This document shows positions 1 through 64,000 of a DNA stretch of 64,000 nt, piece by piece. The notes below the pieces were generated by a model, which saw only the letters and a list, made by a program, of their open reading frames with translations, did not search any database and was not told the DNA's origin. Made by a program: the position numbers and the translations under genes. Within the stretch, counting starts at the first letter, position 1. Every line of letters starts with the position of its first letter. The stretch is from Ochotona curzoniae (lineage: Eukaryota > Chordata > Mammalia > Lagomorpha > Ochotonidae): NCBI RefSeq assembly GCF_017591425.1, contig NW_024467083.1, positions 15,615,001 through 15,679,000 of the forward strand, in the 5' to 3' direction.

Positions 1-59
1 CTCTGCAATGTTATTCATTCCTTCCTCCATAGGAATTCATTACACAGGCTGTACTGGTT

Positions 60-752
60 GCAAGGACTACAATAACAAGTACCAGACACTGGGTGGTTTC
101 AGAAAAGAAGGTCTTTTTCTCATAGTTCTAGAGGCAGAAAGTTGAAGTCTCACCTGGGCTGGTTTCCTCTAAGCCCTATTCCTTGGCTACCAGGAGGCTA
201 TCTCCTGCTGTCTCTTGCATATGCTTCTCTCTCTGAGAACACATATTTCTAACATTTCTCATTGCATATACTAAAGTCCTCTTTTTATAAGGACACCCAA
301 CCAAACTACAGTAGGACACACCACAATATACTTATTCCAATGTAATTATCTTTTTTTAAAGAGTGTTTGCCTTTTTTTATTGGAAAGTCAGATATTGAGA
401 GAGGAGAGAGAGAGAAAGATCTTCCATCCATTGATTCACTGTCCAAGTGGCCACAATGGCCGGAGATGAGTGATCCAAAGTCAGGAGCCAGGAGCTTCTT
501 CCAGGTCTCCCACACAGGTGCAGGGTCCCAAGGCTTTGGGCCGTCCTCGACTGCTTTCCCAGGTCACAAGCAGGGAGCTGGATGGGAAGCAGGGCTGCCA
601 GGATCCAAACCAGGGTGGTGCAGGCCTCAATATAGTTATCTTTTTAAGGACCTTTTAAAAGCTCTATATCCTAAAACAATCACATTCTGAGATACAGCAA
701 CTAAGGACTTCCACATATGAATGCTGAGAGACACAATTCAGCCCATGATATA
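60..752 (-). mobile_element. MaLR/MLT1-like LTR, split by a SINE
   Basis: Read on the minus strand, this has the layout of a mammalian MLT1 LTR. It opens near 750 with a segment like gaattgtgtctctcagcatt followed by cattcatatgtgg, has a ttataaaaagagg TATA-like stretch near 275-290, and ends near 80-130 with the typical ctctagaactatgagaaa and accacccagtgtctggtac signatures. It is a non-autonomous ERVL-MaLR LTR relic without coding capacity. A CSINE has been inserted at about 352-632. The family is recalled from memory; the subfamily is not determined. Confidence 0.8.
352..632 (-). mobile_element. CSINE inside the MLT1-like LTR
   Basis: The reverse orientation is shown by the A-tail complement at the left, then attggaaagtcagatat, the purine-rich gagagag stretch and the aagatcttccatcc block. 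The tRNA-like head is truncated near 610-630. Imperfect target duplications (gtaattatcttttt at about 342-355 and atagttatcttttt at about 632-645) frame it, so it entered an already resident LTR. Confidence 0.85.
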
Positions 753-1339
753 TGCAGATGACTGATCTTCCACTCTCTTCACTTTCTCTTTACTTTACTC
801 TTTTTGATTATGCTGCCATTAAAATTATGTTCATTTAAAATTGATGTGTATTAATGTCATTCTCCCTTTCTCAGCCACTCATTCCCAAGTTCATGCCATA
901 TACTCTCACAATTGCAACCCCTCCATAATCTCAGTTTGTTGCTGCCCACTCTCTATTTCTTGTTTCAGCCTCTTCAGTAACTTCCCGATCCCCCTAAAAT
1001 AAATCTTACAGCTTTTTCCACTGCTGCTGGAAGCCAATGCTCAAAGGACCCCCAAACCTGACTCAGTCAAGAAAGACTATCTTCAAAGCTTATTATATTC
1101 CCAGTATCAAAAATCAACAGCAAAGACAGAAATCTCAAATGAATAAGAATAAAGCAACAAGTCTCATATAAGAGAATATTCACCAATTTATCAGCAGGTT
1201 TCTCAGCAAAAGAAAAATTAAAGCGCAGAGAAGAGTGGGATTATAAATTCGAAGTCCTAAAATAAAATATAAAACTGTCAGAAAACAATACGAAATCCAG
1301 GGTGTGAACATTTGGTACAGCAGTTAAAACAGTGTTGGC
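753..1339. other. AT-rich intergenic stretch, no gene seen
   Basis: No coding frame with recognisable motifs, no CpG cluster and no clear repeat end was seen. Stop codons are frequent on both strands. Confidence 0.5.
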
Positions 1340-2010
1340 ATGTTTGTTTTCTTTGAGCTTGAGCTTTGGTTTTGAATACCCATATCTTATTCAAGCCTTG
1401 AGAAGTTCTCAGCTATTATTTCATCAAATAAACATAGTTTCAATGCCTTTTCTTTTCTCTTCTTCATTGCATATTTCCATAATATAAATATGTATTCAAT
1501 TAAGGATGTCAACACATCTTATAGGTTGTCTTCTTTTTCATATTTTTATTTCCTTTATTTGTCTGTGTTGTTTCAAATTCCTTCTTTTTCTTCAACTAGA
1601 CTGTTGTCGAAGAGTCAAATTGAATTTTATCTTTTGCTGAATTTTTCATTCTGTTGACTGAAGTTTTAGGCTCTAAGATTTCTGATGGATGTTTTTATTT
1701 GTTCATTTTTTCTAGCTCTGCTGAATTTCTCACTCATGTTGCTAGTGGTTTATTCTCTCATTTGAATTGTCTATCTTCTTTTTCTTGTAATTATTATTTT
1801 CAGCGGACAGACATTTCATGTATTTCTCTCAAATCAGGATCTGCTTCTGAAGAATGATTTATGACTTGGAAGGGCTCAAGATTTCTTGTTTCTTTGTGAT
1901 TCTCATATCCTTTATTATCTACAGATCTGGTATAATCACTGCATCTTCCTACATTATGGAGTAGTTTTTGTTGACATGGGACGTCATTTGGAGAGGTACC
2001 ATGATGTTGG
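1340..2010 (-). mobile_element. Possible old LINE-1-like 5'-region relic
   Basis: On the minus strand this is an A-rich, lysine/glutamate-codon-rich stretch with repeated gaagaaaaag and gaaatt phrases, of the sort seen in decayed LINE-1 5'/ORF1 regions. No intact frame survives; the longest plus-strand ORF (67 codons) is a shadow. The assignment rests on composition and vague similarity only. It could equally be unique AT-rich sequence. Confidence 0.25.
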
Positions 2011-3176
2011 CTCTTGGTGAGCTCAGAAGTCTTTGTACGATTTCTTCAGCTGCAATTAACATCAATGTCTGCCAGTATCCCAATGACTAGATGGCATCAG
2101 TTCCAAGAGGTAGTAGTACAGCTTTGCAATGAATGGGAGGTTCTAAATGTATGTGTTTCCAAGTACTGCATGGTTGCATGCCAATGAACTCAAGTCTGTG
2201 ACAGCAGCACTCATAATTCTGGTGAGGTAGGACACAGAGAGGACCTTTTACAAGTCTCATTAGGCAAGTTCAGATGACAGCAGAGCCAAATAAATTGAGG
2301 ATGGTGTCTCTAAGTGCGACAGCATGAGTATTCGTGACACTGGAGTTTATAACATCAGCAGCAACAATTCCCATAAATGTAACGGACTTGCATAGGTCCC
2401 AGAGGGTGAGATTGTTTTATTCTTGGCTTGTAACACAACAGACACTGTCTTAGAACCACGAGATACAAGCAACAAGTTAAGCCAGTGCTTGTTTACTAGC
2501 AGCTAAATGCCCTGAGCCATGAAGCATGCAGAGCCTACCCAGATCCTATAAGCTAAGCACAAGTAACAATGAGGATTGTGCACTGAAAGCAAAAATCCCA
2601 TACTGAAAAACCCTGAGTGTCTTGTACTCCATCCTGCGGTATGTTCACTAGCCCCAGGCTTTTTGGTCACAGCTTTGGGATGACTTGCATAACAGATCTA
2701 CCAGTAGTTGTGCTGTATTAATTTAGATTCTTAGGGATAGGAAAGAGGGGTTTCCTGTTTTGGGGGATAAACAGTTGCTCAAACCTTGGGAAACTCACAA
2801 ACAAGATTCAAATCCTGGGAGGACTGGGGAATTCTGCAGTATTCACTGCTGTTCTGCGACAATGATAGAAAACCTTCGTGCTTCCAAATTTTCCTTTTCC
2901 TGGCAATACAGAATTCTTCCCCATCTCTTAATTGAGACCAAGGTCACAATTATACTGTTCTTTGTTCCTCTCTATGCTATCTTTCCAAGTCTTCATGCTA
3001 TTCAAGATTCCCATCACCTACTTGCTGATTTTCACGGTTATTCTCTGAGACAGCCTTCTCACAATGTAGTCCTCCTCCATTGTCATTTCTTGGTGGCAGA
3101 GATTTTGAAGGACACCAGCAATCTTAAAACTTGGCTGCTCGTACTAGTATTTCAACTGTAAGAAGGTATTATCTGG
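2011..3176. other. Intergenic stretch, unassigned
   Basis: A 133-codon open frame at 2760-3161 (+) has no recognisable domain, no promoter-like GC content and no codon bias. I regard it as chance. The rest shows no repeat end or RNA gene that I can name. Confidence 0.45.
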
Positions 3177-3436
3177 ATGCAGGCAATTGGTGCAGCAGTT
3201 AAGATGCTACAGTGAACACAGACATCCTGTGTCAGACTGTGTGTTTGAGTCCCAGCTCTTGTGTTTACAATCCAGTGCACTACTAATACACACCCTGAGA
3301 GGCAGCAGACAACAGCTCAAGTATATGGGTACGTGTTACTTCCATGGGAGATTCAGATTCAGAAAATCTGAGGTGGGCATTCAGGGAGTAAAGCAGAAGA
3401 CAGAATAGCTCTCTCTGAATCTCTCTTTCAAATAAA
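3177..3436 (+). mobile_element. Old CSINE copy
   Basis: It has a diverged sense-strand SINE head (ggcaattggtgcagcagtta), a B-box-like gtttgagtcccagctc, and a 3' end with ctctctttcaaataaa. Divergence is high, so it is an old subfamily (CSINE2-like). It runs straight into a GA-rich microsatellite. Confidence 0.75.
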
Positions 3437-3486
3437 GTAGAGGAGAGAGAGAAAGAGAGAGAGAGAGAGGAAAAGAGAGAGAGAAG
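3437..3486. repeat. (GA)n-rich microsatellite at a SINE tail
   Basis: Imperfect gagaga runs directly follow the SINE aataaa tail, consistent with microsatellite growth from a degraded A-rich tail. Confidence 0.8.
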
Positions 3487-3826
3487 GACTATAGCAGGTT
3501 AAGCCTCTACTGTGGCACTGGCATCCTATACAGCTGTCAGTTTGAGTCTAATCTGCTTCACTTCTGACCCAGCTCCCTGCTGATGTACCTAGGAAATTAG
3601 AAGAGAACTGTCCAAACTTTTGAACCACTGCACATGCATGGCTGATTTGGAAGAAGCTCCTGGCTGCTTGCTTTGAACTGGCCCAAGTCCTGACTCTTGC
3701 AGCCATTTGGAGAGGAAATAGCATATGGAAGATTCATTCATATCCTCTCTCACTCTCTTTCTCTCTCTCTCTCTTTCACCTTCTCTCTCTGTAATTCTAC
3801 CTTTCAAATAAAAATAAATAAAATAT
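3487..3826 (+). mobile_element. CSINE copy
   Basis: The sense layout is complete: head (ggactatagcaggttaagcc), cagtttgagtctaatctg, gacccagctccctgctgat, gaagaagctcctggctgctt-like block, a CT-rich stretch near 3750-3790, then ctacctttcaaataaaaat. It lies immediately downstream of the preceding SINE in the same direction. Confidence 0.85.
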
Positions 3827-3874
3827 GACTAAGAAAATTAATTGCAGTAAAATAGCTCATAAGAAAATTACATC

Positions 3875-4180
3875 ACAGGCCTGGCACAGTGGTCTAGGAG
3901 CTAAAGTCCTCGCCTTGAACACGCCAGGATCCCATATGGGTGCCAGTTCTAATTCCAGTAGTCCTGCTTCCCATCCAGCTCCCTGCTTGTGGCCTGGGAA
4001 AACAGTTGAGGACAGCCCAAAGCCTTAGGACCCTGCACCTGTGTGGGAGACCCAAAGGAGGCTCTTGGCTCCTGGCTTTGGAGAGGTAGAGCTACAGCCA
4101 TTGCCATCACTTAAGGAGTGAATCATCGGACGAAGATTTTCTTCTCTGTCTCTCCTCCTCTCTGTATATCTGACTCCCGG
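3875..4180 (+). mobile_element. CSINE with pentanucleotide-expanded tail
   Basis: A pika-type head (ggcctggcacagtggtctag), ttctaattccag and the ccctgcttgtggcctgggaa block are present. The body ends at ctctctgtatatctgact, where the usual ttccaataaa is replaced by cccgg and an AAGGG array. Similar flanks (attacatcac before, aatcacatcag after the tail) suggest a target duplication. Confidence 0.85.
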
Positions 4181-4240
4181 AAGGGAAGGGAAGGGAAGGG
4201 AAGGGAAGGGAAGGGAAGGGAAGGGAAGGGAAGGGAAGGG
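4181..4240 (+). repeat. (AAGGG)12 pentanucleotide microsatellite
   Basis: Twelve uninterrupted AAGGG units are visible, followed by aagaaagaaag. It occupies the position of the 3' tail of the preceding SINE. The perfect array suggests recent expansion. The G-triplets on this strand could support G-quadruplex or triplex structure; that is inference. Confidence 0.95.
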
Positions 4241-4264
4241 AAGAAAGAAAGACAATCACATCAG

Positions 4265-5567
4265 TGAGGGCACCAGGTCCACGAATCCCGGAGGCGGGTG
4301 TTCCAGTGGAGCCCGGGTCACATGGTCTGGGTCCTTCGCCCTGCCTGCATGGTGGGTGCCAGGCACATGAGCCTCTGGGGCTGGGGATCCGGTGGGGCAC
4401 AGGTCTCCTGGCCCAATTCCTTGGGCCCATCTGTGTGGTGGATGTCAGTTCTGTGAGCCCTAGGGATTGCGGGGTCTAGCAGGGTCCAGGTCCCCTCATC
4501 TGGGTCCTTGGGCCTGCCTGCATGGTGGGTACTGGATCTGAGAGCTCCAAGGCCAGAAGGGTCTTTGGGGCCTGGATCACATAGTCTGGGTCCTTGAACA
4601 TGCCTGAGTGATGAGTGCCAGGTCTTCAAGCCCCTGGGGCAGGAGATCCGGCAGGGTCTGAATCACCAGGCTCAAGTCCTTGGGCTCACCTATGAGAACT
4701 GGTCCTCCTTGGTGGAAAAGATGGAGTAGTGGATGGCTGGCACAGATCCACACAGACGACATGGCAGTCCATTCGGGGCCTTCAAAAACATCCATTACCA
4801 TAGCAGAGAAAGGATAATGGAACAGATTGGACAACTAAACCAGCCCAAATATGACAGCAAACATCTGGGCTAATAGAAATTCTAAGGTGGAAATAAAAAG
4901 TATTCCCTTGTTCCTGGCATGATAGCTAGTGGCTATAAGTTCTCACCTTGTATGCGCCAGGATCCCATATGGGTGCTGATTTTAACCTTGGCAGCTCCAT
5001 TTCCCATCCAGCTTCTTGCTTGTGGCCTGGGAAGGCAGTCAAGAACAGCCCAAATCCTTGGGACCCTGCACCCGTGTGGGAGAACCAGAAGAGGCTCCTG
5101 GCTCCTGGCTTGGGATTGGCTCAGCTCCAGCCATTGCAGCCACTTGGGAGTGAATCAACAGATGGAAAATCTTCCTCTGTCTCTTCTCCTCTCTGTATAT
5201 CTGACTTTCCAATAAAAATAAATCTTTTTTTTAAAAAAAAAGTATTCCCTCATCTTTGGATCAGTAAGATCCATAACATTTCAAAACTATTGAAACCACC
5301 TGGGCAGAACCCAAGAAGCGTACATCACATCAGGACTCTGGGTCAATTTTGGGTAGCTCTTCCCCATCGCCAGGTACACAGGTGGTTGGGAGTCTGGTTG
5401 GCTTCTCCCCTGGTCTACCCGCTCCCCCCAGACACAGGGAAAAGAAATGGAAAACTTGGAAACAATAATCACACCCACTTTTACCTGACCTTCGATCCTT
5501 CCTACCCTGACACCCTGATTAATTATGCAAGCATCATCAAAATTAAAAATTGAAAAAAAAGAACAAA
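4265..5567 (+). mobile_element. Array-bearing retroelement, copy 1
   Basis: The left part (about 4265-4700) holds at least four degenerate GC-rich units spaced about 86 bp apart, each with a block like gcctgcatggtgggtgccag. A non-repetitive 3' domain follows, marked by ggatcagtaagatc, aaaactattgaaaccacc and agacacagggaaaag, then an A-rich tail (about 5543-5567). A perfect 11-bp duplication, aatcacatcag, brackets the element at 4254-4264 and 5568-5578. This is the hallmark of LINE-type, A-tailed retrotransposition with 5' truncation. No ORF1 or ORF2 motif is present. It may be the 3' untranslated part of a lagomorph LINE-1 or a composite non-autonomous element. A SINE interrupts it. Confidence 0.7.
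4911..5236 (+). mobile_element. CSINE inserted in array element copy 1
   Basis: The complete sense copy ends ccaataaaaataaatc plus an A-tail. Near-perfect duplications of aaaaagtattccct flank it (about 4896-4910 and 5237-5251), so it is younger than the host element. Confidence 0.92.
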
Positions 5568-5581
5568 AATCACATCAGACA

Positions 5582-5845
5582 CAGGTGCTGTGACATATCA
5601 GGCTAAGCCAACACTTAGAATGTTCACATCCCACACCTATGTCCATGATTTGAATCTCAGCTGCCCTTCTCCTCGTTCAGATCCCTTTGGCTTGTCTGAG
5701 TTGTCTGAGAGGCAACAGGTGAGCAATGAAATACTTGATTCTTTATCATTCACATGTGAGAACTAAATGGAGTTTCTGACGTCTGGATTTGGTCTGACCC
5801 AACTCCAGCTGCTGGCATTTCTCTCCCTTTTACATATTTTTTTCT
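5582..5845 (+). mobile_element. Old CSINE copy
   Basis: It has a diverged sense head (acacaggtgctgtgacatat), a B-box-like gatttgaatctcagctgc, and a gacccaactccagctgctgg block near the end. The A-tail is eroded. Confidence 0.7.
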
Positions 5846-6689
5846 CAAAAAAGAAAATGACATCAGTGCTATATTATATGTTTCATTTTATAAATGTCTT
5901 GATACAGCTATTTATTTATACTAAACATAAAACCAGAAGAAATATTTTCTCTATCTTGGCTCAAAAAAATTACAATTCTGTTGGGAAAAGAACAGGGCCT
6001 GGTAAAGAATAAACTGTTCTTATTTATTAATATTGGAAGCCTGCAAACATGTCAGGCACTCAAATAAAACAAGGGAAAAAAGCATTATTAGCATCAGAAG
6101 AAACCACTGACAGTGAGTAATATCACTCGCAGGATGAAAAAACAGGTATATTTCCACTTTAAGCATAATTTCAACATGATGGAAGCAAATACAGACACAC
6201 ACACACACATATATATATATAAAGTTTTCACTGAAAACAAGAAAAACCAGACCACTGAGCAGTAACATGGCACTGTTATTGAAATAAGAGTCAAGACAGC
6301 AGATGAGAAAAGCATAACAGCAATGAGGAGCACTCCTTATATGTAGAATTAATATAAGTTACTGTTACTAAGTATAGTTCAAGGCCAACAGTTAAAAAGA
6401 CATGCATCCCAGTATCCTATCTTTGGGTACTAAGACCCAATATTAAGGTCGTATCAAGAAATCACTTTTTTTTTTAACAAAGCTCCCGAGAAGTCTTCAC
6501 CAAAGCCTCAGAGTACACACAAATGAATTAAATACATACATACCAAAGAATGTAACCATTAATGGAACTTGAAATATTTTACTGAAAGAACAGTAAGAGC
6601 GAAAAGTTCAAAGAATAAAGCAGTAAAAAAGTAGGGCACTTTGTGGCAGCGCACTGCCATGTGCCTTTGTGTTTGTCAAGCTTGTAGGG
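5846..6689. other. AT-rich intergenic stretch with a dinucleotide repeat
   Basis: The only structured item seen is the (AC)n(AT)n run at 6195-6221. Stops are frequent and no conserved gene motif was noticed. Confidence 0.5.
6195..6221. repeat. (AC)n(AT)n compound microsatellite
   Basis: An acacac run passes directly into an atatat run, both short and nearly perfect. Confidence 0.9.
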
Positions 6690-9600
6690 GACCTGGAAGA
6701 TAGCACCTGTGGGGGTGTATGGCAATGTGGGGGCTCACTTCTAGGCAGGCGGGACATGCCTGGGGATTGCCCCACATGCTTGGTCCTGGACAATGTGAGG
6801 AGAGGAGAGGGGAGGGGTTAGCACACTGGCCTGGTGTGCTGGTGGACCAGGTATGGGGAACTTTAAATGGGCACGGAACTTGAATATACAGAAGCATATG
6901 TCTCAGGCCAGTCCACATGCCAGGAACTTTGGACCCTAGCAGCAGGCAGAGCTTCAGGCCAGCACACCACCCTACTGGAAGACTGCGCTTCAGAATTCTG
7001 CGCTGGGGAGCCCATATGCTCCCAGACATGGGGTCTGTGCACTGATCAGGGAAGGCTATAAGGAAATGTGTGGGAAAGAGAACCATTGAGAACCTGTATG
7101 CTGCGGCTGAGGAGTAACTTCTGAGGTTCTTCCATCAATAAGGCCACTGTACTTGTAGATAAACCAGGCAGTGGTGGGGGCTGAGACAGAGTGGTTGGGA
7201 GAGGGAGAGGCTGGAGAAACTCTATGGGTCCAACCAATGCACCAGCCTCCATGGTAGAGCTGAGCTGGGCTAGTGAGCATGGATCACTGCCGACCACCAC
7301 TCACGGGTGCACACTGAAGCTAGGGCTGGGGACTGCCCGGCAGGAATAGATCACAGTACGTGCTAGTGAGAGTCAGAACGGGGATGGGTAATGATAGGCT
7401 GGGCCATGGTACTAACCAGCACATGAGAGAACCAGGCCTGAGGGCAGATCCTGTGGGACATATATGGGCCCACTCCTATGGATTACAATTTCCATGGTTT
7501 TCTTAAGAGCTGGGGCAGTGATGGGGGCTACAGCACCCGCAGGCACATCCAAGAATAGGATGTGGGTTAGCCAGGCCACAACATCTAGCAGTTCATACAA
7601 GGGCCAGAATGGAGAAAATAGACTATGCCGGGTAAGGGTCTAACATCCACTGGCATATGTGAGATCTGGGTTTGGGAGTGGGTCTGGAAAGTGTGGGCTG
7701 GTTCTGGAGGAGGGTGTTACAAGCAGGGCCAAATCAACCTTAGCTTATTGGCATGTGCAGAAACCAGACTAGAGTACAGCACATGCCAAGCTAGGTTATC
7801 ACACCTACCAGTTTGCATGAGTCAAGGATGAGAGCAGACTGGATGGGAGAAGACTGGACAGGGCAAGGCTGCAGCACCCACCAGTGAATGTTGGTAGGAG
7901 TAGGCTGGACCAGGCCAGGCTGCAGCATCCAATGGCAAAGGCCAAGATAGGGGATAGGATAACCGGACTGTCAGAGCAACCACTGGCACATGCAAGATCT
8001 CTGGCTTGGAACAGACCTCGCTGGGGAACTAACGGGATGCCTCTGCTGGGTTGTGGTTCCCACTGGTGAGCATGAGAGCTGGAATGGGGCAGAGTGTGTG
8101 GATGGAGGGATGATCAGGGCTGGACATGACTGCAGTATCCCTTGGCATGGATATAGATTAGGTCTGGGATGTGCCAGACTGGGCTAGACTCCAATACCCA
8201 CTGGTGCTCATGAGAGCCAGGGTGGGTGTAGGGCAGACTGGGCTAGATCACAGTATCTGCTGAACCACATAACAACTGTGTCTGGGTGTGAATCAGTTGG
8301 GCTATAGCACCCAACCGTAAGAACTGTGTCTGGGTGTGGCCCAGATGGGCAAGGCCACTGTTCCTGTCCAAACAGAAAGTGGTCTAAGTCAGCCTGAGCC
8401 AAGGACCCTCACTAGTGTCCAAGATCTGCCACTGGGAGAAAACCTAATACTGGAGCTTGGGAATTCCTTTGTCAGGTCTCGGTCCTTGCAGGTGAGCACA
8501 AGAACTGAGGCTGGGAGAAGCCCACACCATGCCAGGTTACATAAGCATAAGTGTGGCTCAGGTCTGGGGCAAACCACACTGGGCCAGTTCATAATACCTA
8601 CTGGCAGATCTGAGAACCAGGAAAAAGTGTAAGACAGGCACAGTCAGGCTGGCCAGGACTGGGAGCTGGCTTGGCTGAACCAAGCTACAGAACCTTCCAG
8701 CAAATGCCAAGGTGTGATGGGCCATGCCAGATTGGGTTACAGAAACCACCAGCACACACATGAGACCTGAGGAGGGGGGCAGTGAAAGCATGAAGGGGTC
8801 TGTGGGGGGGGGATCCCCTGCTGGGCCACTGCTCCCACTGGTGAGTGTGAAAACTGGACCTGGGAGCAGACCAGACAAGGCAAGGCTGCAACACCTGCTG
8901 GCTTGCATGTGAGCTGAGTTAGGGAGAAAACCAGGCTGGGCTAAACAAATGTATCTACTGCTAGGGGCATGAAAGAGAGTAAGTGCAGCTGGTTGGGCTT
9001 TGCTGCAGCATGAGCTGGCAAGTACTGGGACTGATAGACTGTAGAACTACCTGGAGAGTGCAAGATCCAGGACAGGGAATGGGCCAAGTAGGGAAACTGT
9101 GGGCACCTCTCTGATGAGCTGCAACTCCCATTGGTGAGCATAAGAACCAGGAATGGGCACAGCCTGGCTAGACAGGTGGTGGCACCTGCCAGCATGTATG
9201 TGAGCTGGATAGCGGGATCAGTTGGGTTGAGCTAGGCTTCAGCACCCATTGAGGTATACGAGAGTTGAATGGGATACAGGATAGACTGGACCAGTCTGCT
9301 ATGCATACTGGCAAGCATGGGAACCACAGCTGGGCCTAGCGGGGACTACTGGGGGTTGCTCTGAGTAGGCTGAAGTTGCTGCTGTTGTACATTAGGGCCA
9401 AGTGTGTGGTGAGCAGCGTTGGGCTGGGCCGCAGCATCCATTGGTCTATGTAAGAAACGGCACTGGATCTGTTGAACTATCAAAACCACTTGAGCAAGAC
9501 CCTCGGAGCATGCCCCACATCAGGGACCTGGGATGGGTGAGAGACTGGGTGGGGCTTCTCCCTTTATCTCCCCCTGTAATCCAGATACAGAAAAAAAAAT

Positions 9601-9812
9601 GTGGAAATAATAGTCTTACCCTCTTTCCTGTAGCCCTTGAACCTTTGTGCCCCAATTAAGTATGTAAAGATTTTCAACAAAAAAGAAAGAGAGAGAGAGA
9701 CGGCACTGGAAATAGAACTGACCCAGTAATTGCAACTACCAGTGTGTGTGTAGGCTGATTTGGGTGATGGACTGAGCCAGACCCTGTACTGGCAAGCAGA
9801 CAAAAGAGTCAG
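6690..9812 (+). repeat. Array-bearing retroelement, copy 2 (long tandem array)
   Basis: About 3 kb of GC-rich degenerate tandem units recur at irregular spacings of roughly 50-80 bp. A typical unit contains a core like gctgcagcacccactggtga, then catgagagctggg and ggcagaccaggctgggc. Clear cores lie near 7869, 7921, 7975, 8055, 8135, 8195, 8250 and 8306. The 5' part (6690-7250) is less repetitive. The same unit family occurs in reverse in copies 3 and 4. Several 60-137-codon open frames inside are low-complexity by-products of GC richness and lack any recognised domain. Its own 3' end is missing: the array runs into a truncated SINE at 9815. Confidence 0.7.
9468..9696 (+). mobile_element. 5'-truncated 3' end of the array element, nested in copy 2
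   Basis: Only the unique 3' domain is present: gaactatcaaaaccacttga, ccacatcagggacctggga, ccagatacagaaaaaaaaat, cccaattaagtatgtaaag, then an A/GA-rich tail. The array unit is interrupted exactly here, with cggcactgga repeated at 9458-9467 and 9701-9710. This is therefore a separate, severely 5'-truncated insertion made with a target duplication. Confidence 0.75.
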
Positions 9813-9814
9813 GT

Positions 9815-9990
9815 ATGGAGACCTGGTGTGGTAGCCTAGTGGCTAAAGTCCTCACCTCCCACATGGGCCCTGGTGTATATTCTATCTGCTCTACTTCCCA
9901 TCCAGCTCCCTGCTTGCGGCCTGGGAAAGCAGTAAAGACTGACTCAAAGCCTTACAACCCTGCACTCATGTGAGAGACCTGGAAGAAATG
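9815..9990 (+). mobile_element. CSINE fragment lacking its 3' half
   Basis: The head (gacctggtgtggtagcctag) and middle (ccagctccctgcttgcggcc) are intact. The copy stops in the gagagacctggaagaa block and abuts the reversed 3' end of array element copy 3. The loss of the SINE tail together with the copy-3 tail points to a deletion joining the two. Confidence 0.8.
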
Positions 9991-11019
9991 AGTGAGCCGT
10001 TGTTTCCAAATTTTCTTCTTCTTCCTGTATCTGGGGGAAGGGGAGAGAGACGAGAAGAAGCTGCACCCAGCCTCCAAACTGCCTTGGGGAATGGCCACCT
10101 AATATCATCCCAGTTCCCCGATGTGGAGCATACTCTAAGGGTTCTGTTCAAGTGGTTTCAATAGTTCTGAAATGTTGATTTTGCTGATCCAGGGATGAAG
10201 AAATCCAAGGCTGAGAAAATCTTCCCAAACTGTGCTGGTTGATAATGTCCACCTTTGTACAGCCACAGACCCAGAAACATGCTAGGAGAATTATCCAACC
10301 TGTCCTGATTTCTATCCTCTCACAAAGCCATTAAGGTCTCCTACTGGCCTAGATGAGCTGGATGTCATGCCTTCTATGTTCATTTGGACATGCTATCCAC
10401 TGTACAGGCATCGGCAACGGAGGAGGCTCAGTTCCTATACATGCACTCCAAGATTCTATCACACATCCTGTCATCGTCTCTATGACCAGGGTCTAAGTCC
10501 AGTGGACTAGTTCAGGAGTACCCCAAGAAACCTGGGGTGACCTCAGACTTGACTCTTAACATGTGCCAGCCAGTGCAGGATCAAGTTCAATCTGTCACCT
10601 GCACCACCCAACAAACATATCAGTGGATACAGCTGCCTGATCAGTTCTGCCTCAGACCCACAACAAACATGAGTTGGTTTGTTCAATCCATCCGCTCAAT
10701 CCATCCAGCCCCCCACAGACCCAGTCTTCACACTCACCAATGGGTCCTGTGGCCTAGTTCGGGCTACCTCCAAAACCCCCACCAGGCCAGCCCTCAGCTT
10801 CGAGCTTTGCACGTGCCTGCCTCTGCTGTAGTCTAGCCTGACCCAGCCCAATCTCTATGGCTGTCACACACACCATGGGTGATATAGCTTAGCTCAGCCT
10901 GATTCACCCCCAGACCCAGCCCTCACATATGCCAGCACGTGCCAGTACTTTGTCTAGCCTCACCTCTTCCCAGCCCTTATTCTTGTGCTAACCAGTGATA
11001 GGTAAAACTTAGCAGGAGA

Positions 11020-11538
11020 GGGCCCAGCACAATAGCGTAGTGGTAAGTAAGTAAGTCCTCGCCTTACATGCGCCAGCCATAGCAGCCGCTTGGGGAGTGA
11101 ATCACCAGACAGAAGATCTTCCTCTCTGTCTCTCCTCTCTGTATATCCGCCTTTCCAATAAAAAATAATAAAAATAAATCTTTTAAAAAAAAGATTTATT
11201 TATTTTTATTGGAAAGATGGATATACAGACAGGAGGAGAGACAGAGAGGAAGATCTTCCGTCCGATGATTCACTCCCCAAGTGAACGCAATGGGCCGATA
11301 CTATGCCGATCCAAACCCAGGAGCCTCTTCTGGGTCTCCCACGCGGGTGCAGGTTCCCAAAGCTTTGGGCCGTCCTCGACTGCTTTCCCGGGCCACAGGC
11401 AGGGAGCTAGAAGGGAAGCGGGGCTGCCGGGATTAGAACCGGCGACCATATGGGATCCCGGGCGTGCAAGGCGAGGACCTTTAACCACTTGCGCCACCGC
11501 GCCGGGCCCAAAATAAATAAATCTTTAAAAAAAATACC
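11020..11538 (+). mobile_element. CSINE with internal deletion, host of a second SINE
   Basis: The head (ggcccagcacaatagcgtag) runs directly from catgcgccagcc into agccgcttggggagtgaatc, so about 150 bp of the body is deleted. The tail (ataaaaataaatc) is split by a reversed SINE and resumes at 11510. The whole unit is bracketed by tagcaggaga at 11010-11019 and 11539-11548. Confidence 0.85.
11191..11509 (-). mobile_element. Young-subfamily CSINE, nested in a SINE tail
   Basis: This is a full-length reverse copy ending in gggccc at 11504-11509. It sits between two copies of an aaaataaatcttt-like tail sequence (about 11171-11185 and 11510-11526), which is the duplicated target. By eye it is about 95 percent identical to the SINE at 29954-30284. 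It shares the diagnostic block tttggatcggcatagtatcg, absent from all other copies here. Confidence 0.92.
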
Positions 11539-13160
11539 TAGCAGGAGAATGCCCATAGTTTTCATATCAGACATATTCTCAGCCCTTGATCTTGTGCCTG
11601 CCAGGGGTACTGCATTGCAGCCTGACATGACTTACTCTCAGTCCTGGCACTTGCTAACCAATACTGCAACCTATCCCTGCTTGCCTATACTCACTGTAGC
11701 TCTCATATATGTCAAGGGATATGGAAGCCTAGCTCAGCCTGGCCCACTTCCAAACCACCCTGCCCCTGTTCCAGCTTGCATGCTCACTAGCAGAAGTACC
11801 AGCCCAGCAAGGGAGTCTCTGAAGTTCTACTCCTAGGCCTGCTCCCAGCCCCAGGGCCTTGAATATGCCAGCAGGTGCTGTGGCTCAGTCTGAAATGGCC
11901 TTCTCCCAGTCTCAGCATTCACCAACAAGGTGTTACAGCCTGGTTCAGTGCAGGCTACCCCCAGTCTAAGCTCTTGCAGGCAAGTGCAGTAGCCCAGTTC
12001 AGCCTGGCCCACCCTCAGCCCCCATGTGAACTGGTGGGTGTTGCAGTTCAGCCAGGCCTAGCCTACATCCTGTCCTGGCTTTTGCTCATGCCAGCACATG
12101 CTATGAATTGACCCCGTCCAGCCTGACCCAGCCGTGGCTCATACATATGCCAGCAGGTGATGCAGGAAAACCTGGTCTAGCCTGCTCCCAGCCCTGGCTC
12201 TTGTGCTCAGTGGGAGCTGTGCCTAGCCAGAGTGTTCCCCTATTAGGCCCACTCCCAGCAACAGAACTCACATGTGCCAGTGACTATTGCTATCCAAACT
12301 GACATGGCCAACACAAACATGAGTAAGTGCTGCAGCCTGGCCTGGCCTGGCCTGGCCTGGCCACCCCCAACCTCCACTCTTGCTTCCCTGTGGGAGCTGC
12401 AGCCTAGTAGGGAAAGTCTCAAAGTTCCCTTACTAGTCCTGGATCTCATGCATACCAGCTGGGACAGGAGCCCTACCTGGCATGGTCTGCCCTCAGCCCA
12501 GACACTTTCATGTGTTGGTAGGTGCTGCTGCCTGGCCCCACCTGGCCTCCTCTCAGCCCCGGCTCTCTTGAGTGTCATGTTGGTTCGTGTCTGGCGACAT
12601 GTCAGCCTTGCTCGGCCAATCAGTATCCTCAGCTCTCTGCACAAATCAATGGATGCTACAGTTCACAGAAGAGAACCCACCAAGTCCCCTGCAGAATCTG
12701 TCCCCAGATCTGGTTTTCTCACATTCTGCTGGACACTGCAGCCCAGAATGACATTGCCCACTCCCTGCTCTAACACTAGTGGGTGGCTACTATGGCCTAG
12801 TCCACACAGGCATGTCCCCAGTACCCAGCTATTGCATGCTCCCTAACACCAGTTTTTGCATTCACCAGCAGGCAGCAGGTGATGTTATTTAGCCCAGCCC
12901 AGATCTCCCTGGCCCAGAATTGCCCTCAGGTTTCCCCTACTCTAAACCACTCCATCTCAGCTCCCTCACCTACCTGTAAGTGCAGTGCTCTGATCTGTGG
13001 AAGACTCCAGAAGTTATTCTCTCCATGCCAAATGTGACCTCAGCTGCTCCCAATCCAATACATCCTCAGACCCTTTCCCTGGCCAATCTGCAATCATCCC
13101 CATCCCCTCCTGGAGACTGGTGTGACATGTTTGGCCTGGAGTTGCCTATCTACCTTCCCC

Positions 13161-13345
13161 AATTATCTTTAAAAAAAAAAAAAGAAAGAAAGAAAGAAAG
13201 AAAAAAGAAAGAGAAAGGGGAAAGAAAAGAAAAGAAAAGAAAAGAAAGGAAAAGAAAAAGAAAAAGAAAAGAAAGGAAAAGAAAAAGGAAAGAAAAGAAA
13301 AAGAAAAGGAAAGAAAGGAAGGAAGGAAGGAAAATGCTGAAAAAA
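13161..13345 (+). repeat. Long polypurine tract, (GAAA)n/(GAAAA)n
   Basis: About 185 bases are almost exclusively A and G on the plus strand, opening with a pure A run and then mixing gaaa, gaaaa, ggaaa and ggaagg units. Open frames here are artefacts of low complexity (Lys/Arg/Glu on one strand, Phe/Ser/Leu on the other). It sits at the outer edge of array element copy 3 and probably grew from an A-rich tail. Confidence 0.92.
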
Positions 13346-13479
13346 AGAAAAAAAAATGGAATAAGCAATTATATGGTATAATTTGGACCAGAATCCCTCC
13401 AGATATTGCTACTTTTCTCACAGCAGTGTATAAGGTGTTAGGCAACCTAGGCAGTTGCCTAAAGTTTGGGGTTTGATTT

Positions 13480-13765
13480 ATTTTGTTTTCAAGAGTAGAG
13501 ACAGACAGAGCTCTCCTAAAGCTGGTTCACAGCCAACTACTCATAAAGACCAGTCCAAAAACCAAAACCCAATTACTTAGTCCAAGTCTCCCATGTGGTT
13601 GGCAAGGACCCAGATATTTGAGCCATTACTTCCTGCCTTCAAGAATATGATTAGCAGGAATCTGGAATTGGAAGTGGAGTTGGGACTGAAACCCAGGTAA
13701 TTTAAATGGGATATGAACACTGAAATGCCATCTTAACTGCTACACCAAACACCTGCTCCACAAAA
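13480..13765 (-). mobile_element. Old CSINE2-like copy
   Basis: Reverse phrases include agagacagacagagctctc, tctcccatgtggttggcaag, and, at the head end, tgccatcttaactgctacac followed by caaacacctgc. This matches the older lagomorph SINE head read backwards. Confidence 0.75.
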
Positions 13766-14017
13766 AAAAAAAAATAAAAAAATAAGGAAAGTTATAACCA
13801 TGCATATGCGAAGTCTTCGAAATTCTCATGAAAAATTCACATTATGAAAAAAAGTGCATGGATTTCAAAAAATATTACACAAATTAAACCTATTTCCTAA
13901 TTGCCTGTTTGTGCAAAATTTCTAAGTACCTTCATAAGATCAGTATCAACAAAATCAAATACTATTTGATTAACAAATAAATCCTATCTTGAGAATTACA
14001 GAACAAAAGTAAAACGC

Positions 14018-14350
14018 AGGGGCAAGCACATAGCCTAAAAATTAGGAAACTAGTTCGGTTGCCCATGTCCCTCACTGGAGTATCTGCATTTAAGTTCTGG
14101 CTCTGAAACCTGATCCCAGCTTCCTGCTGCCACAGAGCATGGAAGGAATAGTGTAGCTCAGTTGGGTGGATGTTCATCATCCAGGTGGGAGATTTGAACT
14201 GCATGCCAAGTTGCCGGTTTCAGTCCTCCATTCATTGCAGTATCTATGGAGTAGATCAATAGACAGCTGAACTGCCCCATCTCTCTCTTTATGTATCTGT
14301 TTCTTTCCAGCTCTCTCTCAAACAAATAAATGACAAATTAAAAATAAAAC
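14018..14350 (+). mobile_element. Old CSINE2-like copy
   Basis: The sense order is a diverged head (ggggcaagcacatagcctaa), ttaagttctggctctg, cccagcttcctgctgccaca, a long middle, then ctctctctcaaacaaataaa with an A-rich tail. Confidence 0.7.
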
Positions 14351-14407
14351 ACAAACTGTATATTCAAGGAGCTTGGAAAATAAAACTATCACATTAAAAT
14401 ATGGATT

Positions 14408-14622
14408 GTGGAGCCAAAATTATGGTGTAGCAAGACTGCCACCTGCGACAATGGTATCCCTCATAGGCATTGGTTTGAGTCCCAGCTACTTTACATATGA
14501 CTCAGTTCCCTGCTTGTGGTCTAAAAGAAGCAGTGGAAGATGGACTGAGTACCTGGGTCCAGCCACCCATCTAGGAGACCCAGATGAAGCTCCTAGCTCC
14601 TAGCTCCTAGACAGGAAACATG
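14408..14622 (+). mobile_element. CSINE, 3' truncated
   Basis: Sense phrases are gtttgagtcccagctact, agttccctgcttgtggtcta, gaagcagtggaagatggact and gaagctcctagctcctagct, in which ctcctag is triplicated. The CT-rich and A-tail parts are missing. Confidence 0.75.
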
Positions 14623-14699
14623 CAAAATGAAAGGACAAAGTGAGGGTCTATGGCCTAAAAATCTAGCACAAGATGCCTGGTATATTATTCAACTTACAA

Positions 14700-15010
14700 G
14701 TCACAGTAAAAAATTATAGGCTAGATGTTTTAGAGAACAGAAATTTATTTCCACACAGTTCTGGAATGTAGCAGCATGGTCAGATTATTCTTAGGGTCTT
14801 TTACTGGCTTGCAGATTACCATCTCTTTTTATGAACTTGCAAGGTGGAAAGAATGTAGTTTTCTATCCCTTTTCCTCTCTCCTTTCCCCATCCATTCCTT
14901 TTCTAATAAGGCCTTTAATCTCATTATAGGAATCCTACATTCTTGACCATATCAAACTCCAACGCCTCTCAAACTCTCTACTCCTATACCTTCCCCTTTG
15001 ATGGTCAGAA
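14700..15010 (-). mobile_element. MaLR/MLT1-like LTR relic
   Basis: Plus-strand phrases aacagaaatttatttccaca, cagttctggaatgtagcag, tcttacttgcagatta-like and ctaataaggcctttaatctc read in reverse as the 3' half of an MLT1-type LTR. It is diverged and partial. Confidence 0.55.
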
Positions 15011-15071
15011 CATCAGTACATGAAAGGTGTGAAATACACAAGCACATAGTCCATAATAAAGGACTAAGATA

Positions 15072-15235
15072 GAGGACCCATTGTGGCATAGCAATTAAAG
15101 CCACTGCTTGGGACACCAGCAACCCATATTGGACCACCTGGTTCAAGTCCTGGCTATGCCACTTCTGATCTACCTTCCTGCTAACAAGCCTGGAAGGAAA
15201 CAGAAGACATCCAAATACTTATGTCCATGCTACCC
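15072..15235 (+). mobile_element. Old CSINE, 5' half only
   Basis: A sense head (aggacccattgtggcatagc), gttcaagtcctggctatgcc and a following ccttcctgctaacaagcc block are present. The 3' half is lost. Confidence 0.7.
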
Positions 15236-15944
15236 TTCTATTTTACAAATATTACCCTCAAGTAGATCCCACCTTGTACCTCCTCTTTTTGATTTCATTC
15301 ATTACTTTAAAAAAGTAACATCAGTTATATACACAAAATACATCACAAACACATAATAAAGTTGCTGTTACTAGCTTATATTTACCTTTGCACAACAGTA
15401 CCTTTACTGAACACGAACTTAAAACTGGCTAATAATAAAATTATACAATAAGTGATGTAAAATACAGTCAAATGAGGGCATCAATTTTACTCTAAGGTTA
15501 ATTACCTGTGTGCATTCTTTAACGAGATGAAAGGATTTTACTAATTTTACAAAACAACTGTTAAATATTTAATTTTTAAAAACATGTTGCTTTAAAATCT
15601 ACTTTTTATCATAAAAGTCACCTTATTTACATTTACATTATTCTCTCTGGCTCCTTCTTAAAGCAGGTGGCTTGCATTTCATAATTAGTAAAATGCTAAA
15701 ACACACCATCAAAATCAAACTTTATCAAGCTTCTATAGCAAAATTTTTTATTAGAATACAGCGCAATTCATACTATTGACAGAACTGACAAAAATCAGCT
15801 ACACACTGATCAGGGACTCTAACTTTACACTGACTGCCCAGCCTTCCAATTACTGGACTACTCTGTCAGAGTTCCTAAGGTTGTATTTGGGTAAGCCTTA
15901 GCTATGACAAATACAGAAGAAAGGACTTGGTCTTGTTCGTTTCT
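15236..15944. other. AT-rich intergenic stretch
   Basis: No gene, RNA or clear repeat end was recognised. Several AT-rich runs and frequent stops occur on both strands. Confidence 0.5.
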
Positions 15945-16112
15945 TTGTTATTTGAAAGACAGAGATACAGAGTTTTCATTCACTGCTTTTCTCCTCAAAC
16001 CTCTACAAGAGCAGCTGGTTAGGGTTAAAGAGACAAGAACTCACCTGATCGAAATCTCTCATATGAGAGGCAGAGACTTAGCTGCTTAAGCTATCACCCC
16101 TGCCTCTCAGGG
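15945..16112 (-). mobile_element. Old CSINE fragment
   Basis: The reverse phrases tatttgaaagacagagatac at the tail side and cttaagctatcacccctgcc at the head side frame a copy with an internal deletion. Confidence 0.6.
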
Positions 16113-16267
16113 CTTGCATTAGTAGGAAACGAGAATCAGAGTAAAGTCAGTATTGAAACAAGATATACCAAACAGGAAGCAGGTGTCTTAGATCTTGACT
16201 AGATGCCAACTGGATGAATTTGGGATAAAAATCTTCCACTAAAGGACATGTGAAAGTCTATATAATT

Positions 16268-16430
16268 CAATCTTCAGATTTGAGTTACCACCTAGCCTCA
16301 GCTCTACCACTCACTAGCTTCTCAGCCATTGAACCTCTCTGGAATTCATTTCCCTAATCTGCAAAATGATACAATAATAATGACTTATTATTATGAACTA
16401 TGTTTTTAGCACAGTGTTCTACCAAAAGGA
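16268..16430 (+). mobile_element. MIR (mammal-wide SINE) relic
   Basis: The MIR core order is visible: tcagctctaccactcactag, then cattgaacctctctgg, ttccctaatctgcaaaatga, and acaataataatgac. These correspond to the classic MIR phrases for a sensory stretch such as cctcatctgtaaaatgg. It is an old copy shared across mammals. Confidence 0.85.
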
Positions 16431-17299
16431 GGTCCTTATATCCAAGCCAAAGGACACTGAGAACATTGTACATGAACTTGTTTCTCTTTCAGACACCACA
16501 CCATTTTAGAGTTGTTTTGGTTCATTTTTATCAAAGTACATGGACACAAGGACAAAAAAGAACAGAAAACCAGAGGAAAGCAACAAATTTTGGAAGCCAG
16601 AAAGTCAATGACAGCTGAGTAATGGTAACTGACAGCAGTCACAGGAAAGCAAAATGCTAAGCCAGGAACAATGAAAACAAGTGGCAACCCTATTTGCTGC
16701 ATGTAACTCCTCCAGAGGTGTAGGTGAAAGCAAAGCCAAGAGCTACAGATTGCCAAAAAACCTGTTTAAGATCAGTGTTTTCACCTTTCTTTCACCAAAT
16801 GAGTTTTGGTGATTGTTTCTCGCTGACAGCCTGAATATAGAGATTCTAATCCCACGTACTTGATAATGTTAAAAATTAGGAGTATTATCTTCTGACAACA
16901 GGCTGGAAGGATTGTCTCAAAGCAATCTGACCTCTATCTTGAAAAACAGGAACCCAAAAATAGAGAAAGAGTGAAAAGGCTTCTTAGGAGAAACAGAAAC
17001 TATACAGGTAGATGAAATTTTCAAAGTAGCAAGATCCTTGAAAGCATGCCAAGTAATGCATCTGTGAGAAAGAACGCAGTGCTTGGTCTCCACAGCAGGC
17101 AATGATAATGATATGTGGAACCAGTGTGAACCAAAATCAGCAAGGGGATGTGCTGCAAACTTGATTGTGACATCCTGGATCTCATGCTTTATTTATATTC
17201 ATTCTCCTGACCCCTGTTTCAGTTCATATGCCCTTTGTCTGTGCACCCAACATATCCTGTGTATACACCTTTCTTAGCACAGATACAATAGTCTACAAG
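16431..17299. other. Intergenic stretch, unassigned
   Basis: ORFs of 61-106 codons on both strands overlap each other here and none carries a known motif. No repeat boundary could be named. Confidence 0.45.
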
Positions 17300-17450
17300 T
17301 TGCTATGTGTAGTTGTTTATTACTCGTTTTAGAGTACAGTGTTTTCCTAGGGATGGCACTGGGTATCACTAACACATTGTGTACTGCCTCATAAATTAGT
17401 GCCTGCTCCATAAACATTCATTCAATGAATAAACAGAATGAATGAATACA
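17300..17450 (+). mobile_element. LINE-2 3'-end relic
   Basis: The segment ends with attagtgcctgctccataaa, cattcattcaatgaata and gaatgaatgaata, the characteristic L2 3' terminal phrase followed by gaatga repeats. The upstream part is diverged. Confidence 0.65.
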
Positions 17451-17654
17451 ATGCTGTCACATCAGTTTGAGAAGTCACCAGAACTGAAGAGCCTGTAAGT
17501 CCTTTATGGACTTCACTGGACCACCATGTTGAACTCAGCTATGCTAATACCTGGACTGAAAGAGCAAAAACCTTTGAAGAGAGAAAGAAAGGAACACTAG
17601 GGGCCTCCACTCAGTACAGAAAGTCAACGTGAATGGTAAAAATTAATTATTCAC

Positions 17655-17758
17655 GAGCTTGCTTTGGCAGCACATATGCTAACATTGGAGCGATACAGAG
17701 ATTAGCATGGCCCCTCTGCAAAGATAACATGCAAAATCGTGAAGTGTCACATATTTTT
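17655..17758 (+). pseudogene. U6 spliceosomal snRNA pseudogene
   Basis: The segment is collinear with U6 snRNA over its full length of about 104 nt. Seen blocks are gagcttgctttggcagcaca (the 5' stem-loop, first base altered), cgatacagagattagcatgg (the ACAGAGA box is present but the normal agaaga is shortened), cccctctgcaaagataaca, and the 3' end tcgtgaagtg. It ends in a T run and an A-rich tail. Upstream I see no proximal sequence element or TATA box at the usual distance, so transcription by Pol III is unlikely. It is most simply a LINE-mobilised retropseudogene, one of many in mammalian genomes. Confidence 0.92.
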
Positions 17759-18044
17759 AAAAAATCATCATTTACTGGGGAAAAAAATATTAAATTTTAC
17801 TTTCTATTGCAAAGGCAAACGCTCTGCTGCTCTGTCTCAACTCCAAATTTTCATTTCAGGATTTTCAACAATCAGTAGCATACATATATAAAGATATTTT
17901 GTCTCGTATTTTTTAATGTTTCTACAGTTCATAAGCATTGCATGGATAATAAAAATTCAAATCAAAGCTAAAACACACGGATTATTTTTCAAAAATCCAC
18001 TTTTTTATGAAATCTTCTTTTTAAAGATTTATATTTTTTAGAAA

Positions 18045-18372
18045 GGTATTTTTTTTTAAGTTATTTCTTTTTATTTGAAAGCCATTATATATAGAGAAGG
18101 AGATACAGAAAGATCCTCCATCTGCTAATTCACTCCCCAAGTAGCTGTAATAGCCGAGTTAACCTGTCTCCTTAAGCCAGGAGACAGGAAATTCCTCCAG
18201 GTCTCCCACACAGGTGCAGGGTCCCAAGACCTTGGGCCATCCTCCACTGCTTTCCCAGGCCACAGGTAGGAAGCTGGATGGGGAGTGGAGCAGCTGGGAC
18301 ACGAACCAGAACCCATATGGGATCCTGACAGATGCAAGCAAGGATTTAGCCACTAGGCTATTGAGACAGCCC
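18045..18372 (-). mobile_element. CSINE copy
   Basis: The full reverse layout runs from the T-rich tail complement and ctttttatttgaaagcc through tccatctgctaattcactcc, cacaggtgcagggtcccaag and tcctccactgctttcccagg, to acccatatgggatcctgac and the head complement ending near agacagccc. Confidence 0.9.
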
Positions 18373-18674
18373 TCTGTTTGAAAGATAGATTTACAGAGAG
18401 AAGGAGAGACAGAGAAAAATCTTCCATCTGTTGGTTCACTCCCCAAGCACCTGCAGGCTGGAGCTGAACCAATCTGAAGCCAAGAATCTGGAGCTTCTTC
18501 CAGGTCTCCCTCATGAGCGTAGGTTCCGAAGACTGCACTATCCTCTACTGCTTTCCTAGGCCACAAGCATGCAGCTAGATGGGAAACAAAGCAGCCAGGA
18601 CATGAGCCAGTCCCATATGAGATCCTAGTGCTAGCAGTAAGGATTTAGTCACTGAGCCATTGTACGAGGCCCCA
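18373..18674 (-). mobile_element. CSINE copy, head-to-tail with the previous one
   Basis: A second reverse copy directly abuts the first (gtttgaaagatagatttaca, ccatctgttggttcactccc, ctactgctttcctaggccac, cccatatgagatcctagtgc, head complement near 18665). Tandem placement of two same-direction SINEs suggests insertion into the tail of the older one. Confidence 0.88.
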
Positions 18675-18783
18675 AATCCATTTTAAATCAACCATATTTA
18701 TATCTTCCATCTCTTTACCTTGCCCTTTCCTTTTTTTTTTCTTGTTCGTTTTTTTTCCCTTGAGAGAGGGTTAAGGTTGTCCC

Positions 18784-20640
18784 TTGCTCAGATGGAAGAA
18801 GACCCAGGGCTGTAGCCATGTGTGCCAGGGTGGTAACCAGTCACAGCCAGAAGAAGATCTAGAGCCTGAGAGTCCCTGGAGGGAACCTGATGCCAGAACC
18901 ATGAAGACTGGAGTGGATGTTCAGGCCAGCAGGCAGAAGGCCGAGGGCCGAAGCCATGCCATGTGGGCCAAGGTTACTGAAGGACTACCAAAATTGAAGT
19001 CAGTAAGGCCAGGGTAGCTACAAGAAGGCCGAGGACCTGTGCCATGCAGGCATGGACAATCAGCCAGCCCTTCTGTATGACCTGGCTGGGAAAGGGCTCC
19101 ATGTCCTGGAGACCAATAAGCTGAAAATTCCAGGAACCCCTGCTCTTATCATACAACCCTCGATCACAATGATGGCCTTTGGCATCAGCAAGTGGCCCAC
19201 ATGTTCATGTCCTGTTGGCTTTAGACACCTTAGCATCCTTGATCTCAGGTGCCAGAGTGAAAAATGTGTGCCCTGACCTAGGCACACATTGCATGTTGGA
19301 TCACTCATTTGCTGACTATTGGGCAAAGGAAAGGAACATAATCAGGCACACACTAAAGACAAGTCTTCCTACTCCAGTGAACCAGATGAAGAGCTCAAAA
19401 ACCTCCTCAAATGCAAAAATCTAAGTATGGCCTCTGCTTTCTCCATATTAAGGCTATAGTCCCTTAAGGCAGACATGTTTTACCCACCTCTTTCCTGATC
19501 CTCTCTGAAAGCAGCAATGGGCAAAAGAACTTCATACTGAGTTGTAATGTAGTACAAGATGATCTTGCTATGTCCTATGAAGCTAATTTTAAAAGCCAGG
19601 CTACTGCGTTTGATAATTTAAGCTACACTTCCGGTCAACTTCTTTTGTAAATACCCAAGCCTTGGGATACTCTAAATAGTCATGGACAACTGACAGCACT
19701 AAACACTTACAGAACGAGGAGGAGGGGTCCTAGGTAGGCCTAGGCACACCTGCAGTGTGCCACCTTACCAACATGGGAGCAGACAAATCAGGAGCTTCAG
19801 AGTCCTGGACAGGCTGCACCTGGGCTGGGAGTGGGAAGATAGGGACCTCACAGGTTCTAGCCAGATGCTTTCACAGCACGTCTCCAAACTAGGGCAGGGA
19901 CCTGAGTTCAGGGTCCAGTAGGGAACAGAGGGCACTGAGGGCTTATGGCAGGCCAGAAGCAGGTTGGCAGGGTTCTGAGCAGGTTTTACCTACAAAGTAC
20001 CACTGTGTTCCTCTAGGAATAGCAAGCAAGGGACCTCATGGTTTCTAGGTAGGTGGCTCCCATGACATAACACCATGTTAAGCCAGGTGCTTGAAGCCAG
20101 GCTCCAAGGGGGAGGGCTTCAATGATGGCCTATGGAAGACTAGGTGCATGATACCAGTGTAGCAGGCAACCAACACCTGTGGTATGCCACTATACCAGTG
20201 TGGGAGATGCAGGCCAAGGGTCTGACATGTCTAGGCCAAGGGTCTGACATGTCTAGGCCAAGCAGCACTTGCATCATACCACTGTACTGGGTCAGAGGCC
20301 TGAGGTTGGGGTCCCAGAAGAAGGGCCCACAGATGACCTTTGGAAGGACCAGGACATGACAGGTACTAGGTAACTGCACCTGTAGCACGCCACCAGTTTA
20401 GATTAGAGGTCTGAAAATGGCATACTGGGGAAAGTCCACCAATGGAAGGTCTTTGGTGTTCTCAAGAAATCTGGGTTTTCAAATCCAGTTGATCTCAGAT
20501 GCCACAAGATCTCCAGTCTCAGGAACCAGAGCCTGGGCAGGGGTAGGTGGTGGGAAGGATTCCTGGCATCACAGCACACAGTGTATGTTGTGCCACCTCC
20601 TATGCTAATTCCTGTGTTTTGGAGAGGATTATGCTCAGAT
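18784..20640 (+). repeat. GC-rich degenerate tandem region, about 105-bp period
   Basis: Phrases such as cacctgcagtgtgccacctt (19748), acacctgtggtatgccacta (about 20172) and gcacctgtagcacgccacca (about 20375) recur, in places at spacings near 100-110 bp. An exact 22-bp unit containing gtctgacatgtctaggccaa is duplicated head to tail at 20219-20262. The region contrasts with AT-rich flanks and may be another part or relative of the array element, or a LINE untranslated region. No open frame has a recognisable domain. Confidence 0.55.
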
Positions 20641-23235
20641 GCGCATGAATGATAAGTCAGTCAGTTCCTGTGAACCAACTGAGGACCTCAGATGCCACTT
20701 CAAAAGATCTTCAAAGTGACTTCTTAGAGTGGCAATGATAATATGGGAGGCACAGTCATCAGCACCAGCTGGAATTTCACTGGTTAATGGGATGAACCAT
20801 TAGAAAAGCTAGAGAGAGATTTCTAAACCCAGGATGTGCAAGACCTACATCCCTAGTCAGCAGGAAGTAGCAACAGAAGATGAGACGTATCTATATATTT
20901 TTATCAACCCTTAAGAGTAAGGATTGGAAATCTCAGAGAGAATAATGAAATGGGACAGGCAATTAGCTTGCTTAGACTCCTGAACTGGAAGCCACATACT
21001 GCCACCCCCTCCTTATGAGACAATATCTGCCTAACTATCCATCTAGTGTGTTCTTCCCCAGAATATATGCCTTCTCATCTATTACTTAAGGTTTGGATTA
21101 TGAAACAACTCCCCTTTCCAGGCTCATAAGAAGCCAGGCAATGGGCAGTGGCTCTCATTTTCTTCCTGTAGACACAAATGGAAGTAGAAACATCTCTCTC
21201 CCACCACACCTCCACTTCTCCCCTCCCTGCTCACTTTATTCTTGAAAATTGCCTGAGTGTCTTTTAAATACATTTTAAAAAATCAATACTGTAGAAATCT
21301 CAATCCTGTTCATGATTATAATAATAAAATCACTATTGTAGCTATATTAAAAAAAAAAAAAGCTGTCCCTGGCTTCTCCCAGGTCTATGAGACCAAATTC
21401 CACAGGCACAGGCACAGACCCAGACATGCATATTCTAACAAGCAACACATGTAATGCTGGTAGCCGAGCAAATCTGATAGTCACCAGTTTAAAAACATAT
21501 GAATATTCATTACAAATTTATTATCTTAGGGCAAGAACCCCAATAATAGCCAATAACTCCATCAGTGACTTAACTCACATCAAATAAATAGGAAAGTAAT
21601 CATTAGTTGGATAAGAAGTGGAATAGAAGAACATGAAAGAATAGCATCTTTTCAGATAAACATGACACAATTTAATGCAGATTCAAAGAATCTATTAAAC
21701 GAAGACAATGGGCAATATAGGATTAATAGGGCTTATTTCAAGTTTAGCTTGCTTTTCTATAATTTTAACTGCTAAGGAGCAGTTTCTTAGAGGATTACCT
21801 TCATTAAAACCCACCTTCTTATCTTTTTTGCCAGAAAGTCACTCCAAAGCCTATAAAAGCTTACTTTTTTTTTTCAGTTCTTAAGAAGCTAGTTAATCAA
21901 GTTATGCTCAAGTGCATTTGCTTCGTGTCCTTTCTAGGTGTTAACACTGAAATAAATATTTGTTGCATATGCATTTGAGTTATTAATCATGCCTTCTAAC
22001 CATTTATTGTCTTTTTTTTCTCTCTACTAAAAGGTGAAAATTCTGTTAGTATGACCCTCTTTTTTTCACCATCTTGCAACTGAACACCAATGCTTCTATA
22101 TTAATGTAATGGAACATCTCTGTTATTGAGTGTGAACGCTCTCAGTTTACACCCTTCTAAAGTGATTAATTTCTACCTTCATTTTATTTTTGAATGTAGC
22201 TGCACAATAAATAATGCTTCACAAAGAGGCTTTAACCTATCCCCAAAGTCTGTAAGAATATAAAGCCAGTGGTGTAGTAACTTAAAAAAGAGATCAATCT
22301 TATCTTGTATAAAGAAGATAAAAGGCAATTCTGGCAGTAAGCACAATCATGCTTAAGGTTGTAAACCATAGCTGAGACTATTAAGCAAAGCCTGAAAGCA
22401 CATGTTACATTTTGGTTCCTAACCTTGGACAAAGTCTTCAATTCAACGGGTATTAAAAGAATAGAAAAGAAAAGGAAAAAAAAACTTAGTCATCCAGATA
22501 TCTCTTTAGGTTACCTGTGCTAATAAAGCAAAAAAACCTAACAATAACAACAATCATTATGTCACTACACAGCATCGTACAAAGAGGTTTATATATCTGA
22601 AACTGAAAACTGAACTTTCAAGTACAGCTTTTACATTAACAAATAACATCCTAAACTTTACAGGTTAGAAAACCATGTAGAGAGTCTAACAGACTATATC
22701 AGAAGATGAACACGATGTTCCTCAAATCAGTAACACAATTCAGTCATATTAAACACATGCAGGTCCCCGTTAAAAATCCATTTGGATAATACAAGAATTA
22801 CCCTGAAATTTTTGTCAAAGGCACTTAACACTTAACAAATGATAGCAAACCAGGATTAAAGGATTGACAAGTGGATTAGCAGACCTTGTATTGTGAGTTC
22901 CTTCCCGTGAAACCTGAGACTGATTCACCCTCCCTTCCCTAAAGCCTAGCACAGTGTTAGGTATGTAAAAGGAGCTTAAAACATTAAAAGAATAAAACAG
23001 TCAAGATCCTTGAATACAGACTTACTTCTTTAAGTATAACTAACAATTCCCACACTACGGGAATTCCTACATTCTTTTGAGTAAAACATGTAGAGATTAG
23101 ATAAAATTGTGAAGTGCTTTTACCTTTTGGTGTATAGACACAGAGCAGCTGGAGAATGGAGATGGAAGAAATAGGAAACCAATTATCTTGTCTACTCAGT
23201 CATTCATATAAATAGCATAATGTGTAGTATTGAAG
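20641..23235. other. Intergenic stretch, mostly unassigned
   Basis: This is AT-rich DNA with short purine and A runs (for example 21348-21361). A phrase near 22940-22990 (agcctagcacagtgttaggt) resembles the 3' part of an L2 or MIR relic. No gene or CpG cluster was seen. Confidence 0.45.
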
Positions 23236-23568
23236 CTTTAAAAAAAATCATTTATTTTCATTGGAAAGGCAGGTTTACAGAGAGAAGGAGAAATACAGAG
23301 AAAGATCTTCCATTCCCTAGCCCACTCCCAAATGGCCACAACAGCCAGAGCTGAACCAATCTGAAACCAGGAACAGGAGTTTCTTCAAAATCTCCCAGGT
23401 GAGAGCAGGGTCCCAAACACTTGGGCCATTGTCCACTGCTTTCCCAGGCCACATGCAAACGGCTGGTTGGGAAGTGGAGCAGATGGGATAAGAACCAACA
23501 TTCATGTGGGATGTTGGCCCTTGGAGGTGGAATATTAGCCAATTGAGCCATCAAGTCAGCCCCAACAG
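23236..23568 (-). mobile_element. CSINE copy
   Basis: A complete reverse copy: ttattttcattggaaaggca, agagaaagatcttccattcc, ccactgctttcccaggccac, gggataagaaccaacattca and a head complement near 23560. Confidence 0.9.
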
Positions 23569-23689
23569 CATAGAACCTTTACAGTGAGTGGAAAGTTGTA
23601 TATATACAGTAGTAAAATAAAAACATCACTGTGAAATGCAACCATCTTGATTAATATCAACACAAGCAGCATAAAAATATAATCCAGAT

Positions 23690-23770
23690 CAGTCAATGAG
23701 TCTTCTTCACCTATCTTCTAATCTCTAAAATGAGGTTAAGAGTGATACCACCACATAGAGTTTACTGTTT
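23690..23770 (+). mobile_element. Possible MIR fragment
   Basis: The phrase tcacctatcttctaatctc followed by taaaatgaggttaagagtga resembles the MIR core phrase for counting-style stretches (ctcatctgtaaaatggg). It is short, so confidence is limited. Confidence 0.4.
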
Positions 23771-23829
23771 TTGCTTTGTGACAACACAGATGATAGAAAA
23801 TGGCAAAGGCCAGGGCTTCTGAAACATTT

Positions 23830-24360
23830 CTGGAACATGTCCATAACCTGACCTTGGGTTCTTGGAAAGTCCTCAAAGGGGAGTGAGAGTATCTCAGTAT
23901 CTCAGTAACTTCCAGGATGAGATCTCCCTGTCCTTTTACAGCTCAGGGAGTAAGCCTACTGCCCCAAGGTTGGGTTCTGTAGGGGAACTGAAAGGACTTG
24001 TTCGCCTGGGTCTGAATGCTACCAGGTGGGATATATCTCTTACTGATGAAAAAGTTTAAAGTGCCTGATGCTTAAACTGGGTATCTGTGTTCCATGCCAT
24101 TACAGCTGATCGGATCATATGTATGGCACACTAATATAAAATCGGTTAATTGAATGATTCGTATCATGTGCCAGTGCTCTCTTAGTTAACTGGATGATCA
24201 TTGCTTAAGGACCCTTGAACACGGCAGATCTCTTTTCTTCCCCTTGTGGTGAAATGGGACAGTACACCAGTCAGTACTGGCTGCTGAATAAAGACTCCTA
24301 AGCTTTTAAGAGTCTGCCTCTAACTTACTTCTGGGATAAATTTGGCCAACTCACAACAGT
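23830..24360 (+). mobile_element. Possible old LTR (ERVL-like)
   Basis: The right end carries tgctgaataaagactcctaa, a polyadenylation-like signal followed by about 60 bases ending in actcacaaca, as in U5 regions of mammalian LTRs. No partner LTR, primer-binding site or coding remnant was identified, so this is tentative. Confidence 0.3.
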
Positions 24361-25536
24361 TTTTGTTTGTTTTTGGATTTTGAAAGATTGGGATGTCTCT
24401 TGAGCAAGACAAGCATTTAATAAGTGTTAATTATCAAAACTATTAATAGTATGATTATGTGGATGCTGCTGCAATACATCTTGTATAAAATTGGATGGAT
24501 CCTGCCTACAAGTTTATAATCCAAGACATAGTTGTTACATGTCTTGGTTTCACCACTTCTGGATTAGGATAATAACACAACCTTCATATAAACTGTAAAA
24601 ATTAAATTGTATATGTGTATCTGTATGTGTGTGCATGGTGAGCATGCCAGCAAAATTTAATGCAGAAAAATAATGAAGACAAGCTCACTGACAGGCCAGG
24701 AGGGTATCTCAGCAAAGAACTTGAGAGCCTTATCTTCATTTAGATCAGTCTTTACAGATCTCTTTACAGGACCCTCTTTCTCCTCCCCTTATGGCTTTCC
24801 AGAATGTTGACAGGTGGAAAGCTTTCCCGGGTGTGGAATCCCTCCCACAACTTCACAGTACCCTGCTTGGTGAAGGAAAAATAAGATTCCCCTAAGCTGT
24901 TCGTACATGGAGGGCTGGGACCCACCCAACCAGACTGCTGAACAATGACAAGAGTTTTGATATGCAAACGTTGGTTTACTTCTAAGGTTTTCTTCCTTGT
25001 TCTATTGTAGAGAATTTTTTTTTCTCTGTGAGGTACTTCCTGAAGGCAAAGGAGACACAGGATGCATATTAAAGGGAGTAAGCTTTTTAACACAAGTTAG
25101 AACCACATGATCACCACATAAATGAAAACATAATGGTCATGAATAGTTTCTCTCCAATTTGTTAAGAACATATTTTTGTGTACATATATTGTTTCAATTG
25201 AAAATGACAGAAATAGATTCTGCAAAGAATAATATTCATTTGAAAATGGTAGCATTTCACATGAGAAATAGGCATGTCATAATAAACTATGAGTATATTC
25301 AAGGAAGTCAAGCAAATGAAGATCATTCAAGGCAAAAATGACCTGAATTATTTTTAAACAATAATCTTGGATGACAGTGATGAATGGCCATAGTGAAGCT
25401 AGTCCAAGGTTTAATTGCTAGGCAGAGGTTCTTACAGTATACATTTTATATGAGGTTTGGTGACTTCAGTGAAAGCTTATACTCCAGCAGTCTTTTATGA
25501 TAGTTACTATTAGATAACCATGCATTAAGAACATCT
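24361..25536. other. Intergenic stretch, unassigned
   Basis: A 109-codon minus-strand frame (24764-25093) begins with a hydrophobic stretch resembling a signal peptide, but it has no recognisable domain, no CpG context and no supporting structure. The remainder is AT-rich with no named repeat. Confidence 0.45.
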
Positions 25537-25862
25537 TGTGGCCTGTGAAATGGCCCAACTGGCGGATTCTCCACCTCCAAGTGCTGACATATCGTCAGGC
25601 ACTGATTCATGTCCCAGTTCTCCACTTTCAATCCAGCTTCCTGTCTGTGGCGGGTAAAGCAACGGAGGCTGGCCCAAAGCTTGGAACACTGCACCCATGT
25701 GGGAAATCCTTAAGAAGCTCTTGGCTCCTGGCTATAGATTGGATCAACTCCAACCATTGTGGCCATTTGGGGAGTGAACCTGTGTGTGAAAGATCTTTCT
25801 CTCTCTCTCATTCTCTCTGTAAATCTGCCTTTCCAAGGAAAATAAATCAATCTTTAAAAAAA
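25537..25862 (+). mobile_element. CSINE copy
   Basis: The sense order is tggcctgtgaaatggcccaa, attcatgtcccagttctcca, aatccagcttcctgtctgtg, gaagctcttggctcctggct, ccatttggggagtgaac, a CT-rich run, gcctttccaaggaaaataaa and an A-tail. Confidence 0.9.
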
Positions 25863-25867
25863 AGAAA

Positions 25868-26205
25868 AATGGGCCCAGTGCAATAGCTTAGCGGCTAAAG
25901 TTCTTGCCTTGAACGCTTCGAAATCCCATATTGTGGGCTCCGTTTCTAATCCCAGAGGCCCTGCTTCCCATCCAGCTCCCTGCTTGTGGCCTGGGAAAGT
26001 AGTTGAGGATGGCCCAAAGCCTTCGGACCCTGCAACCACGTGGGAGACCCAGAAGTGGCTCCAGGTTCCTGACTTCAGATTGGCTCAGCTCCAGCTATTG
26101 CAGCTGCTTGAGGAGTGAATCAGTAGATGGAAGATTTTCCTGTCTCTCCTCTGTATATCTGACTGTCCAATAAAAAAATAAGTCTTTAAAAAATAAAAAA
26201 GAAAG
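25868..26205 (+). mobile_element. CSINE copy, directly after the previous one
   Basis: It opens gggcccagtgcaatagctta and has tctaatcccagaggccc, the ccctgcttgtggcctgggaa block, tgaggagtgaatcagtagat and a 3' end tgtccaataaaaaaataagt. It is inserted in the A-tail of the preceding SINE. Confidence 0.92.
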
Positions 26206-26282
26206 AAAAAACATTTTTTGTTAGTGTTGACACACAAGTGACTCCATCTTGATTATGAGATGCTTCACCTTACTTTTTTATT

Positions 26283-28870
26283 TCAAAAATTAATTTTAAA
26301 TAATTTTCAATATTATTTACATAGTTGAGAGGGATGCATGCTCATGTGGGCCTCCAATTAGTATGGGGAGGGTCAAGGCATGGGGAAAGCTTGGTTGGAC
26401 AAATGCTTTCAGTTCTTTTCTTGTCACTGTCCTGACATGCAAGAGAGGCAGAGGGGGAGACCGCTCTTTGTTGTCAAACTACATCAGTACCTAGGATGGG
26501 GGACAGTCATTTAATGATGCCTTAGAGACTGTGACATGGGCAAGAATGCTCTAAGGGTATCACATGAATGGTTCAGATAGTTCTGAGACATTTTCACCTT
26601 CATTGCACGAGGGTTAAGCGAATCATTATAAGGTCTATTGGCTGATCAAGTCAACCTCAGTGTGCATGCATAGACCCAGACACTTGCTGCAAAGCTTGTT
26701 CAGGGGAGTTATTCAACCTGTTCTTTCCACCCTCTGATGAAGAACTCGATATCCTCTGATGACCTACAATGAGCTGGCTGTCATGTCTTCCATCTGCATC
26801 TGGGCATGCTATCCACTGCACAGGCATCAGTAACTGAGAATTCCCAGTCCAATACATGCACTCCAAACCATGTATCTTGTGATTTTCCCTATGGCCAGGA
26901 TTTGAGTCCAGTCATTTAAATAGGAAGCCCCGGCCCCCCAAGAAATCTCACATAGGGTGACCTCAGACTTGATTCTTATGTGTACCAGCCAATGCATTGC
27001 TAGGTTCAGTTCATTACCTGCACCAGTCAACACACCTACTGGTGGATACATCTGCCCAGTCATTCTGTCCCAGCCCCATTTCACATAAACTCATGGGTGC
27101 TGCAGCCCAGCATAGCACAGCACAGCCTATCAAAGACCAGTCCTCACCTGGTCCTAGCAGGTGCTGGAGTCTCAACAGGGTGACCCCCAATTACCTCCCT
27201 AGGTCTACCCACAGCCCCAGATATTGACATGTGCCAGCCTCTACGGTGGCCTAGCCTGTCCCAGCACATATCCCAACAGCTCTCATGTATACCCATGGAT
27301 GCTGCTGCTTAGCTCAGTCTAACCCACCCCCAGATCAGGCCCACACACATGTCAATGGGTGCTGCTGCCTTGACCAGTTCAGCCCATCCCCAGCCCTGGC
27401 TCTTATGCTCACAGTGGGAGATGCAGCCCAGCAGTGGAGTGTTCACACAGTTCTTCTATCAGACCTGTTTCCAGCCCCAGATCTTGCACCTGCCAGAGGG
27501 CACTGGAGACGAGCCTGACCTGACATAAACCCAGTCCTAGCACTTGTCAGTTGTTGCTATGGACTGCATAACTGGTTGGCCTGCACTCATTCTGGCTTTT
27601 ATATGCACCAGTGGAAATGACAACCTAGCCCAGGCTGGCTGGCCCACAGACCCAGCCCAAATGCCAACTGATGGGTTCTGCAGCCCTGCCCAGACAGGTC
27701 TACCCTCAATCTCAACTTTTCACATTCACCCATGGAAGTAGTGGTACAGGAGGGGATTTCCCAAGGCTCCCTCACCAAGGCCTGCTCTCAGCCCCAGGTC
27801 TTGTGCAAGCCAGCAGGTACTGTGGCCCAGTGTGAGATGACCCACCCCAAGTCTTGGCATTTGCCAACAGGTGTTGCTGCCCAGCTCAGCCTAGCCCATT
27901 CTTAATCCCAGCTCTTATCAACAGGTACACCAGCCTAGCCCATTCCCAGTACTAGCCCTCATGTGAACTGGCAGATGTGTGGCCCAACCTGGTGCAGCTT
28001 ACACCCTATCCTGGTTCTTGCTCATGACAATATGTACTGTGGACTGGCACATCCTAATCTACCCTCAGGCCTGGCCCACACCTACGCTGATGGGTGCTGC
28101 AGCCAAGCCTGGCCTAGCTCTCAAGCTCACCAACAGGGTGTCCTTGGTCCAGAAAGGAAGTTCCCCAAGTTCCCCTACCAAGCCTGCTCCCAGCCCTGGA
28201 TTTCATGAGTGCTAGAATATGCTGTTTGCCGAACATGGCTAGCTCCAAGTCCTGGCATGCACCAGTGGGTATTACCGCCTAGCCCAAGTGACCTACACCC
28301 AATCGTACCTGTCCCCAGACCCAGTCCACACACAAGGGGTGCTGAAGCTTTGCTCAGCCTGGTCTGCCCCCAACCCTGGCTCTGATATAAACTGGTGGCT
28401 GCCTAGCCTGGCATTGCCAATACTACATCCTGGCTCCCATCTAAACCAGTGTATAGTACAACCAAGCCAAGACCAGTCTGTACCCCAGATCTCACTCTTG
28501 CATTCACCAATGGGAATCACAGTATAGAAGAGGAATCCCAAAAGTTCTCTTACCAGGTCCACTCCCATCCCTCGATCTCATATGTACCAGCAAATGCCAC
28601 AGCCCTGCTTGGCATGGTCTGTCTTCAGTCCTGGTCTTTATATGTACCAGTGGGTGCTGCAACCTGGCTCACCCAGGCTTTTCCCAGTCCCTACTCCTAT
28701 GAGTGTTAGGTAAGTTCTTGTAAGGTGAATTCCATGATCAAGCATGCCTCGGCCTGGCACCACCCCTAGATCTCATGTAAACCAGAGGTGGTGCAATCCT
28801 ACAGAGGCAAACCCACAAGTACCCTACAGAATCTCCCCTCAATCTGGTTTTCTGGTCTTTCATATGAGCC
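26283..28870 (-). mobile_element. Array-bearing retroelement, copy 4
   Basis: Read on the minus strand, the A-rich end lies at 26283-26320 and the 3' domain at 26320-27000. The latter matches copy 3: compare gaatgctctaagggtatcac here with gcatactctaagggttctgt at 10127, and the shared gggtgacctcagacttgatt. From about 27000 to 28860 is the tandem array (units such as accagtgggtgctgcaacct and atgggtgctgcagcccagc). Near 28830 it matches the outer end of copy 3 (tctgtccccagatctggttt versus tctcccctcaatctggtttt). No LINE coding sequence follows, so both copies end in the same zone without reaching an ORF. Confidence 0.66.
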
Positions 28871-28985
28871 AATTCCCCTAATATATTTCCTTCATCTATC
28901 TTCTATACATCCATCTATAAATCTAACAGACAGGATTTATAATAAACCCATCAAAAATTTAAATACGCATTTGACACATATAACA

Positions 28986-29418
28986 TGTGGCTGGCGTTCT
29001 GGCACAGAGGGTTGATACCACCAGCATTCCTTATTGGCACAGGTTCAAATTCCAACTGCTTCACTCATAGCCAGATCCCTGTTTTGCGCTCATGGAAAAC
29101 AACACAGAATGCCCCAAGTACTAGCCCCCCTGAACCAACAAGAGAGACCCAGTTTAAGCTCCTGGCTCCTAGAGGCTGGGACTTCCAATGGCCCAGCTGC
29201 CTGCTAATAGCCTGGAAAAGCAATACAGGATGGTCCAAGTGCTTAGAACAACACACCCATATGGGAGACCCAGGGGAGGTTATTGGTTCCCAGCTTTGAT
29301 CAGCTCAATCTGGCTGGCTGTTGCAGTCATTTGGAGAGTAAATCAGAGGATGGAATATCCTGTCTCTCCTTCTTAGTAAAATCTGCCTGCCAAATAAAAA
29401 TAAATAACTCTTTAAAAA
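28986..29418 (+). mobile_element. CSINE with an internally duplicated middle
   Basis: This copy is about 100 bp longer than the others because the centre occurs twice. First come ggaaaacaacacagaatgcc and agagacccagtttaagctcc (29092-29162), then ggaaaagcaatacaggatgg and gggagacccaggggaggtta (29213-29282). It ends with gcctgccaaataaaaataaa. Either an internal duplication or a template switch between two SINE copies would explain it. Confidence 0.82.
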
Positions 29419-29937
29419 GTTCATAGAAGGCTTAATTAGGGCATAATATGGGTGATCTAGGCCCAGGAGATACAGACCAACAATTCTCAAAGAATCATGG
29501 GAAGCATTCCAAAGTGGTCAAATTCAGTTCAGAATTCATGTGTTACACAGTGGGGATACATTGTCTTGGTCCCCAAATCGTGGCTTTTCAAGAACATGAT
29601 TGGCTAAAAAGAATCGTTGGAGATAGGGAGGCTCTTAAAAACATACGAATAAAAGAGGCTATTGATTAATTTTAAGAAAGGGCTTTCTTGGAATGGATAA
29701 GGGACGTATAGAGCAAAGCACTGCTCAAGGTCGCTCCAGGTGGCTAAAACAAAGCCTGCTTTTGGTACGATCACCCACGTCACACTGACCTGAGAGATAA
29801 GGTTAGTAGTTCGGTCCCGTCACTCCTCTCCCTAGGTGTTTCTCTTGTGTGCCTTGCAGGCTTTTTAGGGCAATCCATACTCAACTCCATGTACTTTAAG
29901 TTCAAAATTAAGTTGTGGAAGCTTTTACAGCATTGTC
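29419..29937. other. Intergenic stretch, unassigned
   Basis: No stop-free frame with a known motif was found. The sequence resembles old retroviral-type filler but no LTR end or primer-binding site was identified. Confidence 0.4.
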
Positions 29938-29953
29938 AAAAATGCTTACCCTT

Positions 29954-30284
29954 GGGCCCAGCGCGGTGGCACAAGTGGTTAAAGGTCCTCGCCTTGCACG
30001 CCCGGGATCCCATATGGGCGCTGGTTCTAATCCCGGCAGCCCCGCTTCCCTTCCAGCTCCCTGCCTGTGGCCTGGGAAAGCAGTCGAGGATGGCCCAAAG
30101 CTTTGGGAACCTGCACCCGCGTGGGAGACCCAGAAGAGGCTCCTGGGTTTGGATCGGCATAGTATCGGCCTGTTGCGCTCACTTGGGGAGTGAATCATCG
30201 GACGGAAGATCTTCCTCTCTGTCTCTCCTCTCTGTATATCCGCCTTTCCAATGAAAAAAATAATAAAAATAAATCTTTAAAAAA
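29954..30284 (+). mobile_element. Very young, full-length CSINE
   Basis: It is full length from gggcccagcgcggtggcaca to the A-tail, with many CpGs retained. The flanking duplication aaaaatgcttacccttggg is perfect over 19 bp (29938-29956 and 30283-30301). The last bases overlap the SINE start. It carries the same diagnostic block, tttggatcggcatagtatcg, as the reverse copy at 11191-11509. Confidence 0.97.
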
Positions 30285-30424
30285 AAATGCTTACCCTTGG
30301 GAAAGAGGAAAAGTACTCGGGGAAGGACAAAGGGAAGACATGCAGGTAATGTTTCATGTGTTGATGTGGGGAATAGTAATAGAATAATTCACCCTGTGTA
30401 TTTGTATTAATCAGCTCTGTGTAC

Positions 30425-30552
30425 TTTTTAAAGATTTGGGGTTTTTTTGTTTGTTCATTTGTTTTAATTTTGAAAATCAAAGTTTCAGAGAGAGTGGGAG
30501 ACAGAGAGATCTTCTATCCAGTCGTTCACTATCCAGATGGTTGTATTGTTAC
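30425..30552 (-). mobile_element. CSINE fragment (3' end only)
   Basis: Only the tail-side phrases are present in reverse: ttttaaagatttgggg, gagagagtgggagacagaga and tcttctatccagtcgttcac. This is a 5'-truncated insertion. Confidence 0.7.
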
Positions 30553-30708
30553 GGGGAAGTAGAGCAAAATAAAGGAGGATACTCCACTTCATGTCTCATA
30601 TGACAGAAGAATTTCCATGTGGACAAATTAGGAAATAAATCAAGATTTATTACGGCAGAAGTCTTCTGTCACAGTAATCACAAGATTGGCTGTAGGAGAG
30701 GGCACAAT

Positions 30709-31057
30709 GGGCCCAGCGCAGTAGCCTAGTGACTAAAGTCCTTGCCTTGCAGGCCGGGATCCCATATGGGCTTCGGTTCTAATCCCGGAGGCCCCACATC
30801 CCATCCAGCTCCCTGCTTGTGGCCTGAAAAGCAGTCAAGGATAGCCCAAGGCCTTGGGACCCTGCGTCCGCATGGGAGACCAAGGAGAAGCTCCGGGCTC
30901 CTGGCTTCAGATCAGTTCAGCTCCGGCCATTGCAGCCACTTCAGGAATGAACCAATGGATGGAAGATCTTCTCTGTATATCTTCTTTTCCAATAAAAACA
31001 AATAAAGTCTTTCAAAAAGAGAGAGAGAGAGGGAGGGAGAGAGAGAGAGAGAGAGAG
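30709..31057 (+). mobile_element. CSINE with GA-expanded tail, inserted into an older SINE
   Basis: A full sense copy from gggcccagcgcagtagccta to ttccaataaaaacaaataaa, then a (GA)n tail at 31017-31057. A perfect 12-bp duplication, gagggcacaatg, flanks it at 30698-30709 and 31058-31069. The interrupted sequence continues as an older SINE. Confidence 0.93.
31017..31057 (+). repeat. (GA)n microsatellite in a SINE tail
   Basis: A gagaga run with a few ggga interruptions, at the junction of the SINE tail and the duplicated target. Confidence 0.9.
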
Positions 31058-31060
31058 GAG

Positions 31061-31350
31061 GGCACAATGAGCTAATCCTCTGCCTGTAGTTTGAGACCCA
31101 GCTGCTCCACTTCCCATCCAGCTCCCTGCTTGTAGCCTGGGAAAGAAGCAGAGGATGGCTCGCATCCTTCGGCTGCAACCATGTGGGAGATCCTAAAGAA
31201 GCTCCTGGCTCCTAGATTCAGATTGGCTGAGCTCTGGCTGTTAATATCAATTTGAGGAGTGAGCCAGTGTGAGGAAGCCTTCTCTGTTTCTCCTTCTTGC
31301 TTTGTAAGTTCTGCTTTACAAATGAAAATAAAATAACCTTTAAAAAAAAA
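31061..31350 (+). mobile_element. Older CSINE, host of the preceding insertion
   Basis: The sense phrases agtttgagacccagctgctc, cacttcccatccagctccct, gaagctcctggctcctagat and acaaatgaaaataaaataac are in order. Its head is separated by the insertion; upstream bases ggctgtaggagagggcacaa (30688-30707) probably belong to it. Confidence 0.8.
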
Positions 31351-31689
31351 GAAAATGGTAAAATTGGCATTTATCAATTGGCAGGGGGTGGGAATCATAA
31401 AGGGCAAGAATAACAGCTAACAAGCAACAAGAGGCCAGAGACAAAACCCATCAAAGGGTTGGAACCGTAATCCAGTCTAGCCTGCTCATGATAAAATAAA
31501 AACAAAACAGAACAAACAAAACATAAGAAGGGTATGATTGGTAACTTCTTTTTAATGATGAAACTAGAAATTCAGAAGGGCCTTGCTAAATGCATATTCT
31601 GGGCAGAAACAAATATCTTGTACACTCCCTTTCTCCTTTCATTAGGGACCTGACTCTTTTTAATACTTAATAGTTCACCTAACTCAAAA

Positions 31690-31895
31690 ATTAGGGCTGA
31701 GTCAGGTTGAAGGCAAGAACTAGGAGTTTCATCTAGGTCCAAATACTTCGGCCATCTGCTTCTGCTTTTCCCAGGCCATTAGCTGGGAGCTGGATTGGAA
31801 GTGGAACAGACAGAATTCTAATTGGCATCCATATGGGATGTTAGTGTCACAGGCAACGGCTTTACCTGCCACAGCACAATGCCAGCTGCATTCAC
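31690..31895 (-). mobile_element. CSINE, tail side missing
   Basis: Reverse phrases are ctgcttttcccaggccatta, gcatccatatgggatgttag and cctgccacagcacaatgcca at the head side. The A-tail, CT-rich and gatcttcc parts are absent. Confidence 0.72.
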
Positions 31896-32502
31896 TTAGT
31901 TTCTATTATATCAACAACCCATATTTCTCAGTGCTCACAAAACAAATGTTTTTTTTCCCCCTTCCTTCCATCACGTGAGAGCTACCATCTACTATGTTTC
32001 ATTGGGTTCACTTGAGCTCAAAACTCCTCTTGGTTTCCTTCTAGGAATATATTAGCCTCTGGTACCCAGGTTAAAAAGCTGTTATTGTTTGAGATCAGCT
32101 TTTCACATGACAGACTACAGAAACTCGGATGAAAATGGCACATATCACAGCTGGCTGCATTAAAATTCCCTGCTAAGATATATGCAGCTAGCTCAAATCT
32201 TTCATTTTTATCTATTTGGTCTAGTCACCTCCACATGCCGGGAATCACTGTATGTTTCTCTGAGTCCTCGACTTATTGCATACTTTTACAGCTTATCAAG
32301 GTTCAGTTTCTTTACCATAAGCTATTTTCTTCTACTGAACCTGTTATTTTATGTATGAAATTGAGACCCCAAATTAGTTCATCTTGCTTAATCAGAAGAC
32401 AGAGTTTTCTTGGTGGGGGATGCTGGTTTAGATCAGAACCCACTCTGAGATCAGAAAGCTGTACTACTAACCTTAAGTAAACGGCATTGTTTGTTCTGTT
32501 TT
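31896..32502. other. Intergenic stretch, unassigned
   Basis: No gene, RNA or named repeat was seen. An 81-codon frame at 32235-32480 lacks any recognised motif. Confidence 0.45.
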
Positions 32503-32825
32503 TTTTTTAAAAGATTTATTTATTTTTGTTAGACAAATTTACAGAGAGGAGAGTTGGAAAGATCTTCAATCCACTGGTTCACTCCCTGAAAAGACCACAA
32601 TGGCCAGAGCTGCACTGATTTGAAGCCATGAACCAAAAGCTTCTTCCAAGTTTCTCACATGGATGCAAGGTCCCAAGACTTTGGGCCATACTCTGCTGCT
32701 TTCCCAGGCCACAAGCAGGGCACTTGACAGGAAGTAGAGCAGCTGAGATGTGAACCGGTGTCTATATTGGAACCCGGAACTTACAAGGGAAAGAATTAGG
32801 CAATTGAGCCCTTGAACTAGGCCAG
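32503..32825 (-). mobile_element. CSINE copy
   Basis: A full reverse copy: ttttttttaaaagatttatt, tttacagagaggagagttgg, atccactggttcactccctg, ttcttccaagtttctcacat, gctttcccaggccacaagca and a head complement near 32820. Confidence 0.88.
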
Positions 32826-33211
32826 GAACTAGACATTAACATATGTGTATGAGAGGGGCCAGAGAGCAAAAATGAGATTTTTGTGTAACTGGATAAGGCA
32901 AAAAGTACAGAGAAGGCAGCTTTGAAAGCAGACCAGAATTTTCACAGCAAGTTTTGGCCACGTTTGAGATCCTTCTGAGTTGATTCTCAGACCTCTCTCA
33001 GTGGCAGCTTGGTGAACTCTTCTTTGCTGAGCTTAAAGAAAGATCTATTAAGTTGAATAACACTGTGTTTAAAGTCCTGGGAAAAATTTCACAAGTTTCA
33101 AGCCCATAAAACTCTCCACTTGCCAATATCCCTGAAGAAGAAAGGAGAAAAAAATCTATAATTTATGAAAACTCCAGTCTGAATGCAGACTAAGCACTCA
33201 GTTATTAAATA
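32826..33211. other. Intergenic stretch, unassigned
   Basis: This is mixed-composition sequence without a recognisable gene, RNA gene or repeat end. Confidence 0.45.
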
Positions 33212-33505
33212 CTAAAATATTTATTTTATTTATTTGAAATTTAGAGTGACACAGAGAGGGAGAGATAGAAACAGATCTTCTGTCCACTTGGAATGCTGGT
33301 GACAGTTAAGGTTGTGCCAGGCTGAAACCAGGAGCCAGAAACTCACCCCAGGTCTTCCACACAGTGTGCAGGGATCCAAGGATTGGCCATGATCTACTGT
33401 CTTCCCAGGCACACCGGCAGGGAGATGGAGCTGCCACAACTTAAACCAGTGCCCACATGTAGCCTAAAGGAACCAGCAGCCTCATCCACTATACCAGGCC
33501 AAGGC
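33212..33505 (-). mobile_element. CSINE copy, diverged
   Basis: Reverse phrases: ttttatttatttgaaattta, gacacagagagggagagata, tgaaaccaggagccagaaac, gtcttcccaggcacaccggc and ctcatccactataccaggcc. Confidence 0.8.
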
Positions 33506-33962
33506 TCTTGGTTCTTTACAGAGATGCCACCTGGTGTGTCAGTTGTATTTTTTAAATTATTATTATTAACCTTGGTTAGCATGATTACCACTAGTCTATG
33601 TTATGCCACACAGTCTTTTCTTGTGCCAAGATCCCTGATCCAGTCATCTCTGGCACTTGGCATGTATTGAGACACCCAATGAGAGGGCCACACAGCAACA
33701 ACTGTCAGCAAGCACCGGGAACAGAAAATAACTGCCATCTGAAACTGAGCAAGGAAAAGCCCCCTCGGTCCTACAGCTCTAAGGAACTGAATTCTGCGAA
33801 CACTCAGATGGAGTTGGAAAGAACCCCAACCTCCAGAAAAGGAGGCTTCCAGTCCAGTCTTGCAGGGTACACGCTTAAGCCTTCTTGGAGTCCTGACCCA
33901 CGACATGGGTATATCAAAAATTAAAGCACATTACTATAACCTGATAAATTTGAAGTATTTTT

Positions 33963-34292
33963 TTAGAAGATTTATTTATTTTTATTGGAAAGGCAGATAT
34001 ACAGAGAGGAGAAGAGACAGAGAGGAAAATCTTCCATTTGATGGTTCACTCCCTAAATGGTGGCAACGGCTGTCTGGAGCTGAGCCAATCTGAAGTCAGG
34101 AGCCCAGAGCTTCTTCCAGGTCTCCCGCATGGGTGCAGGGTCTCAAGGCTTTGGGCCATCCTCAACTGTTTCCCAGGCATAGCAGGAAGCTGTATGGAAA
34201 GCGAGACTGCCAGGATTAGAATCAGTGCCCATATGTGGTCCCAGTGGTTCAAGGTGAAGACTTTAGCCATCAGGCCATTGTGCTGGGCCCAA
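33963..34292 (-). mobile_element. CSINE copy
   Basis: A full reverse copy from agaagatttatttattttta to the head complement ccattgtgctgggccc, with ccaggattagaatcagtgcc marking the B-box side. Confidence 0.92.
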
Positions 34293-34399
34293 ATTTGAAG
34301 TAAATTTGTTAACACATCAGCAGAGTCACCCAAAAGGCCTGGAAAAATGAAGACTGCAGATGTCTAAGGTATCTCAGAGACAAGAAACCATTAGATCCA

Positions 34400-34490
34400 A
34401 GGTGGCGTATAAAATTCTGTAATCCTAATAATCTCCCAGGTAGTGCTGATGTGATTATCTGGAGGCCAATACTGTGAGGAAGAATAGACC
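34400..34490 (+). mobile_element. MER5-like hAT DNA transposon fragment
   Basis: The phrases ctgtaatcctaataatctcc, caggtagtgctgatgtgatt and ggaggccaatactgtgag match the right half of the mammalian MER5 element (recalled as noncoding hAT-Charlie). Only part of the element is present. Confidence 0.6.
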
Positions 34491-34574
34491 CGCATTACTG
34501 TGTTACTTCTATGTACTTTAAAATATTTAAGCGACAAACTACAGTGAGGACACACGTGTCTGATTGAAATAAAT

Positions 34575-34890
34575 GGCTGTTGTCAAGTTGGCTCAACTGG
34601 TTAATTCTTCACCTCCAGGCACCAGCATCCCATATGGGTGCTGGTTCCTGTCTCAGCTGCTCTACTTCCTGTCCAGCTTCCTGGTCATGACCTAAGAAGG
34701 CAACAGTGGATGGCCCAACGCCTTGGGACCCTGCACCTGAGGGCTAAACCTGAAAGAAGCTCCTGGCTCCTGGCTTCAGATTGGCTCAGCGCCAGGACTT
34801 GTGGTGATTTGGGGAGTAATAGAAGATCTTTGTCTCTCTTTCCAACTGTAAATCCACCTTTCCAATAAAAACAAATACTTTTTCAATTTA
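34575..34890 (+). mobile_element. CSINE copy
   Basis: Sense phrases: gtcaagttggctcaactggt, cccatatgggtgctggttcc, gtccagcttcctggtcatga, gaagctcctggctcctggct and cacctttccaataaaaacaa. Confidence 0.88.
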
Positions 34891-35479
34891 AAAAATTAAT
34901 TGGTAGATTTCTTTAATATTTTAGGCTTTAAAATAAAAACAGAGAGAGACATGACAATCTGATTACTAATCAGTAGGCCTAATACTTGGTTTTCCCTAAG
35001 CAACCTCATTCTCACACCTAGGGAAAATGAAAAGTGCTTATTTCCACAGATGCATTGATAATATATTAATTTTCCCATATTATGCTTTACATTCCTGTTT
35101 TTCTACACTGTTTTCATAAGGGTGGCTTGCTTTGTACCAGAACCTGCCAAAAACAAAGTCACGTTATAAACTATAAGAGTTCAGTAAATATATACTGGAT
35201 TGATAAGTGTGGATTGAGTTACCAATATCCTTATTGTCACTACCTAAGCAATTCCATATAAATACTTTTTTAATGGATTATATTTCCTCCTAATAACATC
35301 ATCAGGAGCTATGAATTCATCAGTCATTTGCTTCCACATTGGATTTAATAGCTGGGCCAATACAGCATAGAACCAAAAGATACTAAACACATCAAGAGAA
35401 AAACATTTACCTAGGCTTTTTATTTTTGACCTAGTTCCTTCAGCCACAAAATTCACCACTTTATTTTTCACAGAGGAAT
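34891..35479. other. Intergenic stretch, unassigned
   Basis: No gene or named repeat was recognised. It is AT-rich with frequent stops on both strands. Confidence 0.45.
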
Positions 35480-35828
35480 TTTTTTAAAGAATTATCTACT
35501 TTTATTGCAAAAGGAAGATCAGATTTACAGAGAGAAGGAGAAACAGAGAGAAGGAGAAAAAAAGAGAAGGATTTTTCATCAGTTGGTTCACTTCACAAAT
35601 GATGTCAATGACTTGAACTGAGCCATCTGAAGTCAGGAACCAGGAGCTTCTTTTGGGTCTGCCAAGTGGGTACAGGGTCCTAAGGCACTTGGCCACCCTC
35701 CACTGCTTTCTCAGGCCACAAGCAGGGTGCTGGTATTGAATTGCAGCAGCAAGGCCGTAATTTGGCACCCATATGGCATGCCAGCACTTACAGGTGAATT
35801 TGCCACTTGAGCCATTGCACTGGCCCCT
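35480..35828 (-). mobile_element. CSINE copy
   Basis: A full reverse copy: ttttttaaagaattatctac, gagagaaggagaaacagaga (duplicated purine block), ccactgctttctcaggccac, gcacccatatggcatgccag and the head complement ccattgcactggcccc. Confidence 0.88.
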
Positions 35829-35951
35829 AAACACACTTTTAAACAAAAGATTTAAATTAAGGAAAAGAAATTTAAAACGCATGATATAATAACTCAGTAA
35901 AGAAAACTATGATTCAAAGATGATCATTTGTTAGTAAGAAAGCAAGAATAT

Positions 35952-36340
35952 CAGGTGAGCATCAGGTGCAATGATTAAGACATTGAATGAGACTGTCATG
36001 TCCCCTATCAACACTCCCCTGGCTGTTAGTTCTGGCCCTGTCTCTGACTGAGGGTTCCTGCTGGTGTTTATCCTGGGAGGCAGAGATAACACCTCTCGTG
36101 GTTGAGTCCCCACCACTCACAAGGGAGAATCACAATTCCTTGCTACTGGCTTCGGCTAGGATCCGACTCAGCTATTGCAGGTCTTGCAGGAGTGAACTAC
36201 CAGATGGGAGGTCAGTTTGTCTGTGTCTCTGTCCTTCCCTCTCCCTCCCTCCCTCCTTCTATCTCTCCCTCTTTCCATCTCTCTCCTTGTCTCTACCCTT
36301 TCCTACTTTTCCAATATATTTCTTGTCTAAAGAAAGCCAA
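35952..36340 (+). mobile_element. Old CSINE2-like copy with CCCT run
   Basis: The diverged sense head (gagcatcaggtgcaatgatt), a long middle including ggtttatcctgggaggcaga, tcagctattgcaggtcttgc, and a pyrimidine-rich end (36235-36260, ccctccctccct) followed by ttttccaatatatt. Confidence 0.65.
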
Positions 36341-36429
36341 AAAATAAGAGATAACATAATGTTAACACAAAAAAGTAAACTGTTCCAAGGTAAGAACTTT
36401 AGTATTTTTACTTAAAAATATGTTCACCA

Positions 36430-36745
36430 CTGGGGCTGGCACGGTGACATAACATGCTAACCCTCCACCTTGTAGTGCCAGCGCCCTATAAGGGCACCGG
36501 TTCATGTCCTGGTAGCTCCATTTCAATCGAGCTCTCTCTTTATGGCCTGGAGAAGAGGTTGGCCAAAGTCATTCAGTCCCTGATCCCATGTGGGAGACCA
36601 GAAGCTCCTGGCTCCTGGCTTCAGATTGGCTTAGCTCCAGCCTTTGGGATCAGTAGATGGAAGACCGCTCTCTGTCCCACTCTCTGCTTCTCTCTGTGAA
36701 ATTGGCATTTCAAATAAAAATAAATAAAAATCTTTAAACATACAT
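36430..36745 (+). mobile_element. CSINE copy
   Basis: It opens ggggctggcacggtgacata and has ggttcatgtcctggtagctc, gctcctggctcctggcttca and ggcatttcaaataaaaataa. Confidence 0.9.
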
Positions 36746-37699
36746 GAACTGTTTCTAGATTAACATATAGTGCCAATGGAGTGTTCAATGAATAAATGAA
36801 TTGACTGAATGAATGAATGTGTATAATGCAGATCGATCATGATTCTTTAAGTCACACAAAACATGTCATGAACCTCAACAGACTCAGAAATAGCAATCTA
36901 AGTTTTGGAAATAGTAAAAATTTTAACAAACTGCACTGGTTCTCAATATAAATGTGACAAATATAAAATCTCGATGTTCAAATGTCCACAGCCTGGCCTG
37001 AGAAACCTAAATCTATAAATAACTCTGATACAATGGGCTAAGTGAAGAAAGAGATTCATGTGAGTATTGAAAAGGCTACACAAAAGTTGAGAAAGTTACA
37101 AATAGATAAAATTTAAACAGTAACTAAAGAGAAGAGGGGGACAAAAGAGTAGGGTCATAAAGCTGAGCCACAGAAATATCAAAGCTCACCATGCTTGGGG
37201 ATAACAATAAGCTGTGGATTTCTAACTATTTACCTGTAACATGCGGCAACAGTTACATATATAGAATATCTAACTGAAACAGTTTTATCAGACAATACCT
37301 TTACTCAGTATATCTGACATTTTCTAATCTATTTCATCCTTTTAAATGCTGACCAAGATGTACTATATCAACCCAAGATCCATTTGTTTGAAATATGCTG
37401 GAGTTGAGCATTAGAATGATGTCATAAGTAAACTGCTGAATTAATAACAAAGAATTCTCCACCAGTGTAGTTCCACCTTTTCTTCCATCTGTGTGGTTTG
37501 CTTCTGAGCTGCAATGTTTAGAGAAAAAACTAAAATCTACTTAAAATCATTCAGTGGTTCTCAGTAGAAAACTCTCTTTAGATTAAACTATATACATATT
37601 TCTAAAGCTATCTTAAACCAGTTTTATACAGATGCACCCCAAAGGTGACCTGAGACAAACTGTCACCATTGAACAAGTACCGCAGATAAACAATCACAA
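36746..37699. other. Intergenic stretch with a short L2-like end
   Basis: Near 36785-36825 the phrase atgaataaatgaattgactg followed by aatgaatgaatg resembles the terminal gaatga repeats of L2. The rest is AT-rich and unassigned. Confidence 0.4.
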
Positions 37700-38185
37700 A
37701 GTTGTTGCAGACTACTTACAGAGCACTTTGCATGTAGCAGGTCCTGTTCCAGTGCTCCAGACTACATGGTGGTGAAACAGAAGCCCAAGTTTATACTGTT
37801 TAAAGAAGAGAAAAAGTCAATGCATACACACAGTAATAAAAGCTATAAATGAAGTGATATTTAGGTTTAGAAAGTGTTAAAGTAGCCAGGTAAGTCCTCT
37901 CTCATACTGCAAAATTTGAGAATTAGGAAATGAGAAAATGCTGTCGCAGGGAAATGCCAAGGTACTGGAAGAGCAAAAATGCAGATCTGACTACGAAACA
38001 TGTGGGTTATGAGAGGAGCAGTGTATCTGAAGCCCGAGAGGTGTTCACAGGAAGTTACTGAAGTTACTGGACTGTTATCTGATATGGAAGGTTACCCAGA
38101 GAATGGCATGTTCTAATTTGGATTTTCAAAAACTCATTCTTGCAGCTACTGGAGAAGAGATTAGATGGGGTATGATTAAAAGCGG
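37700..38185 (+). mobile_element. Ancient mammal-wide repeat, family uncertain
   Basis: Phrases occur in a known order for an old mammalian dispersed repeat: agcactttgcatgtagcagg, tgttccagtgctccagacta, ggtactggaagagcaaaaat, gtgggttatgagaggagcag and cagagaatggcatgttctaa. I recall this order but not the library name with certainty; an L2-related element is plausible. A reverse-oriented relative is at 54440-54880. Confidence 0.45.
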
Positions 38186-38451
38186 GGTGATTCCCCAGGG
38201 TATTCGTTTATAGTGAAGCAAAGATGAAGAACTAGACTAGCATGTTGACAGTGAAAATAGATAGAAGCAGATGGATCCAATATATATTTTGGAGTTAGAA
38301 CCAACAAAACTTATATTTAGAATTTTCTTAAAAGAGGCCACAAGGAAGTGAATTGAAAATGAGGTGGAGGAGTGAACACATTTAAAAGGAGAAACTGACA
38401 TTTTGGGAAAAGGAGAAATATAAACTAAACAACAGCCTATAAATAATATAT

Positions 38452-38765
38452 TGGATCAGCGCCTTGGCATATAGCAGGCTAAGCCTCTTCCTGTGATGTC
38501 AGCATCCCACATGGGCGCCAGTTTGAGCCCCGGCTGCTCCCCTTCCAATCCAGCTCCCTGTTTCTAGGCCAGAGGAAGCAACAGAGGATGACCCAAGTGC
38601 TTGGGCCCTGTACCCACATGGGATAACCGAAGAAACTCCTGGCTCCTGGTTTAGTATCCACTCAGTTCTGCTGTTTGAAGCTCTCTCTCACACTACGTCT
38701 CTGTGTCTCTCCTTCACTCTATGTAATCCTTTCAAATAAATAATGGATTTTTTAAAAAAGCAGTG
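38452..38765 (+). mobile_element. CSINE copy
   Basis: Sense phrases: ggatcagcgccttggcatat, cagtttgagccccggctgct, ccaatccagctccctgtttc, gaaactcctggctcctggtt and atcctttcaaataaataatg. Confidence 0.9.
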
Positions 38766-38954
38766 CAAATGTAAAGTGGTCATATTTACAACTTTAATTC
38801 CAGATACCATAATCAGTTCCAATTTTCTGAAAATAAGCTTACTATTCTATGCAAAAAGAGGGAAAAAAATTAGCTTTAAGTGATTGAGCCTAAGCTACTG
38901 AAAAAAAAAATATCGAATGCAAGTAAATAACCAAAACTCAGACCATTTTAGACA

Positions 38955-39135
38955 AAAGCAGTGATTCTCACCCTGGTTGCACATTTTTTTCCTTGGGGAG
39001 CTTTTAAAAATTAGATGCCAGGATTCTACTGAGTAATTCTAATTTAATTGGCCTGAGCTGGACCCTGGCATAGGTACATTTTAAGAACTCTTTGGAGAAT
39101 TCTAATAAGCATCCATAATCGACTCTTGAGTTAGA
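38955..39135 (+). mobile_element. MER5A-like hAT DNA transposon relic
   Basis: The left end cagtgattctcaccctggtt, the centre agatgccaggattctactga and taggtacattttaagaactc follow the MER5A consensus order as I recall it. The element is noncoding and about 180 bp, close to full length. Confidence 0.8.
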
Positions 39136-41447
<2,312 letters not shown>

Positions 41448-41978
41448 GCACCAGCATCTTCTCCCAGCTACCTCCAGGGCCGCCTGACTTGAGTGGGAGA
41501 GGTCTGGGGGGTTGGAGGAAAGGGTGTTTCCGAAATGCACAGTAGGGGGGCAGTGTCTCTGTCTTCCTTTTCCTTCAGGGCTCCTGGGAAGGGAGCAGGA
41601 CTCCTGTCTCCGTTTGAGGAGATGTGCTTCTAGTGGTGTTTATTTAAAAAGTGACTTTGCAACAACCAGTACTTTGTGCTTGTTAAAGGGCGTTTAAGCC
41701 TCAGAAACGTGGTACCAAGCACTTGGTGTTTCCTTTCGTTTTGTTTCTGGGGGGTGGGACACGAATGGAAATGTCAGTTGTATGAAGGGTCCATGCACAA
41801 AGCTGCCACCTGACGCATTGTCCAAGTCAGAAGCTCCTCTGCAGAAAGGCGAAAAGGTTCCGTTCAACTTGAGAAACTTGAATTACGGCTTTAACCTCCT
41901 TCCAGATCCCTGTTTCCTCCTGAATTCCTTCTGTTGCTAGGTGGCTTTAGGCTGTCACCCTTGTTCCTCATTTTTTTA

Positions 41979-41984
41979 AATAAA
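41979..41984 (+). terminator. Proximal polyadenylation signal AATAAA
   Basis: A canonical hexamer (aataaagttaac), about 530 bp after the stop codon. Use would give a short 3' UTR. Confidence 0.55.
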
Positions 41985-42558
41985 GTTAACTACTCGTGAA
42001 AAAGAAAAGCAGACGAAGAAGGTGCTTAAATAGCCCTAACCTTAAAACTTGCATGAAGTGCTAAAGTTGGTGAACGTGTTAGTCCATTAAGTAAAATGGA
42101 CTTTGTAATTTTATATCAGGTGTAAGACACTGAGAAGGTACATGGATTAAAAAAAAATCTGAAAAACAAGCAGTATTGATTTAAAAGTTTGTCTTCAGCG
42201 TTAAGGCAAAAATGTTTTATGTGTGCTGCATAATACTTTGTAATTCCTATGAAACAGACTGATAGAAGAGGCCTCTGAATGCAGTCCAGGACTTATTACC
42301 ATATAGTAAGTTGTTGAAGCTCACTAAAGTAAGGAAAATATTTTCCATGTAGAAAAGTGCACTCATTTAAACTCTCATTTAGATGGATCCTGTGATTTGG
42401 CCTACTTTCATCGTGTGAAATTTCCTTTTTTTAGTGTTTTTTTTTTCTTTGTAATTCAACCAAATGTGAAAGCTGTGAATTTGGGAAAATCACTTGTAAT
42501 GAAGTGTGAGTCATGCTATCAGATTTATTTCACTGTTTCTCTCCTTACCCCTGTGGCA

Positions 42559-42564
42559 AATAAA
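42559..42564 (+). terminator. Middle polyadenylation signal AATAAA
   Basis: A canonical hexamer in ggcaaataaaacattgac. Flanking T-rich sequence is present. Use is not established. Confidence 0.4.
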
Positions 42565-42793
42565 ACATTGACATTCTTACTATTTTTATAAATGAAGTAA
42601 GTTTTCTATACTGAGTTATGCTTTTGCCTTATTCGTGCTGCCAATTCTTAAGAAAAGTATTACACTCTCGTCAGCATACAACTTCAGGGCAATTCAGACT
42701 ATGCTTGATGTGTGAGCTAAGTGTGGAAAAAGGTGATCTTCAGCACTCTAACATGGTTTTCATTGTAACTTTCTGCTCTTCTGTTCATTGCAT

Positions 42794-42799
42794 AATAAA
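42794..42799 (+). terminator. Distal polyadenylation signal AATAAA
   Basis: A canonical hexamer in gcataataaagtatttaatg, followed by a T-rich region. It best fits the expected full-length PRMT6 mRNA. Confidence 0.6.
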
Positions 42800-43021
42800 G
42801 TATTTAATGTAATTGATTTGCTAACTTTATATAATAATATTTTGCTATAAGGAAAAATAAATAGAAAAATCATTAGTTTTCATAGTAGCAAGCAGCATAG
42901 TTATAATTGTCAACCATTTTGATGACTGAATAGTTACCATCTTGTATAAATACTAGTTATTAGAAAAGAGTCTTGGTTTAAACTTGAGCTAACAATATTT
43001 CCTGTTTTAGGGTTGTTAGTA

Positions 43022-43350
43022 TTTTTTTATTATTGTTTTTCTTATTGGAAAGTCAGATTTGCAGAGAGAAAGAGAGACAGAGAGAAAGATCTTGGATCTA
43101 CTGGTTCACTCTCCAAGTGGCTGCAACAGCCAGAGCTGAGCTGATCTGAAGCCAGGAGCCAGGAGCTTCTTCTAGACCTCCCACATGGATGCAGGGTCCC
43201 CAGGCTTTGGGGACATTGCTTTCCCCAGGCCGCAAGCAGGGAGCTGGATGAGAAGTGGAGCATGCAGGACGAACCAGCGCCCACACAGGATTCTGGTACA
43301 TGCAAGGCAAGGACTTTAGCTACTAGGCTACTGTGCCTGGTTCCCAGGTC
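43022..43350 (-). mobile_element. CSINE copy
   Basis: A full reverse copy just beyond the PRMT6 3' UTR: ttgtttttcttattggaaag, gaaagatcttggatctactg, aagccaggagccaggagctt and a head complement near 43345. Confidence 0.92.
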
Positions 43351-43684
43351 ATTAGTATTTTAAATGAAATGTCTGGTTTTTAGTACATAATTTTAACAGC
43401 ATTTTCGGTGGATTTGCTTTTTAAAATGGGATTAAATATAATCCCATTATATGGGCAAGTAACAACTTTGTTCCAAATTCTGTATATTTCATAAATGGGA
43501 ATAGTATAGAATTTTCTTTACCAGAATTTTCATTTTAACCCAGTTAAAGTTTTGGCAGCTGTTGAGGTATGAAATAGATAATCCATGATTAAGCTGAATC
43601 AGCTTTGGAATTCTTGTTTTTCTTTCCCAAAAGAAAAAGACATTAGCATAAAAAATAGTGACTGAAGCAATTGATCAAGAGTGA
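43351..43684. other. AT-rich intergenic stretch
   Basis: Nothing recognisable apart from a short inverted phrase, gggattaaatataatccc (43429-43446), which is a perfect palindrome. Confidence 0.5.
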
Positions 43685-43910
43685 ACTTAGCATAGTGGTC
43701 AGGAGTTGGGAGAACTAGGCTTGCATGTAGGCACTACCCCTCTTAACTGTGACTGGACAAAATCTGGGTTCCCCGCACACACAACTTGAAATGCATGCAA
43801 AATGAGAATTACAGTAATATCCACAGCACAGAAGTGTCCGAAAAAAAACGAATGCATGTGATCACATAATCTTGGTACATGGTCAGAGCTCAGTAGTTCA
43901 ATGCTGTACT
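43685..43910 (+). mobile_element. MIR relic
   Basis: The MIR order is recognisable: gtggtcaggagttgggagaa, taggcttgcatgtaggcact, cttaactgtgactggac, tgcatgcaaaatgagaatta and cagtaatatccacagcac. Confidence 0.7.
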
Positions 43911-45034
43911 TACAGGAAAGTGACACAAACCAGAAGCAGGTGAATACATACAAAATGCGCTTCAGTGAAAATACTCAGCAATTTGGTTTGGTTGGTTGGT
44001 GGGTTTTGTTTTTACATGTGTTTGGCAGTAACTGTATGGCAACATAAGCATAGCAATGTATAACAGTGAATACCTGATAATCCAAAGGAAACCCAAGCCT
44101 TTTGGAGTTAGGGCACTTCTAGAAGATTGAAAGAATGTATCCAGTCTGTCTCTAAGGACTGGCATTGATTACTTGGAGCCATTAGAGCTTCAGGTAAGAA
44201 CTGCCAGGCCCAAAAGAGAGATTAGGGTTCCACCTGCTTCCCCAAACAGCTTCCATTTGCTTAGCACTTTGCATTTTCTGAATATTTTCATTAACAAATT
44301 ACAGAGATAGAAATTTTATTGGGTACACATGTAATAGTCATTGTGATAAATATTTAGGAATACAAACCAATAAAATGCAGTTTCAACCTTCAAGTAAGTG
44401 TGTATGTTAAGATAAAGTAGTGATTAAAATAAGATGATGGACTAATAACTGATGGTCTTGATTAGAAAGTTACAGGTAATTATCTTCACTTTACATGCTA
44501 GCAAAAGAGGGTTATGCAGATATTGAAGTGTCTGCCTAGGGACACATGAGTGGGTCTTAGCAATTAATCTTTAAGTAAGTCGGCCTTCCTAACCTCGATC
44601 TAAATTTCACATTTCATCAAAGTAATCCTACATGCTTTAAATAAACACAGAAAAGCCAAGGCTTCATGAATGAGTGACTGTTTTTATCATTTGATGAATG
44701 AACAAATGAGAAAAGTCCTTAAACTGAGGAAGTCTGATTGGAAATCTATCTGATGATGCTCAAAGCACCAACCTCAGTATCGAAGATCTCAAGGTACAGA
44801 AACACTGTATTACCAATTTCCTAACAGTGCATATCAAATGTTTATTCAATCTATTTACATAAGTTGAAGGTTTTTACAATCATACATAATCAAATTACCG
44901 CAAAAAATGTTTTTTAAAAGTTGGGAAATTTCCTTCCATCTCACTTTTTTTGTTCTCATGGGGCTCATTCTGAAAAGCAAAGGATTACTTTTCTTCCTCT
45001 TCTATTGCTTAAGTATTTAAAGCTAGTCCATAGG
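43911..45034. other. Intergenic stretch with a second MIR-like fragment
   Basis: Near 44470-44570 the phrase attatcttcactttacatgc followed by tagggacacatgagtggg resembles the 3' part of MIR (attttacagatgaggaaac-type). The rest is AT-rich and unassigned, with no gene seen. Confidence 0.45.
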
Positions 45035-45372
45035 GCCCTATGTGATAGTCCAGTGGCTAAATCCTTGTCATCCATGTGCTGGGATCACATATGGGTGCTG
45101 GTTAATGGCCTGGCTGCTCCACTTCCCATCCAGCTCCCTGCTTGTGGCCTGGGAAAGCAATGGAGGATGGTCTAAGGACTTGAGACTTTGCTCGCATGTG
45201 GGAGGCCTGGAAGAGGCTCCGAGCTCCTGGCTTAGGATCGGCTAAGCTTCAGCTATTTAGCCACTTGGAGAGTGAGCCAGCAGATAAAGATCTTTCTCTC
45301 TGTATCTCCTTCTGAGTCTATCTACCTTCCCCGCCCCTGCGCCCAAAAAAATCAATAAATCTTACAAAAAAA
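45035..45372 (+). mobile_element. CSINE copy
   Basis: Sense phrases: gggccctatgtgatagtcca, gggtgctggttaatggcctg, ccctgcttgtggcctgggaa, gaggctccgagctcctggct and an atcaataaatc tail. Confidence 0.88.
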
Positions 45373-45689
45373 AGCTAGCCAATCACCTGTAATCTTTACC
45401 AGTGCTTTTATAGTCATTATTACCAGTAAAAATGTATTCTATTACCAAAATTCCAAAGGTATATGATTCAAGTGTCACTTGTCATAGCTGTTATCAAAAT
45501 TATTCTAACATTTAAGAGGCTTTGTTTCTAATGTCTTTTCCTTACAAACATGTGTGATATTTTGAGATGTAGTCTAATTATAATGTCTGTGCCATCATTT
45601 TAAGTTATTTTGACACATTTTTCATTTATATATTCATCCAACTCAGATTTATTTACCTGGGATTTTCATAAATCAAAAAAGGTACTTTT

Positions 45690-46350
45690 TTTGTTAAACT
45701 TTATATTATTTTAGGCAGAGAGACAAGGGCAGAAAGACAGACCAATATCTCCCATCCACTGGGTTATTCATTGATTGCATACATCAAATGTCAGAGCCAG
45801 AGCAAATACAGGAGCTAGGGACCTGGTACGATGGCTCAAGTGGCTAATCCTCCACCTCCAAGTGCCAAAATCTCATATGACCTCTGATTTGTGTCCCGGC
45901 TGTTCCACTTCCCACCCAGTTACCTGCTTATGCTTGAGAAAGCAGCAGAGAATGGCTCAGCACCTTGGGATCCTGCACTTCCTGCACCCATGTGGGAGAC
46001 ATGGAAGTAGGTCTTGGTTCCTGACTTGAGATTGGCTCAGCTTTGGCCATTGTGACCATTTAGGGAGTGAACTAGAGGATGGAAGATCTTCTCTTTCTCT
46101 CCTTCTCCTAATAAATCTGTATTTAAGTACAAATAATTTTAAAAAAAAGTTATCAATGACAGGAGCTAGGAATTTGATTTAGGTTTCCCATGTCTGGTAC
46201 AGGACCCAAGTAGTGGAGCCATCACCTGCTGCCTTTCAGGGCACTCATTAGCAGGAAGCCATGACTGGGTGTAGAGGCAGGACATGAACCCAGACACTAC
46301 AATATGAGATATGAGCATCTAAGATGGTGTCTTAACCACCAAGGCAAGCC
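45690..46350 (-). mobile_element. Old CSINE2-like copy split by a younger SINE
   Basis: The left piece (45690-45822) has aggcagagagacaagggcag; the right piece (46150-46350) has acccaagtagtggagccatc and the head complement gtgtcttaaccaccaaggca. Together they form one reverse SINE interrupted at caggagctagg. Confidence 0.8.
45823..46148 (+). mobile_element. CSINE nested in an older reverse SINE
   Basis: Sense phrases: gacctggtacgatggctcaa, cttcccacccagttacctgc, ttgagattggctcagctttg. The 11-bp target acaggagctagg-like sequence (caggagctagg) is present on both sides (about 45810-45820 and 46160-46170). Confidence 0.88.
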
Positions 46351-46567
46351 TGCCCAGGATAGTTAATATATGTGTCTTAACTTGAGAGAAACAATTTTCA
46401 GAGTAACTTGAACCTATTTATGTATTCGTAAAAAATGCATAAATATTTGTACATAAATCCATGTAACAGAAAGATACACTGAACTATGAACATGCAGAAT
46501 TATTAACTTTTTCCTCCTGATTTTTCGATTCATCTGTACTTTATTAATGCAGCTTTTCAAAGTTTAA

Positions 46568-46840
46568 TGAGGGACTGGCACGATGGCACAATTGGCTAAT
46601 CTTCTAGCTGCAATCACAAGATTTCCCAGTGAGCGCAGGTTAATGTCCTGGCTGTTCAGCATCACATCCAGCATCCTGCTTATGGCCTAGGAAAGAGTGG
46701 ATGATGATGGTCCAATGCCCTGGAACCCTGCACTCACGTGGGATGCTCCAAAGGGTCCTGCTCTTGCCTCCTGCCTTTCGATCAATTAACTCTAGCCATT
46801 GTGTCCATTTAGGGAGTGAACCAGATCAAGCAGCCGACTG
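46568..46840 (+). mobile_element. CSINE, 3' truncated
   Basis: It opens gactggcacgatggcacaat and has ggttaatgtcctggctgttc and ccatttagggagtgaaccag. The CT-rich and A-tail parts are missing; the sequence passes into retroviral-type DNA. Confidence 0.8.
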
Positions 46841-46859
46841 AGTCCTGATACTCTCTCTC

Positions 46860-47397
46860 CTTCCTGCCTCCCTCTGCCCACCAACTACAGAAGAGCGCTT
46901 CACCAGCCTGGATGCTATCTTTGCCCTGGTCAAGCAGACACTTCCATTCAGGAATGTTTTAAAGCTGAATCTGCAGAAAAGACACTAGTATCTGCCATGA
47001 TGAGGTGTCACAAATACATCTGCTGATCTATCTGCTACCATTGACAACACCTGCAAAGACCAGAGCTCTTCACCAATCAACCCTCAGAGCCAGCCTCTGC
47101 AAGGAATCAAGATACTTTCCAAAAGGCGTTCTGATGAGGAAACTCTCACTCCTTTAATAACGCCTCTTCATGGGACTCACACAGCCCCTTGCCTTATCTC
47201 TTTCTTTCAAAAATTTGTCCATGCTGAAATGCAGAAAATTTTTAATCAAACATTTAACCGGTTCTTCTTACAGAATATCTGCCTCTTCTGACCTACCATT
47301 TCTCCCTCAACCACCAGGAGACCATCGCCTAGATGATATGACAACCCAGTTCACTTGAAGAACGCCAATTTTCCTTTATATGTAACAAAGGGAGGAA
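46860..47397 (+). pseudogene. Degenerate endogenous retrovirus internal segment
   Basis: This segment directly precedes an LTR-like start and ends in acaaagggaggaa, which resembles a polypurine tract just 5' of a 3' LTR. Its reading frames are broken by stops; the longest run (62 codons, 47170-47358) shows no motif I can assign to gag, pol or env. The identification rests on position and the polypurine tract. It is not functional. Confidence 0.45.
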
Positions 47398-48315
47398 TGT
47401 AAGGAGTGACTCAGTGATCCCAAGACTGACCCCACCAGCCTGGATTCAGTGCCAGTGGAAATCATCCCTGGGTCTCCGCCTGCTACCTGGTGGGCGTGAT
47501 CTAGAGCTTGTCTGCCCTGGTCTAGGGTGTGACCTTCAACCCTGTATATAGAATGTGACCTCTGATATGATTGGAAGGTCAACAGGATTAGGTGTGCCTT
47601 TCATCCAATCACAATGTCATCACTGGGTGAAGGGACTACCTGAAAACAATGCCCTTTTACCCTTCTGTTTTAAACCTTTATAAACCTGGAACTTGGGCTA
47701 AATAAACATTCCTCACCAGCTTGTCTCCGGTGATTTTTGTGGCCAAAGAACACTGTTGCCTCACCGTTGGAGATCTTGGGATCTGCAAGCAGGACAAAAC
47801 CCTGAGAAGTGCCACCTTGAAGGCCCTCAATTCCTGCTGCCTTAAATCCTCTAGGTTTTGGTTCCCTTGATACCTGGTTACCCGGCATTACCGTAAACCT
47901 CCTAGATCTCAATTAAGGCCCACTTGCCTAATCAAGCTAGTGATTTTCAGGTTTAAACTGTGCACTCCTCCAATCCCCTGAGGCATATATTCCTGGTGTC
48001 CACCTAAGCTGCATCTGCCAGTCCCTGACCCCCACATTCCCCATCTCCCTACCCCAGGCCAGAAAAGACGCCTCTCCCCTTTGTTCTCTCTTCTCTTCCT
48101 CCTTGTACTGTCTGTCTCTGCCCTTCTCTCTGCCCCTCTCTTCCTCCTGTTCTCGCTCTCTGCTCCTCTCCTTGTCTCTGCTCTATTCTTTGTCTCTCTC
48201 TGCTTTCTGCTCTGCTCACACTGTCTTCCTACTCCACCCTACCATCCTTACTGAAATAAAGGTCTCTCTGTGACTCACTTGCTGTGTCCGGCATCTTAGG
48301 TTTGTGGAAAAAAGT
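47398..48315 (+). mobile_element. LTR region of an endogenous retrovirus, possibly two LTRs
   Basis: It opens with TG (tgtaaggagtgactcag) right after a polypurine tract. A CCAAT-like box (catccaatcacaatg, near 47602), a TATA-like tttataaacctgg (near 47677) and a polyadenylation signal ctaaataaacattcc (near 47698) follow. A second set appears further on: ctccaatcccctgag, gcatatattcc, a long pyrimidine-rich R-like stretch (48060-48240) and actgaaataaaggtc (near 48255). Two promoter/poly(A) sets suggest either a long LTR or two LTRs side by side. It is noncoding. Confidence 0.6.
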
Positions 48316-48465
48316 TAACACAGCCTTCAGAAATTCATCACACTTGTTCATATCTTGATTTTCTTCTCTGTAAAACAGGATTGATTGTAGAATATGTTCA
48401 TTCAGCCCCTACAAGGAAGAAGCAATGCAATACACATCTAATACCTTTGGGTCATTTGGTAATGA

Positions 48466-48682
48466 TTTTTTAAAGATTTGTTTATTTTTATTGAAAAAAC
48501 AGATTTACAGAGGGAAGGGAGGCAGGAGTTTTTTCTGAGTCCCCACATGGTGTAGGATCCCAAGGCACCGGGCTGCATCCTCCACTGCTTTCCCTGGCTA
48601 CAAACAGGAAGATGGATGGGAACTGGATCCTGGCACTTGCAGGCAGAGGGTTAGCCAGTTGAATCATTGTGTAAGCCCCTTT
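48466..48682 (-). mobile_element. CSINE with internal deletion
   Basis: Reverse phrases: ttttttaaagatttgtttat, ttgaaaaaacagatttacag, ctgagtccccacatggtgta, ctccactgctttccctggct and a head complement near 48670. The gatcttccatc to agctcctggc portion is deleted. Confidence 0.82.
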
Positions 48683-49702
48683 GGTAATCATTTTAAAAGT
48701 GTGTAAAGCCACTTTATATAAGAATCAAGAATGCTCCTTTCTATGAAACAGAGAAACACTGGATAGAAGGAGGCATATCCTCTAAATGAGAACTAATGAT
48801 AGATTTGGACTCTACGGTGAAAGCCTTTCTTTAAAAAATATTATTTTATTATGTATAACTGATGTGAAGTAAACAAAGTGAATACATCACTGATGTTAAT
48901 GGAACTTTGAATGGTTTGACTATTATGTTATTATTGCATCAAAACATCCTGCATGCTGAGTAGAAATGGGTGCATTAGAGCATCTTTTGGTGTAAAGTTT
49001 AAATACATGCTATTTTCATAATATATCTCTATGAGTGTATTGTCTTCTGATATAAAAATCATTATTAGTAGATCAAAAAGTGAAAAAGTTTATCTCATTT
49101 GCAACCATATCACATATTTTAGCACTGAATAATATATCATCTTAATGTCTTAAATAACAGCACTATTTGTAGATGGTAGAAATACCACATCTGTCATTGG
49201 TCTAGTTTTACTTTTAAGAACTTTCATTCTTTAAAGTCAATCATTCCATCCCTATCTGTATAAAGACCTGCTATTTGGAAGCTTTACCGTAATGCTTTTT
49301 TTGGAACTAGTGCCAGGGAATTAACTTGTATGTGAACCTTGCTTATAATAATGCCTGGGCTCTATAAAATCCCTACAGTTGGGGTTTCAAGCAAAGCTAG
49401 CTAATATTTAATTCTGTTTATTAAAAAAGCTCATTTCCCTGTGGTTTCTAATTTTATTTCATACTGAAATCCCCTTGTTGTAATTGCTGTCATTCTCTCC
49501 TTGTTTTCCTCTAATTATTCTAGTTAGAGAAAATTCTCAATTATTCAGGGACTATATATTTAATCTGTGGATTTGCCAAATCCTCTTTTTAAAATTCTAT
49601 CTTTTGCTCACATTTTTAACCATTTAAATGTTTCCTACTTTCAATTTCACCTGATGTGAATCATGGTAGCATATAAGAAGTTCATGTCAAAATTAGTGTC
49701 TT
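48683..49702. other. AT-rich intergenic stretch
   Basis: No gene, RNA or repeat boundary recognised over about 1 kb. Confidence 0.5.
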
Positions 49703-50030
49703 AGAGTTGGAACAGTGGCGTCCCAAGGTAAGCCAGCATTTGGAGGGCCAGCATCCCATAAGGGTGGCAGTTCAAGTCCCTGAGGCTCTACTTCAGATTC
49801 AGCTCCTTGCCAATACACCTGGGAAAGCAGTGGACAGTGGCTGAAGTACTTTAAGGCCTGTAAACACACACAGGGGAAACCCAGTGAAGCTCCTGACACC
49901 TGGGCATGCCTGATGTTGTTTTGGCTTGTTGCAGCCATCTGGAGAGTGAACCAGCAGAGGTAGACCTCTAAGCTCTGTCTCACCCTCTGTGCTAATTTGC
50001 CTTTTAAATAAATAAATACATCCTTTAGAA
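49703..50030 (+). mobile_element. CSINE copy
   Basis: Sense phrases: agttggaacagtggcgtccc, gcagttcaagtccctgaggc, gaagctcctgacacctgggc and gccttttaaataaataaata. Confidence 0.82.
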
Positions 50031-50041
50031 AATCTTCTTGT

Positions 50042-50385
50042 GAAAGTCTTGGGTTTGCAGAGTGCCCGAGTTCAAGTCCTGGGTCTCCTCTTAATTCCAA
50101 CTTCCTGCGCACACTCTAGCTGGCAGGGCAGGTGATGGCTCAAGTACTTGGGTCCCTGCCTCCCAGGTGGAATACCTGGATTGAGTCCCTAGCTTCTGGC
50201 ATCTAGCTTCAGCCTGACCCAGCCCTGGTTGCTACAGGCATTTGAGGAGAGCATCAGCAGATAGGAAATCTGTTTTTCTCTCCCCTGTAACTCCCAATAG
50301 TCCCTCTGATTCAAGATATGAACGATCTTTCTATCCTTTCTTTCAAGTTCAATAAATAAATACTTTAAATAAATAAATATCCCAA
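50042..50385 (+). mobile_element. Old CSINE2-like copy, head truncated
   Basis: It begins inside the head (agagtgcccgagttcaagtc) and has gatggctcaagtacttgggt, cctggattgagtccctagct, aggcatttgaggagagcatc and a ttcaataaataaat tail. Confidence 0.75.
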
Positions 50386-50534
50386 CAAATCAATTCAAGA
50401 GTACTTAATAAAGTTCATGAAATAATGGAATGAGAGTATGTGTTTATTTTAGTGCAAAAAAAATGTTTGGTACATGTTTTTTTCATAAAATAATTTTAAA
50501 AAACTTAAGGCCAGCAAAATAAGTTCGTATGTTA

Positions 50535-50865
50535 AAAATATTTATTTACGTGTTTCTTTGTTTGCTTGTTTAAGGGGCCAAGAAGCAGAATAAGAGAGAA
50601 CTTTCATCATCTGGTTTGCTCCCCAAATGCTCATAGTGGGGCTTTATCCCCTTCCAATTCTCTGTCACTGTCTATGGCATCAGGCTAAAGCTGCGCATTG
50701 GAATACAGTCCAGTCTTCCGTGATGGTAGAGACCCAGCCACCTGCGCCATCCTCTGCTGTCTCCTAAGATGAACTGGAATCAAAAGGGAAGCCAGGATTC
50801 AAACTCAAGCATTCAGACATGGGATGCAGCTGGGTTAACATCCAGCCTAAATGTTCTCTCAAGCT
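50535..50865 (-). mobile_element. Old CSINE2-like copy
   Basis: Reverse phrases: aaatatttatttacgtgttt, ggttaacatccagcctaaat at the head side, and gccaggattcaaactcaagc near the B-box side. Confidence 0.7.
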
Positions 50866-51424
50866 TATATTTTAATTTTACTTCTACACAAAACTTTTTG
50901 AAGTACTCACTTCATGTAAATAGAACTTATTATCTTTAAAAACAATACAAAACAATAAAGTCACTTCATCAATGTTCTGCAGTTTTCATTTTGTGCCTTT
51001 ATCAGGTGCACTTACCCTTTTCCTATTCTTTCTGAGGTTTAATCCAGTTTTATTACTTTAAACAGTACAAGCTCAGCATGCTTTTATTTATAAATATATT
51101 TAAGAATATATAATTTTGTTCGTATTTAAAATTTATATTTTCCTGGAAGCTCTATTGTAAGTCAGATTCATGTGTACTGTTAATTAATTGTCATCTCCAG
51201 TTGGACATATGTATTTATATATATTATATATTTATATTATGTTGCATGTATTTAATTTCACTATATGTATATCTAAACAGCATGTTAATATTTATTTTTG
51301 TAATTTATAAAAATGACCTCACAGTGTCTTACATAACTGCTATTTGCTTCATTATCATATCACTGCATTTTATGTTCCAAAAATCACCTATTATCACCTG
51401 AAATTATTTTGCTCATTTCTTCTT
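50866..51424. other. Very AT-rich stretch
   Basis: Runs such as tatatattatatatttatat near 51210-51240 dominate. No gene seen; a 66-codon frame at 51201-51401 is low complexity. Confidence 0.5.
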
Positions 51425-51745
51425 TCATCAAACAATTTGTTTATTTTTATTGGAAAAGCAGATTTACAGAGAGAAGAAGAGACAGAGAGAAAGATCTTCC
51501 ACCTGTTTTATTCACCAAGTGGTCACAAAGGCCAGAGGTAAGCTGTTCCAAAGCCAGGAGGAAGAAGCCTCTTCCCAAGCAGGTGCAAGGTCCCAAGGCC
51601 TTGGGCCATCCTCAACTGTTTTCCTATGACACAGGCAGGAATCTGGATTGGAACTGGAGCATCCAGGGCATGAACCAGCACCCTTATGGGATCCCAGTGA
51701 TTGAAAGGTAAGGATTAGCCCATTGACCCATTGTGCCAGGGCCTG
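51425..51745 (-). mobile_element. CSINE copy
   Basis: A full reverse copy: aatttgtttatttttattgg, agagaaagatcttccacctg, ggtcccaaggccttgggcca, cttatgggatcccagtgatt and head complement cattgtgccagggcc. Confidence 0.92.
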
Positions 51746-52314
51746 TTCATTTCTTTACTTCTGTATTGACTAAATTCAGATAAAATCTAAGGTTTACAGA
51801 GAACTGAGTCCTCTTTTACTCTTCAAGAAATTCAGTACCGAAGAAGGTAAAATATTAGCATGTATACTTATATTTCCATATATTTAGAATAGATTTTCCT
51901 ACCTGTTTATCATCATTTTTAGTGCATCCTGGCAGACTGCGTCCTAAAAGGCTTCTGCCCTTACCATCCCAGCCATGATATGCAGTGTAACTGCTTCCTG
52001 ATACCCTCACTTCAGCTTTATTTAGCTTATGCTTATTAATTTTTTGAATAAAAATGGTAGTTTCTTGCTATAATTTTCACTACCCGAACTCCTAATATGT
52101 GTATGTGTTAACCTTTTATATTTCTTCTTCTGTGATTTTGTTGCTTGATTTGCTCATTTTTGTTTTATTTTTTCTTATATTTATTATAAGTAATATTATT
52201 TATACTTCAATTATTACAATTGAAGTATTACATAATTGAAATAAGTATTATATAATTGGAATATTATCTAATACTTCAAGTTTTACTTCACTAACTTCTG
52301 GTGTTTTTAATTTT
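51746..52314. other. AT-rich intergenic stretch with a local inverted repeat
   Basis: Near 52200-52275 the phrases tacttcaattattacaattg and ttgaagtattacataattga form an imperfect inverted and direct repeat cluster. No gene was recognised. Confidence 0.45.
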
Positions 52315-52480
52315 TTAAAAAATCATTTTTGTTTTATTTGCAAGAGAATCAGGGATCTTTTATTGTTTTTCCAGGCATATTAGCAAGCAACTAGATGGAG
52401 AAGGTAGGACTTCCAATTTCCACTTCTTTATAGGATACCAGCACAGCCTAATCCACTGCACCGTTACTTAGGCTCCTGGA
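52315..52480 (-). mobile_element. Old CSINE fragment
   Basis: Reverse phrases: catttttgttttatttgcaa, ttaggataccagcac-like (ttataggataccagcacagc) and ctaatccactgcaccgttac at the head side. The middle is deleted. Confidence 0.6.
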
Positions 52481-52629
52481 TAAGTTCATTATATGGAACT
52501 CATTTCTAGATATTCAAAGGTTGCTTTCAATGAAATTGTAATAAAGAATGAAACCTCCTTTTTCAACAGAAAAATGAGTATTGTACATTTCAAGTCGCAT
52601 ATGTTTCCAATGCATTAAAAAATACCTGT

Positions 52630-52930
52630 TGGGCAGACATTTCTCTAGTAGTCCAGAGACCCACCAGGACACCTGAGTCCCGTTTCAGAGCACTTGGGGT
52701 AGAGTCCCAGCTGTTCTCCAAATCCAAGATTCCGACTGATGTAGAGCTTTGGAAGCAGCAGGGAATGCCTCAAGGAGTCCCCGCCATACATATGGGAGAT
52801 CAGAATTGACTTCTGGAGTACTGGCAGCAGCCTGGCCTGGCCCAGCTTTAGCCATGTTGGGCTTTTCAGCAGTCAGTGAATAGGTTCTATTGTCAGTTTG
52901 TCTCTCACTCTCAAATAAATATATGAAGAA
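52630..52930 (+). mobile_element. Old CSINE2-like copy
   Basis: Sense phrases: gggcagacatttctctagta, ggtagagtcccagctgttct, cagcctggcctggcccagct and ctctcactctcaaataaata. Confidence 0.72.
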
Positions 52931-54439
52931 AGAAGAAAAATCAGTTTTGTAATCTTAAATTTTTATGTTTTCATCATTATAAAGATGTATTTATGAGCAA
53001 TCTCCCAACCTGGAAGTTTCTTCCCAGGAAATATTTTGATGATCAAGGAATCTACCCATTAGTCCGTTTCAGTTTCAGTAGACCCCTTGTATTCATTAAA
53101 TAAGCACAGATACACACATGCACACACATACACTTTTTACAAATGATTAAAACAGACCCGGAAAGTGACATCTATTGGACAAACCTGAACTCCTCGTTAT
53201 GTCCATAGGAATCTCCAGCTTCTTCCCTTTGCTGCAGCTGCTGTCACCTGGGAAAGCTCTTTGCCCCCGGTTCCCTTCCCCTGTATTCTCCTTAACACTG
53301 CTTAACTGCTTCCTGCAAGCTAAGCATTTCCTCATTGTTTAGCTGGATAGAATCTCCAACTCTGCTCTTTTGGGTCTTGTTTTACCTGTTTTTCTTCTGA
53401 TTTAGTTTTGCATCCTCTCCAGGTAGGGCACTTACTTATGCATCATTGTACCCCTCATTTGACATACTAGATAGCACCTCGTTGTTTTTCTTCTGAGATA
53501 TTTTCTGTCTTTCCCCCATGTACCTCAACAGGGAAGAGAGTGTGTCTGGACTCAGGCAGATCCACTGGTTTAACTGGTTATCGCAAAAGGCCTGAGGTGA
53601 GTGCTGCATACACATGATAATGTTTTAATACTAAAAGGAAATTAAGATGTTGTATCCCAAATTAAAGAAGGTTATTTTTAATCCAATGAGACCTTTAAAA
53701 CTAAATTCTGCCTGGGAAAATAATGAAATTTTTATTTATAAAACAAGATTGAATGTAGTATTATTCCTCAGAAAAACCTTATCCAATTTACGGTAAGCTT
53801 TATTATGGAAGATTCATCCGAAACTGCAATACATATGCCAAGTTTTGGTATAATGTGTTAAAATTGCTTCAGCATAATGTTTGTGGCACATTCTATCTAA
53901 TTTATACATATGAAACATGACATTGTTATAAAGTGTAGTTATTTTCAGACAACTCAAATTAAAATCTGCTTTAATTAAAATATTTGTCTCTCAATATATT
54001 AACTGAAAACAACTTTATTTCAGAAAAAAGCTAACAGTTTAACTAGATATTGACAAAAATGCATTAAATCTACTTTTTGAAAGGTTTTACTTCTTGCAAG
54101 TTTCAGCCTGATGTGATTTAAAAATAGCCAAGTTATAAACTCCTGAAAATTGGAATTTATAATGGAAATACTGACAGAGCCTTAACTTTTAGAAGAACGA
54201 AAGTGCTGTTGTAATAGCATTTGCTGCTGCCTCAGCCAGTGTGGCAACATGACTAGGGTGCTAGATGTGGTATTTTAAACACAAGGCTTGTGGAATACTT
54301 GCTGAAATATTTTCCTGTGTTTCTAAGCTTTTAGAAAGTTCATTTCTTGCTTTGAGAACTCTATCTCTTAAAAGATGATACAGAGAACAAACATGAAAGT
54401 TCCTTTCTTTTTCTCTATTCCGTCTCAATTCTTCTCCCA
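52931..54439. other. Intergenic stretch, no SINE
   Basis: About 1.5 kb without a recent insertion. No gene or named repeat was found; the 54000-54400 part is AT-rich. Confidence 0.45.
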
Positions 54440-54880
54440 TTGGGAGCCTTTCCTGAAAGCTTTCCTATCTCAAGGTACATTTCCATTCATGCACCCCTTT
54501 GTTCAAGCCTGAAAACGGGATGGCAGCCTTCACTTGTCACATTATTTCTTCCTCTACACCTGGTCCATCATAAATACTGAGGATTTTATTGTCAGAATAT
54601 ACCTTGCCACAATTCATGCCTCTTCATCATCACTGCCAACATCGTAGCTCATGCCCCATAACCTCTAATGCTGCCTGTCACGGTAGTTGCTTGGGTTGTT
54701 TTCTCTTCCCAGTGGATCTAAAATAAAATCCAGATATCATGTAATAATCTAGCTGTTATTTTTTCTGCAGCCTCCTTTTCAATATCCATTCCCCAAATAT
54801 GGCCTAGAATTCTGCCCTGTTCTTGCAGCCCCGCAGACCTTCTACACACATGCTCTACCAAGAACACTCACCTTGGGATG
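54440..54880 (-). mobile_element. Ancient mammal-wide repeat, reverse relative of 37700-38185
   Basis: Plus-strand phrases aaaataaaatccagatatca, aataatctagctgttatttt, gcctagaattctgccctgtt and cccgcagaccttctacacac follow the order of an old dispersed mammalian repeat (possibly L2-related). The name is uncertain. Confidence 0.45.
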
Positions 54881-55024
54881 AGGAAATCATCTACATTCTT
54901 TATGATGGATTTTAAACGTCATTTCTATAAAGACACAACCTTATCCACTCAAGTGGGCACATTTCTTCCATTATGTTATCAAAGTTCCTATTCACTTAAT
55001 TTATTTCATTATATATATATATAT

Positions 55025-55328
55025 TTTAAAGATTTATTTATGTTTATTAGAAAGAGAGAAAGAAATATCTTCCATCTGATCATTTACTCCCCAAGTGACT
55101 GCAATGGCTGGTGCTACGCCAATCCAAAGCCAGGAGCCAGGAGCTCTTTCAGGTTTCCCACGCGGGTGCAGGCTCCCAAGGCTTTGGGTCATCCTTGACT
55201 GCTTTCCCAGGCCACAGGCAGGGAGCTGGATAAGAAGTGGGGCTGCCAGGATTAGAACAAGCATCCATATGGGATTTCGAAGCGTTCAAGGCAAGGACTT
55301 CAGCTGCTAGGCCACCACTCTGGGTCCA
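55025..55328 (-). mobile_element. CSINE copy
   Basis: A full reverse copy after a short (AT)n run: aaagatttatttatgtttat, aatatcttccatctgatcat, ggcaaggacttcagctgcta and head complement ccaccactctgggtcc. Confidence 0.92.
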
Positions 55329-55447
55329 GGATGTGATTTTAATAAACCGTTTATATGATCATAGGAATAAAGGAATTTCAAATATGAACTAAGTTAAAAA
55401 ATGGCTAAATGAATGAGGATACTTTGAAAAGCCAATGGGAAAACAAA

Positions 55448-55765
55448 TTCAGTTTGGCATGGTGACATAGTTGGCTAAGTTGTTGCTGATGTCAGCATTC
55501 CATATTGGAATGCTATGTTAGGTGTCAGCTGTGCTTCCCTTCAAACTTTCTGCCCATGAGCCTGAGAAGGAAGATGTCCCAAGTATTTTGACCCTGACCA
55601 CCAACATACAAGACTAGGAGGGAATGCTTGGCTCTTGGATTAAGCCTAGTCCAGATGTGGCTGTTCTGCCCATGCGGGGAGTGAATCCTTAGGTGAAAGG
55701 TCTGTATCATCCTCTTTCTCTGTTGCTCTGCCTGTCATGTAAATAAATGTTTTAAAATGGTAAAC
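55448..55765 (+). mobile_element. CSINE copy, diverged
   Basis: Sense phrases: cagtttggcatggtgacata, catgcggggagtgaatcctt, ctgttgctctgcctgtcatg and taaataaatgttttaaaatg. Confidence 0.78.
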
Positions 55766-56049
55766 TTATTTTGGTATAACAATTTCTGAAATCCATATAT
55801 GTAAAGATATTCAAAAGGTTCATGCAAAATGTATATTATGGAAATACTACATGGATTGGAAAACATTTTGCATAAAAATTATTTTTTAATTTTAGTTTTG
55901 TGAACCTCGTGAAAGATCTTTCTACTTACAGCACATTAATTTGTATGTACATATCATCACACATATAATAAACCATATTAAGGAAATTTTTTTAAAAAAA
56001 TCTACTTTTAGACACTGAAATTTCTAGTTGTTTTTCTACTGGTGCTGGG
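55766..56049. other. AT-rich intergenic stretch
   Basis: No gene or named repeat recognised. Confidence 0.45.
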
Positions 56050-56470
56050 AGCAATAGTTATGTAATTATTCAAATAAAAAGAAACATATTATTTCACAAT
56101 TCTGGAGCTCAGAGGTCCAAATGCAGTCTCACTGTTTTACAGTCACAGTGTCAACAAGCTCATTTCCTTCTGAAGACTGTAGGGGAGAAGTGTCTCTTTT
56201 CATTTTGCAGCTTCTGGCAGTTTTCTTCAGCTCATGACATCACATCACAAACTCTATTCTCCTTCTGCTTCCATGGTCATGTCACCTCTCTGCTTCCCAC
56301 CTTTGGTCCTCTACTTGAAAGGATCCTTGGAATGAGCCTGTTAATTCAGCATAATCTTACTTTCTCAAGATCTCTAATACAATACCAACAGCAAAGTTTC
56401 TTTTGTCATGCAGTGTAACCCATTCATAAATTAAGGATCAGCTTATAGACGTATTTGGAGGGGACTTTAT
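56050..56470 (-). mobile_element. MaLR/MLT1-like LTR relic
   Basis: Reverse-strand LTR phrases are seen on the plus strand: tatttcacaattctggagct, cagaggtccaaatgcagtct, ttctgaagactgtaggggag and, near the far end, gcagtgtaacccattcataa. It is noncoding and diverged. Confidence 0.55.
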
Positions 56471-57424
56471 TCAGCTTAAATCAAAGTCTTATGCATTTGA
56501 AATATATATTGGGTATTCCAGCGAAGATGACAAGTGGATAGTTTGGTATGAGTCTAGTGGGCAGGAGAGAGAACTGAGAAACTCAGTTTGACAGTCACCA
56601 CAATACAGGTATGGCTTACCACAAAATAGTGTATGAGCATGTGAAATTACAAATCCAAGGTAACCTGGAAGCAAAAAGCTTAGAAAACAAAATAGCTGCT
56701 GCACCTGGTATGAGTTGAAACAGTTTGCTTGAAACACAAGGAAAAATGGAAAATATCCATTACACTTGCTGTCCCAAATTAAATTAGTAATATTTTATAG
56801 AAGTTTCAACCAAACCGCAGTGGGTTGAAGAACAAATGGACCTGGTGAATAAAAGAAGTACATTTCAAACTTTACCCAGGAGAGCAATGAATAAATGTAA
56901 TGGCTATCAGAAGATTTCACTGAAGTAAGAAGTCTTTCTCTGTTCTCAGGAGAGGGAGCAAGACAATATGCTTAGTTGTTGATAGCAATCATTCAGTAGA
57001 AATATAAAGGCTGATAATGCAAGCAAAAGAAAGGGTAAGAAGAGAAAAATTTGGCCACAATAAATAAGAAGATTTCATACCACAAGGGAGAAATGGTGAT
57101 GGAAGCAGAGAACTTCCCAGGTAATGAAGGATAGGAAGCAGAACACAAGGGCACATGTGGAGGCCCACAAATCAGTATCTGGAGCTATCAGGGCTGAGGT
57201 TTATTTTAATTGTATCCATGTTTGTAGTGTTGACAGTTGCAAGTCAAGTAAGCGAGTCAGCTGGTAAGCCAAGTTTTGAGAAATTCCAGCAAAGGACTAA
57301 TTTGAAACCTAATAAATAGGAAGAAAGTGAAAAATTGAGGGGGAGGGCATGAGGGTTTGTCCTCCTGCCACAATGAAATGACTTTGGTTGTCAATTTCTT
57401 TTTCTTTTTCTTTTCTTCTTCTTT
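56471..57424. other. Intergenic stretch, unassigned
   Basis: No gene or named repeat was found. An 82-codon minus frame (56489-56737) lacks motifs. Confidence 0.45.
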
Positions 57425-57710
57425 TTAAAGATTTATTTATTCTACTTGTAAAGGGAAATTTACAGAGAAGAAGAAAAAGAGAGAAAGATTTTCCACCTAC
57501 CGGTTCACTCCCCAAATGGTCAAAATGGCTGGAGTCTCTCATGTGGGTATGGGATCCCCAGGACTTGAGCCATCCTCCACTGCTTTACCAGGCCCCAGAC
57601 AAGGAGCTAGATGGGAAGTGGAGCAGCCAGGACACAAACCTGTGCCCATATGGGATCCTGGTGCTTGCAAGGGGAGGATTTCACTAAATAAGCCATCATG
57701 TGGAGTCCTG
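57425..57710 (-). mobile_element. CSINE copy
   Basis: A full reverse copy: ttttaaagatttatttattc, ttccacctaccggttcactc, catcctccactgctttacca, gcccatatgggatcctggtg. Confidence 0.9.
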
Positions 57711-57884
57711 AATATCAATTTCACAAGCCCAACAATCATTAGCAAATTATTTTGGAGTTATGATTAAATCATGGTCATACTGAACAAGTTAATCAAATAG
57801 AGGAGAGTGTTTCCTTTCTTATGATATGGTATAATTTTGACTGCTTGAAATTCATCATACAGTGAAGATTTAAATACTCAGCAT

Positions 57885-58175
57885 ATTGGGATATTAACCA
57901 GTTGCTCAGGACACTTATAATCCCATGTCAGAGTGCCTGATCTGAGTCCCAGCTATTCCACACTTCTGGTCCAGGTTCTTGCTAATGCACTTCAGAGGCA
58001 GCAGATTATGGCCAAAATACTTGGGTTCCTGCAACTCACCTGGGAAAACTTGTTTGAATTCGTAGATCCTGGTTTTAGCTGGCCTTGCGCCAGCTGCTGC
58101 TATAGGCTTTTGAGGAGTGAATCAGTGGATAGAAGCTATACTCTCCGTCAGATACCCAGGCACCAAGAAAAACAT
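57885..58175 (+). mobile_element. Old CSINE2-like copy
   Basis: Sense phrases: gggatattaaccagttgctc, ctgagtcccagctattccac, gcacttcagaggcagcagat and ggcttttgaggagtgaatca. The A-tail is eroded. Confidence 0.75.
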
Positions 58176-58371
58176 TAACATTTTCCTTTGTAATAATATT
58201 TTACATTATTTTTGGGATTTATCTTTGTACTTTTTACATTTGAAAATACAACATGTATTAGTCTGATTTTTATAAAAAAGAAAATAAAACACACATTTAA
58301 AAAAAATACTATTCCCCAAATTTATCAGATTTCTTTAATTTGTAATATAATTCTTACAATTTGTATGCATT

Positions 58372-58712
58372 GGTTGGCTTTGTGATGTAGCATGCTAAGT
58401 CTGCAGTTGCAAGGCCAGCATCCCATGTAACTAACTGCCAGATACAATGTCTGCTTCTCTGCTTCTGATCCACTTCCTTGTTGATGCACCTGAGAGAGCA
58501 GCAGAAGATAGGTTAAGTTGTCGGAGCCCTGCCACCCTCATGGCAGCCTTGGATGGAGTTGCTGGTCCCTGGCTTTAGCCTGGCTCAGTGCTGGTCATTG
58601 TGGCCATTTAGGTAGTAAGCCAGCAGATGGAAGGATAGAAGCTCTCTCTCTCTCTCTCTCTCTCTTCATTTTTCTGTAACTTGGCCTTTGAAACAAATAA
58701 AATCTAAAAAAA
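58372..58712 (+). mobile_element. CSINE copy with (CT)n
   Basis: Sense phrases: ggttggctttgtgatgtagc, gatccacttccttgttgatg, ggccatttaggtagtaagcc, a (CT)n run at about 58642-58665, then gcctttgaaacaaataaaat. Confidence 0.82.
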
Positions 58713-59738
58713 GTGTGGTAGAATTGCAATTAAATATCAATTCAATTTCCAATCATCATGTTTTAAAGTACTATTATAAGTATATGAAACTTTATGACTA
58801 AAATATGAACTCATAATTTTTAGGACATGCTTAGGTCCAAAACATAATAGGTTAATTCACTTGGTCAATGTTTTTAAAGATTAAATGGTAAGTCACTACC
58901 AAAGTTCCTGCTGTTAGATGTAACTGTAACTTTTGCCTCTGCTATTACCATTTTGCTGGCAGTGTGGATGAATTTCTAATTCAGTTGAAGTGCAACAAAT
59001 AAAATTAGTCAGATTTATAGTTCAATTCAAGAAAGCTGGAAAAGAAAAAATTAACAGCATGCATCGTATTTGACCCTAAATTTGGTAATCAGCCAGTCAT
59101 TACTTTCCCAGTTGGAGGACCTCTCTCCTATACCAATTGTTATTGCTAATTCTGTCTGGATGTACTCCACCAGAGTGGCTAATTGAAGATTGATGCTTAC
59201 TCTTACTTTCCTTTGTTGTTTCCTTAATAACTTCAAAAAGTTTGTTAGATGTCCTAGTTATTCAATAAAAAGTGATTACTTAGAATTTATTTACTTCTAA
59301 TAAATCTGAATAAATATAAGAATTATACAAGACTAAAGAGTTTGGACGACTAAGTAGGCAATCAGGACCCTTAAAGGCCCAGGAAAGATTGGAAGTGGTT
59401 TCCTAGGCAAACACTTGAAGAAACCCGTTGAAAGTGGTCATTGAGAGGGTAGTTGAATTACAAGGTCTGTTGCAATTCAAGGATCTGAGTTCGGTCAAAA
59501 ATGGGCTTATAAGGCAATTTGTACTGTTGAAAAGTGTTGTTGTCAAGCAGCCTTAACTGAGTGACCAGAAATACATAGTGAGCTAGTGACAAAGGAGAGG
59601 CATGATGGCAGTCCAAAGGGACATGCTCTCAGTCACACTAGTGACTCACTGTCCTAGCAAATGGCTATTGCTGAACACTGAAGCTACTGAATCCCAAGAA
59701 AATAATAAACTTTTGAAAAGTACAGGTTTCCTCATGAC
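58713..59738. other. Intergenic stretch, unassigned
   Basis: No gene, RNA or repeat boundary recognised over about 1 kb. Confidence 0.45.
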
Positions 59739-59766
59739 TTCTTCTTCTTCTTCTTCTTCTTCATCC
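59739..59766. repeat. (CTT)n trinucleotide microsatellite
   Basis: About eight cttcttctt units in a row, next to the tail of a reverse SINE. Confidence 0.9.
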
Positions 59767-59771
59767 TCTTT

Positions 59772-60068
59772 TAAGATTTATTTACTTTTATTGGAAAGGC
59801 AAATTTATAGACAAGGAGAAAGATCTTCCATCTGCTGGTTCATTTTCCAAGTGGTTGCAATGGCTGGATCTGAGGTGATTTGAAGCCAAGGATTAGGAAC
59901 TTCCTCCTGGTCTCCCCCACAGGTACAGGGTTCCAAGGTTTTGGTCCATCCTGCACTGTTTTGCTACACCACAAGCAGAAAGCAGGATGGGAAATGGAGC
60001 AGCCAAAACATGAACTAATTCCCATTAGGGATGCTGCCACTCCAATTGAACCATTGCACCAACCCTCC
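59772..60068 (-). mobile_element. CSINE copy
   Basis: A full reverse copy: aagatttatttacttttatt, agatcttccatctgctggtt, ccaaggttttggtccatcct, ttgaaccattgcaccaaccc. Confidence 0.88.
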
Positions 60069-60514
60069 CAAACACATAATGTAATATTTAATTAACTTTT
60101 AATCAAAATGCTTTATTGTTTTGAGTTCTTGCAATCTGAAAAACATAGCATTGAGTGCTTAGGGACAAAGCTAAAACTATGAGCAAAAGAAAGAAGATTT
60201 CTGCCTTGCTGGGCAATAAGTCCTAATAATTGGATCAGAAGCATATCTCCCTGAGCCTTTTGTAAGGCCTGCAATACAATTCATTTATTAGAGAAATTTT
60301 TGCACACCCCATTCTTTATTTTGTATACCATAGCTATTAGTCTATTGTTTGCTCCCACATAAGAACACGACTACCATGCAGCAGGATCTCTAATTTGTCA
60401 ACAAAGCTGTCATATCAAAACTAATGTTTATGGAATATGTACATGAATAAATAAGTAATTGAGTATGTATCTGTTTTTATGACTACTGTTCTGAGGTTTG
60501 AAAGGAACATTCTT
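60069..60514. other. AT-rich intergenic stretch
   Basis: No gene or named repeat recognised. Confidence 0.45.
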
Positions 60515-60625
60515 TTTTATTATATTTATTTTTGATGATAGTTGATTAGGGTGATATGGGTCAAAGGCTACAAGAAGGTGGGTGAGATCACCATTTTCAC
60601 ATTTTCTCTCTTTTTTCCCTTCCTA
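60515..60625 (-). mobile_element. Severely 5'-truncated 3' end of the array element
   Basis: The phrase gtgatatgggtcaaaggcta, followed by accattttcacattttctct, matches the reverse of the 3' terminus at 9580-9690 (ggcacaaaggttcaagggct, then tttccacatttttttt). Only about 110 bp is present, as expected for target-primed reverse transcription that stopped early. Confidence 0.65.
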
Positions 60626-60907
60626 TAGAAAGGAACATTCTGATTCATTCTTGTCTGTCTAATTTCCTGAAGGAAAGTCCTTTAAAATGGAGTTATTTGT
60701 ATGTGTATTTTCAAAGGACTTTGATGAAACACCTAGTTGCTATTCTAGAAGGAAATTTGAACTTATATCACCGCAGTGTAGAATCTTCTTTCCAATGCCT
60801 TCCATAAATGGGTATTATCAGTCATGTTACTTATCATATGTGGAGAAAAATCATAATGTTCTTTTGAATCTATTTGGTTGGGAAGATAGGTTAGAGAAAG
60901 CCTTCTT
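60626..60907. other. Intergenic stretch
   Basis: A 79-codon frame (60687-60926) overlaps the start of the next SINE and has no recognised motif. Confidence 0.45.
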
Positions 60908-61200
60908 TTTAAAAAAGTTTATTTAAGAGTCAGAGTGAGGAAAAACTTCAACGACAGAGATAGACATTCTATCCTCTAGTTCAGTTCTCAAATGACCTCA
61001 GCAGCTGGGACACAACAAATCTAAAATAAGAAAGCAGAAACTCCAAATGTGTCTTTCACATGAGTGGCAGGGACCCACATACATGAGCCATTGCTTTCTT
61101 TCTTTCCAGGATACACATTACCCAGAAGCCAGATTGAAGTTGGGGGAGAGACTTAATCTTAGACGTTATATGTTAACTAGCCTACTGCATTAGACGACTC
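60908..61200 (-). mobile_element. Old CSINE2-like copy
   Basis: Reverse phrases: aaagtttatttaagagtcag, gggacccacatacatgagcc, aagccagattgaagttgggg and a head complement near 61195. Confidence 0.75.
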
Positions 61201-61284
61201 ATCCAGAGTAGCGATACTTTCACAATAACATTGACATATTTTCCATTATCAAGTGTAACTGTGATTTAACTTCATTATTATCAC

Positions 61285-61616
61285 TTTTTAAAAAGATTTA
61301 TTTATTTATTTATTTACTGCGAAGTCAGATATATGTAAAGAGGAGACAGAGAGAAATATCTTCTCTCTGATGATTCACTCCTCAAGTGACCACAACGGCC
61401 GGTGCTGCGCCGATCCCAAGCCGGGAACCAGGAACCTCTTCCCAGTCTCCCATGTGGGTGCAGGGTCCCAAGGCCTTGTGCCATCCTCGAATGCTTTCCC
61501 CCCAAGCAGGGACCTGGATGGGAAGCGGGCCTGCCGGGACCAAAACCAGCGTCCATTTGGGATTCTGACACATTCGAGGCGAGGACTTTAGCCGCTAGGC
61601 CATAGCGCCGGACCTC
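61285..61616 (-). mobile_element. Young-looking CSINE copy
   Basis: A full reverse copy with many CpGs retained: aaaaagatttatttatttat, ccacaacggccggtgctgcg, cctgccgggaccaaaaccag, aggcgaggactttagccgct, and head complement catagcgccggacc. Confidence 0.93.
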
Positions 61617-62010
61617 ACTTTTGTTTTTTTACCCCTTGTGTTTTTGTTGATTTTTAGAGCTTTTCATGCTTAGAAATACTAATCTATCACATAGATAAGG
61701 AAATTTTCAAACTACTTTCTTACTTACTGTACATCTCTATCATGGGTGTTTGTCAGTAAAATTATAAACTTTGGTGCCATCAAAACAATCAAAATTGTCC
61801 TTTGAGGTTTACGCCTCTAGTGAATTAAAAATTGACAAAACTTTTCAGCTTCTCTCAGTAACTACTTATCAAGTACTTGGTAGGTTTTACGACATGTTAT
61901 GATTAATGGATGTAAGCATAAGTGACTTGGCGAAACTTTGACCAATGTCCCCAAAGTACTTGCTGTTTTTATTTCTGTTTGAAACCGTAAGGCCACCAAA
62001 CTGAAGGAGC
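61617..62010. other. AT-rich intergenic stretch
   Basis: No gene or named repeat recognised. Confidence 0.45.
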
Positions 62011-62160
62011 CCAGGGGCTGACATCATAGCTCAACTGGCTAACGTTTCATCTGCAAGTGCTGGCAACACATATGGGTGTCAGTTTGTGTCCCAGCTGCTC
62101 TACTTTGATCAAACTTGGGAAAGCAGTGAAGGATGGCCCAAAGATTAAGATCCTGCATTT

Positions 62161-62460
62161 GGGGCCCAGCACGAAAGCATAGTGGTTAAAGTCCTTGCCT
62201 TGAATGCCCGGGATCCCATATGGGCACTGGTTCTTATCTTGGCAGCCCCGCTTCCGATCCAGCTCCCTGCCTGTGGCCTGGGAAAGCCTTGGGACCCTCT
62301 ACCAGCCTGGGAGACACAGAGGAGGCTTCTGGCTCCTGCCTTTGGATTGGCTCAGCTCCAGGCATTGCGGCCGCTTGGGGAGTCATCTTCCTCTCTGTGT
62401 CACCTTCTCTCTGTATATCTGCCTTTCCAATAATAATAAATAAATCTTAAAAAAAAAAAA
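62161..62460 (+). mobile_element. Young CSINE nested in the same orientation
   Basis: It runs from ggggcccagcacgaaagcat to ttccaataataataaataaa plus an A-tail. A perfect 10-bp duplication, aagatcctgc, lies at 62147-62156 and 62461-62470. Confidence 0.93.
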
Positions 62461-62568
62461 AAGATCCTGCGTCTGCATGGGAGATACTAAAGAAGTTTGT
62501 GTCTCCTGGCTTCAGATCAGTTTCAGTCGTTGTGTTAATTTGGGAAGTAAATCAGCGGATAGAAGATA

Positions 62569-62575
<7 letters not shown>

Positions 62576-62622
<47 letters not shown>
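62576..62622. repeat. (CT)n microsatellite in a SINE
   Basis: A nearly perfect ctctct run of about 46 bases within the pyrimidine-rich part of the outer SINE. Confidence 0.95.
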
Positions 62623-62627
<5 letters not shown>

Positions 62628-62746
62628 AATCTGCCTTTCCAATAAAATTAAATAAATCTTTGAAGGAGCCCATGCTAGTCATTGTGAGAGGAAAATCTCA
62701 GCCATCCCATTTCCCTTACCTGAGCCCAATCAACCTTTATTTTGGA

Positions 62747-63045
62747 AGTTGCTGTTTATTTGAGAGGCAGGGAGACAGAAAAAGAGAAATCAATGTACCT
62801 GTGTGTGTTTGTGTGTGTGTGTACAGAGAGACTGAGAGAGAGCAGCAGTAGCAGTTGGGCCAGTGTGAAATAGTGAGCCAGGACCACAGAACAGGTCTCC
62901 TGATGAGTAAAGGATAAAGAAATTCTTGAGCCATTACTGCGCTACCTAGGGTCTGCATTAGCAGGGCTGGGGTCAGGTACTTTGATGTGGGATGAACATG
63001 TCTCAATCCATGTTTTAAACGTTGGACTAAATGTCTGCTGTAGCA
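62747..63045 (-). mobile_element. Old CSINE2-like copy with (GT)n
   Basis: Reverse phrases: ttgctgtttatttgagaggc, a (GT)n run at about 62801-62822, gggctggggtcaggtacttt and a head complement near 63040. Confidence 0.78.
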
Positions 63046-63469
63046 ACCTTTTGAGCTAAAATCTGAGTGTGGTTGCTGGTGTGAGCCCAATCCACAAGCA
63101 CAAATAGTACCTTCTCAATTCAGGAAGACTGAAGCAATTGATCATCATTTAAGCTCAGTAAGGAAAATTTGCTATACACTCAGGAAAGTCTTTTCCTTAT
63201 CATTACAAACATACCTAGATAATAAGAATATGTTTATGATTTTTAACACATAAATATAAGTGGAAGTTATTTTGTTATGATAGCACAAACAGAATGCTTT
63301 TTGTCTGATGACATTTATTCTTTATTTGTGAATACTATATTATCTTTTTAAAAAATTTTTATTGCATTTTTTGTGGTTTTATAGGCACAAGGATTCAAAC
63401 GCTTTATTGTCCAAGTAGCTATACAGTGCCATCAAATCACATTGAATGATTTTTTCATTCATTTTAATT
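63046..63469. other. AT-rich intergenic stretch
   Basis: No gene or named repeat recognised. Confidence 0.45.
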
Positions 63470-63778
63470 AATTGATTATTTTATTGGAAAGAAATTTACA
63501 GAGAATGAGCGACAGAGAGATCATCCATGTGCTGATTCATTTCTCAGATGGCTGTAAAAGCAGAAGTGAACTGATCCAAAATGGGATCCAGGAGCTACTT
63601 CCAGTTTCTCCACATGGCTGCAGGGTTGCAAGGCTTTGGGCTGTCCCCCACTGCTCCTTAGACCACAAGCAGGAAGTTGAATGGGCAATGATGTAGCCAG
63701 GACACAAATCAGTTCCCATATGGGATGCCAGCACTTGGGGATGGAGAAATATCTACTTCAAGCAACACACTGGCCCCT
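63470..63778 (-). mobile_element. CSINE copy
   Basis: Reverse phrases: gattattttattggaaagaa, agatcatccatgtgctgatt, ttcccatatgggatgccagc and head complement caacacactggcccc. Confidence 0.88.
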
Positions 63779-63821
63779 CATTAATTTTTGTAAAGATTTC
63801 AAAAAATTTTTAAGTTTACTT

Positions 63822-64000
63822 ATTCATTTTACTTTTTATTTGAAAGGCAGAGTTACTGGGAAAGCAAGGGAGCGCGAGAGAGAAACAGAGAGAGAAATCT
63901 TCCTTCTGCTGGTTTACCGTCTAAATGGTCTCCATGGCTGGAGCTGAGCGTATCTGAAGCCAGGCAGGATCCTTGAGCTCCTTCCAGTTCTACCACGTGT
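63822..64000 (-). mobile_element. CSINE, cut by the window end
   Basis: The tail-side half of a reverse copy: tactttttatttgaaaggca, gagagaaacagagagagaaa, tcttccttctgctggtttac. It continues beyond the window. Confidence 0.85.

Follow-up and report, generated by a model that had tools for sequence, protein, structure and literature searches.

A 5'-truncated, array-bearing copy of an apparently extinct, non-coding retroelement family in Ochotona curzoniae, most likely copied by LINE-1 in trans

The window analysed here, a 64,000-nt stretch of the Ochotona curzoniae genome (contig NW_024467083.1, positions 15,615,001 to 15,679,000), contains a retroelement insertion, hereafter copy 1, together with neighbouring SINEs and further members of the same family (Table 1). 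The original prediction was of an A-tailed insertion at 4265-5567 bracketed by an exact 11-bp duplication, and both copies of the duplication and the tail were found. The 11-mer, AATCACATCAG, occurs at two places on the + strand of the window, 4254-4264 and 5568-5578, and its reverse complement lies at 34446 and 54108. As a chance control, 4,986 pairs of stretches as long as the flanks were drawn at random, and 5 of them shared an exact match of at least 11 bases. Analyses of the internal sequence bore out the degenerate 86-bp tandem units that had also been predicted. Gapless self-comparison of the array at a period of 86 gave an identity of 0.507, and at three units (259) one of 0.645, compared with at most 0.416 in 300 dinucleotide shuffles, and a unit profile, built partly from copy 1's own units, found five units at 4266-4693. 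TRF at its default threshold did not report this array. Three features had gone unmentioned in the prediction: a nested SINE (4909-5236), a near copy of the 11-mer at 3866, and the 5' truncation described below. Since the nested SINE and the second copy of its 14-bp duplication must be subtracted, the element itself amounts to 961 bp. The 3' domain of copy 1 (window 5400-5435) and of other copies contains a conserved pyrimidine tract ending in CAG, which resembles a 3' splice site. Elsewhere in the window, a frame at 40050-41444 matches PRMT6 chains (residues 89-465, E 6e-239) and is open over the whole match.

Table 1. Positions of copy 1, its parts, the neighbouring SINE and other family members in the window
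Feature	Position	Strand	Basis or remark
Neighbouring SINE, (GGAAG)13 in tail	3879-4253	+	limits by eye; variant 11-mer precedes at 3866
Target duplication of copy 1, 5' copy, AATCACATCAG	4254-4264	+	also adjoins tail of upstream SINE
Array, five degenerate 86-bp units, GC 62%	4265-4694	+	self-identity and unit profile; 5' truncation of copy 1 falls inside
Middle segment of 3' region, common to other copies	4695-4908	+	profile match 4676-4917
First copy of nested SINE's duplication, the last 14 bp of the middle segment	4895-4908	+	exact 14 bp
Nested SINE	4909-5236	+	between exact 14-bp duplications 4895-4908 and 5237-5250
3' domain, dispersed genome-wide	5251-5549	+	profile match 5239-5549; genome search
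A-rich tail, shortly 3' of ATTAAA at 5542	5550-5567	+	read from sequence
Target duplication of copy 1, 3' copy (11 bp)	5568-5578	+	exact match
Older relative A, body then 3' domain; 86-bp units undetected	7107-9683	+	profile and BLAST
Older relative B, tail to tail with A	9976-12803	-	profile
Older relative C	26301-28814	-	profile
Relative D, 3'-end fragment	60523-60632	-	profile

The near copy of the 11-mer, AATTACATCA, stands just 5' of the upstream SINE, whose core (3894-4175) matches the SINE consensus. As this variant precedes the SINE and the tail of the SINE abuts 4254-4264, the latter stretch may belong to two insertions. One short target thus seems to have been used both by the upstream SINE and by copy 1. 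Identity to a consensus of 69 SINEs was 86.0% for the nested SINE and 81.2% for the upstream SINE, a hint that the upstream one may be the older, but the consensus is a mix of subfamilies. Family copies were seen directly 3' of SINEs at three places (L013 7034-7335, L021 7960-8241 and window 3879-4264), a pattern expected from an endonuclease that prefers A-rich targets. The dense SINEs of this genome seem C-repeat-like, as would be expected of a pika.

Searches of the window's own genome assembly (2.08 Gb) with the 3' domain (5245-5545), as the original prediction had proposed, revealed a dispersed family, of which the best 40 scored matches of 3254 candidates, copy 1 itself included, were considered. 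The first 20 of the 39 other matches were taken, each with ~8.5 kb upstream, and the five best further matches to the body of the longer copies (see below) extended this sample to 25 focal copies. Twenty of the 25 reached the start of the 3' region, and in 19 of these the 86-bp units lay directly upstream of it. The twentieth, L022, was truncated right at the start of the 3' region, with its duplication at 8492-8504, and the remaining five (L012, L015, L017, L018 and L023) were truncated inside the 3' region. The association was also found from the other side. For the array query alone (40 scored of 816 candidates), the 500 bp downstream of each of the ten best other places were read, and nine led into the 3' region; at the exception, L047, these 500 bp held only further array. 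All five body matches examined (40 scored of 9266 candidates) continued into 86-bp units and the 3' region, one of them (L038) into only the first 121 positions of the latter. The genome-wide search for arrays and 3' domains occurring apart therefore found them linked instead, in support of the idea that the array was mobilised as part of a retrotransposed unit.

The arrays themselves were less constant than their position. Between one and five 86-bp units were detected per copy, and their order was poorly kept: the last unit best matched copy 1's last unit in six of 19 copies, compared with one of 31 units other than the last, and copy 1's second unit was the more frequent best match for last units. 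This rank test of unit order gave a weak signal across copies. It took the place of a lenient local alignment for array colinearity, which was discarded because copies whose truncation lies before the array returned ~71-81% identity too. The number of units in an array may change after insertion.

Extension of the longest copies upstream had been suggested as a way of finding LINE-1 ORF2 before the array. No ORF2 was found there; a body of ~1 kb and tandem units were present instead, and the 5' ends of the copies varied. The plan of the longer copies comprised 5' units (roughly 90-115 bp), the ~1 kb body, the 86-bp array, the middle segment with the 3' domain (~540 bp) and an A-rich end. The whole body was present in L010, L013, L019 and L037-L041, and part of it in others. 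Because the longer copies carry a body and 5' units, copy 1 is a 5'-truncated copy that starts inside the 86-bp array. One longer copy, L039, measured 2,747 bp within a perfect 16-bp duplication (2205-2220 and 4968-4983) and had further tandem units 5' of its body. The longest copy begins within a tandem unit, and the true 5' end of the family may be missing from it. In L039, L013 and L040 the two halves of the 5' stretch were more alike than in any of 300 shuffles. The body was at most weakly repetitive, with one motif above shuffles in most copies and some spacings near 54-60 bp; in L013 the recurring motif was within the shuffle maximum, and BLAST self-matches in younger bodies numbered 3, 1 and 0 (controls 0). 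A stretch of L039 leading from the body to the 86-bp units (3708-4140, ~430 bp) matched no SINE, LINE-1, body, unit or sampled locus. The longest ATG-initiated ORF in L039, the one copy measured, was 133 aa. An LTR element was dismissed, as L039 was without terminal direct repeats: the similarity of its 5' 250 bp to its 3' 500 bp did not exceed that of shuffles, the score being reached by 24 of 200. In L014 a second copy of roughly the terminal 80 bp of the 3' domain lies behind the tail (9204-9284).

Older copies of the family showed a different interior. Relatives A, B and C of the window and the older copies in L009, L020 and L021 contained the body and then the 3' region, in the same order as the younger copies, and none of these six had 86-bp units at a profile threshold of 0.01. 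Two or three successive matches to one part of the body (~272-540) stood before the 3' region in all six. The bodies of A-C were mutually 58-66% alike. The 3' region of the older copy in L020 was still well matched (E 4.8e-104), so that distance alone hardly explains its missing 86-bp units. This comparison of sequences suggests that the inner array was replaced between the older and younger groups. At L009 6661-9892 a younger member (+) is apparently inserted in the body of an older member (-).

Divergence from the consensus of the 3' region ranged from 9 to 19% among 21 copies and was 16.5% for copy 1. L009, the second least diverged, had no relative above 85% identity among the best 40 scored of 9722 candidates, and for this reason the family looks extinct; it is apparently so, in that younger copies unlike L009 could escape such a search. 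Outside the focal set, the window contained four members and the 20 long loci five, nine in all over some 242 kb. Taken at face value, this density corresponds to tens of thousands of copies genome-wide, from a sample that was not random.

Evidence for the mode of movement came from the ends of the copies. Of 20 other loci, 12 had an A content of 60% or more in the 25 nt around the 3' domain end, and copy 1 is A-tailed too. Target duplications lay beside the 5' limit in five of 21 copies, compared with 14 of 420 mismatched pairs of flanks (p = 0.001). As the 5' limit of copy 1 had been set from its duplication, the test was repeated without it, giving four of 20 compared with 12 of 380 (Fisher p = 0.006). 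Duplications in other copies, such as the perfect 16 bp of L039, support retrotransposition of the array-bearing unit, as originally predicted. A looser search gave extra candidates in L013 (9 bp), L019 (10 bp), L017, L018, L020 and L012, which we did not count. The 5' limits of the copies were spread across the array, the middle segment and the 3' domain. One copy, L015, interrupts a LINE-1 ORF2, with residues 853-1059 before it and residue 1089 onward after it; the LINE-1 sequence resumes at the 3' duplication, and the upstream flank is short of some 30 bp there.

LINE-1s with an open ORF2 are present in this genome. A search for reverse transcriptase had 5629 candidates, and among the 150 of them that were scored, open frames of 1279 or 1294 aa were common. 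The RNA of the family would most likely have been copied in trans by LINE-1 proteins, presumably by target-primed reverse transcription. Such copying would account for three traits of the copies: ends rich in A, duplicated target sites and 5' truncation at differing points. LINE-1 was thus, as we infer, probably the driver of the family, and the arrays might have had a promoter or RNA role. Several observations count against this explanation. No A tail was apparent in L018 (0.40 A) or L022 (0.28 A), and under the criteria used 16 of the 21 copies had no duplication. The insertion junction of copy 1 is GAC/AATC, which we take to be a poor site for the LINE-1 endonuclease; the junctions of L039, L019 and L025 are more A-rich. 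The weakly kept unit order and the unmatched ~430 bp of L039 count against it as well. In addition, no autonomous partner with a long common 3' end was found.

To compare the family with LINE-1, we used two elements, L035 and L036, in which ORF1 (357 aa) and ORF2 (1279 or 1294 aa) are both open and the 3' UTR of ~450 bp has a G-rich tract. Aligned over 6,081 positions, the two are 96.7% alike. The 5' UTR of L036 contains three 32-bp tandem units. The UTRs of L035 matched neither the body and array parts of the family nor the window. With L035 ORF1 and ORF2 as queries, tblastn gave no match in the window at E <= 0.001, and the best E in the body and array parts was 0.12; the same search detected LINE-1 pieces in several loci. 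At the nucleotide level L035 had no match in a set of nine loci, and the L013 stretch gave just two matches to the L035 and L036 loci, both in SINEs that flank these LINE-1s. A motif scan of the loci for LINE-1 ORF2 words, a weak test, returned nothing, and exact-pattern scans of viral_contigs and genome_contigs gave no match. The one likeness was terminal. The last ~25 nt of the family resembled the LINE-1 end (14 of 2000 shuffles scored as well), a hint of an end that may be common to both. As the ORFs and UTRs of LINE-1 were unmatched, we consider the family a non-autonomous element and not the 3' UTR of these two LINE-1s. Of the two identities originally proposed, the separate composite element in the manner of VNTR-bearing elements is therefore the one supported.

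Four other explanations were weighed against these data. The family could be what is left of a LINE lineage, older or unsampled, that kept its UTRs and lost its ORFs, and so be LINE-derived though non-coding. Its terminal similarity to LINE-1 fits this idea, as do the GC-rich 5' tandem monomers, which recall the 5' UTRs of mouse L1; the 5' UTR, ORFs and 3' UTR of the tested LINE-1s were nevertheless unmatched, and we regard such an origin as unlikely. We hold much the same opinion, with marginally less favour, of the idea that a single long non-coding RNA of the host was retroposed many times, which would have left processed pseudogenes and no self-perpetuating family. The lack of a long ORF in L039, the A-rich ends and the target duplications would all be expected of such pseudogenes, but the thousands of candidates, and the contrast in repeats at one place between an older and a younger group, suggest successive source copies. 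The other identity originally proposed, in which a LINE-1 of this genome would have the array and 3' domain as its 3' UTR, is very improbable. The A-rich tail, the LINE-1-like last ~25 nt and a weak BLAST match of copy 1 to L036 (42 nt at the tail only, E 0.007) speak for it; yet apart from that tail the L035/L036 3' UTR was unmatched, even as the L035 3' UTR query detected two places in the loci, L024 (77%) and L020 (74%), that we read as LINE-1 copies, and the L035 ORFs lacked the matches noted above. Both 3' UTR and 5' UTR identity were accordingly rejected for the two LINE-1s tested. Growth of copy 1's array in place after insertion can hardly be entertained, for the variable unit number and poorly kept order that might suggest it are outweighed by the occurrence of the array at one position in every copy that reaches it, save the one truncated there.

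We conclude, with a probability of roughly 0.83, that copy 1, truncated at its 5' end and interrupted by a SINE, belongs to an abundant, non-coding and apparently extinct family of non-LTR elements whose RNA LINE-1 most likely copied in trans. A broader proposal can be made only tentatively, and we consider it somewhat doubtful: lagomorphs would have independently evolved VNTR composites, with 5' monomers, a weakly repetitive body, an inner array and a retained 3' domain, that were long-lived enough to swap arrays. The swap of repeats beside a retained 3' domain would suggest that such LINE-1 parasites need an array rather than its particular sequence. With different repeats at one position in its two age groups, the family would allow the role of tandem arrays in LINE-1-driven elements to be examined. 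Should Dfam or Repbase already list the sequence, the architecture and the replacement of the array would still be new.

The family has points in common with several known systems. Like the SINEs of this genome, its members are non-autonomous inserts with duplications, and they differ from SINEs in being much longer. Target duplications and variable 5' truncation are features of LINE-1 that are also found in the family, and with the LINE-1 of this genome it further shares the A-rich tail and the last ~25 nt; unlike that LINE-1, it has no detectable ORF1, ORF2, 5' UTR or G-rich 3' UTR. Mouse L1 elements have 5' tandem monomers, and their copies start within a monomer, as do those of the family. 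The family differs from mouse L1 in having no coding part after the monomers and in having a further, internal array.

The closest parallel seems to be with SVA and LAVA, whose known 3' domains are the HERV-K SINE-R or AluSz/L1ME, and of which the family would be an analogue by architecture rather than by sequence comparison. PMC4432496 describes SVA, LAVA, PVA and FVA as non-autonomous VNTR composites, mobilised in trans by LINE-1 and specific to hominoid primates. SVA has units of 30-50 bp and a 5' CT-hexamer/Alu-like region (PMC4432496). No two adjacent CCCTCT hexamers occurred in L039, L013 or copy 1, from which the true 5' end may be missing. The same limit applies to an Rfam search of L010, L013 and L019, a weak test that also missed the SINEs there: it gave no match to SRP RNA and, at E <= 1, no tRNA, 7SL or 5S. 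Four other matches at E <= 1 were all below gathering scores, and one of them, Phe_leader on the opposite strand of L019 (E 0.49), overlaps the body and was taken as chance. No lagomorph VNTR element was found among the literature matches listed. The family resembles these composites in being non-coding, in its target duplications, in GC-rich arrays tied to a distinct 3' domain, in array units that differ between subfamilies and in its LINE-1 driver, which is our inference here; it is unlike SVA in the length of its units, 86 bp and roughly 90-115 bp compared with 30-50 bp. If our proposal is correct, the family would add to the VNTR composites, hominoid-specific according to PMC4432496, another case from a distant mammal that seems unrelated to them.
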